From assembly GCA_026713285.1 (NCBI GenBank), contig JAPOOT010000289.1, positions 1-45,279 of the forward strand: a DNA stretch of 45,279 bases. Reading direction: 5' to 3'. The translations under genes were made by a program, and so were the position numbers. The first letter of the stretch is position 1. Every line of letters begins with the position of its first letter. Source of the DNA: Gemmatimonadota bacterium. GTDB lineage: Bacteria > JAAXHH01. Shown here piece after piece: positions 1 to 45,279 of this stretch. Under the pieces are notes generated by a model, which was not told the DNA's origin, did not search any database, and was given only the letters and a program-made list of their open reading frames with translations.

Positions 1-250
1 CGGGATGAAAACAAGTTGGAGAATCATGCAGGCGCCGCTTTCTTATGAGAGACGGCCATGAGAAACTAAGAACCTTGGGGACATGTTTCTGAGGTGGTTT
101 ACATGATCTACTGGAAGGACATCATTGAAGAATAACTCCTTTCCAGTATGTACCAGTAAAGACCTCTCCCTCGCCCGGAACCCCGGTGGATCTTCTCTGA
201 CGGGCTCGTCCGGTGGGCAGCTTGGCTTACACGGCAGAAAAGGAAATCCG

Positions 251-1924
251 ATGGCTGAAATGACCGGTTACCGGTATATCGCGGAGATGCTGAGCGGCTA
301 CGGGATCAGGGCTGTCTTCCACGTTCCCTATGTCCTGGACGGCGCCCTCGTGGAGATGGAGAAACTGGGTATCCGCCGGGTCCGGTGCCATTCCGAGAAA
401 GCCGCGGCCTACATGGCCGACGGCTACGCGCGGGTCGCCGGCGGTCCCGGCATCGCCATGGCGCAGTCCGTCGGCGCGGCCAATCTCGCCGCCGGGCTCC
501 AGGACGCCTGGCTCGCGTGCTCTCCGGTCATCGCCCTGTCGGGCCGCTGGATGCCCCACTACCTGTACCGGCAGGCCTACCAGGAGATCGATCACCGGCC
601 CCTCTACGATCCGGTCACCAAGTTCAATGCCTACGTGGATGGCGTGGAACAGATCCCATTCCTGTTGCGCCAGGCCTTCCGCGAGGCCACCACCGGCGCG
701 CCGCGTCCGGTCCACCTGGACTTCCTGGGTCTTTCCGGCGATCTCGCGGCGGGATCGAAGTTCGATGCCGAGGCGATCGCAGAGGCGTCCTTCGCCCGGT
801 ATCCGGCATTTCGTCCCGAGCCTGAACCCGTGCGCGTAACGGAGGCGGCAAAACGCATCGCGCGGGCCGAGCGGCCCGTCCTGGTTGCGGGAGGGGGCGT
901 GACGGCATCAGGCGCGCAGGCCGAAGTGGTCCGTCTCGCGGAGAAGCTCTCGATACCGGTGGCGACCTCCCTCAACGCCAAGGGGACGATCCCCGAGGAC
1001 CACACGCTGTCGGCAGGCGTGGTCGGCACCTATTCCCGCAAGTGCGCCAACGAGATCGTCGCCGAGGCGGACCTCGTGATTTTCGTGGGAAGCCATACCG
1101 GCGGACAGGTCACCCATTTCTGGCAGATTCCCCAGCCCGGGACACCAGTAATTCAAATCGACGTGGACCCTTCCCAGATCGGCCGGAACTATCCTGCAGA
1201 AGTCGCCATCCAGGGCGACGCGAAGGTAACGCTGGAGCGGTTCATCGAGACCATTGAACCCGTGCCGTCGAGACCGTCGTGGACGGCTCGCGTGCGGGAA
1301 CGCGTCCAGGCCTGGCGGACCGAGTTCGACGGACTGCTCAGGTCCGACGCTGTGCCGATCCGTCCCGAGCGGCTTTGCCGCGAAATCACCGAATTCCTCC
1401 CATCGGACGCCATATTCCTCTCTGACACAGGCCATGCCGGCATCTGGACGGGTACCATGATCGAGATAACGCAATCCGGGCAGACCTTCCTGCGCTGCGC
1501 CGGGTCCCTGGGCTGGGTCTTCCCCGCGGCCATGGGCGCCAAGTGCGCCGCCCCGGACCGTCCCGTCATTTGCTTCACCGGCGACGGCGGATTCTGGTAC
1601 CATCTGGGGGAATTGGAGACGGCTGCCCGGTTCGGCATAAGCACCGTCACGGTGATCAACAACAACCGTTCCTTCAACCAGTGCCGGGGCGGGTTCGAAG
1701 GCGCGCACGGCGGGCGGGACCAGGGGTCGGACGACCTGTGGGTCTTCGAAGACGTAGACTTCGCCGAGGTGGCGAAATCCATGGGGTGCTTAGGGATACG
1801 CGTGGTAGACCCGGCGGGAATCCGTCCCGCTTTGGAACGGGCCGTCGCGGCGAACGGACCGGTCGTCGTCGACGTGGCCACCGATATTGATGCCATGGCG
1901 CCGACGGCTTACGTGCCGGAGTAA
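251..1924 (+). CDS. ThDP-dependent enzyme, acetolactate synthase-like
   Basis: Thiamine-diphosphate enzyme of the acetolactate synthase / benzoylformate decarboxylase superfamily, about 557 residues, the usual family length. The N-terminal Pyr domain carries the cofactor-activating Glu49 in RCHSEKAAAYMADGYAR. A central domain with a VAGGGV strand follows. The C-terminal PP domain has the Mg/ThDP motif GDGGFWY at about 444 ending in INNN at about 471. The ORF track starts at a TTG at 125, but I chose the ATG at 251 because AAAAGGAAA lies just upstream and family homology begins there. The substrate cannot be read: there is no small regulatory subunit and no valine/isoleucine gene nearby, so biosynthetic AHAS is unlikely. 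Other options are oxalyl-CoA-, sulfopyruvate- or glyoxylate-type carboligases or decarboxylases. Cytoplasmic. Confidence 0.9.
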   Translation: MAEMTGYRYIAEMLSGYGIRAVFHVPYVLDGALVEMEKLGIRRVRCHSEKAAAYMADGYARVAGGPGIAMAQSVGAANLAAGLQDAWLACSPVIALSGRWMPHYLYRQAYQEIDHRPLYDPVTKFNAYVDGVEQIPFLLRQAFREATTGAPRPVHLDFLGLSGDLAAGSKFDAEAIAEASFARYPAFRPEPEPVRVTEAAKRIARAERPVLVAGGGVTASGAQAEVVRLAEKLSIPVATSLNAKGTIPEDHTLSAGVVGTYSRKCANEIVAEADLVIFVGSHTGGQVTHFWQIPQPGTPVIQIDVDPSQIGRNYPAEVAIQGDAKVTLERFIETIEPVPSRPSWTARVRERVQAWRTEFDGLLRSDAVPIRPERLCREITEFLPSDAIFLSDTGHAGIWTGTMIEITQSGQTFLRCAGSLGWVFPAAMGAKCAAPDRPVICFTGDGGFWYHLGELETAARFGISTVTVINNNRSFNQCRGGFEGAHGGRDQGSDDLWVFEDVDFAEVAKSMGCLGIRVVDPAGIRPALERAVAANGPVVVDVATDIDAMAPTAYVPE

Positions 1925-2102
1925 AGGCAGGCGATTGTAATCGGTGATCCATGATCTATTCTATCACAGTCCGCGATGGTACCTTAGACGCCCGAACCTG
2001 ATAAAGAATTGGTTTTTTGTTAGATAAATGTTTCGTACATTAAGAAAAGACCGCCTTAGTTTCGCTCAGACCATCCCATCAGCTCCATACAGGAGGTCCG
2101 TG

Positions 2103-2906
2103 ATGCGATGCCTGGTATTCACCCTTGCCTTGACCTTCGCCGGATGCGCGACGTACAGCCAGATCGGATCGGGCGACTCGCGCGATGCAAGTGCGCTGTC
2201 CGGACCGGGAATGACGGTGACCTGGTTTGACAGCCGGGGTGGGTATCCATCTGTCGGGTACTACGACGTGCAGACCGTCTTCAGTACAAAGGAACTGGGG
2301 AACGGTCCTTATGTCCGCGTCGCGGCGTTGCACATCACGGGGACGTCGCCAAAGGACCTCCTCGGCATGTTGCGGATGCAGGCTTCGCGGATCGGCGCGA
2401 ACCGGCTGCTCATCGTCAAAGCGGAGGAGAAGATAGAAGAAGTCTATCTGTATTCCGGGCTTGAGAACGTGGCCGGGTTTTTCTCCGGTGAGAAAATGGC
2501 CGCGGATCGTAGAGACGAAGCATACACGCTCCGGATCGAAGCGATCGCGATCAGAATGACGGTTGATCGGACAACCCTGGAACCGTCCCGTCAATGGAAC
2601 GACCGGCCCACCGTGTACCAACCCCGCCGGCCGTATGACCGGCCCACTGTGTACCGGCCCCGTCGACCGGATGACCGGCGAAACGTGAAGCCACCCCGTC
2701 GACCGGATGACCGGCGAAACGTGAAGCCACCCCGTCGACCGGATGACCGGCGAAACGTGAAACCACCCCCACCACGGGAGGAGCCGGCACCGGTGAAGCC
2801 GCCTCCGCCAAAGGACGATCAGCCAGCCGAGAAGCCGCCTCCTCCAAAGGATGACCGGCCAAACTTGAAGCCACCCGGTCTGAAGACGAAGACCCACCGA
2901 CCGTGA
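2103..2906 (+). CDS. Lipoprotein with basic, proline-rich tandem-repeat tail
   Basis: Predicted outer-surface lipoprotein of 267 residues. Translation from the ATG at 2103 (AGGAGG at 2091-2096, 6-nt gap) gives MRCLVFTLALTFAGC, a signal peptide with a lipobox, so the track's upstream start at 2028 is rejected. Residues about 20-155 form a folded domain that I cannot assign; it contains KDLLGMLRMQASRIGANRLLIVKA, reminiscent of small envelope lipoproteins. The last 105 residues are a degenerate 12-residue repeat (RRPDDRRNVKPP and variants), rich in Pro, Arg and Asp. Three copies are nearly identical in DNA. The tail could bind peptidoglycan or polyanions, or simply span the cell wall; this is inference only. 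It stands alone between a ThDP enzyme and convergent dehydrogenases. Confidence 0.75.
   Translation: MRCLVFTLALTFAGCATYSQIGSGDSRDASALSGPGMTVTWFDSRGGYPSVGYYDVQTVFSTKELGNGPYVRVAALHITGTSPKDLLGMLRMQASRIGANRLLIVKAEEKIEEVYLYSGLENVAGFFSGEKMAADRRDEAYTLRIEAIAIRMTVDRTTLEPSRQWNDRPTVYQPRRPYDRPTVYRPRRPDDRRNVKPPRRPDDRRNVKPPRRPDDRRNVKPPPPREEPAPVKPPPPKDDQPAEKPPPPKDDRPNLKPPGLKTKTHRP
2661..2768 (+). repeat. 36-bp tandem repeat x3 inside lipoprotein gene
   Basis: Three head-to-tail 36-bp units (2661-2696, 2697-2732, 2733-2768) starting CGTCGACCGGATGACCGG. The first two are identical; the third differs by one base near its end. They are in frame, each encoding RRPDDRRNVKPP. More diverged units flank them on both sides at protein level, so the array has probably expanded by slippage. 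Confidence 0.95.
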
Positions 2907-2982
2907 AGGGACTCTCGTGTCCAGCTAGTAAAGGATGATGTGTTGGATGCAGGTTTGCCGACTTGAAAACCAATGGAGACGT

Positions 2983-3831
2983 TCAAGATTCGAATCTAGC
3001 GCTATCGGCGTCCGGAAGGATCCCGCCCTCGTCCCTGGGCAGCACGGACAGGGGGAGCGCGATCGAGGAACCCGCGTCGACCGGGAGCGTGACCCCCGTA
3101 ATCCACCGGGACTCCTCACTGGCCAGGAAGACGGCCGCGTGGCCCACGTCCCAGGCCGTGCCCTCGGTGCCCAGCGGCGTGGAGCGCATGCGAAGCTTGC
3201 GATGGGCTTCCGACAATCCGGCGGTGAAGGACCCATGCAGGTGGCCGGGAGCGATGCAATTTACGCGGACCCCGTCTTTACCGTGCTGCACCGCCATGTT
3301 GATGGTGAGGGCGATGACGCCGCCCTTGGACGTTTCATAGGCGACGTTGTATGACCATCCGCTCCGGAATCCGTCGATGGACGCCACGTTGATGATGGAG
3401 CCGCCGCCTGTTTCCGCCATGGCCGGTACGGCGAACCGGCACGCGAGCATCATGGCCTTGAGATTAACATTCATGATCTCGTCCCAGTGCGCCTCGGGCA
3501 CGTCCACCACCGTACCTGGATAGCTGACCCCCACATTGTTGAATAGGACGTGGAGCCCGCCGTAACGGTCTACCACGGTTTCGGTCATGGACCTGCAGTC
3601 TGCCAGCCGGGTCACGTCCCCGGTGAAAATAGAGGCAGTTCCCCCTTCTTTCTCGATGGTTTCAAGTGTCCTGCCGGCGTTCTCCTCGCTCCGGTCCGCC
3701 AGCAGCACCTTCGCGCCTTCCCGGGCGAGGAGCAGGGCGGTCGCCTGCCCGGTGCCCGCCACGTCGCTCTGCGTGCCCGCGCCCGTCACGATGGCCACCT
3801 TGCCGTGCAGGCGGGGCTTGCGAATCGTCAT
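2983..3831 (-). CDS. Short-chain dehydrogenase/reductase (SDR)
   Basis: Classical NAD(P)-dependent SDR, 282 residues. The glycine-rich cofactor site is TGAG at 16-19, stretched by an unusual QSDVAGTG segment in place of the common TGAGxGIG spacing. NNVG lies at 98-101 and the catalytic Ser151, Tyr165 and Lys169 are present (YETSK). The C-terminus has the usual VTLPVDAGSS strand. GGGAG sits upstream of the ATG at 3831. It is followed closely by a second SDR and a PhyH-like oxygenase on the same strand, suggesting a small catabolic operon read leftward in the order oxygenase, SDR, SDR. The substrate is unknown; 3-oxoacyl-ACP reductase-like annotations would be generic. Confidence 0.9.
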   Translation of the reverse strand: MTIRKPRLHGKVAIVTGAGTQSDVAGTGQATALLLAREGAKVLLADRSEENAGRTLETIEKEGGTASIFTGDVTRLADCRSMTETVVDRYGGLHVLFNNVGVSYPGTVVDVPEAHWDEIMNVNLKAMMLACRFAVPAMAETGGGSIINVASIDGFRSGWSYNVAYETSKGGVIALTINMAVQHGKDGVRVNCIAPGHLHGSFTAGLSEAHRKLRMRSTPLGTEGTAWDVGHAAVFLASEESRWITGVTLPVDAGSSIALPLSVLPRDEGGILPDADSARFES

Positions 3832-3866
3832 TAAAACTCCCTGTTAATCAGAAAATCACCATCTTA

Positions 3867-3898
3867 ATGGCTGCGCCGCGCGATGGCTGCGCCGCGCG
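3867..3898. repeat. 16-bp tandem duplication
   Basis: ATGGCTGCGCCGCGCG occurs twice back to back in the spacer between the two SDR genes. It is exact and non-coding in the annotated frames. Confidence 0.85.
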
Positions 3899-3924
3899 AT
3901 GCGCCGAATCAGCGTGTCTCACGA

Positions 3925-4776
3925 TCAGAAGATCTCCGCGCCGCCCGCAACGACCAGGTCCACGGCCGTGAGGTAGTCCGATTCGGGCGAGGCCAGGAAG
4001 GCGACCGTCTGGGCCACGTCGTCGCCCCGGGCTACCCTTCCCAGGGGTGAGATGTCGGTTTTTTCCTGGATGAATTCCTGGTGGGCCTTGCTGTTTTTCC
4101 AGGATTCTCCGAGGATGGCGCCATCGGATACGGCCTCGGCAATGAATCCCACGCGTTCGGTATCGACCGCGGTGGGCGACACGGAATTGACGTTGATGCC
4201 GTGAGGACCGAGTTCCTGCGCCAGCGCCTGGGTGAAACGGATGATGGCGGCCTTGGAGGCGCAGTAGGCCGAGAACCTCGGGCGTCCGATCTTGCCCGAC
4301 GTGGAGGCGATGTTGATGATCTTGCCGCCGCTTCCCCGTTCGATCATGTGGCGCGCCGCGGCCCGGCACATGAGGAACACGCCCCGGGCGTTGACGTTCA
4401 TTTCCTTGTCCCAGGCCTCTTCATCCATATCGACCACGAGGACGCGGTCCTTACCCGGAAGGGAACCGGCCCCGTTCACCAGGATGTCTATGCGCCCGAA
4501 CCGTTCGATCCCCCGCGATACGAGGCCAGCCACGTGGTCGGACTTCGAGACGTCGGCCAGGATGGCCTCCGCTTCCCGCCCCGCCGCCTCGATCTCCCTG
4601 ACCACCGAGGGCAATCCCTCCCATTCCGACGAATCTCCGGGATAGGGGTTGGTGACCAGATCGCTGACGATGACGTCGGCGCCTTCCCGGGCGAGGCGCG
4701 TGGCGACGGCCCTGCCGATGCCACGTTCGCCGCCCGCACCGGTGACCAGGGCGGTTTTGCCGTGGAGGTTGTACAT
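3925..4776 (-). CDS. Short-chain dehydrogenase/reductase (SDR)
   Basis: Second SDR of this cluster, 283 residues, only distantly related to its downstream neighbour. Cofactor motif TGAGGERGIG begins at residue 12, NGAG is at 101-104, and catalytic Ser158, Tyr171 and Lys175 (YCASK) are intact. The ORF track reports a 527-residue frame, but the first 244 residues are antisense to the oxygenase gene. The true start is the ATG at 4776, preceded by AGAAGGAA. An insertion after beta2 (VTNPYPGDSSEWEGLPSVV) resembles SDRs annotated as 3-oxoacyl-ACP reductases acting on small polyols or hydroxy acids. Likely co-transcribed with the upstream oxygenase (26-nt gap). Confidence 0.9.
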   Translation of the reverse strand: MYNLHGKTALVTGAGGERGIGRAVATRLAREGADVIVSDLVTNPYPGDSSEWEGLPSVVREIEAAGREAEAILADVSKSDHVAGLVSRGIERFGRIDILVNGAGSLPGKDRVLVVDMDEEAWDKEMNVNARGVFLMCRAAARHMIERGSGGKIINIASTSGKIGRPRFSAYCASKAAIIRFTQALAQELGPHGINVNSVSPTAVDTERVGFIAEAVSDGAILGESWKNSKAHQEFIQEKTDISPLGRVARGDDVAQTVAFLASPESDYLTAVDLVVAGGAEIF

Positions 4777-4802
4777 GGATTGTTCCTTCTTCTGGCTGTT
4801 TA

Positions 4803-5690
4803 TTACTCGCCCTCTCTCCGGGGCCGCACCACGGTCTCGCCATCGTCCTCCACGAGGGGATGGTGATAGATGTAGGGCGGCTCCAGCACGGCGCGCTGCG
4901 CCTCGGTCAGCTCCGAGGTCCATTCGGGCTGGTTGGCCTCGTAGATCCCGCCGGCGTAGTGGAGATACTTGGGCGTATACCGGTACAGGGCGACGCGCCG
5001 GTCGTTCCTGCCGCGCCAGGGCAGCGTGCCGTGGGCGGTAGCCTCGTTGAAGATCACCAGGTCGCCGGCTTTCTGGACGATGTGATGGACCAGGTCCTGG
5101 TTGGCCTCCCAGGTCAGGATATCCTCGGGACATGGCAAGTTGGCCTTGTGGCTGCCCGGTATGACGCAGAGACCGCCCGCGCCGGGATCCACGTCCGCCA
5201 TGGCGAACTGGCACACGATGAGGCCTGATCGCATGCGCCCGTTGTGGTAGTGGTAATAGCGGGAACCGTTGAAGGTCGCGTTTCCCGAGCCGTGGATCTT
5301 GAGGCCCTCGCAGCCCGATTCGGCGACCAGCACGTCGACGCCGTGGTCGAGCTTCCAACCACGCCCGAACAGGGTGTTCAGATAGGGAATGATCTTCGGA
5401 TGGGCCAGGAGGTTGCGGAAGGGTTGGCACCACGGCTGCGGCCAGGTGAGCATGCCCTCGTAGTGGCGAAAGGGCGCATGCCGTCCTTCGAAGGGCCTTC
5501 CCCGCCAATCGCCGCTGAGTTCGTTGGGTCCGTCGTAGGATCCGAGCCGGTCCGGATTGGCGTCGAGGGCCTCGTTCAGCGCTTCGACTTCGTCCCCGTT
5601 CAGGAAACCCCGCACGTGAAGAAAGCCCTGCAGGTCGTACAGGTACTGTTCCTCTTCGTTCATGGTCGAAAAGGCCGGTGTCTCGGCCAT
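4803..5690 (-). CDS. Phytanoyl-CoA dioxygenase (PhyH)-like protein
   Basis: Cupin-fold protein of the PhyH Fe(II)/2-oxoglutarate oxygenase family, 295 residues from the ATG at 5690 (GGAGG 7 nt upstream). The track's 366-residue version extends into the divergent promoter region. Family landmarks are the DLQGFLHVRGFL N-terminus, GAGGLCVIPGSHKAN at 170-184, a distal His220 in EATAHGTLPW and Arg residues after it for the cosubstrate carboxylate. The expected HxD metal pair is not obvious: the corresponding stretch reads RYYHYHNGR (144-152), with Asn150 where an acid might sit. The enzyme is therefore either a divergent oxygenase subgroup or catalytically altered. It heads a leftward operon with two SDRs, suggesting hydroxylation followed by dehydrogenation of an unknown compound. 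Confidence 0.8.
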   Translation of the reverse strand: MAETPAFSTMNEEEQYLYDLQGFLHVRGFLNGDEVEALNEALDANPDRLGSYDGPNELSGDWRGRPFEGRHAPFRHYEGMLTWPQPWCQPFRNLLAHPKIIPYLNTLFGRGWKLDHGVDVLVAESGCEGLKIHGSGNATFNGSRYYHYHNGRMRSGLIVCQFAMADVDPGAGGLCVIPGSHKANLPCPEDILTWEANQDLVHHIVQKAGDLVIFNEATAHGTLPWRGRNDRRVALYRYTPKYLHYAGGIYEANQPEWTSELTEAQRAVLEPPYIYHHPLVEDDGETVVRPRREGE

Positions 5691-5871
5691 GGAGCGTCCT
5701 CCCTGGATGCTGTTCCTAACGATCTGGATGGCGCATGCAGAAATTACTGGTGTTATGCACAGAAAGATAGCCGGCGCGGCACCGCGCGCAACGACAAAAA
5801 GCGCTTCGAGGACCTCACGCGGGACGCAGAAAACGACGATCCGAAACCCTTCGACGCGTCCACAAAATGCC

Positions 5872-5900
5872 TTGACAGTCCTGCGGGGGCCGGTTAACGT
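5872..5900 (+). promoter_or_regulatory. sigma70-type promoter for thyX
   Basis: TTGACA (5872-5877), 17-bp spacer, TAACGT (5895-5900), pointing at thyX. It lies in the 307-bp divergent gap 5691-5997, in which I see no gene. The predicted leader is about 90 nt. Confidence 0.6.
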
Positions 5901-5997
5901 CACGTAGTCCCCGCCATGGGGTGACCACGGGTCTGTGACCTAAAATGATCGTTGTGTTTTTCCTTGAGAAAACTACGCCCCGAAACTACGGGATGCC

Positions 5998-6960
5998 GTG
6001 TCCGAAGAACCCGAAGTACCCGAGCAGATCGAAGCGCAACATCTCGACCGTCCGACGGTTCCCGAACTGGATGAGTTCCTTGGCTTACCCTTCAAGGTGC
6101 TCGACGACGGGTTCGTCCGCGTCGTGGACTACATGGGCAGCGATCACTCCATCGTGCAGGCCGCCCGTGTTTCCTACGGCGCCGGAACCCGGCAGGTCCA
6201 CCAGGACCGGGGGCTGATCCGCTATCTCATGCGGCATCAGCACACCACCCCCTTCGAGATGTGCGACATCAAGTTTCACCTGCGGGTGCCCATGGACTGC
6301 TGGCGCCAGTGGATCCGTCACCGGACGGCCTCTGTCAATGAATACAGCACCCGCTACTCGCTGGCGATCGACGCGGCGCAGACCACCCCGCCCGATGCGT
6401 GGCGGTTCCAGGCGCAGGGCAACCGCCAGGGCAGTGGCGGTTTCGTCGACGAAACACAGGGAGCGCGTTTTTCCGAGAAGGAACAGGAGCTTCAGGAGGC
6501 CGCCCGGTCCCGCTACGAAGAGCGCATCGAAGCCGGCATCGCCCGGGAACAGGCCCGCAAGGATCTTCCCCTTTCCACGTACACGGAAGCCTATTGGAAA
6601 GTGAATCTCCTGAACCTGCTTCGGTTTCTGCTCCTGCGCATGGACGATCACGCCCAGTGGGAGATCCGGCAGTACGCCCATATTATCGGACACCGCATCG
6701 TGTCCGCCTGGTGTCCCGTGGCATGGCAGGCCTTTCTCGACTACAGCGTGAACGCCATGCAGCTGACCCACCTGGATTGGGAGATCATCCGGGCGATTCA
6801 GGCTGGAGACGACAAGGCAATACAGGATCTGCTGGTGGAGTACCGGTTCGTTTCGAAATCCGGTGCCCTGCGCCGCAACCGGGAGCGGGATGAACTCGAA
6901 GCCAAGTTGCAGAAGCTGAATATCCCGATTCCATGGCGATCCGGTGATGATCCCGCCTAG
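5998..6960 (+). CDS. thyX: Flavin-dependent thymidylate synthase
   Basis: ThyX makes dTMP from dUMP using methylene-tetrahydrofolate, FAD and NADPH, replacing ThyA. The signature RHRTASVNEYSTRY begins at Arg107 and is a complete RHRx7S motif. MRHQHTTPFEM, upstream, is the usual flavin/nucleotide-binding stretch, and the C-terminal WCPVAWQAFLDY helix fits the family. At 320 residues it is longer than the 210-250 typical of ThyX. The extra length is an N-terminal acidic extension plus a Gln/Arg-rich insert at about 130-190. The start is GTG at 5998; no ATG lies before the conserved domain and the ribosome site is weak. It is followed 66 nt later by rnhC; both serve DNA synthesis. Confidence 0.95.
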   Translation: MSEEPEVPEQIEAQHLDRPTVPELDEFLGLPFKVLDDGFVRVVDYMGSDHSIVQAARVSYGAGTRQVHQDRGLIRYLMRHQHTTPFEMCDIKFHLRVPMDCWRQWIRHRTASVNEYSTRYSLAIDAAQTTPPDAWRFQAQGNRQGSGGFVDETQGARFSEKEQELQEAARSRYEERIEAGIAREQARKDLPLSTYTEAYWKVNLLNLLRFLLLRMDDHAQWEIRQYAHIIGHRIVSAWCPVAWQAFLDYSVNAMQLTHLDWEIIRAIQAGDDKAIQDLLVEYRFVSKSGALRRNRERDELEAKLQKLNIPIPWRSGDDPA

Positions 6961-7026
6961 CGACACCGGGTACGTGGCCAATGCCGGTCGGTCCGCGACC
7001 GCGAACAACCCGATATGCGGTAACCG

Positions 7027-8010
7027 ATGAGTCGAGGCAAACCCGAGACGGTATCCCGGAGGTACGATGTCCCCGACGCCAACGTCCGGTCCGGGATACG
7101 CGATGCCCTGGATCGCTTCGGTCCGTCTGAGCACAGGGCCGAAGCCTGGTGCGATTGGGTGATGGTATTCGAGGATGAAAAGGAAAAGCTGGTCCTCAAG
7201 CAGTACCGGAAAGGTACGCTGATGATCCAGGGCAGGGGGGAACACCTGCTCCGAGTGATCCTGCACGTTCTTTCGCCCTTTCTGGCAAATTCGGGTGAAT
7301 CGGAAGACTCCGGAGAGGGCGCCGGCGGCGCAATGGCTCGCGGCGGTGAGAAGACCCGAAAGCTTCCGCTTCCGCACATCGGCACGGACGAGTCCGGCAA
7401 GGGCGACTATTTCGGTCCGCTGGTGGTGGGCGGCGTCCTGGTGGAGACGGGATCCCGGGAGAAACTGGCTGCACTGGGCATCCGGGACTCCAAGAAACTG
7501 GGCGACGCCAAGTGCCGCGAACTGGCGGCCGGGATCCGGCGTATCTGTGTCGGAAAGTACCGCGAGATAATCATTCCACCGGAGCGATACAACACGCTGT
7601 ACGAGGAGTTTCGCCGGGAAGGCAGGAACCTCAACCATCTCCTGGCCTGGGCCCATGCCCGCGCCATCGAATCCTTGCTGGAGTGCGCCGTCTGCCGGCT
7701 GGCCGTGGCGGACAAGTTCGGCAACGAGCACTACATCCGGTCCCGTCTCATGAACAAAGGCCGGGAGATCGAGCTGATCCAGGAACATCGGGGAGAGCGT
7801 TACCTGGCCGTCGCCGCGGCGTCGATTCTCGCCCGCGACCGATTCCTGGAGCACATGGAAAGACTGTCCGGCGAGGCCGGCCTGCCGCTGCCCAAAGGCG
7901 CCGGGACACAGGTCGTAACCGCAGCCAGGAAATTCGTCGAACGGCATGGCGTGGATAAACTGTCCGCCGTGGCCAAGATGCACTACAAGACCACGGCCCA
8001 GGTTGTGTAA
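7027..8010 (+). CDS. rnhC: Ribonuclease HIII
   Basis: RNase HIII cleaves the RNA strand of RNA-DNA hybrids in the cytoplasm. The 327-residue product has an N-terminal TBP-like substrate-binding domain (about 1-95), then the catalytic domain beginning IGTDESGKGDYFGPL with the metal ligands Asp121 and Glu122, and LGIRDSKKL with Asp154. The DESGKG signature distinguishes HIII (and archaeal-like HII) from HI, and the N-terminal domain and length favour HIII. A short Gly/Glu-rich linker (GESEDSGEGAGG) joins the domains. It sits directly behind thyX on the same strand and ends 96 nt before the arabinofuranosidase gene. Confidence 0.92.
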   Translation: MSRGKPETVSRRYDVPDANVRSGIRDALDRFGPSEHRAEAWCDWVMVFEDEKEKLVLKQYRKGTLMIQGRGEHLLRVILHVLSPFLANSGESEDSGEGAGGAMARGGEKTRKLPLPHIGTDESGKGDYFGPLVVGGVLVETGSREKLAALGIRDSKKLGDAKCRELAAGIRRICVGKYREIIIPPERYNTLYEEFRREGRNLNHLLAWAHARAIESLLECAVCRLAVADKFGNEHYIRSRLMNKGREIELIQEHRGERYLAVAAASILARDRFLEHMERLSGEAGLPLPKGAGTQVVTAARKFVERHGVDKLSAVAKMHYKTTAQVV

Positions 8011-8106
8011 CCCCGGTTTTTTTGTTAAAATCAGATCAGACGGATCGTCGTGTTTTGGATTGAACCGCTGGATATGTGAACCGGCTGTACAGGGAGCGTG
8101 CCCCGG

Positions 8107-9606
8107 ATGCGACAGACGACGCTATACGCGCATACAAGGTTCCAGATCGCGCCGGTAGACCCGAGGATCTTCGGCGGGTTCCTGGAGCATATCGGCCGGG
8201 CCGTCTACGAGGGCGTGTATGATCCGGACTGCGCGCATGCGGACGAGGACGGATTCCGGAAGGACGTCATGGAGGCCCTCGAACGCCAGTCCATGACCGT
8301 CATGCGGTATCCCGGCGGAAATTTCGTCTCCGGCTACCATTGGATGGACGGCGTGGGCCCCCAGACCCTGCGTCCCACGGTGCGGGAACTCGCCTGGCAG
8401 AGCGTGGAGCCGAACGCCTTCGGAACGGACGAATTCATCCGGCTCTGCCGCAAGATGGACTGGCGGCCCATGCTCACGGTCAACCTTGGAACAGGCTCCC
8501 CCGAGGAAGCCAGGAACTGGGTCGAATATTGCAACTGTCCCGCGGGTACGAGTTACGCCGACCTGCGGGTGAGCAACGGGGAGAAAATGCCCTACGACGT
8601 CGACCTGTGGTGCCTGGGCAACGAGATGGACGGACACTGGCAGCTCGGTCACGTGCCGGCGGACCAGTACGCGATACGGGCCCAGCAGGCCGCGAAGATG
8701 ATGAAGGACGCGGACCGGCGGATCGAACTGGTCGCCTGCGGTTCCTGCTCCGTGGATATGTTCGAAACCTACATGGAATGGGACCGCCAGGTCCTCGACT
8801 ACCTGGGCGATTATGCCGACTACATCAGTCTCCATCGTTACGTGGGCAATCCGGAGGACGACACCCCGGACTACCTGGCGGTCACGAACTCCATCGACCG
8901 GCAAATCGAGGAGATGGACGCGGTTTGCCGTTTCGTTCAGGCAAAGCGAAGAAGCCCCAAACGCGCTTACCTGTGCTTCGACGAATGGAACGTCTGGTAC
9001 AAGAACCACGAAACGGACGGAGAGGGCAAATTCGCCCCGCACCTGGTGGAGGAGATCTACAATCTCGAAGACGCCCTCGTCGTGGCCGGTTTCCTGAACA
9101 GCTTCGTACGCCACGCCGACACGGTTCGCATCGCGAACATAGCCCAGATCGTCAATGTCATCGCCCCGCTGATGACGCGGGGCGACGACCTGCTCGTACA
9201 GTCCATATTCCACCCCTTCACGATGTATGCGAAGCGGCGCGAAGGCACGTCGCTGCGGCTAAGCGTGGATGGCGCAAGCTACAAGAGCGAGCAGTACGGC
9301 CGGGTGAACTACATTGACGCCGCCATGATACAGAACGACAGCGTGCTGAACGTCTTTGTGACGAACCGAAGCACGGACACCGCCGTACCCCTCCGCATCG
9401 TGCTCGAAGACCGGCCGATCGAATCGCTGGTCAGCGCCGAAATCCTTACCGGGGGCGAAGATCCAAAGGCCGCCAATTCGTTCGAGCAGCCGGACCGGGT
9501 CGTCAAGCAGCCGTTCCGGGAGATAAAGATCGCCGGGGGCAGGGTGCAGTGCTTTCTACCCCCGTTGTCCTTCGCGGCCATGACCTTCGAACTCGAGAAA
9601 TGGTAG
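8107..9606 (+). CDS. GH51 alpha-L-arabinofuranosidase
   Basis: Retaining alpha-L-arabinofuranosidase of family GH51, 499 residues, no signal peptide, so intracellular. It releases arabinose from imported arabino-oligosaccharides. The TIM barrel opens with IFGGFLEHIGRAVYEGVYDP and contains MRYPGGNFVSGYHW. The acid/base is Glu173 in CLGNEMDGHW and the nucleophile Glu293 in CFDEWNVWY. The C-terminal beta-sandwich ends at LPPLSFAAMTFEL. The ORF track begins at a GTG at 8098, but AGGGAG at 8091-8096 is spaced correctly only for the ATG at 8107. It heads the sugar-uptake cluster that follows, which supports a role in pentosan side-chain degradation. Confidence 0.93.
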   Translation: MRQTTLYAHTRFQIAPVDPRIFGGFLEHIGRAVYEGVYDPDCAHADEDGFRKDVMEALERQSMTVMRYPGGNFVSGYHWMDGVGPQTLRPTVRELAWQSVEPNAFGTDEFIRLCRKMDWRPMLTVNLGTGSPEEARNWVEYCNCPAGTSYADLRVSNGEKMPYDVDLWCLGNEMDGHWQLGHVPADQYAIRAQQAAKMMKDADRRIELVACGSCSVDMFETYMEWDRQVLDYLGDYADYISLHRYVGNPEDDTPDYLAVTNSIDRQIEEMDAVCRFVQAKRRSPKRAYLCFDEWNVWYKNHETDGEGKFAPHLVEEIYNLEDALVVAGFLNSFVRHADTVRIANIAQIVNVIAPLMTRGDDLLVQSIFHPFTMYAKRREGTSLRLSVDGASYKSEQYGRVNYIDAAMIQNDSVLNVFVTNRSTDTAVPLRIVLEDRPIESLVSAEILTGGEDPKAANSFEQPDRVVKQPFREIKIAGGRVQCFLPPLSFAAMTFELEKW

Positions 9607-9686
9607 TCCGCTGGCCGCGCGTCGGAACAATCCGGAGATCTAAGGTTTCAGTTCCGGCGTGATCTGCACGCTTGCGCAATCTTCCC

Positions 9687-11033
9687 ATGCCAGATATCCC
9701 AGAACGTGACACACTTTCCCGCCGCGCCGCCCTCAGGATCGGCGGCGGCGCCCTGCTCGGCGCGGCCCTGCTCGGCTGCGGAGGGAGCCGGGACGACCGG
9801 ACAGTCCTGCGATTCATGACGGCGCAGACCCTGGAAAAGCACCGGTCCCTCGAGCCGCTCATCGCCGAGTTCATGGAGATCCATCCCGGCATCCGGATCG
9901 AACACGTGAAGGTGCCCTGGGACCAGGCCCATTCGAAGTATCTCACGGCGATCCTCGGCGGCGCGCCTCCCGACGTCATGACCATTCCGAGCTGGTGGGT
10001 GACCGAGTTCCGCGCCATGGGCGCCCTCGAGGACCTCGCCCCGTGGGTCCGGGACTGGCCCCATCTGCAGGGGTATACGGAGCAGGTGAAACGGCTGACC
10101 CGGGCGACCATGGCCTTCGACGGGGACCGGGTCTTCGGCCTGCCCACGGAAGTGGCCGTCCGGTCCATGTTCTATCGCACCGAATGGCTCGAGGAACACG
10201 GACTCGAGCCGGCGCAGACGCGCGAGGAGTGGCGCGCACTGCTCGAGCGGATCACGGATCCGGGCAGACAGCGCTACGGGTACGCCCTCCGCGGCGCCCG
10301 GGGCGGTTTCTGGTCGTGGTGGCCCATCGCCCAGGAATACGCCGGGTCCAACGCGTGGTTCGACGATGACCACCGGTGCATTATAAACAGTCCGGAGCAC
10401 GTGGCGGGACTGTCCTACTGGAACGACCTCTACCAGGACGGGCTCGCACCGCCCGACTCGCTGAACTGGGGTTTCAACGAGCTGGTCCAGGGATTCTGGT
10501 CGGGACTCTGCGGCACGATGGAACAGGATCCGGAGGTGGTCCGGACCTGCCTGGAGCACGGCCTGGACGAAAGTACCCTCACCATCACGGTCATGCCCGC
10601 CGGCCCCAGGGCCCGCGTGGCCCTGTCCGACGGAGGGTATACGTCCATGTCTTCGGCATCTCCTAACAAGGACGAAGCCTGGACCTTTCTCAGCTGGCTG
10701 ATGGCGCCCGAACAGCGGCTTCGGTACTGCAGGGACGTCAACATGATCCCGCCCTTTGCCGAGAACCTCAGGGATCCCGCGTTCGGGCAGGGCCTCTACC
10801 AGTCCTTCGTGGAAATGGTGAGCGATCCGGCGATCATACAGAACTGGTATCCCAACTACCTGCCTGAAATGGGCGAGTTTCTCGAGGTGCGGGTGACCGA
10901 GGAGCACCAGAAGATGCTGCTGAAGAGACAGTCTCCGCGGGACGCTCTCGACCGCCTGGCCGATTTCCTGACCCGTGCCCAGCGGAACTACGTTGACCGT
11001 CACGGCCCGGACACGCCCCGGCCGCCTGTGTAA
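9687..11033 (+). CDS. Sugar ABC transporter substrate-binding lipoprotein (copy 1)
   Basis: Family-1 extracellular solute-binding protein (MalE/UgpB type), 448 residues. The N-terminus has a twin-arginine motif (SRRAAL) and a lipobox LLGAALLGC, so it is probably folded, Tat-exported and lipid-anchored. RFMTAQTLEKHRSLEPLIAEFME and the Trp-rich GFWSWWPIAQEYAG region fit carbohydrate binders. The track starts at a TTG (9672); the ATG at 9687 is preferred. It has a close paralogue immediately downstream, sharing long blocks such as QDPEVVRTCLEHG. Together with the GH51 enzyme and the two permeases it forms an oligosaccharide importer, probably for arabinose-containing sugars (inferred from context). 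Confidence 0.9.
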   Translation: MPDIPERDTLSRRAALRIGGGALLGAALLGCGGSRDDRTVLRFMTAQTLEKHRSLEPLIAEFMEIHPGIRIEHVKVPWDQAHSKYLTAILGGAPPDVMTIPSWWVTEFRAMGALEDLAPWVRDWPHLQGYTEQVKRLTRATMAFDGDRVFGLPTEVAVRSMFYRTEWLEEHGLEPAQTREEWRALLERITDPGRQRYGYALRGARGGFWSWWPIAQEYAGSNAWFDDDHRCIINSPEHVAGLSYWNDLYQDGLAPPDSLNWGFNELVQGFWSGLCGTMEQDPEVVRTCLEHGLDESTLTITVMPAGPRARVALSDGGYTSMSSASPNKDEAWTFLSWLMAPEQRLRYCRDVNMIPPFAENLRDPAFGQGLYQSFVEMVSDPAIIQNWYPNYLPEMGEFLEVRVTEEHQKMLLKRQSPRDALDRLADFLTRAQRNYVDRHGPDTPRPPV

Positions 11034-11095
11034 AGCGGCGGTCCCGCGAGGCCGGCCGCCGGCCTAAAGCAGTGGTCCCGCGAGACCGGCAGCCG
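11034..11095. repeat. Imperfect GC-rich duplication between binding-protein genes
   Basis: GCGGTCCCGCGAGGCCGGC and AGTGGTCCCGCGAGACCGGC lie in tandem in the 90-nt spacer. No protein-coding signal. It belongs to the class of short GC-rich spacer repeats seen elsewhere in the window. Confidence 0.6.
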
Positions 11096-11123
11096 CGACA
11101 GCACAAGGAACAGGACCGATTCG

Positions 11124-12548
11124 ATGCGCCATCACGCGAATCCCGGCTCGAAACCCCGTCGAATTACCCGTCGCGACATGTTGCGGCTCGGTAGCGCGGC
11201 CTTTGCGGGCGCGGCCTTTGTGGGCGCGACCGTCCTCGGCTGCGGCGGCGGAGACGGCCGACGGACCGTCACGGTCTTCAGTCCCATGGGCGAAGTAAAG
11301 AACCTCGCCCTGCGCCGGCAGGTCGAACGCTTCATGGCGTTGCGGGACGACTTGCGCGTGGAGTTGATCCCCGCGCCGTGGGACCAGGGGCACGCCAAGC
11401 TGCTGACCATGATCGCCGGCGGCAACCCGCCCGACGTGATCGCGGCGACGGGACAGTGGATGGCCGAATTCCGGGCCATGGGCGCTATAGAGGACCTGAC
11501 GCCCTGGTACGCGTCGTGGCCGCATCGCGATGCCTTCACGCGTACGGGTCTGCTCCGGTGCGAGAGCAGCATGGCCATCGAGGATGGACGGGTATACGGG
11601 CTGCCGCTGGAACTGACGACGCGGGCCATGTTCTATCGCAGGCGGTGGCTGGACGAGCAGGGCCTGGTACCCGCGGCGACCCGGACCGGGTGGCGCGCGT
11701 TGCTCGAGCGGATCACGGACAGGGACCGTTACGGCTACGCCCTGCGGGGGGCCCGGGGCGGATTCTGGACCTGGTGGCCCATACTGGAGGAGTTCTCCGG
11801 TACGAACGAGTGGTTCGACAGGGATCACAACTGCATTATCAACAGTCCGGCGCACGTGGAAGGGCTGACCTACTGGAACGACATTTACCAGGACGGCCTG
11901 GCGCCGGTGGACTCGGTGAACTGGGGCTACAACGAACTGGTGCAGGGTTTCTGGTCCGGGGTCTGCGGTTGCATCGAACAAGACCCTGAAGTGGTGCGCA
12001 CCTGCCTGGAACACGGCATGGACGAATCGACCCTGGTTACCGCCGCCATGCCGGCCGGTCCCCGGGCCCACGTGGCTTCCAACGACATCTGGATCCTCTC
12101 GATCTCAAGCGCCGCGAAGAATACGGACGACGCCCTGGCGTTTTACGAATGGATGATGTCGCCGGAACAGCTCATCGCCTACAGCAAGGACGCGAGCGTA
12201 CTTCCTACGGTGAAGCAGGGCATGGACGACCCCTATTTCGGCCAGGGATTCCTGCAGCCGTTCATGGACATGGCCACCGATACGAGGTTCCTGCAAAACT
12301 GGTACCCGAGCTACCTGCCCGAAATGGGCGAATTCATCGAGGTGCTGGTCACCGAGGAACAGCAGAAGATGCTCCTGGGAAGGCAGTCTCCGCGGGAAAC
12401 GCTCGACCGGCTGGCAGACTTCCTGGACCGGGCCCAGCGGCGTCACGTGGATCGGCACGGTCCCGATACACCCAGGCCACCCAGGCCGTCCGATACGCCG
12501 GAACCGTCCGTGCCGTCCGAACCGTCCGGTACGTCCCGGCCGTCTTAG
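11124..12548 (+). CDS. Sugar ABC transporter substrate-binding lipoprotein (copy 2)
   Basis: Paralogue of the preceding gene, 474 residues, with its own Tat motif (TRRDML) and lipobox (FVGATVLGC). AAGGAACAGGA precedes the ATG. The two copies align almost without gaps through the binding domain (YGYALRGARGGFW, NSPAHVEGLTYWND, NELVQGFWSGVCG), so they arose by tandem duplication. They probably present related but different sugars to one permease pair. Copy 2 carries an extra C-terminal tail of about 20 residues, DTPRPPRPSDTPEPSVPSEP and on, built from CCGTCCG-like DNA repeats that copy 1 lacks. Confidence 0.9.
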   Translation: MRHHANPGSKPRRITRRDMLRLGSAAFAGAAFVGATVLGCGGGDGRRTVTVFSPMGEVKNLALRRQVERFMALRDDLRVELIPAPWDQGHAKLLTMIAGGNPPDVIAATGQWMAEFRAMGAIEDLTPWYASWPHRDAFTRTGLLRCESSMAIEDGRVYGLPLELTTRAMFYRRRWLDEQGLVPAATRTGWRALLERITDRDRYGYALRGARGGFWTWWPILEEFSGTNEWFDRDHNCIINSPAHVEGLTYWNDIYQDGLAPVDSVNWGYNELVQGFWSGVCGCIEQDPEVVRTCLEHGMDESTLVTAAMPAGPRAHVASNDIWILSISSAAKNTDDALAFYEWMMSPEQLIAYSKDASVLPTVKQGMDDPYFGQGFLQPFMDMATDTRFLQNWYPSYLPEMGEFIEVLVTEEQQKMLLGRQSPRETLDRLADFLDRAQRRHVDRHGPDTPRPPRPSDTPEPSVPSEPSGTSRPS

Positions 12549-12584
12549 CCACCCGGGCCGAACGGCACCCTGAAACCCCACGCC

Positions 12585-13466
12585 ATGAAAAAAGCCGAAC
12601 CCTATCTGCTCCTGACGCCGGCCTACCTGCTCATCGCGGGATTCCTGTTCTACCCCATGGCCACGGTGTTCCTGCTATCGCTACGGGAATACCAGCTCAT
12701 GGATCCACTCAATACGCCCTTCGTCGGGCTGGACCAGTACGCCGCCATGGCGGGAGACGAGTACTTCTGGCGGAGTCTGTGGAATTCCGTGGTCTGGGTG
12801 GTCGTATCGTTGTTCTTCCAGTTCCTGCTCGGATTCTGTCTGGCGCTGCTGCTTAACAGCACGCGGTTCTGGGGAAGGGGGATCTTCCAGGCAATTGTTT
12901 TCGCCCCGTGGGCGGTATCGGGCTTCCTGATCGCCATCATCTGGGCATGGCTGCTGAACGGGGAATTCGGGCTGGTCAACGACCTACTCATCCGGACCGG
13001 ACTGGTGGATCAGAAAATCGGGTTTCTGTCTCGCGGGGAGACGGCACTCCTCTCCTGCGTGCTGGCCAATATCTGGTTCGGGGTCACCTTCTTCGCCGTC
13101 ATGCTCTTCGCCGCCCTGCAGGCCATCCCGCCGAGTCTTTACGAAGCGGCCGACATGGATGGCGCCACGGCCTGGCAGTCCTTCTGGCGCGTCACCGCGC
13201 CCATGGTGAAACCGGCGATCGTCATCACAGTACTTCTGCGGGCGATCTGGATATTCAACTGGGCGGACCTCATCTGGGTCATGACCGGGGGCGGTCCGGC
13301 CGGGGCGTCCCGGACCCTGTCCCTCTATGTTTTCCAGAAGGCCTTCCTGGGGCTGGACTTCGGGTATTCGGCCGCACTGGGCGTGGCGTTGACCGTAGTC
13401 TCCCTGGTCTTCACCGCCGTTTTCCTCCGGGCAACGAGGTTTTACGGCGACGAGGCCGCCCTGTGA
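12585..13466 (+). CDS. Sugar ABC transporter permease, MalF/UgpA type
   Basis: Inner-membrane permease of the carbohydrate uptake family CUT1, 293 residues, six predicted transmembrane helices starting at PYLLLTPAYLLIAGFLFYPM. The EAA loop that docks the ATPase is present as YEAADMDGATAWQSFWRVTAPM. It begins 36 nt after the second binding protein and is followed 10 nt later by its partner permease, so all belong to one operon. No ATPase gene is in the cluster; a shared MsmK/UgpC-type ATPase encoded elsewhere must energise it. Confidence 0.92.
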   Translation: MKKAEPYLLLTPAYLLIAGFLFYPMATVFLLSLREYQLMDPLNTPFVGLDQYAAMAGDEYFWRSLWNSVVWVVVSLFFQFLLGFCLALLLNSTRFWGRGIFQAIVFAPWAVSGFLIAIIWAWLLNGEFGLVNDLLIRTGLVDQKIGFLSRGETALLSCVLANIWFGVTFFAVMLFAALQAIPPSLYEAADMDGATAWQSFWRVTAPMVKPAIVITVLLRAIWIFNWADLIWVMTGGGPAGASRTLSLYVFQKAFLGLDFGYSAALGVALTVVSLVFTAVFLRATRFYGDEAAL

Positions 13467-13476
13467 GGAATGGAAG

Positions 13477-14310
13477 ATGATCCGGACGCAACCATTGCGC
13501 CGCCTGCTGCAGGTCGCCGGACTGAGCGCGTTTTTTGTCTTTGCGGTCTTCCCAGTGTACTGGATGGTGGTCACTTCGCTGACGCCGGAGAAGGATCTTT
13601 TCGTCTGGCCCCTGAAGTATTTCCCATCAGCGCCCACGCTGGAACACTACGCCGCGGCCTTCCTCCGCACCGACATTCCCCGGTTCTTCACCAACAGCAT
13701 CATGGTCGCCAGTCTGGCCTCGGCCTGTACGTTGACCGTATCCGTGATGGGAGGCTACGCCCTCGCGCGCTACCGTTTCCGGGGCCGGAAGGTCACGCTC
13801 CTGATGTTCCTGGCGACCCAGATGATGCCCGTGGTGGTGCTGATCGTCCCGCTCTTCATCATCTTCCGGATGCTCGGTCTGCTCAACACGCTCTACAGCC
13901 TGATGATCGTTTACACCGTGCTGAACATCCCCTTCTGCACGCTCATGATGCAGGGTTTCTTCGCGGGCGTCCCGTCGGAACTCGAAGAGGCCGCCATGGT
14001 GGACGGGTGCAACCGGATGGGTGCGATCCTGCGCGTGGCCGTGCCGCTGACCCGGCCCGGCCTGATCGCGACCTTTCTGTTCGCGTTCATCGGCGCATGG
14101 AATGAACTGCTCTTCGCGGTGATGTTCCTGAACTCGGAATCCACTTTCACTCTGCCCGTCGGCCTGTACAACTTCATCAGCAAGTACGACATACACTGGG
14201 GACGCATGATGGCCGGCGCCACCCTGGCGCTGCTTCCGGCGCTGGCCGTGTTCGCCTTCGTACAGCGGTATATGGTGCGGGGGCTGGCCCTGGGGGCGGT
14301 GAAAGGATAG
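13477..14310 (+). CDS. Sugar ABC transporter permease, MalG/UgpE type
   Basis: Second CUT1 permease, 277 residues, with AGGAATGGAAG as ribosome site before the ATG. It has six membrane helices, a LTPEKDLFVWPLKYFPSAPT periplasmic loop typical of MalG/UgpE, and the EAA loop LEEAAMVDGCNRMGAILRV. It is the last gene of the arabinofuranosidase-transporter cluster and converges on an exported protein gene on the opposite strand. Confidence 0.92.
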   Translation: MIRTQPLRRLLQVAGLSAFFVFAVFPVYWMVVTSLTPEKDLFVWPLKYFPSAPTLEHYAAAFLRTDIPRFFTNSIMVASLASACTLTVSVMGGYALARYRFRGRKVTLLMFLATQMMPVVVLIVPLFIIFRMLGLLNTLYSLMIVYTVLNIPFCTLMMQGFFAGVPSELEEAAMVDGCNRMGAILRVAVPLTRPGLIATFLFAFIGAWNELLFAVMFLNSESTFTLPVGLYNFISKYDIHWGRMMAGATLALLPALAVFAFVQRYMVRGLALGAVKG

Positions 14311-14400
14311 CGGACCAGGGAGAGCAGGATCAGGCCAACTGGATCGGGATAGCGGAATCGGTGGAGCAGGGTCAGGGCAGCAGGATCGGGCGGACCCACA
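14311..14400. repeat. Degenerate GC-rich repeats at convergent gene ends
   Basis: The spacer and the adjacent 3' end contain repeated words GAGCAGGATCAGG, GGATCGGGATAGCGG, GAGCAGGGTCAGGGCAGCAGGATCGGG. These look like short, shuffled tandem units. No terminator hairpin with a T-run is visible. Confidence 0.5.
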
Positions 14401-15172
14401 CGAGATAAACCTGTCCGCCGGAACGGATCGCCTGGTGTTCGGTCAGCACACGGTATGCTTCGCGGGCCGGTGATCCGGAGAGCGTGCGGTATCCGCGCGG
14501 GCGATTCCCCTTCACCTCGGCCAGGTCAATCGAATCCAGCGGCCAGTCCACGGCTTCGCCGGCCTGGTCCGCCATGTACCGGGGCAGCTTCTGCACGGCG
14601 ATCTCGACGCGATCGGGAACGAAGGGTTCCGCCCTTGGATGGGTGAATCCTGCGAGGAACAGGTTGAACTTGTACATGGATCTCCACGCCGGGGCGATCA
14701 CTTCGTTGCCGGAACGGGCCTCGAGCAACGCGGGCGAGTAGGTGTGAAGGCTTGGGGGTGCGTGCATTCCGATCCAGATGGTCACCTTGTCGTTGTCTTC
14801 CCGAAAAGGTTTCTGTATGCTCTGGGCATAGGGTAATTCATTATCGAGCCATTCGTTGGTCAGGCTCGTAAGGCCGAAGCTGCTCTGCAGGATCACGTAC
14901 AGTCCGGCAACCTCATGTTCTTCCAGCTGGACCTGCCGGTGGAGCGCATCGGCATCGTCGTCCCGAAATACGACAATTCCATTTCCGTAGATCACGATCT
15001 GCGGTGTACGCGAAAGAAAAACCTTGTGTACGGTGGTCGATGCGCGGACTACTTTACGCCAGATCGCCGGGTCGACATTGGATCCGTGAACCTCACCGGC
15101 CTTCAGGATCCCCGCCAGCAGGAGCAGGAGGCCGGGGACCAGGTTTCTGAGCGTACGTTGGACGCTATTCAT
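14372..15172 (-). CDS. Exported protein of unknown function
   Basis: 266-residue protein with an N-terminal signal sequence (LVPGLLLLLAGILKAG). I do not recognise a named family. The stretch TPQIVIYGNGIVVFRDDDAD resembles the FxLYGDGxVI strand seen in several uncharacterised secreted proteins, followed by QVQLEEHEVAGLYVILQSSFG. Four-residue overlap with a doubtful short upstream frame (15169-15360) is probably chance. It lies alone on the minus strand, convergent with the sugar permease gene. Periplasmic or secreted location is likely; function unknown. Confidence 0.7.
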   Translation of the reverse strand: MNSVQRTLRNLVPGLLLLLAGILKAGEVHGSNVDPAIWRKVVRASTTVHKVFLSRTPQIVIYGNGIVVFRDDDADALHRQVQLEEHEVAGLYVILQSSFGLTSLTNEWLDNELPYAQSIQKPFREDNDKVTIWIGMHAPPSLHTYSPALLEARSGNEVIAPAWRSMYKFNLFLAGFTHPRAEPFVPDRVEIAVQKLPRYMADQAGEAVDWPLDSIDLAEVKGNRPRGYRTLSGSPAREAYRVLTEHQAIRSGGQVYLVWVRPILLP

Positions 15173-15216
15173 AGACTGTTTTCTCGATCTTCGACTGTTT
15201 CTTCGATTTCATTCCT

Positions 15217-15375
15217 ATGCGATGCAACCGCTGCAACCGATCCATGGACGAGGCAAAGCGCAGTTTTCACAAGCAGCGCAAGTGGCGGTGCCCTTCCTGC
15301 GGCCGCATCAGGTTCCAGCGCGCCAGGTCCAGGGGCCGGACCGCCCGGTCCGAGAAACACCGCCGCGGAGACTGA
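15217..15375 (+). CDS. Small zinc-ribbon protein, missed by the ORF track
   Basis: An ATG-initiated frame of 52 residues, below the ORF-track cutoff, reading MRCNRCNRSMD, then RKWRCPSCGRIRF, and ending in a basic tail RSRGRTARSEKHRRGD. Two CxxC pairs 22 residues apart and the WRCPSCGR knuckle are what a zinc ribbon looks like. The basic tail suggests nucleic-acid or ribosome contact (inference). No convincing ribosome site precedes it, and it lies on the plus strand between two minus-strand genes, overlapping a low-complexity antisense frame. Both facts lower the confidence. Confidence 0.5.
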   Translation: MRCNRCNRSMDEAKRSFHKQRKWRCPSCGRIRFQRARSRGRTARSEKHRRGD

Positions 15376-15400
15376 ATGTCCCGGGCGATTTCCTGCCGCA

Positions 15401-16324
15401 TCATGGGTTCAACTGCTCCATACGCTTTTCATAGGTAGACTTGTGCGCGGGATCGATCTCCATGAGCACTTCGTAGGCTTCCTTGGAAGGTTCCGCATCG
15501 GGGACTTCCGTGGGTGATTCCGCGCTGAATACGTCCGCCAGTTGCAGGTAATGGGCGTTCAGAAACTCCTTAAGACGCTCGTCCCTCGCGTTCTTTTTGT
15601 GAAGTTCGGCCATCAAATCCACGGCCTCGCGGCATAACGTCCGGGCCTCCACAAGCTTGTTTGCCTTCTGTGCCGCCAGCCCGCGGTAATACCGGTTACG
15701 GATCAGGCGATAAGGCCTGTAGTCATCTGCCAGAATGCCGTCGATCAGGTCGAGCCGTTCGTCCCAGCCCCGCTGAAACTCGCGGCTGAACCGTCCGTCC
15801 ACCGCGATGGCATTGGCGCGCTGGAAATGGCTGTCGCCGCCGAATTCCGTGTACTTGTCCAACTCGTGTCCGATCATGATGTGAACGTAGTAATCGATCA
15901 GCCACGTCAGGCCGTTGAACTGTTGATCGTCGTGCTGAAGCAGGTCCTCCCGTTCGTACTCGAATAGCCACCACCGGTCCAGGTATTTCAGGTCGGTACC
16001 GCTGTACACGGTCAGGCGCGAGCCGTACTGGGTCTTTACCGCGCTGCCGAGAAATGCCAGGATGGCTTCGAATCCCACGTGAACCGGCTCGGGAAGGTCT
16101 TCTTCCAGCCAGTCCCATTCTTCGATATAGTCGGTCATTGAACGGGAGAAGTCCGCCATGTGCTCGCGGTGCAGAACGGGCAGGGCTTCCAGGTGCACCA
16201 TGATCTCGGCTTCCACCTGCTGCCCGCTGGCTTCGTGCCACGGAAACACCGCCAGCCAGAGCGCCAACGCGCAGGTCCGTATCCACGCGCGATGTGGGGT
16301 TCTCCAATGTAGCGGCGAATCCAT
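15401..16324 (-). CDS. Exported DUF4835 (PorD-like) family protein
   Basis: 307-residue protein with signal peptide (ALALWLAVFPWHEASGQ), matching the DUF4835/PorD architecture. It has an N-terminal beta-rich part, then the helical YYVHIMIGHELDKYTEFGGD / FQRANAIAVDGRFS / GWDERLDLIDGILADDYRPY series and a C-terminal EVLMEIDPAHKSTYEKRM. In Bacteroidota PorD is linked to type IX secretion and gliding; here no other T9SS gene is visible. The ORF track gives a 1042-residue frame whose first 735 residues are antisense to the radical SAM gene. I start at the ATG at 16324 (ACGGAAG upstream); an ATG at 16354 is an alternative. It is expressed from a promoter divergent from the radical SAM gene. Confidence 0.75.
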   Translation of the reverse strand: MDSPLHWRTPHRAWIRTCALALWLAVFPWHEASGQQVEAEIMVHLEALPVLHREHMADFSRSMTDYIEEWDWLEEDLPEPVHVGFEAILAFLGSAVKTQYGSRLTVYSGTDLKYLDRWWLFEYEREDLLQHDDQQFNGLTWLIDYYVHIMIGHELDKYTEFGGDSHFQRANAIAVDGRFSREFQRGWDERLDLIDGILADDYRPYRLIRNRYYRGLAAQKANKLVEARTLCREAVDLMAELHKKNARDERLKEFLNAHYLQLADVFSAESPTEVPDAEPSKEAYEVLMEIDPAHKSTYEKRMEQLNP

Positions 16325-16373
16325 ATGCGTGCTTCCGTTATCCAGGGTTCCCATTCGGTCGTCTTTCGTCGGA

Positions 16374-16402
16374 AAGCTAACCGCGGGGACGCGGCATGTC
16401 AA
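16374..16402 (-). promoter_or_regulatory. sigma70-type promoter for DUF4835 gene
   Basis: On the minus strand TTGACA (16402-16397), 17-bp spacer, TAGCTT (16379-16374). It predicts a start site about 40 nt before the ATG at 16324 and is divergent from the radical SAM promoter 60 bp away. Confidence 0.6.
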
Positions 16403-16460
16403 GCCTATCCCGCGCCCGCGCGTCGCGTACGGATCCCACGCGCTCCCACAGGCGCTGGCC

Positions 16461-16489
16461 TTGACACCCGGGTCCCGGTGCTGTATTTT
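16461..16489 (+). promoter_or_regulatory. sigma70-type promoter for radical SAM gene
   Basis: TTGACA (16461-16466), 17-bp spacer, TATTTT (16484-16489). The transcript would start near 16496, upstream of both candidate start codons. Confidence 0.65.
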
Positions 16490-16591
16490 GGCCGTCCGTA
16501 GTGGATACAGGCACGATTGAGCGGCGCGGTGCGGCGGCGGCGACCGGCCCGGCCTGAATACGCGGCCGATCAGCGCTTTCTGGAAAGGTAC

Positions 16592-18496
16592 ATGATCGAA
16601 CAAACTAAGGCGCAAACCCTCGCCCGCGAGCGCGGGACCATATACAAGAAACCGGACGGAAAGGCCGTTCGAATCGCCCTGGTGTATCCCAATACCTACT
16701 ACCTGGGCATGTCGAATCTGGGTTTTCAGACCATCTACCGGCACCTGAACGAACGGGTCGACGTGGTCTGCGAACGGGCTTTTCTCCCGGAACCTTCCGA
16801 CCTGGAAATCCTGTCCAGATCCCGCAAGCCGCTGGTTACGCTGGAAACGGGGCTGCCACTCGGTTCGTGCGACATTGTGGCCTTCTCCGTCTCCTTCGAG
16901 AACGACTACCCGAACCTGATCCGTATACTGGAACTCGCACGCATACCCGTACTCTCGGCTAACCGGACCCACTACGATCCGGTCGTGCTGATCGGCGGCG
17001 CGATTACCTACATCAACCCGGAGCCGCTGGCGGAATTCGCAGACGCGATGATCATAGGAGACGGCGAAGAGGCGGCCTACGCCTATATCGACCGCTATAT
17101 CGAGGACCGGGGCCTGGGCCGGGAACGCCACCTCGCCGGCGCCATGGCGCTGGCGGGTATGTATGTCCCTTCTCTGCAGCAGACCGCACCGGGCGACCGG
17201 GAGGGGCCGCCGGCCTCCGGACCGGCCGCGGATTCCGGATGCGAGGCCGAGGACGCCAGACCAACTGCTGATGCCGGACCGGCCGCGGACACCAGACCAG
17301 CTGCTGATGCCGGACCGGCCGCGGATTCCGGATGCGAGACCGCTGCGTTCGACGCGGAGCTTGCGCCCGCCGGCCGGATCGCCAATGCGCCCGCCGGCCG
17401 GATCGCCAAGCAGCAGGTGCGCGATTTCGAGGATTACCCCGCCCATTCCGCCGTCCTCACGCCCGACACCGAGTTTGGCGACATGCTGCTGATCGAGATC
17501 TCCCGCGGGTGTCCCCGCCGATGCCGCTTTTGCGCCGTGAGTTATGTCTATCCCAAATTCCGCGCTTTGAAGCCGGAAACGATACTCGACGTCATCCGTG
17601 CAAAAAATGCGACGCTTGCGCGCGACGGCCAGGAGGGATTGAAAGCGGTGGGCCTGGTCAGTTCGGCCATGTGCGACTACCCCCACCTGGACGAACTCTG
17701 TGCGGGCCTGGAAGAGACCGGGCTTCGCGTGGGGGTTTCGTCGGTTCGGGTAGACCTGGTCCCTGACAGCCTGCTTCGACTGATGCTGAAGACAGGGCTG
17801 CGAACCATGACCATCGCACCCGAGGCCGGTTCGGAACGGCTCCGCAAGGCGATCAACAAGCCCATATCCTCGGAGGAAATCCTGACTGGCGCCCGAAGGA
17901 TTCTCGAGAAGGGCATCAAGCATCTCAAGGTGTACTACATGGTCGGCCTGCCGACGGAGACCGACGCCGACGTCGAGGAACTCATCGATATGACGCGCCA
18001 GCTTGCCCGGCTTCAGAGGGCTTGCGGGGAACCGGGCGGCCGGCTGAGGTTGAGCATAAATCCCTTCGTGCCGAAGGCGTTGACGCCCTTCCAGTGGAGT
18101 CCCATGGCGTCTCCGCGGGAGGTCAAGCGCAAGCTGAACCACATCAAGAAGGCCCTGCGCGGCACGCCGGGCGTGGACGTCAAGCACGAGAGCCTGAAAT
18201 CCGCGTATTTCGAGGCCATCCTGTCCCGCGGCGGCCGGGAATTGAGCGGATTTCTGATGGAAACGGTGCGGCGGGACGGCGACTGGAAACGCGCGGCGGC
18301 GGAAACGGAGACGGATATCTCCCGATATCTCGGGGACATGGCGGACATGCAGTCGCTTCCCTGGGATTTCATATCCACGGAAAAGGAACATCACCGGCTC
18401 CAGTGGGAGTACCGGAAGACTCACAACCTGCCCCATCGCACCCGGCGGCCGGCAGCTCGCGTCAGCCGGACGGATGCGGGGCACCCCGCGGTCTGA
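16592..18496 (+). CDS. B12-binding-domain radical SAM protein
   Basis: Radical SAM enzyme of the TIGR03960-like group, about 634 residues. The N-terminal cobalamin-binding-like domain contains VALVYPNTYYLGMSNLGFQ-type sequence and LIGGAITYINPEPLAEFADA. The cluster motif CPRRCRFC (Cys307, Cys311, Cys314) follows, then the SAM barrel with GLVSSAMCDYPHLDEL and MTIAPEAGSERLR. Residues about 197-275 are an unusual Ala/Pro/Asp-rich insert between the two domains. The track begins at a TTG at 16517; the ATG at 16592 with AAAGGT upstream is preferred. Relatives are annotated as radical SAM proteins of unknown reaction, sometimes fused or adjacent to tRNA/queuosine-type genes. Cytoplasmic; reaction unknown. 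Confidence 0.85.
   Translation: MIEQTKAQTLARERGTIYKKPDGKAVRIALVYPNTYYLGMSNLGFQTIYRHLNERVDVVCERAFLPEPSDLEILSRSRKPLVTLETGLPLGSCDIVAFSVSFENDYPNLIRILELARIPVLSANRTHYDPVVLIGGAITYINPEPLAEFADAMIIGDGEEAAYAYIDRYIEDRGLGRERHLAGAMALAGMYVPSLQQTAPGDREGPPASGPAADSGCEAEDARPTADAGPAADTRPAADAGPAADSGCETAAFDAELAPAGRIANAPAGRIAKQQVRDFEDYPAHSAVLTPDTEFGDMLLIEISRGCPRRCRFCAVSYVYPKFRALKPETILDVIRAKNATLARDGQEGLKAVGLVSSAMCDYPHLDELCAGLEETGLRVGVSSVRVDLVPDSLLRLMLKTGLRTMTIAPEAGSERLRKAINKPISSEEILTGARRILEKGIKHLKVYYMVGLPTETDADVEELIDMTRQLARLQRACGEPGGRLRLSINPFVPKALTPFQWSPMASPREVKRKLNHIKKALRGTPGVDVKHESLKSAYFEAILSRGGRELSGFLMETVRRDGDWKRAAAETETDISRYLGDMADMQSLPWDFISTEKEHHRLQWEYRKTHNLPHRTRRPAARVSRTDAGHPAV
17214..17416 (+). repeat. In-frame low-complexity repeat insert in radical SAM gene
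   Basis: GCCGGACCGGCCGCGGA occurs three times with ACCAGACCAACTGCTGAT-type spacers, followed by two copies of GCGCCCGCCGGCCGGATCGCCAA. All copies are in frame and yield DAGPAADTRPAADAGPAADS and APAGRIANAPAGRIAK. This looks like recent slippage expansion within a domain linker. Confidence 0.85.
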
Positions 18497-18551
18497 TCCC
18501 GGGATTTGAAGCCGGGGCCAGACCATCATTCCAAGTCAGTGGAGGCGAAAG

Positions 18552-19169
18552 ATGCAAAGAACGGGTCTATTCATGGCTGCCGTGTCGCTCGTGTTTTTCG
18601 TGGTGTCCTGCGGCGAATCGTCCGACCAACCCGAACCTGGCGGAGAGCCCGCAAACATGTTGATTATCGAAACCACCCTGGGCACTATCAAATGCGAGCT
18701 GTATCCCGACAAAACGCCGATGACCGTGGACGTCATTTCCAGCCTGGCCGAAGGCACGCGGGAATGGACCCACCCGGTAACCGGGCAGATCATGAACGGG
18801 GTTCCTTACTACGACGGCGTGATCTTCCACCGGGTCATTCCCGATTTCATGATCCAGACCGGCGATCCGGCCGGAACGGGCATGGGCAGTCCCGGGTTCG
18901 TGTTCGACGATGAGTTGAACGAGGAACTGCTCTTCGACCAGCCCGGCCGGTTGGCCATGGCGCACCGCGGTCCCAATACCAACGGCGGACAGATCTTCAT
19001 CACGGTTGCGCCCACGCCCCATCTCAACATGGTTCATACCATCTTCGGTCAGGTCGTGGAGGGACAGGACGTGGCCGACGCCATTTCAATGGTGCCCGCG
19101 GACCAGTCCCGGCCGCGCGAGGAGGTCAGCATCACCAAAGTGATCGTGGTCAGAGGGGAGGGCGAGTAG
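18552..19169 (+). CDS. Cyclophilin-type peptidyl-prolyl isomerase, lipoprotein
   Basis: Cyclophilin (EC 5.2.1.8) of 205 residues with a lipoprotein signal (VFFVVSC), so it acts outside the cytoplasmic membrane. Core motifs are FHRVIPDFMIQTGDP, with the catalytic Arg after Phe-His, and QIFITVAPTPHLNMVHTIFG. GTREWTHPVTGQIMNG is the surface loop commonly enlarged in bacterial secreted cyclophilins. GGAGG lies upstream of the ATG. The stop is 3 nt before the next cyclophilin start, so the two are co-transcribed and probably translationally coupled. Confidence 0.93.
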   Translation: MQRTGLFMAAVSLVFFVVSCGESSDQPEPGGEPANMLIIETTLGTIKCELYPDKTPMTVDVISSLAEGTREWTHPVTGQIMNGVPYYDGVIFHRVIPDFMIQTGDPAGTGMGSPGFVFDDELNEELLFDQPGRLAMAHRGPNTNGGQIFITVAPTPHLNMVHTIFGQVVEGQDVADAISMVPADQSRPREEVSITKVIVVRGEGE

Positions 19170-19172
19170 AGG

Positions 19173-19832
19173 ATGAAACTGATTCGCAATGCGGCGACGG
19201 CCGCCGCGCTGGCGATTCTCGTCGCCTGGTCCGCAAGCGGCCTGGCGCATCCGCCCGTTCAGTCGAACGACGCAGCGCAGTCCGAATCCGGTGAACTGGC
19301 CGCCCAGTCCCTGGGGCCGGGCACCTACGCCGTCTTCAAGACCAACATGGGCGTCATCATTTGCAAGCTGTTCGATACGCTGGCGCCTGCCACCGTCGAT
19401 AACTTCGTCGGGCTCGCCGAGGGCACCCGGACCTTCAAGGATCCAAAAACGGGCCGGGAGACCAGGCGTCCCTACTACGACGGGACCCTCTTCCACCGGG
19501 TCATTCCCAACTTCATGATCCAGGGCGGCGACCCGACGGGATCGGGTCAGGGCGGTCCGGGATACAATATCAAGGGCGAAATCCGGGGCTCGCTGCGCTT
19601 TGACCGGCCGGGCCGGCTGGCCATGGCCAACGCGGGATCGCCGGATACCGCGGGCAGCCAGTTCTTCATCACCCACGGTCCGAAGTCCTACCTGGACGGA
19701 GGCTACACCATTTTCGGCCAGGTCATGAAGGGTCAGGAAGTGGTAAACGCCATCGGCCGGGTGCAAACGCGCGCCGACCGTCCCATTTTCGACGTCATGC
19801 TGGAGAAACTGACCATAGAACGGGTGAAATAA
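19173..19832 (+). CDS. Cyclophilin-type peptidyl-prolyl isomerase, exported
   Basis: Second cyclophilin, 219 residues, with a cleavable signal peptide (ALAILVAWSASGLA) and no lipobox. FHRVIPNFMIQGGDPTGSG and FFITHGPKSYLDGGYTIFGQV mark an intact fold and active site. It follows the lipoprotein cyclophilin by 3 nt. The pair probably handles prolyl isomerisation of envelope proteins at two locations, membrane-anchored and soluble. Sequence similarity between the two suggests duplication, but they are clearly diverged. Confidence 0.93.
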   Translation: MKLIRNAATAAALAILVAWSASGLAHPPVQSNDAAQSESGELAAQSLGPGTYAVFKTNMGVIICKLFDTLAPATVDNFVGLAEGTRTFKDPKTGRETRRPYYDGTLFHRVIPNFMIQGGDPTGSGQGGPGYNIKGEIRGSLRFDRPGRLAMANAGSPDTAGSQFFITHGPKSYLDGGYTIFGQVMKGQEVVNAIGRVQTRADRPIFDVMLEKLTIERVK

Positions 19833-19855
19833 GCCCGCGTCGGGGACCGGCCGTC

Positions 19856-19877
19856 GTACTGCTACACGGAGCAGTAC
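19856..19877. terminator. Perfect 8-bp inverted repeat after cyclophilin operon
   Basis: GTACTGCT-ACACGG-AGCAGTAC, followed within 40 nt by a second small hairpin (CCCTT-TAAGT-AAGGG). No T-run follows, so this is either a Rho-dependent end, an RNA processing hairpin or an operator for the next gene. Confidence 0.4.
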
Positions 19878-19954
19878 GCCCCCGTCCATTTCTCCCATCC
19901 CTTTAAGTAAGGGGACCGGAGCGGGCCCCAACACGGATTACGAAGTGAAACGGC

Positions 19955-20770
19955 ATGAAGCGCGCATTCCACGGGTACGCAGGTTCCATGAGAGCGCTGG
20001 CGTCGGCGTGTTCGATCGCCTTCGCGCTCGTCCTCCTGCCGTCCGAACTGCGGGCCTTTGAACCGCCCGCACCCCATTTGAAAGCCTTCCTTGGCGGGCT
20101 GGACCAGCGCATGCCGCAGCCGGTTCCCGAGGGTCTGAGGACCTTCGCGGGCGACTCCACGGCTCTTCAGCTGAGCGCCGCTGACTTGGTGGACATGTTC
20201 ACCGCCGCGGAGCGGGATTCGCTCGCGCTGTTGCGGGTCAACGTGTTCCTGGCTCGGTGGATCGCCGTAAGGAACGTGCCTGTCTACGCTTCCGGCGAGG
20301 CGGTCGACGAAGCCCTGGCGGCGGGGTTTTCCCTGGGCCTGACCTTTCCGCTCAATCACGTCGCGTACCTTTTCTTCCTGCCTGACGCCGCTCAATCAGG
20401 CGATTTCCTGGTCCACATCCGCGCACTCTACGACATGAACTACACGTTCCGATTCGACCGGGATGTCCTTGACGCCGACGTGATCGTCCACGGCGCGGAG
20501 ACCTCGTACGCCGATGACGGCGGTCCCCGTACGGGTTACCTCGTGACGATGGAGATGTACGACGACCTGGCGTGGGCAAGATATACGAACATCGAGGGCA
20601 TATCGGGAAGAAAGCGTGGCGTGGCGGGGTTCCTGCAGCGGGTTTTCTTCTTCATACCGAAGACCCTGGACGGCCTGGAACTGCGGGACGGCCACCTGAA
20701 GATCAAGGCCTTCGTAGACCAGAACATCGAAGACTTCGAGCGTCTGGAACGCTACCGGGTCAGCCGTTAG
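19955..20770 (+). CDS. Exported protein of unknown function
   Basis: 271-residue protein with a signal peptide (SACSIAFALVLLPSELRA). The rest has no motif I can name: a helical N-terminal half (SAADLVDMFTAAERDSLALL) and a beta-rich half ending FIPKTLDGLELRDGHLKIKAF. An ATG at 19988 (MRALAS) is an equally good start and gives a shorter signal. Its stop overlaps the stop of the convergent MFS gene by 4 nt. It may be transcribed on from the cyclophilin operon. Periplasmic or outer-membrane-associated location is inferred from the signal only. Confidence 0.7.
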   Translation: MKRAFHGYAGSMRALASACSIAFALVLLPSELRAFEPPAPHLKAFLGGLDQRMPQPVPEGLRTFAGDSTALQLSAADLVDMFTAAERDSLALLRVNVFLARWIAVRNVPVYASGEAVDEALAAGFSLGLTFPLNHVAYLFFLPDAAQSGDFLVHIRALYDMNYTFRFDRDVLDADVIVHGAETSYADDGGPRTGYLVTMEMYDDLAWARYTNIEGISGRKRGVAGFLQRVFFFIPKTLDGLELRDGHLKIKAFVDQNIEDFERLERYRVSR

Positions 20771-22020
20771 CGATCCTGCGCGCCATGTTGCCCGCCAAGC
20801 GGGATGCGCCGGGCTAACACGTACCAGGCAACCACGATCACAATGCCTGCCGCCCCGGCCAGGAAGGCCACCAGGCGAGCCGCCACCGCGTCCAGCAACA
20901 GGCCCGTCGCCAGGGTCGAAATAGAGAAGGCGAGGGTGAAGAGCCCATGGTCCGCGGCGAATACCCGGCCGCGGTAGTCTTCGTCCACTACGAGCTGCAA
21001 CCCGAGCGAAGAATACACCCACATCACCATGCTGCCCGCGGCGGCGAGGCTGATACATGCCGCGGCCAGCCAGATGGACGGGGCCTGCGAAAACAGGATG
21101 AAGAAGGCGCCGTAGCCGATGAGCCCGACCAGGATGCCCGTCCTCAACCGGCCGAGCCGAATGGTGTCGAAGAACTTGATGAAGACGGCGCCCAGGAGCG
21201 TCCCCAGGCCCCGGGCCGTGTAAAGAATGGCAATGCCCGTATCGCCCGCGCGGTAGATCTGCCCGCCGAATACGGCGTAGAGCAGCACCGCGCCCCCGCC
21301 GGCGAGTCCCCACGTCGCCTTGCCCGGCAGGTAGACCCGCGTGGGCCGGTCGCGTCCGATGTACTTCAGGCCCTCGATGAAATCCGACAGGAACCGTACC
21401 GGCTGTCCCGCCCCCGACGCGGCGGGTATGGCGATCCGGGCTACGAAAACCGCCGATACCAGGAAACTGAGGGCGTTCAACTGGAAGGCGGCGGACCGGC
21501 CCAGGTGATCGGCCACGAGTCCGCCGAGGGCGGAGCCGATGGTCAGCATGGCCGCCCAGGTCGTGCTCGACAGCGCGTTGGCCGCCAGCAGCGCCTTGCC
21601 CCGGGCGATACTCGGCAGCGAAGCCGTGCGCGTGACGTCGAAGAAGGGCTGGAGACCTGAAAGCAGGGCCATGAAGAGGTACAGCATCCAGACGTCGTCC
21701 GCCGTTTCCACCAGCAGGAATCCGAGGGCGACCACTGCCCGGAGGATGTCGGCGACGATCATCACCCGCTTGCGGTCGTATCGCTCGGCGACGACGCCGG
21801 CCAGCGGCGTCATGAGGAAGGGCGGCAGCATCTGGCAGATCGTGACGATACCGAGGGCGAGCCCGGAACCCGTGAGGGCCAGGGTGAGGCCCAGTACCGC
21901 GATCGTGTTGAACCAGTCTCCGGCGTTGGAAACCACCTGCGACAGCCATACGAACCGGTAGGTCCGGTTTTCCCGGAGCAGACGGGTGTACGAAAGCGCC
22001 GAACCTGTTCTTGTCGTCAA
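20767..22020 (-). CDS. MFS transporter, EntS/MFS_3-like exporter
   Basis: Major facilitator with 12 predicted helices, 417 residues. FVWLSQVVSNAGDWFNTIAV at the N-terminus and the loop 2-3 motif GVVAERYDRKRVMI are characteristic of the EntS/MFS_3 subgroup, which exports siderophores, drugs or lipids. Substrate unknown; no regulator or biosynthetic gene is next to it. It reads leftward from a clear promoter at 22068-22096, with about 40 nt of leader. Confidence 0.9.
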   Translation of the reverse strand: MTTRTGSALSYTRLLRENRTYRFVWLSQVVSNAGDWFNTIAVLGLTLALTGSGLALGIVTICQMLPPFLMTPLAGVVAERYDRKRVMIVADILRAVVALGFLLVETADDVWMLYLFMALLSGLQPFFDVTRTASLPSIARGKALLAANALSSTTWAAMLTIGSALGGLVADHLGRSAAFQLNALSFLVSAVFVARIAIPAASGAGQPVRFLSDFIEGLKYIGRDRPTRVYLPGKATWGLAGGGAVLLYAVFGGQIYRAGDTGIAILYTARGLGTLLGAVFIKFFDTIRLGRLRTGILVGLIGYGAFFILFSQAPSIWLAAACISLAAAGSMVMWVYSSLGLQLVVDEDYRGRVFAADHGLFTLAFSISTLATGLLLDAVAARLVAFLAGAAGIVIVVAWYVLARRIPLGGQHGAQDR

Positions 22021-22067
22021 AGGCCAGACCTGGAGGTTGGGGGACGCGGGATCGGATGACGGCTTTC

Positions 22068-22096
22068 TAATTACAGGCGGGAAGGAGGGATGTCAA
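22068..22096 (-). promoter_or_regulatory. sigma70-type promoter for MFS gene
   Basis: Minus-strand TTGACA (22096-22091), 17-bp spacer, TAATTA (22073-22068). It forms one edge of the repeat-filled divergent region. Confidence 0.65.
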
Positions 22097-22114
22097 GCGG
22101 GATGGGCTTCGGAA

Positions 22115-22405
22115 AGGGTCCGCAGGGCCCGCCGCCATATCGCACGGCACCGCCGGCCCGCGCCCGCCGCCATATCGCACGGCACCGCCGGCCCGCGCCC
22201 GCCGCCATATCGCACGGCACCGCTACCGCTGGTCCGCAGGGCCCGCCGCCATTTCGCGTCGCGCGGCGCCGCTGGTCCGCAGGGCCCGCCGCCATATCGC
22301 CCGCCGCCGGTCCGCGCCCGCCGCTATATCGCGTCGCGCGGTACCGCTACCGCTGGTCCGCAGGGTCCGCCGCCATATCGCCCGCCGCCGGTCCGCGCCC
22401 GAGAC
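22115..22405. repeat. Irregular tandem repeat array between divergent promoters
   Basis: GCCGCCATAT (one copy GCCGCCATTT, one GCCGCTATAT) recurs at 22131, 22166, 22201, 22245, 22288, 22320 and 22369. It is embedded in longer units such as CGCACGGCACCGCCGGCCCG and GCTGGTCCGCAGGGCCC. Spacing is 35, 35, 44, 43, 32 and 49 bp. Long frames on both strands (170, 143, 74, 67 residues) exist only because the repeat lacks stop codons. No gene is called here. The array occupies nearly the whole space between the MFS promoter and the promoter of the small Cys protein. Confidence 0.85.
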
Positions 22406-22432
22406 GGACGGGCGGCACGGCCGCAACTGCGC

Positions 22433-22461
22433 TTGACATGGCCGGCCGGCCGGTTTACCCT
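22433..22461 (+). promoter_or_regulatory. sigma70-type promoter for small Cys protein
   Basis: TTGACA (22433-22438), 17-bp GC spacer (TGGCCGGCCGGCCGGTT), TACCCT (22456-22461). Confidence 0.55.
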
Positions 22462-22517
22462 TCCCGTATCACATCGATTATACAAGTACGGTTGGTGAGG
22501 TCTCAGGAGGCATGCCG

Positions 22518-22796
22518 ATGAGCAAACTGAAGTCGATCATGCACAACCGGACACACGGTCACCTGGGGGAAACGCGGCGCACCTGCTCCGACTGCGTCCA
22601 CGTCATGCCCGGCATGAGGGGGGACGAAGTGACCTGCGAGATCTACACGTTCAAACACCAGGCATACAATGTGCCCAGGAGGAGTTCCCTCTCTCCCGAC
22701 TTCGCGAACGACTGCGGATTCTACCAGGCCATGACCCCGGTGCAGAAGGCGGAATCCGAGCGGAAGTTCAAGGAGTTCTTCAAGCGGCTCAAGTGA
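22518..22796 (+). CDS. Small Cys-containing protein, possible metal binder
   Basis: 92-residue cytoplasmic protein of unknown function. CSDCVHVMPGMRGDEVTCEIY and a later NDCGFY provide four cysteines, a spacing compatible with a zinc or iron-sulfur site. The C-terminus is a charged helix (KAESERKFKEFFKRLK). AGGAGG ends 7 nt before the ATG at 22518 but only 1 nt before the ATG at 22512, so the second is the likely start. It has its own promoter and stands alone, ending convergent with rho. Confidence 0.75.
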   Translation: MSKLKSIMHNRTHGHLGETRRTCSDCVHVMPGMRGDEVTCEIYTFKHQAYNVPRRSSLSPDFANDCGFYQAMTPVQKAESERKFKEFFKRLK

Positions 22797-22821
22797 ATCG
22801 CGGGTGGAATCGGGTGTGGCC

Positions 22822-22845
22822 GGCGCGAGACATGCTGTCCGCGCC
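22822..22845. terminator. Hairpin between small Cys gene and rho
   Basis: GGCGCG-A-GACA-TGC-TGTC-CGCGCC: a 10-bp stem with one bulged A and a 3-nt loop, in the gap between convergent genes. There is no T-tract. It could end transcription in either direction with Rho, or protect the 3' end. Confidence 0.45.
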
Positions 22846-22940
22846 TAACCCTGTGACCGGCGCGAGAAAGCCGCTGGCGTCGCCGCGGTGATGCCACGAC
22901 GGGTTGCTGTCCGTGCTGACCATCCGGACCGAATGCTCCG

Positions 22941-24191
22941 CTACTCGTTCATGGACTTGAGGAAAACCAAGTTCGTGGTGGTCCGTGACAAGCGCTCGGT
23001 CATCAGTTCCATGGCTTCGACCGGTCCGAGGCCGTCCAGGAATTTCCGCAGGATCTTCACCTTGCCCAGGATATCCGGTTCCAGCAGCAGTTCCGCCTTC
23101 CGGGTGGAGGACGCGCTCAGGTCGATCGCCGGGAAAATCCACCGGTTCGCCAGTTTGCGGCTGAGTTCCAGTTCCATGTTGCCCGTGCCCTTGAACTCCT
23201 CGAAGATCCCCTCGTCCATGCGGCTACCCGTCTCGATCAGCGCCGTGGCCACGATGGTAAGGCTTCCGCCTTCCTCGATGTTTCGGGCCGCGCCGAAGAA
23301 GCGCCGCGGTTTCTGCAGCGCGTTGGCGTCGATGCCGCCGGACAGGATCTTGCCGCTGTGGGGCGTTACCGCGTTATGCGCCCTTGCCAGTCGCGTGATG
23401 CTGTCGAGCAGGATGACCACGTCTTTGCCATGTTCCACCAGCCGCTTGGCCTTCTCCAGGACCATGTCCGAGACCGCCACGTGGCGCTCCGGCGGTTCGT
23501 CGAAGGTCGAACTGATCACTTCGCCCTTAACCGACCGTTCCATGTCGGTCACCTCTTCCGGCCGTTCGTCGATGAGCAGGACCATGAGCACCACCTCGGG
23601 GTGATTGTCCGTGATGGCGTTGGCGATCTCCTGCAGCAACATGGTCTTGCCGGCCTTCGGCGGCGAAACGATCAACCCGCGCTGTCCCTTGCCGATGGGG
23701 GTCAGCAGGTCCAGGACCCGCGTGGGCAGTTTATCTTTCTGGTACTCGAGAACGAACCGATCCAACGGATAGATCGGCGTCAGGTTGTCGAAGAGCGTCC
23801 GTTCCTTGGATGCCTCGGGATTGTCGAAATTGACCGTGTCCACCCTCAGGAGGGCGAAGAATCGTTCCCCGTCCTTGGGTGGTCGGATCTGGCCCGATAT
23901 GGTGTCTCCGGTCCGCAGGTCGAATCGTTTGACCTGGGACGGCGCCACGTAGATGTCGTCGGGACCGTGCAGGTAGCTGTAGTCCGGCGAGCGGAGAAAT
24001 CCGCAGCGGTTGTCCGGCAGCACCTCGAGCACGCCTTCCCCGAAGATGACGCCTTCTTTCTCGGTCTGCGCCTGCAGAATGCTGAAGATCAGTTCCTGTT
24101 TCCGCAGGCCCGTGTAGCTCTGCAGATCGAGCTCCTGTGCTATGGAATACAGGTCGGGCAGGGTCTTGGTTTTCAGTTCCAGAATGTGCAT
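22941..24191 (-). CDS. rho: Transcription termination factor Rho
   Basis: Hexameric RNA-dependent ATPase/helicase that ends transcription, 416 residues, full length. The N-terminal Rho_N helix bundle ([16 protein letters not shown]) is followed by the RNA-binding OB fold ([20 protein letters not shown]). The ATPase has P-loop [12 protein letters not shown], Walker B region [15 protein letters not shown], the Q/R-loop segments [12 protein letters not shown] and [20 protein letters not shown]. It lacks the large N-terminal insert found in Actinobacteria. It is preceded by a 376-nt leader from a strong promoter, consistent with autoregulation as known for E. coli rho (inference). Confidence 0.97.
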
Positions 24192-24568
24192 GCTTCCTTC
24201 CCTTTTATAAGGTAAGATTGACTCTCGCCTGCCGGTCGTTCCTACGATGAAGATGCCCGGGGCGCGGCGAAGGGAGTGTGTTTTCCAACGGACTGGGTTG
24301 TGAACATTGTGAGCGGTGAAAACGACGGAATGCGGACGAGTCGTTCCCAGCAGTCGGGCCTGGCGAGCCGCGTCTGGAGACGCGCGGTTTTTCTGCTCTG
24401 GTTATGCCATCGGGAATAAGGGCAAACGCAACTTACCTTTGTGATGGAGCAATCCCGTAGAATGCGGTACCGGCCGTCATGAATCTGATCTTAAGGAAGA
24501 ATCGGCTTTCCAATGAGGAATCAATCAGGGGAACTTGCAAGGCATCGGGCTGCCGCCGTGACGGCGAC
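24192..24568 (-). other. Long rho leader region, no gene
   Basis: About 376 nt between the predicted rho start site and its ATG. No conserved frame. It contains the inverted repeat CGCGTCT-GG-AGACGCG (24369-24384), followed on the plus strand by CGGTTTTT. No gene ends there on the plus strand, so it is more likely leader structure than a true terminator. Confidence 0.4.
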
Positions 24569-24574
24569 ACGGTT

Positions 24575-24602
24575 AATATACGGTTTTAATTCGCCGTGTC
24601 AA
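24575..24602 (-). promoter_or_regulatory. sigma70-type promoter for rho with flanking inverted repeat
   Basis: Minus-strand TTGACA (24602-24597), 16-bp spacer, TATATT (24580-24575). The words GACACGG (24566-24572) and CCGTGTC (24594-24600) form a 7-bp inverted repeat around the -10 and spacer, a possible operator. Confidence 0.65.
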
Positions 24603-24642
24603 GTCCCTGGACCACTTTTTTTCGTAAACCTCTACGCCTCAG

Positions 24643-24657
24643 GGCCCGACCCGGGCC
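24643..24657. other. GC hairpin just after the Dpp-type permease stop
   Basis: GGCCCG-ACC-CGGGCC, a perfect 6-bp stem 3 nt beyond the stop of the permease gene. There is no T-run in the transcribed direction, so it is not a classical intrinsic terminator. Confidence 0.4.
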
Positions 24658-24660
24658 GGT

Positions 24661-25947
24661 TCACTCGTTCATCTTGGGGTCGAGGGCGTCGCGAAGCCCA
24701 TCGCCCATCAACTGGAATCCGAGCATGGTGAGGGCGATCATGATGGCGGGAAAGGTCGCCAGGTGCCAGTAAGAACGGATATAGTTGGCGTTCTCCCCGA
24801 CCATCTGTCCCCAGCTCGGCGTCGGCGGGCTGATGCCGATGCCGATGAAACTCAGCCCGGCCTCCGCGAATATGGCGGAAGGGATCCCCAGGGCGAGTGC
24901 CACGATCAGCGGCGTCATACTGTTCGGCAGGATGTGGGTCACGACGATACGGAAATGGCTGCCGCCCATGGCCTTGGCGGCCCGGACGAATTCTTTTTCC
25001 TTCAAAGACAGAATCTGCCCCCTCAGGAGACGGCATACCCCTACCCATCCGGTCACCCCGATGGCCACGAAGATGTTGAATAACCCGGCCCCCAGCCACG
25101 ACATGATCAGGATGATGAAAAGCAGGCCCGGAAAGGCTGACATGATGTCTACGCCCCGCATGATGACGCTGTCCACGCGGCCTCCGGCGTACCCGGCCAG
25201 GGCGCCCAGGGGTACTCCGATGGCGAAGATGATGGCCTGCACGAGGACGCCCACCGTCATGGAAATCTCCGCGCCGTAGATGACCCGGCTGAAGAGATCG
25301 CGGCCCAGGCCGTCCGTGCCGAAGGGAAACATCCAGGACGGTTCCTGCCAGGCGACCAGGAAGTTCTGCTTGGTATAATGCAAAGGCGCGATCCAGGGCG
25401 CGAGCAGCGCCGTGTTGCTCAGCAGCAGGACCAGGAACAGCCCCACCAGGGAGAGCTTGTTGCGGGAAAACCGCCGGGTGGCGTCCGCCCAGAGCCCGCT
25501 GTCGTGTTTCTTGAAATACCGGTAGGCCCGCGGCCAGAGCAGGGTGAACTCCGTGGCCAGCGTGACGCGGAAGATCAGTCCCGCCCAGGAGAAGAAGGGT
25601 TCGAGACCCTCCCAGCTCATGGACTCCGACAGGCTTTCGGGTATGTCTTCCGTGCCGTAAGGGTACTGGTCCATCCAGGGTCCGAGCAGCCACCACGCAG
25701 CGAGCAAGGCGCCGGCGCCCAGGGCGGCGAAGAACAGTCTATGCTGGTACGCCCGGTGACAGAAGGACGCCCAACGCCCGGTTTCGTTCTTTCTTCCCAG
25801 GCGGTAGATTCGTGGCAGGCAGAGCACCAGCTGAATCGCCAGCGCGATCCGCCCCACCTCGAGGATCATGGTGTCCCAGCTCCATCCCAGGATGGCGCCC
25901 AGGACCCAGACGAGACTTGCGTCGCCCGGTGTGCCGATCGATTCCAT
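24661..25947 (-). CDS. Dpp/Opp-type ABC permease (DppC class) with duplicated N-terminal segment
   Basis: Inner-membrane permease of the peptide/nickel family, 428 residues against about 290 in standard DppC. The canonical protein starts near residue 155 (ATRRFSRNKLSLVGLFLVLLL) and includes the binding-protein-dependent transport core (GGRVDSVIMRGVDIMSAFPG, EFVRAAKAMGGSHFRIVVTHILPN). The first 150 residues are an added membrane region. Residues 32-92 align without gaps to 126-186 at 21 of 61 identities, so the entry segment has been duplicated. It lies directly after a DppB-type gene (1-nt gap). No binding protein or ATPase is present in the window; the imported substrate is unknown. Confidence 0.85.
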   Translation of the reverse strand: MESIGTPGDASLVWVLGAILGWSWDTMILEVGRIALAIQLVLCLPRIYRLGRKNETGRWASFCHRAYQHRLFFAALGAGALLAAWWLLGPWMDQYPYGTEDIPESLSESMSWEGLEPFFSWAGLIFRVTLATEFTLLWPRAYRYFKKHDSGLWADATRRFSRNKLSLVGLFLVLLLSNTALLAPWIAPLHYTKQNFLVAWQEPSWMFPFGTDGLGRDLFSRVIYGAEISMTVGVLVQAIIFAIGVPLGALAGYAGGRVDSVIMRGVDIMSAFPGLLFIILIMSWLGAGLFNIFVAIGVTGWVGVCRLLRGQILSLKEKEFVRAAKAMGGSHFRIVVTHILPNSMTPLIVALALGIPSAIFAEAGLSFIGIGISPPTPSWGQMVGENANYIRSYWHLATFPAIMIALTMLGFQLMGDGLRDALDPKMNE

Positions 25948-25948
25948 G

Positions 25949-27259
25949 CTAGTCCTTCCGATACCGAATGCGGGGGTCTACCAGGGCGTACATGAGATCC
26001 GTAATCACGTAGATGACGACGATGAGCGACGACCAGAGCAGGGCCGTGGACATGATCATGGGGTAGTCCCGGGCGAATACGCTCGTGGTGAAATACCGCC
26101 CCAGGCCGGGAATGCGGAAGATCGTCTCAATAAAAAACGACCCGGTGATCAGGTTGGCCATCATCGGTCCCGCGATGGTAAGCAGGGGGATCAGGGCGTT
26201 CTTGAACACGTGCACCACCACGACCGAGAACTCGGTCAGGCCCTTGGCCCGGGCGGTGCGCACGTAGTCTGCCCGGATGGCTTCGATCATGTTCGACCGG
26301 GTGTATCTTGCCACGACGGCCATATCGCCGAGCGACAAGGCGATCACCGGCATGACCCAGTCCTTGGGCGAATTCCAGCCCCCCGTTTCAAATAAGTGCA
26401 GCCAGAGCGAGAACACGACGGTCAGGCCCACTGCGACGACGAAACTGGGCGTTACGATACTGAACACCGCCGTGAGCGAGGCGACGTAGTCTATCCATGA
26501 ATTCTGGTACACCGCCGCGAGAATACCCAGCAGCAGTCCGCCTGTGAGCGCCACGATCAGGGCCATGCTGCCCAGGTGGACGGATACGGGCCAGGCCTGG
26601 GCGATGAGTTCCTGGCAGGTCTTGCTCTGGTGCTGGAAGGAGTAGCCGAAGTCGCCTCTTACGACGTTGCTCACCCAGGAGATGTACTGAATGTGGAGCG
26701 GCTGGTCGAGATTGTACTTACGCATCAGGTTCGCCCGCACCTCCGGCGTCAGCGGTATGCCGCCGGTCTCGCCGCCGGCGTCGAAGGGACCGCCGGGCAC
26801 GGCGTGCATGATGGAAAAGGTGATGACGGAGACAGCGAAGAGTACGGGGAAGATCCAGAGAATGCGGCGGACCAGGTACCGGAAGCCCAGGTTCAGACCG
26901 AACAGGAAGATGCTGGTGATCGCTAGCATGATCAGCGTGCGTACCAGCATGACGTTCTGGGAATCGGTTCCCCACAGCGCCAGGCCCACGGCCGCCAGGG
27001 CAATGGTCCGCGCGGCCAGGTTCGGCACGCGGAATCGGCGCAGCAAGGTGGAGGCGGCGACGAACAGGAGAAGCCAGAGCGCGGCGAGGGCGGTGCCGAA
27101 CACGCCGAGTTGCGGAGCCGCGACGGCCAGGGCGACGATGGTGATCAACGTCTGGACGCCCTTGACGAAGGTTGCGTCAAGCTTGCGCCGGTCTCCCCAG
27201 TAACCCGCGGCCAGGACGAGCAACAGCCACAGGACGCCAATGATCCCTACTACGGGCAT
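25949..27259 (-). CDS. Dpp/Opp-type ABC permease (DppB class) with N-terminal membrane extension
   Basis: 436 residues. The usual DppB start (FRYLVRRILWIFPVLFAVSV) occurs only at about residue 126. The preceding part adds about four hydrophobic helices (VGIIGVLWLLLVLAAGYW, LITIVALAVAAPQLGVFG, LAALWLLLFVAAS, VRTLIMLAITSIFLFG). The core has the expected PGGPFDAG loop, RKYNLDQPLHIQYISW and the EAA-like loop YVRTARAKGLTEFSVVVVHV. The extension is in good frame and codon use with no internal ribosome site I can see, so it appears real. Transcribed leftward from its own promoter with the DppC-type gene. Confidence 0.87.
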   Translation of the reverse strand: MPVVGIIGVLWLLLVLAAGYWGDRRKLDATFVKGVQTLITIVALAVAAPQLGVFGTALAALWLLLFVAASTLLRRFRVPNLAARTIALAAVGLALWGTDSQNVMLVRTLIMLAITSIFLFGLNLGFRYLVRRILWIFPVLFAVSVITFSIMHAVPGGPFDAGGETGGIPLTPEVRANLMRKYNLDQPLHIQYISWVSNVVRGDFGYSFQHQSKTCQELIAQAWPVSVHLGSMALIVALTGGLLLGILAAVYQNSWIDYVASLTAVFSIVTPSFVVAVGLTVVFSLWLHLFETGGWNSPKDWVMPVIALSLGDMAVVARYTRSNMIEAIRADYVRTARAKGLTEFSVVVVHVFKNALIPLLTIAGPMMANLITGSFFIETIFRIPGLGRYFTTSVFARDYPMIMSTALLWSSLIVVIYVITDLMYALVDPRIRYRKD

Positions 27260-27397
27260 CCGATCGTCTGATCCTTTGCTTGGATGGGATGTTTACATGC
27301 GATACCGCGGTTCGCAGGGTGAGGAAACCGCCTGCATGGGCGAGCCCTTCCGCAAAACGCGGAGCCAACGGAGCCAAGGCCCCGCCGACCGCCAGAC

Positions 27398-27426
27398 AAC
27401 GTATAGGCCCCGGATGATTCTGTCAA
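27398..27426 (-). promoter_or_regulatory. sigma70-type promoter for the permease pair
   Basis: Minus-strand TTGACA (27426-27421), 17-bp spacer, TACGTT (27403-27398). Leader of about 130 nt to the ATG at 27259. The 238-bp divergent gap holds no gene I can support. Confidence 0.6.
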
Positions 27427-27497
27427 CGTAATTCGGTCGCTTCGCCAGGGCAAAAACCTGTTGATTCGGCGGGCCGTTTTGTTGTTTCATAGGGGTT

Positions 27498-28190
27498 ATG
27501 GACTACCTGCTCAGTGGATTCCTGGAAGCGGTCCGTCTGCTTATGTCCGGCGAATCCGGCGTGTACACCATCGTCGGCGTTTCCGTTTTCGTCGCGGTGT
27601 CCGCGATCCTGCTGGCCTCCGTGATGGGATTGCCCGCTGGCTACTTCCTCGCGACGCACCGGTTTCGGGGCCAGCGGCTGGTAACGACAGTGCTCAACAC
27701 GTTACTGGCCATGCCAACCGTGGTGATCGGCCTCTTCGTGTATTCCCTGATCTCCCGGCGCGGCCCACTGGGCTTTCTGGAACTGTTGTATACACCTAAG
27801 GCCATGATCATCGGCGAGACGATCCTCGCCCTGCCCATCGTGGCCGCGTTCACATTGTCGGCTATCCGCGCCGTCGATTCACGGATCACGGAGACGGCCC
27901 TGACACTGGGCGCGACGACGGCTCAGACGGCCCGCACGCTCATATCCGAGGCCCGGTACGGAATCATGGCCGCGGTGGTCGCCGCCTTCGGCCGGGTGAT
28001 CGCCGAGGTGGGCGCGGCCATGATGCTGGGCGGCAACATCAAGGGGAGTACGCGGACCATGACGACGGCGATCGCCCTGGAGAGCAGCAAGGGGGAGTTC
28101 GGACTGGCCATCGCCCTGGGTATCATCCTGCTGCTGACGGCATTCGGCGCGAACATTCTCTTTCACTGGCTGCAGGGATTCGACGACTGA
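27498..28190 (+). CDS. Tungstate/molybdate-type ABC permease (TupB-like)
   Basis: 230-residue inner-membrane permease resembling TupB/WtpB. It has five to six helices, a LNTLLAMPTVVIGLFVYSLI segment and the characteristic GRVIAEVGAAMMLGGNIKG-STRTMTTAIALE region that contacts the ATPase and oxyanion path. AGGGG lies 4 nt before the ATG. Its stop codon overlaps the ATPase start (TGATG), indicating translational coupling. The binding protein TupA is not adjacent. A molybdopterin enzyme gene further right (41355) gives a possible use for the metal, though that link is inference. Confidence 0.85.
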   Translation: MDYLLSGFLEAVRLLMSGESGVYTIVGVSVFVAVSAILLASVMGLPAGYFLATHRFRGQRLVTTVLNTLLAMPTVVIGLFVYSLISRRGPLGFLELLYTPKAMIIGETILALPIVAAFTLSAIRAVDSRITETALTLGATTAQTARTLISEARYGIMAAVVAAFGRVIAEVGAAMMLGGNIKGSTRTMTTAIALESSKGEFGLAIALGIILLLTAFGANILFHWLQGFDD

Positions 28191-29206
28191 TGGCCGATCC
28201 GATCATCGTGGGCGAGCATATTTCGCACCGTTACGGCGCCGGGTTTCATTTGCATGTCGATCGCCTCGCCCTGTCCGCCGCGAGAACCTATGCCGTTTAC
28301 GGGGCGAACGGATCGGGCAAGACGACGCTTTTGAACATACTCGCCCTGCTGACCCATCCGCAGGAGGGCCGGATCCTCCTCGACGGCCGGCCCGTGAACG
28401 ATTCCGATCCCGCCCGAAGCCGCGGGTACCGCCGCCGCGTCACGCTGCTCATGCAGCATGTCTACCTGTTCCGGTCCACCGTCTTCGATAACGTGGCGTC
28501 GGGCCTGCGGTTCCGCGGCGTCGCGAAGGAGGCGCTGGAAGAACGGGTGACGCGCATGCTGAGCAAGGTTGGCCTGGAAAAACTCGCCCACCGTTCCGCC
28601 CACAGCCTTTCGGGCGGCGAAGCCCAGCGCGCCGGCCTGGCCAGGGCACTGGTAACGGAACCCGACGTGCTGCTGCTCGACGAACCCACGGCCAGCGTCG
28701 ATGCGGCGCACGGCCGGCAGATCGAAGAGATACTCCGGGAAACCTGTAGACAACGGCGGATGACCGTGGTACTCTCGACACACCAGTACGACCAGGCCCA
28801 TCGCGTCGCCGACGAAGTACTGATCATGCGCGACGGACGCTTGATCGAGGCGGGGCCGGAGAACGTTTTCAAGGGGCGTATAGACGAATCGGTGGATGGA
28901 CCGGTTGCCAGGCTGGACTGCGGCGTAACGCTGCGCACGAACACGGTCGCGCGCGGAGATGCGCTTGTCGCCATTTCACCACGGGAAATCCAGTTGTCCC
29001 GGTCGCCCCACCCTTCGGAAGCCGCGAACAGGCTCGAAGGCGTCCTGAACGCCGCGGCGGTGGACGGAGACCGCATTCGCCTGGACGTGGACGCCGGCCT
29101 GCGGTTGACCGTACACGTTGCGCGGGCATCCTTCGCCGGTATGGGGCTTACCGTCGGGGACACGGTGTACGCCGCCATCGGAGCATCGGCAGTTCGGACG
29201 CCGTAA
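28190..29206 (+). CDS. ABC transporter ATPase (TupC-like)
   Basis: 338-residue ATPase partner of the TupB-like permease. It has Walker A GANGSGKTT (38-46), Q-loop in LLMQHVYLF, signature LSGGEAQRAGLARAL from 140, Walker B VLLLDEPTA (Asp164, Glu165) and switch His in VLSTHQYDQAHRVAD. The C-terminal 100 residues (GVTLRTNTVARGDALVAISPREI on) form a TOBE/Mop-like regulatory domain, common in molybdate and tungstate importers and able to bind the oxyanion. Peripheral membrane protein. Confidence 0.9.
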   Translation: MADPIIVGEHISHRYGAGFHLHVDRLALSAARTYAVYGANGSGKTTLLNILALLTHPQEGRILLDGRPVNDSDPARSRGYRRRVTLLMQHVYLFRSTVFDNVASGLRFRGVAKEALEERVTRMLSKVGLEKLAHRSAHSLSGGEAQRAGLARALVTEPDVLLLDEPTASVDAAHGRQIEEILRETCRQRRMTVVLSTHQYDQAHRVADEVLIMRDGRLIEAGPENVFKGRIDESVDGPVARLDCGVTLRTNTVARGDALVAISPREIQLSRSPHPSEAANRLEGVLNAAAVDGDRIRLDVDAGLRLTVHVARASFAGMGLTVGDTVYAAIGASAVRTP

Positions 29207-29347
29207 CGGGACGGGGATTCCCCGGCGCGGTTCCGGGGTGCGATTCCCCGGTGCGGTTCCGGGGTGCGGATCGCAAACGGTTCCGAGTCGTGTCTACTCG
29301 GTGCGGTTCCGGGGTGCGGTTCTCCGGTGCGGATCGCGAACGGTTCC
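29207..29347. repeat. GC-rich degenerate repeat cluster
   Basis: The spacer after the ATPase gene holds at least three copies of GGTGCGGTTCCGGGGTGCGG-like words, with variants GATTCCCC, GGATCGCAAACGGTTCCGA and GGATCGCGAACGGTTCCG. No coding or terminator signal. It is organised like the 22115-22405 array but has a different unit. Confidence 0.8.
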
Positions 29348-29415
29348 GCTCTTGCCGTTTTGATTCCTCAAGGATTGCTTTCCTGACGACGGAATGACAA
29401 ACAACGGAGGGAACA

Positions 29416-30321
29416 ATGACCACCCGGGATTCCACACGCCTGATCATGGGCAAGGACGAGTTGCAGATGGACGGCAGGTACCTGTCCACGCTCCGGGAAG
29501 CCAACGAATTGCTGGACGACGCGGACGGGCTGCGCGAGCGCATGGCCGAAGACGGCTACCTGCTCATCCGGAGACTCCATGACCCGGACAAGGTCGTGGA
29601 AGCCCGCAGGGCCGTCCTGGAGAATCTCGACGCCAACGGCCAGATCGACCGGGACTATCCCCTCGATCTGGGTGTAGCGGCGCCCGGAAAGCGGGGAGCC
29701 TTCTTCGGCGGCGCCAAGCAGGTGACCCATACGGACGAATTCCTCGCGGTGGTCAACTCCCCCGAAATCATGGGGTTCTTCGAAATGTTTCTGGGAGGGC
29801 CCGTCCTCACCTTCGACTACAAGTGGCTGCGGGCAGTGGGCCCGGGAACCAACACCGGGGCGCACTACGACATGGTCTACATGGGACGGGGCACGCCGAA
29901 CCTGTATACCGTGTGGACGCCCCTGGACGATGTCACCTACGACATGGGTCCCCTGGTCATTCTGGCCGGATCCCACCAGTTCGAGGCCGTCAAGGAGACC
30001 TACGGCAAGATGGACGTGGACCGCGACCACGTGACGGGCCACTTCACCAACGAGCCCATCGAGATGGTCGACCAGTACGGGGGCCAGTGGCAGACGAACG
30101 AATTCCGGATGGGCGACGTGATCGTCCTCGGCATGTACACCATGCACGGGTCCATCAACAACGCCTCGAACCGATACCGCATCAGCACCGACACCCGCTA
30201 CCAGTTGGCCACCGAACCCGTCGACCACCGTTGGGTCGGCGAGAACCCCGTCGCCCATTACGCGTGGACCGAGGGCAAGACCGTGTCCATGGATGAGATG
30301 CGTAAGAAGTGGAAGGTCTAG
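29416..30321 (+). CDS. Phytanoyl-CoA dioxygenase (PhyH) family oxygenase
   Basis: Fe(II)/2-oxoglutarate oxygenase, 301 residues, with a complete metal triad: His150-Tyr-Asp152 in GAHYDMVYMG and distal His244 in MHGSINN. RYRISTDTRYQ supplies the cosubstrate Arg. The N-terminus RERMAEDGYLLIRRLHDPDK is typical. CGGAGGG precedes the ATG. The substrate is unknown; this family is expanded in uncultured marine lineages and acts on lipids, halogenated or methylated compounds. It stands between a repeat spacer and the M28/FtsX fusion gene, with no obvious operon partner. Confidence 0.92.
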   Translation: MTTRDSTRLIMGKDELQMDGRYLSTLREANELLDDADGLRERMAEDGYLLIRRLHDPDKVVEARRAVLENLDANGQIDRDYPLDLGVAAPGKRGAFFGGAKQVTHTDEFLAVVNSPEIMGFFEMFLGGPVLTFDYKWLRAVGPGTNTGAHYDMVYMGRGTPNLYTVWTPLDDVTYDMGPLVILAGSHQFEAVKETYGKMDVDRDHVTGHFTNEPIEMVDQYGGQWQTNEFRMGDVIVLGMYTMHGSINNASNRYRISTDTRYQLATEPVDHRWVGENPVAHYAWTEGKTVSMDEMRKKWKV

Positions 30322-30471
30322 CGCGTTAATGGAGATCGCGGACCGCCCGGCCGTCCATACCGCCGTGTCAGCGGGCCGCCGCACGGATCACACAATCCCG
30401 CAATCGGTCCGGCACAGATCGAATATCCCTGACCACTCACCCGGTTACCACGGGAACGCGAAGTGCGTCAT

Positions 30472-33400
30472 ATGAGAACCACACCCGTCCTCCTGGCCGG
30501 CCTCATCGTGCTGTGCGCCATATCCGCCTGCCAGACGTCCGGGGTCCGCGAGCGCGTGGCGTTCCAGGCCGAACCGGTCGTCGAAGGCCAGGTGGCCGGC
30601 GTGGTCGATTCCACGCGGATCCGGCAGACCATCGCCGACCTGGTGTCCTTCGGTTCCCGCGTGGCCGGCTACCCCGGGGCCACCGAAGCGGCCCACTACC
30701 TGGCCGGCCGCATGGACGAGATCGGACTGGAGGACGTGGAGATGGAAGAGTTCGTCGCTTCCGTCCCGCTGGACGAGGGCGGCGAACTGGTCATCCTGGA
30801 CGCCACGACCCTCGCATTCCCGTCGATTCCCCTCCACGCCGTGTGGCCCAACCTGGTACGCACCTCCACGACGCCACCGGCCGGAATCACGGGCATGCTG
30901 CACTACGTGGGCGCCGGTGATTGGACGGACTTCAACGGCATCGATCCAACCGGCGCCATTTTCCTGATGGACTTCAACTCCGGCGTGAACTGGCAACGCG
31001 CCGCCATGCTCGGCGCGGGCGCTGTGATTTTCGCGGAACCCGACCACACCACGCGGGTGGACGGCGAGGAGAAATACCTCCAGGTCCCCGTCAATTTCCC
31101 TCGATTCTGGATGGAGAAGGAATGGGCGGACCCGCTCGTGGCGTATCTTGAAGTCAACGGTCCCTTCACTGTCAGGACAAAGGGGCGCATGACGTGGAAA
31201 CGCCTCCCGGCCTACAATGTCATGGGGAAAATCACGGGAACGCACCCGGTGTTGAAGGAAGAAGCCATCGTGCTGGAATCCTATTATGATTCCATCTCTC
31301 CCGTGCCGGCCGTATCCCCCGGAGCGAACCAGGCATCGGGCGTAGCCGCGCTCCTGGAGATGGCCCGGTACTTCGCAGCCAATCCCCCTGCGCGTACCGT
31401 GTATTTCCTGGCAACCTCCGGGCACTTCCTGTCCCTCAGCGGCGTGAACGACTTCACGAACCGGCATACGCGCAAGACCCCCTATTTCGCGGAGCAGATC
31501 GAAGAGCCGATCAACATGAAGCTCTTCGCCGGGATCGACCTCTCGAGCGCCCGGGACCAGATCGGCGTTTATTATGCCGGCATCCTCTTCGCCGGGAACT
31601 CCTTCGAAAAACAACGGTTTTTCACACCTTTCGGCCGGACCTTCATGGGTTACGCGCAGGAGGTGATCCGTCGCGGGGTTTTCCCTTCCGACGCGCTGAT
31701 GAACGTGATCACGCCCTCCCAGGGCATACAGAGTACGGAGTTCTTTCCGGCGGGCAACATCGCGCTGGACGCGGAACTGGTCTTCTGGACGGGTTTCCCC
31801 GCGCTCTCCTTTGCCACGGTTTTCGACGTCCGCGAGTACGTAGACACCCCCCTGGACGATATGGAACGGGTGAACATCCGCAACGTGTATACGCAGGCCG
31901 TGCTGTTGACGGAACTATTCGGGCGGGCTGTCAACGACCCCATGCTGTTTCCGGACTTCAAGATGCAGCTCGACGATCGTTTCGTGCGCGGACGCATCCG
32001 GGTGGTCGAGTTCGATCCCCGGGAAGACTATATCCCCAGCAAGCCCAAGCCCGGTGCCGTGGTCCGGTTCCGCCGTTACAACAAGAGCATCAGCGGGGTC
32101 AAGAACGAGATCTTCGTGGTGGCGGACAGCATGGGCGTGGCCGAAAGCACCGAGCTGGAAGCGGGACGCACCTATCCTACCGAGGGATACGTCATGGATC
32201 CCGATACGGGGGACATTATCTACGCGCCGGACCGGGGTCCCTACGGGGAAGGGGCTTATCCCCTCGAGATTACAATGGACTGGGTGGACAAGGAAAAGCC
32301 CACGGTAGTCTTCCGTTCCGATGCGACCAACCTGTACGACCTCGTGGATCCGAGGTTCCTGACCCGGCTCAACGAGGCCGTGCTGCTGGATGAGTCGGGC
32401 AATCCGCCGCTCGAGTGGGGCATGACCTTTCAGGAGGGCGGCTGGACCACGGGTTTCTCCTACGAGGAAGACACGGCCGTCCTTTTCACGCCGCCGGAAA
32501 GCCGGTTCAAGGTCACCATGTCGAGCGGACTGTTCGGCCGCCGCCTGATCCTGACCAACGCCGGTGAAGACCATCCGGAAGGCATCGGTTTCGAGTCGGG
32601 GATCGGCGCGATTCCCCTGACTTCGTACCAGGTCGCGCGGGACCTGTGGCACCTGGACGAGGCGCGGATCGCCGCACTCAAATCCGTGGGGGTAAGCAAC
32701 GTCCGGCTGGACGAGTTCCACCAGGAAGCCGGACGCCTGCTGGACCTGGCCGAATCGGCCCGTCAGGACCTGCAGTGGGACCGCTTTATAAAGTACGCCC
32801 GGGCCGCCTGGGGATACGAGTCCAGGGCGTACCCCGACGCGACGGGAACGGCCAACGACGTGGTGCGGGGCGTCCTGTTCTACATGGTACTGGTGATTCC
32901 CTTCGCCTACGCACTCGAGCGGCTGGTCTTCGGTTTCGCGAATGTCTACAAGCGGATCGCCATGTCCTTTGCCATCTTTCTCGCGGCCTACGGCGTGCTG
33001 CGATTCACCCACCCGGCGTTCCAAATTACCACGGCGCCCGATATCGTCCTTCTCGCCTTTATAACCTTCGTCCTGGCCGCCGTGGTCATCTGGCTCATCT
33101 CCCAGCGGTTCAGCCAGACCATGCGGGAGTTCCGGCAGCATACGCACAGCGTGCAGGCCACCGACGTGCGCCGTTCGAGCGCGTTGGCTACGGCCTTCGC
33201 CCTCGGCATCGGGAACATGCGCAAGCGCAAGGCCCGGACGCTGCTGACCTGCGCCACGCTCGTGCTCCTGGTATTCACCGTGCTGTCCTTTACTTCCGTA
33301 CAGACCTACTTGCGGATCCAGAAAGTGAGCACGGACGCGGAATCCGCCTACACGGGTTTCCTGGTCCGGAACCCAAACTGGGCGCCGCTGCAGAAGCAGA

Positions 33401-35151
33401 CGCACCAGTACGTCCTGTCGGAATTCGGGTCGACAGAGGCCGAAGACGAGGACATCACCATCGTGCCCAGGTCGTGGTACGCCGGTACCGCGCCGGGGGT
33501 GAATACCTACATCAAGGTCGAGCATGACGCCGCGGACAGTTCCGCCCGGTCCACCTACGCGTCGGCCATCCTGGGCCTGCTGCCGGACGAGCGGACGGTC
33601 AGCGGCCTGGACCGTATCCTGACGGCGGGCAGGTGGTTCGAGGGGGATGAAAGGGACGTGTGCATCCTTCCCGTCGAGATGGCGCGGCTTCTCGGGATGT
33701 CGGAAGCGGACGCAGGTCAACAGGAAATCAGTATCTTCGGCAAACCCTTTACGGTCATTGGCCTATTCGACTCGGCCGCAATGGACAGGATCACCGACCT
33801 GGACGACGAGCCGCTCACCCCCGTGGATTACACGGCGACGGGGCGCGATCTGATCACCGAGCTTGCCATGATGGATTACGATGAGGAACCGGTGCAAATG
33901 GCCCGGTTCGAACACCTCCCGGCCGCGAATCTGATCCTTGCGCCCCATGCCTACGTAAACGACGTCGGGGGAACGCTCCGGTCCGTCGCGGTCCGTTTCC
34001 CCTCGGATGATGGCGCCCTCGACCGGATCGAACGCTTCATGCAGCGGCTGGGGATACCCGTGGTGGCCTCCGTGGGCGGAGAGGTCGCCGTGTTCAGCGC
34101 CATGGCGCTGAGTTCGCTGTCGGGCCTGGGCAACCTGTTCATCCCAATGGTGGTTGCCGCCCTGATCATCCTGAACACCATGATGAACGCCGTGTATGAA
34201 CGCTTCAGCGAAATCGGCGTATACAGCGCCGTGGGCCTGGCCCCGGCGCATATTGGCGCGTTGTTCATGGCCGAAGCCGCCATGTACGCCGTGATCGGGG
34301 GCATGTCCGGCTACCTCATCGGGCAGACCGTTGCCCGCGGTATCACGGAATACGAGATGCTTGCGGGCTTGACGCTGAACTATTCATCCCTGTCCGCGGT
34401 GGCCTCGACGGCCATGGTCATGGTGGTGGTCATGCTCTCGACGATTTATCCAGCGCGCAAGGCATCCCAGATGGCCGTTCCGGACGTCAACAGGCAGTGG
34501 TCCTTCCCCGATCCCGAAGGCGACGACTGGCGTTTCGAGTTTCCCTTCACCATAAGTAGCACGGAGACGCTCGGCCTGTGTGCTTATCTGACCCGGTTCT
34601 TCGAGTCCTACGGCGAGAGTACGCTGGGGAGTTTCATGACGGACGAGGTGAGCCTGACGGGCAGAAACGGCGGATCAGGCGGTGCGGGCCGCGCGACGGA
34701 AGCGGATGGGAATCCGCCCGGTAGAGATGTCCCGGTCAACGACGCCGCGGACCTTGAATCCGCTTCGGGCGCGGCCACTGATTCCGCGGCCCGCGGAAAC
34801 TTCGAGTCGGCAGCCGGCATGGCCACGTACGAAATTACAATGAAGACCTGGCTGGCGCCCTACGACACGGGGGTGAGCCAGCGGGTGACCCTTCACGCGT
34901 CGCCCGCCGAGGACGAACACGACCTGTACGCCGTGTGGGTGCACATCTATCGCCTGAGCGGCGACGTGGATTCGTGGCAACGCCTGAACCGCCGCTTCCT
35001 GAACGTGCTGCGCAAGCAGTTCCTGGTCTGGCGTACCGTGGACCAGGAGGTCAAAACGGTCTACGCGGGTGAGGGGCGGGAGATGATTGGTGCGGGCGCG
35101 GGGACTGGCCCGCGTACGGAGACTGGTCCAGGTACGGTGGAACCGGCCTGA
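30472..35151 (+). CDS. Lipoprotein fusion: degenerate M28 peptidase domain plus FtsX/MacB-type permease
   Basis: 1559-residue envelope protein. A lipoprotein-like signal (VLCAISAC) leads into an M28 aminopeptidase-like domain (about 25-480) with an inserted PA-type subdomain. The expected zinc and catalytic residues are replaced: the HYD site reads YYD (271-273), the GANDNASG site reads GANQASG (284-290), and the Glu-Glu site reads ATSGHF (from 314). A beta-rich segment and three helices (from about 800: VLFYMVLVIPFAYALERL) follow. Then comes a MacB-PCD/FtsX module with RTLLTCATLVLLVFTVLSF, a periplasmic domain and three C-terminal helices, ending with STIYPARKASQM. A linker and a 120-residue soluble tail close it. 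No cognate ABC ATPase is adjacent. The track starts at GTG 30463; I prefer the ATG at 30472. Confidence 0.8.
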   Translation: MRTTPVLLAGLIVLCAISACQTSGVRERVAFQAEPVVEGQVAGVVDSTRIRQTIADLVSFGSRVAGYPGATEAAHYLAGRMDEIGLEDVEMEEFVASVPLDEGGELVILDATTLAFPSIPLHAVWPNLVRTSTTPPAGITGMLHYVGAGDWTDFNGIDPTGAIFLMDFNSGVNWQRAAMLGAGAVIFAEPDHTTRVDGEEKYLQVPVNFPRFWMEKEWADPLVAYLEVNGPFTVRTKGRMTWKRLPAYNVMGKITGTHPVLKEEAIVLESYYDSISPVPAVSPGANQASGVAALLEMARYFAANPPARTVYFLATSGHFLSLSGVNDFTNRHTRKTPYFAEQIEEPINMKLFAGIDLSSARDQIGVYYAGILFAGNSFEKQRFFTPFGRTFMGYAQEVIRRGVFPSDALMNVITPSQGIQSTEFFPAGNIALDAELVFWTGFPALSFATVFDVREYVDTPLDDMERVNIRNVYTQAVLLTELFGRAVNDPMLFPDFKMQLDDRFVRGRIRVVEFDPREDYIPSKPKPGAVVRFRRYNKSISGVKNEIFVVADSMGVAESTELEAGRTYPTEGYVMDPDTGDIIYAPDRGPYGEGAYPLEITMDWVDKEKPTVVFRSDATNLYDLVDPRFLTRLNEAVLLDESGNPPLEWGMTFQEGGWTTGFSYEEDTAVLFTPPESRFKVTMSSGLFGRRLILTNAGEDHPEGIGFESGIGAIPLTSYQVARDLWHLDEARIAALKSVGVSNVRLDEFHQEAGRLLDLAESARQDLQWDRFIKYARAAWGYESRAYPDATGTANDVVRGVLFYMVLVIPFAYALERLVFGFANVYKRIAMSFAIFLAAYGVLRFTHPAFQITTAPDIVLLAFITFVLAAVVIWLISQRFSQTMREFRQHTHSVQATDVRRSSALATAFALGIGNMRKRKARTLLTCATLVLLVFTVLSFTSVQTYLRIQKVSTDAESAYTGFLVRNPNWAPLQKQTHQYVLSEFGSTEAEDEDITIVPRSWYAGTAPGVNTYIKVEHDAADSSARSTYASAILGLLPDERTVSGLDRILTAGRWFEGDERDVCILPVEMARLLGMSEADAGQQEISIFGKPFTVIGLFDSAAMDRITDLDDEPLTPVDYTATGRDLITELAMMDYDEEPVQMARFEHLPAANLILAPHAYVNDVGGTLRSVAVRFPSDDGALDRIERFMQRLGIPVVASVGGEVAVFSAMALSSLSGLGNLFIPMVVAALIILNTMMNAVYERFSEIGVYSAVGLAPAHIGALFMAEAAMYAVIGGMSGYLIGQTVARGITEYEMLAGLTLNYSSLSAVASTAMVMVVVMLSTIYPARKASQMAVPDVNRQWSFPDPEGDDWRFEFPFTISSTETLGLCAYLTRFFESYGESTLGSFMTDEVSLTGRNGGSGGAGRATEADGNPPGRDVPVNDAADLESASGAATDSAARGNFESAAGMATYEITMKTWLAPYDTGVSQRVTLHASPAEDEHDLYAVWVHIYRLSGDVDSWQRLNRRFLNVLRKQFLVWRTVDQEVKTVYAGEGREMIGAGAGTGPRTETGPGTVEPA

Positions 35152-35249
35152 TCGTCGCTGCGGTTCAGCAGGAATGGCCGGGCGATGATCGGCGCAGTCG
35201 CGTGAAAGGGTTGGACGCGGTCCCGTTATCAGGCTGAAGGAGGAATACC

Positions 35250-35720
35250 ATGGAAGGCGGAGGCAGCGGAGGCCCCTGGCTCAACACTCTGATGGGACAG
35301 AACGTTCGGGTTATGACGCCGGGATCCGCCACGGAGGACCGCATGACCGTCATCGAGGCCGTCGAGCCGCCCCACAGTCCGCCGCCCGTCTTCACCCGCC
35401 ACGCCTTCATCGAGATGTTCCTGGTCGTCAAGGGCGCCCTGACCTTCCAGTTCCTACACGAAAGCGCCTTCGTGATCGAAGCCAGCCAGATGGTGACCGT
35501 ACCCGGCTACCGGCCCCATTCCTTTTGGAACGAGGGGGACGATCCGGCGGGGGTCATGCTGATCTGCACGCCCGCGGGGCTGGACCGGTTCTTCGAGGCT
35601 TCCGATCGGTTGCTTCGGCGCATGCCGACGGACACGGCCGATCCCGATGAGTTGAAAGCGGAGATGGCACGCCTTCGGAAGGAGTTCGGGCTGGAACACG
35701 TGGCGCCGGCGCCGAAATAA
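35250..35720 (+). CDS. Cupin-domain protein
   Basis: 156-residue single-domain cupin, AAGGAGGAA before the ATG. The barrel carries FTRHAFIEMFLVVKGALTFQF (His and Glu of motif 1) and VPGYRPHSFWNEGDDPAGVML (His of motif 2), so metal binding is plausible. The C-terminal helix (DELKAEMARLRKEFG) is common in cupins of sugar or quercetinase-like groups. The exact reaction cannot be inferred. It marks the left edge of the high-GC background before the island. Confidence 0.85.
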   Translation: MEGGGSGGPWLNTLMGQNVRVMTPGSATEDRMTVIEAVEPPHSPPPVFTRHAFIEMFLVVKGALTFQFLHESAFVIEASQMVTVPGYRPHSFWNEGDDPAGVMLICTPAGLDRFFEASDRLLRRMPTDTADPDELKAEMARLRKEFGLEHVAPAPK

Positions 35721-36030
35721 GCCTTGGTGATCTTTGGTAGGCTACCCAATCTTTCATAAGAGTATAGCATCCCTAGAACACTGTTGTGTCGACGACACCG
35801 TGCAATAGCGAGTGGTTGGAGGATTTGACGTATCCTATAAACTGAGTTGACCCCGTTTAGTACGTATGAATTTGTGTACAACGAGGAGTGTTCGACACAA
35901 CTCCAAGAAATGTGAACCTGTCTACAAACCGGTAATCTTGGTTTTATGTGCACCGGGTAAAGTCAGTCCGCGTGGGTATGACAGCGTTTATCGAAAAGCT
36001 CGGCCGTATGAGGATCAAGGAGTTGGCGTG
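35721..36030. other. Left junction of the low-GC island, no firm gene
   Basis: 310 bp of markedly lower GC. It holds the imperfect palindrome GTGTCG-A-CGACAC (35786-35798) and an open frame (ATG 35866) that reads into the TIR-like gene without a ribosome site. I cannot identify an attachment site, integrase or direct repeat. Confidence 0.4.
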
Positions 36031-36831
36031 ATGGCGAGAGTCCGAAAGTCAACTGCAATTGAACGATTGCAGAGGTTGGTTGATGAGGCTTCAGAGCTGG
36101 ATATGGAGGATGATAGCTCTCAGGAAGTTCAAAAATGGATACAGGACGTTTTTACCGCTTTTATCAACATATTCGGTGAGGATAGTTCTCAGTTTTCACG
36201 ACTTCCGCAAAGTCACAAAACAACCCCAAGTGGGGTTCGTGAATACCTGAGATCAATGGTTTCCTGCGTCGCGTCTAGTCTCGATGAGATCAAGTACTTT
36301 CGTGAGGATGAAACAGAAACTGTGAAACAACCCTCAGAACAGGGTGACTTAAAAGCACCAGATAAGGACTGTTACGACCAGGGATCGGCGACCAAAAAAG
36401 TCTTTGTCGTTCATGGTCACGACGAGGCCGTCCTGCAGGCGGTTGCGAGATTTCTAGAAAAGCTGAAACTCGAACCAGTAATCCTGCACGAACAGGCGAA
36501 TCAAGGCCGCACGATCATAGAGAAATTTGAGGATCATTCGGATGCGAGTTTTGCCGTGGTTCTGCTGACACCTGACGACATAGGCGCGGCCGTTACGGAT
36601 AAGGCCGATCTACGGCACCGAGCTCGTCAGAACGTAATTCTCGAACTCGGATTCTTCATTGGGAAGTTGGGTCGCAACAGGGTCTGTGCTCTGAAATCGC
36701 GTTGTGTCGAAAATCCGTCGGACGTTGATGGGATGGTCTATATCAACCTCGACGAGCCAGATGCATGGAAGACCGGACTCGTGCGGGAGTTAATGGCAGC
36801 TGGTTTCGCCATCGACGCTAACTGGGTTTAG
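36031..36831 (+). CDS. TIR-like nucleotide-binding effector (PF10137 type)
   Basis: 266-residue protein. Residues 122-266 match the TIR-like nucleotide-binding family: KKVFVVHGHDEAVLQAVARF, then GRTIIEKFEDHSDASFAVVLLTPDD and RQNVILELGFFIGKLGRNRV with the conserved Glu205. The N-terminal 90 residues form a helical domain (KWIQDVFTAFINIFGEDSSQ) typical of this family. TIR and TIR-like domains in bacteria often hydrolyse NAD+ in anti-phage systems, so an abortive-infection effector is likely (inference). AAGGAG lies 8 nt before the ATG at 36031. The track start at 35866 is too far upstream. The next gene, a minimal nucleotidyltransferase, begins 5 nt after the stop. GC of one sampled line is 48%. 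Confidence 0.88.
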   Translation: MARVRKSTAIERLQRLVDEASELDMEDDSSQEVQKWIQDVFTAFINIFGEDSSQFSRLPQSHKTTPSGVREYLRSMVSCVASSLDEIKYFREDETETVKQPSEQGDLKAPDKDCYDQGSATKKVFVVHGHDEAVLQAVARFLEKLKLEPVILHEQANQGRTIIEKFEDHSDASFAVVLLTPDDIGAAVTDKADLRHRARQNVILELGFFIGKLGRNRVCALKSRCVENPSDVDGMVYINLDEPDAWKTGLVRELMAAGFAIDANWV

Positions 36832-36836
36832 CAGCC

Positions 36837-37142
36837 ATGAACGCACAGTTGTCGATTTCCAAAACCGAATTGTCAGCCTATTGTAAAAATCATGGCATCC
36901 GACGATTAGCAATTTTCGGATCGGTGCTCCGGCCAGATTTTGGCCCGGAGAGCGATATCGACGTACTGGTCGAGTTCGCACCGGGTCACACTCCCGGTCT
37001 GCTGGGCATGGCCGGATTGGAGATTGAACTATCCGAATTGTTTGGCGGTCGGAAGGTGGACCTGCGGACTCCTGAGGAATTGAGTCGTTATTTTCGACAG
37101 AAGGTCATTGACACGGCAGAAGTTCTATATGTGCAGGGATGA
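36837..37142 (+). CDS. Minimal nucleotidyltransferase (MNT/MntA family)
   Basis: 101-residue DNA polymerase beta-fold nucleotidyltransferase. The catalytic motif GSVLRPDFGPESDIDV (28-43) supplies Asp40 and Asp42, with the third acid Asp75 in GRKVDLRT. MNT proteins usually serve as antitoxins that AMPylate or otherwise modify the HEPN toxin encoded beside them. Here the HEPN gene is reduced to a remnant overlapping its 3' end. It has no ribosome site of its own and starts 5 nt after the TIR-like gene, so it is probably translated by reinitiation. Its present partner may be the TIR-like protein, or it may be a leftover antitoxin. Confidence 0.9.
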   Translation: MNAQLSISKTELSAYCKNHGIRRLAIFGSVLRPDFGPESDIDVLVEFAPGHTPGLLGMAGLEIELSELFGGRKVDLRTPEELSRYFRQKVIDTAEVLYVQG

Positions 37143-37254
37143 CGAAATCCCATTACAGCACATGTTGGACGCCGAGCGGGAGGCAGTGTGTTTTTCACGA
37201 GGACACAGTTGGTTGCAGCCGCTAAGTCAAGCCTACCATATCGCGCGTGAATAG
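37129..37254 (+). pseudogene. Truncated HEPN (HepT, DUF86) toxin remnant
   Basis: A frame below the ORF-track limit reads RDDEIPLQHMLDAEREAVCF followed by SRGHSW, which matches the conserved N-terminus of DUF86 HEPN toxins. It overlaps the nucleotidyltransferase gene by 14 nt in the standard MNT-HEPN arrangement. It stops after 41 codons, before the helices carrying the RX4-6H catalytic motif. Its last codons run into the 3' end of the opposite-strand vapC. It looks like a toxin cut off by a recombination or deletion junction at about 37220-37250. Confidence 0.75.
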
Positions 37255-37613
37255 TAATCCAGGATGGTGGTGTCCGAAGTCACGAGCAGGCATTTGTTCA
37301 ATTTGGCCGTGGCCACGATCGTGCGGTCGACAGGATCCCGGTGATCCCAGTCCAGTTCGAGATTCCCGATCCATGTCCACACGTCCACTGGACGTACTTC
37401 AATCCGTTCGGTCCGTTCCAGATTTTATGCGAAGTCCTGAATGGACAGGGGCAACACAAGATCGGCCTTTTTCACCCTAACGCCGATCTCCCAGATCGAG
37501 ATCGAACTGATGCACACGCGGTCGGCTTGTGTAATCGTCTGGTCGTCGATTTTGGACAGGCGTTCGGGATCCAGTGTCCAGAAAACAAGCGCGGACGTAT
37601 CCAGTACGACCAT
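37233..37613 (-). pseudogene. vapC: vapC-type PIN toxin interrupted by an in-frame stop
   Basis: The ORF track shows 62 residues ending at a TAA (37427-37425), but the same frame continues for 63 more codons as a normal PIN-domain C-terminus, LDWDHRDPVDRTIVATAKLN and LLVTSDTTILDYYSRAIW, before a TAG at 37235-37233. The full length would be 126 residues, standard for VapC, with Asp5, Glu42 and the HRDPVDR and TSD acids all kept. A single nonsense change therefore separates the two halves of the nuclease. It begins at the A of the antitoxin stop codon (TAATG overlap). A sequencing error cannot be excluded. Confidence 0.85.
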
Positions 37614-37843
37614 TACGTTTCATCCCATTCGTCGATTGTCGGTGTGTCGATGTCTCCATGATAGACGATCTTTCCCCGCAGTCCATCGAAGATCCTGTCA
37701 ACCGATTGCTTTGGCTTTATGGGTTTTACACTGAGAACTGGACTCCGGTTATGCGTTACGATCAGATCCTCGCCCGATTCCTCGATTTCTCGAAATACCC
37801 GAAGCATATTGGCCTTCAGCTTGCTCTTCGATTTGAACAGCAT
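37613..37843 (-). CDS. VapB/Phd-YefM-type antitoxin
   Basis: 76-residue antitoxin. The N-terminal DNA-binding part (KLKANMLRVFREIEESGEDLIVTHNRSPV) has the Phd/YefM fold pattern, and the acidic C-terminus (GDIDTPTIDEWDET) would wrap the PIN toxin. The stop overlaps the toxin start by one base, the normal antitoxin-toxin coupling. With the toxin interrupted, the antitoxin could still repress its own promoter. The ATG at 37843 is preceded by CTGGAGT. Confidence 0.85.
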   Translation of the reverse strand: MLFKSKSKLKANMLRVFREIEESGEDLIVTHNRSPVLSVKPIKPKQSVDRIFDGLRGKIVYHGDIDTPTIDEWDET

Positions 37844-38013
37844 ATGGACTCCAGTCTGTTTAGCAAAAGACTATGGTCATGACCCTGGTTATATTCGAAG
37901 GATTTCCTATGAACCGTCAAGGATTTATCTCATTCTCGGCAACTTAGAAGTCGGATTCCGTGCGACTATTCCGACTGTATAGGTATGATGTTCAATTCAA
38001 TGTGTAAGACAGG

Positions 38014-38042
38014 TTGACAATCGACGTCCCGACGTCTAATAT
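38014..38042 (+). promoter_or_regulatory. Consensus promoter giving a leaderless methyltransferase mRNA
   Basis: TTGACA (38014-38019), 17-bp spacer, TAATAT (38037-38042). The expected start site (38049-38050) coincides with the ATG at 38049 and there is no ribosome site. The spacer contains two copies of the palindrome GACGTC separated by 2 bp, a possible operator or methylation target. Confidence 0.7.
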
Positions 38043-38048
38043 TAAAAT

Positions 38049-39185
38049 ATGGCCACTAACACCGAAAGATACGCTCCTGGTCGAGTACGAGATGCGATAA
38101 TCCGGGTGATGAGACTAACGACAGAAGGTTTGTCTGCTAAACAGATCGCAGCGAGAGTTGCAAAGATAGAGGGCCACATGCCTGAGTCCTCGATCAGGTC
38201 TTATCTTCGTCTGAACACTCCAGAGACATTTGTTCGTGAAAGGAGGGGGGTATACCGCCTTAAGGTAGATCATGACAGCAGTCTGCAACGAACGATGTTC
38301 AGGAGTCCACCTTGGCAGGAACCCTTCAAGTTTGGATCGGCTACATTGTTTCATAGTGAATGTTTGGATTGGCTGGACGCAAGAGATGACCAATCAATCC
38401 ACGCGATAGTTACCGATCCACCTTACGGTCTGCAGGAATACACAGCGAAAGAGCAGACGAAACTCCGAAATAGGAAGGGGGGGATCTGGAGGATTCCTCC
38501 TGCATTTGATGGCCACGTTCGTTCGCCGTTACCAAGATTCACTACTTTAACCGATGAACAAAAACTTTATCTTCGGGAGTTTTTCTATATCTGGTCTCGT
38601 CTACTGATCCCCAAGTTGGTACCTGGCGCCAACGTGGTCGTTGCCTCCAATCCACTACTCTCCCACATTGTCGCCGGCGCTATAGCGGATTCGGGGCTTG
38701 AAAGACGCGGCGACATCGTCAGGCTTGTTATGACTATGCGTGGCGGTGATCGGCCAAAAGCGGCACATGATGAATTCAAGGATGTCAGTGTGCTCCCCAG
38801 ATCAATGTGGGAGCCATGGCTGATATTCCGTAGGCCTGTGGAGGGAAGAGTACAGGACAACCTCAGAAAATGGAAAACGGGAGGGTTTCGACGGCCGACT
38901 GGACTCAAGCCATTCGGAGATGTTATTCAATCTTCCCCGACCAGAAAAAATGAGAAGGCGATAGCACCTCACCCCAGCCTTAAGCCACAATCCTTCTTAC
39001 GACGCCTCGTGAGGGGTGTTCTTCCACTAGGTGAAGGTATAGTTGTCGATCCCTTTGCCGGCGCTGGCTCTACTCTCGCGGCCGCTGAAGCAGTTGGGTA
39101 CGAGTCAATCGGAATAGAAAAGGATTCTCTGTACTTCAATATGGCCAAGGAAGCACTACAGCCACTAGCCGAGCTCGAAGTGTAG
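38049..39185 (+). CDS. DNA methyltransferase (type II, beta-class order) with N-terminal HTH
   Basis: 378-residue DNA amino-methyltransferase (N6-adenine or N4-cytosine). Motif IV DPPYG is at 123-127, ahead of the SAM-binding motif I FAGAG at 336-340 (VDPFAGAGSTLAAAEAVGYESIGIEKD-type end), which gives beta-class order. The N-terminal 75 residues form a winged-helix (LSAKQIAARVAKIEGHMPES and RRGVYRL) that could add DNA or operator binding. The convergent gene, whose stop is 19 nt away, encodes a PD-ExK nuclease, so this is the protective half of a type II R-M system. The recognition sequence cannot be read from sequence. Confidence 0.9.
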   Translation: MATNTERYAPGRVRDAIIRVMRLTTEGLSAKQIAARVAKIEGHMPESSIRSYLRLNTPETFVRERRGVYRLKVDHDSSLQRTMFRSPPWQEPFKFGSATLFHSECLDWLDARDDQSIHAIVTDPPYGLQEYTAKEQTKLRNRKGGIWRIPPAFDGHVRSPLPRFTTLTDEQKLYLREFFYIWSRLLIPKLVPGANVVVASNPLLSHIVAGAIADSGLERRGDIVRLVMTMRGGDRPKAAHDEFKDVSVLPRSMWEPWLIFRRPVEGRVQDNLRKWKTGGFRRPTGLKPFGDVIQSSPTRKNEKAIAPHPSLKPQSFLRRLVRGVLPLGEGIVVDPFAGAGSTLAAAEAVGYESIGIEKDSLYFNMAKEALQPLAELEV

Positions 39186-39204
39186 GGACTGAAGGAAACC
39201 TCAA

Positions 39205-39220
39205 TTACCTGTCTAGGTAA
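39205..39220. terminator. Hairpin between convergent R-M genes
   Basis: TTACCT-GTCT-AGGTAA, a perfect 6-bp stem that contains the nuclease stop codon and lies 20 nt past the methyltransferase stop. Only 19 bp separate the two stops, so this may be the shared transcription end. Confidence 0.4.
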
Positions 39221-39735
39221 ATCCAGTTCTCGCGAAGTTTACTCACGCCAAAGCGGTCAAGTGTGGCAGTTCGTGTGCCGAGTTCCCCTCTCGGATTGCG
39301 TCTAAAGTCTTCGATGGTTACCCTAGATAGGTAGACTTCCCTAAACGTCATTGGAAGTCTTGATGAAGAGGGTTCGGTTTTGTTATCGACCTCGTATACA
39401 AATACACACATCCACTGGTCGCGCGCGCCATGTGTATCGACCGCACCGCCTTTTTTCTTCGTGGTTTTGATTTCAAGACCCTGATCTCCCGACTTAACGG
39501 AGTTTTCTGCGTAAACTCCCTGAACGAGAAGGTCAGGATGGCCATTGAAGTAGTTGTTTTCAGTAAGCACCCTTGAATGTTTAGCCAGACTGGCCGTCAG
39601 CATGTCCGATAGCACACCAGACATGATAGCGGGTCTCAACATATCGTCAAGCCGTTCCAGTCCGCGGTCTACCAGATGAGAATTGACATCGTGGAAGAAA
39701 TCATAAACGTCCTGCATTGCCGACTCGAAATCCAT
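39205..39735 (-). CDS. Type II restriction endonuclease, PD-(D/E)XK fold
   Basis: 176-residue nuclease. GHPDLLVQGVY supplies Pro67-Asp68 and GLEIKTTKKKGG supplies Glu88-Ile-Lys90, the complete PD-(D/E)XK catalytic pattern with 19 residues between. THGARDQWMCVFVYEVDN and REVYLSRVTIEDFRRN fit small type II enzymes that pair with HTH-fused methyltransferases. It is convergent with the methyltransferase gene. No ribosome site precedes the ATG at 39735 and I see no strong promoter, which would keep nuclease levels below methylase levels. Specificity unknown. Confidence 0.82.
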   Translation of the reverse strand: MDFESAMQDVYDFFHDVNSHLVDRGLERLDDMLRPAIMSGVLSDMLTASLAKHSRVLTENNYFNGHPDLLVQGVYAENSVKSGDQGLEIKTTKKKGGAVDTHGARDQWMCVFVYEVDNKTEPSSSRLPMTFREVYLSRVTIEDFRRNPRGELGTRTATLDRFGVSKLRENWIYLDR

Positions 39736-39927
39736 AATGCGGAGCTGATATGGTAAAGTCGAGTCAGGATTGAATGATTCTCTTGCTACGACATTTCTGG
39801 ATTGTTTGATCCGTTCGTCTCCTTCATGTTATCTGAATGCATGTTTCAACAAAATGTGATTTACTGTGAATTTGTAAACCACTACCTACAATATCATGAC
39901 CTAGAATCTCATGAAAGTAAAATCAAT

Positions 39928-41082
39928 CTATTCCTCCACGGCCCGCAAATCCAGCGCCAGATCGCGGAAGCCCCGCACGCGGTGTAGGGTGACCAGGTTG
40001 GTGTCGTGCTGGTTCTTGCCGCCGCGCGCGGTGCGGGCGACGACGAGGAGATCGTCTCCGGAGATGACCTGCGAGGCGTAGCTGAAGGACTCCATCATGC
40101 TCCTGCTCATGGCCACGCATCCGGCCTGGAACCAGTTGAGGGCGTCGAGGCTGTACATCAGCATCAGGATGCGCCGCTCGTTTCCCGGCGGTCCGCTGAA
40201 ACCGATTCGCCGAAGGGGTTCCCGGTCCTGCCACGGGTTCGTGGACAGGGTTGCCGTGGTCCAGTAAAGGCCGCCTTTGTCGTCGTGGACGATCTGGAAC
40301 TTGCACTGGGCGCCCGGCATGGGATGGAACTGGAGGAAACGGTAGTCGAGGTTCCGACCGTCGTCCTCGACCCGTCCGATTGATGCCAGGCTCGACGTCG
40401 AGTGGCCGTCGACGATCGTGCGCATGATCATCCGGATCTCGCCGTCCACCAGCACGATGTTGCCCTCCAGGAAGCTGTCGGCCGGCACCTTGTCCTTCAG
40501 GCTTTCGGGGTATTTCCGCTGCGAGAGCACATCGGGGATACCGGGGAACCGGACGTGGTTGGACATGCGCCAGGCCGCCGGATCCAGGAGGTCTTGTGAC
40601 AGGTCGCCGGCCACCACCAGCGATTTCCAGTCGAAACGGCTGGGCGCGTCGCAGGTCTCGAAGGCGCGGTAGGCATGTCCGTTGTGGATCAATACCGGCG
40701 TCGGCGCGCAGTGGTGCTTCCCTTCGAAGAGCGTGACCGGCCCTTCCCAGGTGAAGCCGCCGTCCCGTGAGCGGCCGATGACGATGTCCCGGCTTTTGCG
40801 CTTGTTTCCGATGAGATACGCGTCGTCCCCGTAGGTCCAGACGGTCGCCCAGATGAAATCCTGGCACGACGCCAGGGTCCACGTTGCGCCGTCGTCGTCA
40901 CTGACCAGTACCTCGGTCTGATCCGGCACGGATTCCTTGAGCGGACTGGGACGGAACCATTCGTAACTGGCCAGCAGGCGCCCCGAGCGCATCCGCGCGA
41001 TCGACGGCGAACCGGCGTATACGTTCTCCGGGTCGGGTGATGAGGCCAGTACCTGGTAGTCTTCGGCGAGCATTCGATTCAT
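39928..41082 (-). CDS. Sialidase-fold (BNR/Asp-box) protein
   Basis: 384-residue six-bladed beta-propeller protein. It has two Asp-box repeats, VSDDDGATWT and RSRDGGFTWEG, and PSIARMRSGRLLASYEW at the start, the blade-1 Arg region of sialidases. No signal peptide, so it is probably cytoplasmic. Relatives are annotated as exo-alpha-sialidase or glycosyl hydrolase; catalytic Tyr/Glu and the Arg triad cannot be confirmed by eye. AGGAGG is well placed before the ATG, and a near-consensus promoter lies 30 nt upstream. It is the first high-GC gene right of the island. Confidence 0.82.
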   Translation of the reverse strand: MNRMLAEDYQVLASSPDPENVYAGSPSIARMRSGRLLASYEWFRPSPLKESVPDQTEVLVSDDDGATWTLASCQDFIWATVWTYGDDAYLIGNKRKSRDIVIGRSRDGGFTWEGPVTLFEGKHHCAPTPVLIHNGHAYRAFETCDAPSRFDWKSLVVAGDLSQDLLDPAAWRMSNHVRFPGIPDVLSQRKYPESLKDKVPADSFLEGNIVLVDGEIRMIMRTIVDGHSTSSLASIGRVEDDGRNLDYRFLQFHPMPGAQCKFQIVHDDKGGLYWTTATLSTNPWQDREPLRRIGFSGPPGNERRILMLMYSLDALNWFQAGCVAMSRSMMESFSYASQVISGDDLLVVARTARGGKNQHDTNLVTLHRVRGFRDLALDLRAVEE

Positions 41083-41118
41083 GTCTAACGACCTCCTGGT
41101 GATTGGGATGGAAACACG

Positions 41119-41147
41119 ATTCTACCCGGCTGCAACGCGCTTGTCAA
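41119..41147 (-). promoter_or_regulatory. sigma70-type promoter for sialidase-fold gene
   Basis: Minus-strand TTGACA (41147-41142), 17-bp spacer, TAGAAT (41124-41119), with start site near 41112 and a 30-nt leader containing AGGAGG. Confidence 0.75.
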
Positions 41148-41249
41148 CGGGAAGGTACCCGCTGGATCCGCTCGAAATCGCGCTACCCATATACGATACG
41201 CGAGCGCGAGATCTTCCCATAGTTCTTTATACGCGGCGCCATATTGCCC

Positions 41250-41279
41250 TTGATCTGAATCGCCCCCGACCTGTATCAT
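41250..41279 (+). promoter_or_regulatory. Probable promoter for molybdopterin oxidoreductase gene
   Basis: TTGATC (41250-41255), 18-bp spacer, TATCAT (41274-41279). Leader of about 70 nt with GGGAGGA before the ATG. Confidence 0.45.
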
Positions 41280-41354
41280 AGAATCGATCACCAGGACAAC
41301 CATTCCAGATACGAACAGAGAAAATCGAACCGGGTCCGCCGGGAGGATACACTT

Positions 41355-42536
41355 ATGGCCGGAAAAACCAACCTGTCCCGCAGAGATTTGCTGATCAAGG
41401 GAGGGCTCGCGACGGCCGGCATGGCGCTGCTGCCGTCCCACGTACTGGCCCAGTTGGCCCAACTGGCGCGGGACGAGACGCCCGTGGACTGGATCGATGA
41501 ATTCGGGCCGCCGCAAAGCCCCGATTTCGTCCTGCTGGACTGGAACGGGCTCGAATCTTGGATTACGCCCGTAGACCAGTTCTTCTCGGCGAGCCACTAT
41601 CCCGAGCCCACCGTGGCCGGAGAAGGCTACAGTCTGGAGGTTTCGGGCGCGGTAAGACAGAAACTCAACCTGAGCCTCGACGAAATCAAGTCCATGCCGA
41701 GCAAGGACGTTATCTTCACCCTCGAGTGCTCGGGTAACCGGGGCGTCCCCGTTTTCCGGGGCGGCGTGTACAACGCCCGGTGGACCGGCACGCCGCTGGC
41801 GCCGGTCCTGGAACGGGCAGGGGTGTGGGACAACGGTATCGAGGTGGTATTCTTCGGACACGATGAAGGGGTCGAGAACGTCACGCCAATTCGAAGCGAA
41901 CCGCTGGCGATGAAACAGAATTTCGCCCGGTCGCTTACCACGAAACAGGCGATGGACCCGGACATCCTGCTGGCCTACGAGGTGAACGGACAGACGCTGC
42001 CGCCGAAGCACGGATATCCCCTGCGGCTCATCGTACCCGGCTGGTACGGCATCACCCAGGTGAAGTGGCTGAAACGCATCGAGGTGCGCACCACCCGGTA
42101 CATGGGCAGGTTCATTTCGCGGGATTACGTCACGGTCCGCGAGGAGACCCACAACGGGGAGACCGTCTGGCGACAGGAATCCGTTGGAAAAGGCCGGATC
42201 AATTCCGTCACGGCGCGGGTCACGCGCGTCGGCCCCCTGCACCGGATCTACGGCGCGGTATGGGGCGAACCGCTCAGGGAGGTCCAGGTGCGCATCGATG
42301 ACGGTTCCTGGCAGACGGCCGAAATCATCGAGGGGCTGGACGCGGAACACGCCTGGAAGTTCTGGCGGCTGGACTGGGACAGGCCTTCAGCGGGCGAGCA
42401 CACGATCACTTCCCGGGGCGTAACGACGGGCGGCACGATACAGCCCGCGCCGGACGACCCCTACCTGGCCGGCAAGAAGACATACTGGGAAAGTAACGGC
42501 CAGGTGACCCGGACTATTCAGATCTTCGAAAGCTAG
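41355..42536 (+). CDS. Sulfite-oxidase-family molybdopterin oxidoreductase, Tat-exported
   Basis: 393-residue periplasmic molybdoenzyme. The Tat signal has SRRDLLIKGGLATAGMALLP. The Moco domain shows LECSGNRGVP with the molybdenum-ligating Cys125, and GYPLRLIVPGWYGITQVKWL, a hallmark of sulfite oxidases. The C-terminal Mo-co dimerisation domain runs from about 270 (GRINSVTARVTRVGPLHRIYG). GGGAGGA lies before the ATG. There is no haem domain, so electrons go to a separate cytochrome. The substrate may be sulfite or another oxyanion or sulfoxide. It is followed 17 nt later by an amidohydrolase gene and may share its transcript. Confidence 0.92.
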   Translation: MAGKTNLSRRDLLIKGGLATAGMALLPSHVLAQLAQLARDETPVDWIDEFGPPQSPDFVLLDWNGLESWITPVDQFFSASHYPEPTVAGEGYSLEVSGAVRQKLNLSLDEIKSMPSKDVIFTLECSGNRGVPVFRGGVYNARWTGTPLAPVLERAGVWDNGIEVVFFGHDEGVENVTPIRSEPLAMKQNFARSLTTKQAMDPDILLAYEVNGQTLPPKHGYPLRLIVPGWYGITQVKWLKRIEVRTTRYMGRFISRDYVTVREETHNGETVWRQESVGKGRINSVTARVTRVGPLHRIYGAVWGEPLREVQVRIDDGSWQTAEIIEGLDAEHAWKFWRLDWDRPSAGEHTITSRGVTTGGTIQPAPDDPYLAGKKTYWESNGQVTRTIQIFES

Positions 42537-42553
42537 GGAACGAATCCCGATCC

Positions 42554-43666
42554 ATGGTCATCGATTCCCACGCTTACTGTTTTCCGCCGGGAGACGCGAC
42601 GGCCGGGTACGCGGACGCAGGTGAACACCTCCGCTGGATGCAGGCCGAGCACGCGGTCCACCACCAGCCGGCCTGGCGCGTCCGCGACCGGGCCCCCGCC
42701 TCGTCAGATGCGATCGCTCCCGCTTCGCCCGGGGACTGGTCCACGCTTCCCGACGTGGATTTCCGCGTCGATCATGCCCATGGCCGGGTGGTGTGGACGG
42801 TCGACGGCGAAGACTGCACCAAGCAGTTCTACCCGCCCCACCTGCGCAACCTGGAGTACACCCCCGACGGCCTGATCGCCGAGATGGACTATGCGGGCGT
42901 GGACGCCGCCCTGCTCCATACCAATCCCATGCTGAACCGGGACAGCGCGTTCCAGGCCGAATGCGTCGCCGCATTTCCCGGCCGGCTGTACTCCATGGCG
43001 CCCGTGGACGAGTGGCGAATCGCCGCGGAAACGGACCGGGTGATCGAAGAGATTGAACGGGCCGTGCGCGTTCGCGGGCTGCACGCCGTCAAGTTCAACG
43101 CCACGCTGGCATATCGCGAAAGCGACGAACGCTGGAGCGGTGGCGCCTACCGACCGTTCTGGGACGCCGTGGCCGTCTTGAAGGTGCCGGTGTTCTTCAC
43201 CCTGGGCGCCGGACCCGTGCTCGGTTACCATGCCGACCTGACGCAGGGCTACTTCGACGAAGTCGGCGTGCTCATGGACTGGATGGACCGGTACCCGGAT
43301 TCGGTCTGCAGCATCACCCACGGTTTCCCCTGGCGCATGTTTGTCGAAGGCGACCGTCTCGTCTTGCCGGAGGAACTGTGGAAACCCTACGAAAACCGCA
43401 ATCTCAGCCTGGAAGTCTGCTTCCCCGTGCGCATCGGCGACCTTTTCGACTTTCCCTACAGCGAGGCCCTACCGGCCCTGGAGGAGTTGGTCGGCCGGAT
43501 CGGTAGCGACAGGTTGCTGTGGGGCACGGACATGCCCTTCCAGAACCGGTTCTGCACTTATCGGCAGTCCCGGGACTGGATCGAGAAGTACGCGGGATTT
43601 CTCGGCGAGGCGGACCGTGCCGCGATCATGGGCGGCACCGCCGCGCGTATACTGGGTATTACGTAA
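42554..43666 (+). CDS. Amidohydrolase-2 family metal-dependent hydrolase
   Basis: 370-residue TIM-barrel hydrolase of the ACMSD/amidohydrolase-2 family. It opens IDSHAYCFPPG, ends with LLWGTDMPFQNRF, where Asp is the usual metal/catalytic acid, and has ITHGFPW with the barrel His. The first-strand HxH metal motif is HxY here (His6, Tyr8), so metal binding is probably mono-nuclear or altered. The substrate is unknown. It lies 17 nt after the molybdoenzyme gene and 150 nt before a UxuA-like gene on the same strand, probably one catabolic unit. Confidence 0.85.
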   Translation: MVIDSHAYCFPPGDATAGYADAGEHLRWMQAEHAVHHQPAWRVRDRAPASSDAIAPASPGDWSTLPDVDFRVDHAHGRVVWTVDGEDCTKQFYPPHLRNLEYTPDGLIAEMDYAGVDAALLHTNPMLNRDSAFQAECVAAFPGRLYSMAPVDEWRIAAETDRVIEEIERAVRVRGLHAVKFNATLAYRESDERWSGGAYRPFWDAVAVLKVPVFFTLGAGPVLGYHADLTQGYFDEVGVLMDWMDRYPDSVCSITHGFPWRMFVEGDRLVLPEELWKPYENRNLSLEVCFPVRIGDLFDFPYSEALPALEELVGRIGSDRLLWGTDMPFQNRFCTYRQSRDWIEKYAGFLGEADRAAIMGGTAARILGIT

Positions 43667-43743
43667 CAAAAAGTTGATGTAGCGGGAATCCGGTGTTCTC
43701 GAAAACTGTTATAAGAAGAGTTAACTTTTGTGACACTTTAAGA

Positions 43744-43793
43744 ACCCGGCTCCGGCCCCGCACCCAGCCCCGAGCCCAGCCCCGAGCCCGCAG
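43744..43793. repeat. 12-bp GC-rich tandem repeat in spacer
   Basis: CCCAGCCCCGAG occurs twice in tandem within a Pro-codon-like GC stretch (CCGGCTCCGGCCCCGCA just before). It lies between the amidohydrolase and the UxuA-like gene. Another member of the dispersed spacer repeats. Confidence 0.6.
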
Positions 43794-43816
43794 GTTTACA
43801 TAAACCGGAGGAACCC

Positions 43817-44803
43817 ATGCACGTCGGCACCCAGCAGTTCAGCACATCGGACGAAGACCTGGAGTATCTCGCCCGCCACGGCGTCTTCAACAAGAACGAG
43901 AACAACATCACATTCCACAGGGAATACGGGTGGGATGTGGAGGAACTGGCGGCCAGGAAGGAGAAGTGCACCCGGTTCGGGATCGACATGGAGATGGTGG
44001 CCCTGCCCATCGCCCAGTTCAACGTAGACGGCGGCCAGGTGCCCAATTACATGCTGGGAAAATACGAGGAAGGCGACAAGGAAATCGAATTGGTGTGCAA
44101 CATGGTACGCCAGGCCTCGGAAGCGGGCATCCCGGCGGTGAAGTACTACCTGTGCGAGATGGAGAACCAGCGCACCGAGAGCGATCCGCCCGGACGAGGC
44201 GGTTCGGTCTACAGCACCTGGGACCTGGAGAAGGCGAAGGACCGGCCGCCGCGGTACGACGAACCCGTGACCGCCGAGATGAACTGGGCACGCATCACCT
44301 ACTTCCTGGAGCGGGTGATCCCCGTGGCGACCGAGTGCAAAGTCCGCATGGCCTGCCATCCCTGCGATCCGTGGCTGCCGCCCGGCTATCGCTGCGTGGA
44401 CCGCGTACTCGGCGGCTTCGATGGATTCAAGCGATTCATCGAGATCTGTCCCAGTCCGTACCACGGCATGAATCTCTGCCTGGGCTGCATGGCGGAGAGT
44501 TCGCTCGATCCCCGCAACGAGGTGCCCGACATCATCCGGTACCTGGGCTCGCGCAACAAGATCTTCCTCTGCCATTTCCGCAACATCGTGGGCGGGAGGA
44601 ACAAGTTCCAGGAAGTCTGGCCCGACGAAGGCGTCATGAACATGCATCGGAACATGCAGGCGCTCAAGGAAGTCGGCTATGATCACATGTGCGTGCCCGA
44701 TCACGCGCCCGGGCACAAGGACCCGGACAGCTATCGGCAGGCCTTCGCCTACGAGTTCGGTTACATCCAGGCGATGATCCAGGCCGTGATGGACGAGGGG
44801 TAG
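43817..44803 (+). CDS. Mannonate dehydratase (UxuA)-like TIM-barrel protein
   Basis: 328-residue xylose-isomerase-like barrel. It matches UxuA landmarks: MACHPCDPWLPPGY (His and Asp of the metal site region), GFDGFKRFIEICPSPYHGMN, LCLGCMAES, FLCHFRNIVGG and VPDHAPGH. UxuA dehydrates D-mannonate in glucuronate catabolism; the Cys residues replacing the usual Asp/Thr (HPCDP, LGC) suggest a related sugar acid rather than mannonate itself. GGAGGAA precedes the ATG. No uxuB or kduD is in view. Confidence 0.85.
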   Translation: MHVGTQQFSTSDEDLEYLARHGVFNKNENNITFHREYGWDVEELAARKEKCTRFGIDMEMVALPIAQFNVDGGQVPNYMLGKYEEGDKEIELVCNMVRQASEAGIPAVKYYLCEMENQRTESDPPGRGGSVYSTWDLEKAKDRPPRYDEPVTAEMNWARITYFLERVIPVATECKVRMACHPCDPWLPPGYRCVDRVLGGFDGFKRFIEICPSPYHGMNLCLGCMAESSLDPRNEVPDIIRYLGSRNKIFLCHFRNIVGGRNKFQEVWPDEGVMNMHRNMQALKEVGYDHMCVPDHAPGHKDPDSYRQAFAYEFGYIQAMIQAVMDEG

Positions 44804-44851
44804 GACGCTGTTTGGCCTGGCTTGGGTGATCGGCAGGAGGTGGGTCAAACA

Positions 44852-44877
44852 GCATGGCGATCCAGTCTTCGCCATGC
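44852..44877. terminator. Nine-bp hairpin between convergent genes
   Basis: GCATGGCGA-TCCAGTCT-TCGCCATGC, perfect 9-bp stem. A wider 8-bp pair GCTGTTTG (44807-44814) / CAAACAGC (44846-44853) flanks it. It lies between the UxuA-like gene and the HNH gene. No T-run, so a Rho-linked or bidirectional end is the best guess. Confidence 0.5.
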
Positions 44878-44882
44878 CACGG

Positions 44883-45279
44883 TCAGTTCTGCCACTCGAT
44901 CAGTTGCTGGTCCTGTTTCAGGCGCGCGCGCTGGTGCTGGGCGGCAGTGAAGATGTCTTCCAATCTGGGCGTGTCGACTTCGAGTCCCGGCAGAGCGTAC
45001 CGCGCTTCCATGAAAAACCGGTCCTCCTGCGACGATTGGATCCATGCGTGCCGCCACCATTCAAGCACGCGGTCTCGAGCGTCCGCCATGGCACTGGAAG
45101 AGGGCAGCCGGTCGCTCTTGCTGAGGTTGATGTTGCCGCGGGCCGGCAGCAGGTTCCAGAGATCGTTGTTGCGCCAGCGCGCCCACGGAAAACAGTGGTC
45201 GATGTGCGGAACGGTTTGAATACGCGCTGCGGACCAGACGCAGGTGAGCGCGAATCCGTCATCGCGCAGCTGTTTCGCC
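44883..45279 (-). CDS. HNH endonuclease, 3' part, runs off the window
   Basis: The ORF track shows only the last 68 residues, but the frame is open to the window edge: residues before it read CVWSAARIQTVPHIDHCFPW, then RWRNNDLWNLLPARGNINLS and KSDRLPSSSAMADARDRVLEWW. This is a recognisable HNH nuclease domain (HIDH, with Asn and His-metal loop) found in restriction-associated and mobile HNH proteins. The C-terminal 60 residues (EDRFFMEARYALPGLEV on) are helical. Its 5' part lies beyond 45279. GC is similar to the surrounding genes rather than to the island. Confidence 0.78.
   Translation of the reverse strand, partial: AKQLRDDGFALTCVWSAARIQTVPHIDHCFPWARWRNNDLWNLLPARGNINLSKSDRLPSSSAMADARDRVLEWWRHAWIQSSQEDRFFMEARYALPGLEVDTPRLEDIFTAAQHQRARLKQDQQLIEWQN

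Follow-up and report, generated by a model that had tools for sequence, protein, structure and literature searches.

Few Type VII ABC systems are known, and every characterised one has defined a process of the cell envelope (division, lipoprotein sorting, efflux or lipid hydrolysis). In these systems, which belong to the MacB superfamily, cytoplasmic ATP drives periplasmic work via an FtsX-like core (PMC5985334). The window analysed here, a 45,279 nt stretch of DNA from a Gemmatimonadota bacterium, contains a long gene that appears to join such a core to a domain resembling the M28 zinc peptidases. This locus raises the question of whether the fusion is genuine, whether its peptidase domain is still an enzyme and what an enzyme fold may be doing on a permease.

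A single gene encodes an M28–FtsX fusion

The ORF at 30463–35151 (+) is a single uninterrupted frame and represents one intact gene encoding an M28–FtsX fusion protein. Translation from the GTG at 30463 gives 1562 aa, and translation starting with the ATG at 30472 gives 1559 aa. Residues are numbered here from the GTG, so that the ATG is codon 4. The domain order is lipobox, M28/PA aminopeptidase fold, beta domains, helical stalk, three TM helices, MacB/FtsX core and soluble tail, as follows.

30463..35151, +: whole gene, M28–FtsX fusion (single ORF; full-length orthologues with 82–87 % identity in the same genus)
30472..30540, +: N-terminal signal with lipobox ISA/C, Cys 23 (sequence; hydrophobic segment 9–27)
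30610..31929, +: M28 aminopeptidase-like fold with PA-type insertion, residues ~50–489 (Pfam M28; AF2 model; PDB matches)
31981..32571, +: beta-rich region 3' of the M28 domain, residues ~507–703 (AF2 model)
32620..32829, +: periplasmic helical stalk, residues ~720–789 (AF2 models)
32860..33144, +: three extra TM helices, residues ~800–894 (helices in AF2 model; two of the three detected by hydropathy)
33229..33291, +: FtsX-type TM1 (AF2 model and hydropathy)
33313..34104, +: MacB_PCD-like periplasmic domain (Pfam MacB_PCD, sub-threshold in the window protein)
34126..34473, +: FtsX core TM2–TM4 (Pfam FtsX; AF2 model)
34198–34230, +: major coupling helix motif ERFSEIG, within the FtsX core
34525..35100, +: predicted cytoplasmic alpha/beta tail domain, ending WLAPYD...NRRFLNVLRKQFLVWRT, with a low-confidence insert (AF2 model)

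This layout agrees with the original prediction for the locus, in which a lipoprotein signal, an M28-like domain, extra helices, a MacB-PCD/FtsX permease and a soluble tail were placed in one ORF; the architecture and its coordinates were confirmed by the ORF, Pfam and AF2. A Cys at the position of the lipobox was also present in other members of the same clade (L018, L019 and L024), and the paralogues have an uncleaved-looking TM segment where the window protein has its lipobox signal. The beta-rich region had a weak CarboxypepD_reg match in one relative. No relative of the tail domain was found in Pfam or PDB searches. Given a periplasmic N-terminus, the three extra helices still allow the usual topology of the FtsX core, in which both ends are cytoplasmic; a cytoplasmic location is accordingly predicted for the tail.

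The fusion family was found in 16/16 of the phylum genomes searched, usually in several copies, and in 121 of 151 genomes from the phylum of an Armatimonadota relative. A scan of species genomes gave 217 relatives, and the record names of the best 80 of these 217, following the depositors' taxonomy, were Latescibacterota, Gemmatimonadota, Armatimonadota, Zixibacteria, Desantisbacteria and Handelsmanbacteria. The nearest named records were Candidatus Latescibacterota MAGs with 86 % identity (again by depositors' taxonomy). The idea that two separate genes had been wrongly joined was rejected, as one frame was found in paralogues of the same genome (of which one is split by contig ends), in each of the 16 phylum genomes and in numerous other bacteria; with an identical one-gene architecture in many independent assemblies, such an artefact is almost certainly not the explanation. 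The fusion is real and old.

The M28 domain has the fold of zinc aminopeptidases

The Pfam M28 model (PF04389) matched residues 252–336 with 42.9 bits against a cut-off of 21.3, and matched all 36 relatives examined. Pfam PA matched 19 of the 36 but was absent from the window member itself. Structure prediction gave a confident AF2 model of residues 44–801 (mean pLDDT 90), whose best PDB matches were the PA-containing zinc aminopeptidases 2ek8 and 6hc6/6hc7. When solved M28 enzymes were compared with a profile of the 36 relatives, 2ek8 was matched at E=4e-21 and BSAP/YwaD (6hc6) at E=6e-18, with nicalin and the transferrin receptor ranking lower; the fold search also ranked the transferrin receptor. 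The above-threshold Pfam match and the fold search thus both place the domain in the M28 fold, and the comparison with active M28 enzymes proposed in the original prediction recovered the aminopeptidase fold.

The N-terminal module shares its fold, its motif order and a PA-like insertion with M28 PA aminopeptidases (BSAP/YwaD, 6hc6; Aneurinibacillus, 2ek8), but differs in having five of the seven metal or catalytic residues replaced in all or most members and in being attached to a permease. Nicalin and the transferrin receptor likewise reuse the M28 fold in a membrane-anchored protein, although they are eukaryotic and lack an ABC permease fusion. Neither of these M28-fold proteins is known to be a working peptidase.

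In many Armatimonadota relatives of 1600–1740 aa (e.g. G118:C175 and G141:C122), the M28 profile matched as two pieces (~2–293 and 301–762) separated by ~450–500 bases. This suggests an extra inserted domain near the position of residue 340 of the window protein.

The canonical di-zinc site is absent

The register of the active site was set by alignment to solved M28 enzymes, with an active-looking M28 protein from the same genome as a control. The site positions in the window protein are listed below.

31282..31290, +: Y274-Y275-D276, HxD motif in which the metal His is Y274 and the Asp (D276) is kept (alignments)
31327..31332, +: N289-Q290, bridging-Asp loop shorter by one residue (GANDNASG to GANQASG; alignments)
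31423..31428, +: H321-F322 in place of the Glu-Glu pair (alignments; same-genome M28 control)
31537..31539, +: D359, fourth metal-ligand Asp, retained (motif LDM to IDLSS; end of model strand 309–316)
31843..31857, +: D461-T-P-x-D465 in place of HTPxD, with the last metal His replaced by D461 (alignments)

The five metal ligands of an active M28 enzyme (H, D, E, D, H) therefore correspond to Y274, N289 with the adjoining deletion, F322, a retained D359 and D461. The general-base Glu is H321 and the metal Glu of the same pair is F322, while the Asp of HxD is kept. Overall, 5/7 metal or catalytic positions were altered and 2/7 (D276 and D359) retained. The original prediction that every M28 position that could be placed had been replaced thus held for five positions and failed for the two retained aspartates. 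Its change of the metal His to Tyr was upheld at Y274. Its reading of the Glu-Glu pair as SG was a register error and was rejected: both the solved-M28 alignments and the same-genome control align the pair to H321-F322. Because the canonical di-zinc site was absent from every relative sampled, the peptidase domain is, as judged from these alignments, a pseudo-M28.

The remodelled pocket is fixed across the family

Fixation was counted over 62 non-redundant sequences with <85 % identity. D276, H321, D359 and D465 were each present in 62/62 sequences and D461 in 61/62, while F322 was kept in 53/62. Position 289 was acidic in 55/62 (47 Glu and 8 Asp), with six Asn and one Gly; Asn is the residue in the window protein, and its presence in the window's clade implies that a putative metal site is weakened there. 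The metal His position 274 was Tyr in 42, Phe in 12 and His in 8 of the 62. Glu occurred at neither catalytic-pair position in any of the sequences (0/62), so that the family-wide alignment suggested with the original prediction showed loss of the canonical site to be fixed. Of 732 columns, 46 were near-invariant, and these included four of the seven site columns, D276, H321, D359 and D461 (hypergeometric P ~4e-4, a value weakened by the relatedness of the sequences and by the general conservation of fold loops).

Decay would not fix a His and an Asp at catalytic positions, and was rejected for this reason; the pocket appears instead to be remodelled and under constraint. The invariance of the replacing residues indicates a pocket kept for some other use rather than mere loss. 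It is concluded, as far as residue conservation can tell, that the di-zinc peptidase has been lost and the pocket retained for another purpose.

In eight of the 62 sequences, including L034 and L046, the metal His of HxD was kept with the rest of the site gone; these may be intermediates of site loss.

The permease half resembles Type VII ABC systems

In the window protein, Pfam FtsX matched residues 1227–1337 and MacB_PCD matched residues 926–1120 at a sub-threshold score; among relatives, FtsX was matched in 31/31 and MacB_PCD in 18/31. The AF2 model of the permease was moderate (pLDDT 79.6, pTM 0.62). Its best structural matches were MacB, LolC and YbbAP, with low global TM-scores to MacB and LolC. 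The Pfam matches in all 31 relatives and these structural matches support the FtsX/MacB-type permease of the original prediction. Pfam and the model give a four-TM FtsX core with an extracytoplasmic domain between TM1 and TM2, as in the definition of Type VII systems (PMC5985334), and a putative cognate ATPase of the MacB/LolD/FtsE type is linked to the fusion in relatives and has a homologue in the window genome.

MacAB, LolCDE and FtsEX share with the fusion system the FtsX/MacB core, a MacB-like periplasmic domain, the coupling helix and a LolD/MacB-like ATPase, but the fusion adds ~900 N-terminal residues, three TM helices, a cytoplasmic tail, a short half-FtsX partner and OPT-like neighbours. 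YbbAP-TesA, in which a Type VII core serves a hydrolase-fold partner (PMC12646458), is similar in pairing a Type VII ABC transporter with a hydrolase-fold periplasmic module in E. coli. However, TesA is a separate active esterase and YbbP a 10-TM fused permease, whereas the module of the fusion is covalent and pseudo-enzymatic. Membership of the established systems was rejected in each case: LolCDE because the LolD model gave 234 bits against 307.75 and lolCE was far under the NCBIfam cut-off, MacB because the score was 24.6 bits against an equivalog cut-off of 966 and the fusion protein has no NBD, and YbbAP-TesA because the fusion has a single FtsX core with three extra TM helices against a 10-TM duplicated permease.

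Most relatives lie beside OPT-like transporter genes

A full operon headed by the fusion gene was present in deep-branching relatives. It was seen in Desantisbacteria (L047), in relatives from Armatimonadota and in some Latescibacterota (L053, L057 and L058), on one strand and in the order fusion, OPT-like permease (~670 aa), ~300-aa protein, 230-aa half-FtsX and ABC ATPase. The ~300-aa protein had no Pfam match. Among loci with 2.5 kb on both sides, an OPT-like/DUF6785 gene lay within 7 kb of the fusion in 45/46 loci outside the window's clade and in 0/9 loci of that clade. This linkage is far above chance, as the window genome has only ~12 DUF6785 genes in 3.4 Mb. The OPT and DUF6785-DUF6784 permeases are thus conserved operon neighbours of the family, but are separate proteins, and the OPT match was under the Pfam cut-off. 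The original prediction had missed both this operon with its OPT-like/DUF6785 transporters and the half-FtsX partner. Searches for DUF6785 (OPT-like) genes gave 14 hits, or ~12 genes, in the window genome; 14 control genomes of well-known organisms had none.

No large periplasmic domain is present in the half-FtsX, which was found once each in 15/16 phylum genomes. In the window genome it lies next to an ATPase gene on contig C193, a different contig from that of the fusion. A near-complete relative also has the pair, close to a gene for a homologue of the ~300-aa protein. The C193 ATPase is 73 % identical to the operon ATPase of L057, has Walker A and LSGGQ motifs and scored best with the LolD and MacB models, in both cases under the cut-offs (LolD 234 bits against 307.75). 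The genome search for a partner ATPase, another check proposed at the outset, therefore found a fitting one that is operonic in relatives and unlinked in the window genome. No half-FtsX or operon-type ATPase was linked to any locus of the window's clade. The neighbours of the window gene, kept within the genus, are an ordinary binding-protein ABC transporter and PhyH. The ABC ATPase at 28190–29206 was rejected as a partner, because its TOBE domain and adjoining BPD_transp_1 permease assign it to the ordinary binding-protein importer.

The window genome (~3.4 Mb, 519 contigs) has three family copies, the window gene and two paralogues. In the phylogenetic tree, the window's clade formed one fully supported group and operon-linked lineages occupied several other branches; for this reason the window copy was read as a paralogue that left the operon. 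The third paralogue is split across contig ends (L131, G000:C474; L132, G000:C184); DUF6785/6784 and OPT-like genes flank it, and an amidohydrolase-like gene is adjacent.

Possible role of the fusion

Taken together, the observed fold, site changes, fixation, operon linkage and ATPase presence make it probable that the fusion serves as the large permease subunit in an undescribed Type VII ABC machine and carries a non-hydrolytic, ligand-binding (receptor) M28 module. Its FtsX core would probably pair with the separate half-FtsX protein as a heterodimer, with a MacB/LolD-type ATPase, in the window genome presumably that of C193, driving both halves. The proposal of an ATP-driven heterodimer rests on retention of the FtsX core with its coupling-helix motif and on the presence of both a suitable ATPase and a second FtsX half. 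Use of the C193 pair by the unlinked window copy is conjectural, as its clade has no linked half-FtsX or ATPase. The M28 module, without di-zinc chemistry but with a constrained pocket, would most likely be a binding (receptor) domain acting in concert with the OPT-like/DUF6785 permeases encoded beside most relatives. Its ligand might be peptides, the favoured guess, or another envelope ligand; peptides are suggested by M28 ancestry and the OPT name only. Counted against this explanation are the absence from the window's clade of an OPT neighbour (0/9) and of a linked half-FtsX/ATPase, the small size of the half-FtsX outside the membrane, the moderate permease model and its low global TM-scores. 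The original prediction, that the peptidase domain may now sense a ligand or act as a scaffold on a mechanotransmission permease, was supported as regards the fixed loss of the site, the permease type and the existence of a fitting ATPase. A more specific proposal, put forward tentatively, is that the fixed set of acidic 289, H321, D359 and D461 in the rebuilt M28 fold binds a new metal or ligand, and that the ABC ATPase operates the module mechanically so that substrate passes to or from OPT-type permeases.

The same residues could instead form a rebuilt single-metal or metal-free site with altered chemistry, leaving the domain an enzyme. Their near-invariance across 62 diverse sequences would be unusual for a purely structural remnant, position 289 is Glu or Asp in 55 of these, and YbbAP-TesA shows that Type VII systems can bear a hydrolase (PMC12646458). 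However, both catalytic/ligand Glu residues are missing in all members, the metal His is Tyr or Phe in 54/62 and position 289 is Asn in the window protein, making this unlikely. Loss of the canonical site would also be expected of a mere structural scaffold or docking platform with no pocket ligand, like the M28-fold regions of nicalin (ranked by the profile search) and the transferrin receptor (ranked by both profile and fold searches). Such a scaffold does not need the observed enrichment of pocket columns among invariant columns, yet these could be buried residues that stabilise the fold through hydrogen bonds, and this reading is somewhat improbable rather than remote.

For the window's clade in particular, the copy could be an orphan paralogue without an ABC ATPase or OPT partner, for example a static receptor beside its PhyH and ABC-importer neighbours. 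The lack of OPT/DUF6785, half-FtsX or operon-type ATPase genes near the clade's loci fits this, as does conservation within the genus of the ordinary binding-protein ABC transporter and PhyH. Retention of the FtsX core and coupling-helix motif does not, and a single half-FtsX/ATPase pair in the genome could serve all three paralogues, so that orphan status is decidedly unlikely. The receptor module on an ATP-driven permease is therefore the preferred reading.

No description of the M28–FtsX architecture was found in the searchable literature, whose coverage is incomplete, including that on Armatimonadetes FtsX and DUF6785; NCBIfam held no model for the family, and the literature on M28-fold pseudo-enzymes (reviews) yielded nothing useful. 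The family adds to the Type VII ABC kind a member with a pseudo-enzyme domain and is not a new category. It would be a Type VII system that has transporter partners and carries its own pseudo-peptidase; it occurs in most of the Armatimonadota-group genomes sampled and is amplified in Latescibacterota. The family allows the conversion of an enzyme fold into an ATP-operated receptor to be tested directly, and it points to a function that can be sought in lineages whose cell biology is almost unstudied.

Defence-like genes downstream of the fusion

Downstream in the window, at 35866–37142 (+), a PF10137 (CAP12/PCTIR TIR) protein has a small nucleotidyltransferase directly after it. The two proteins match PADLOC phage-defence candidates (PDC-S35 and PDC-S09) and may form a defence pair close to the fusion gene. 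A Type II-like DNA methyltransferase (N6_N4_Mtase; PADLOC MTase_II) lies just downstream of this TIR/nucleotidyltransferase pair at 38049–39185 (+).
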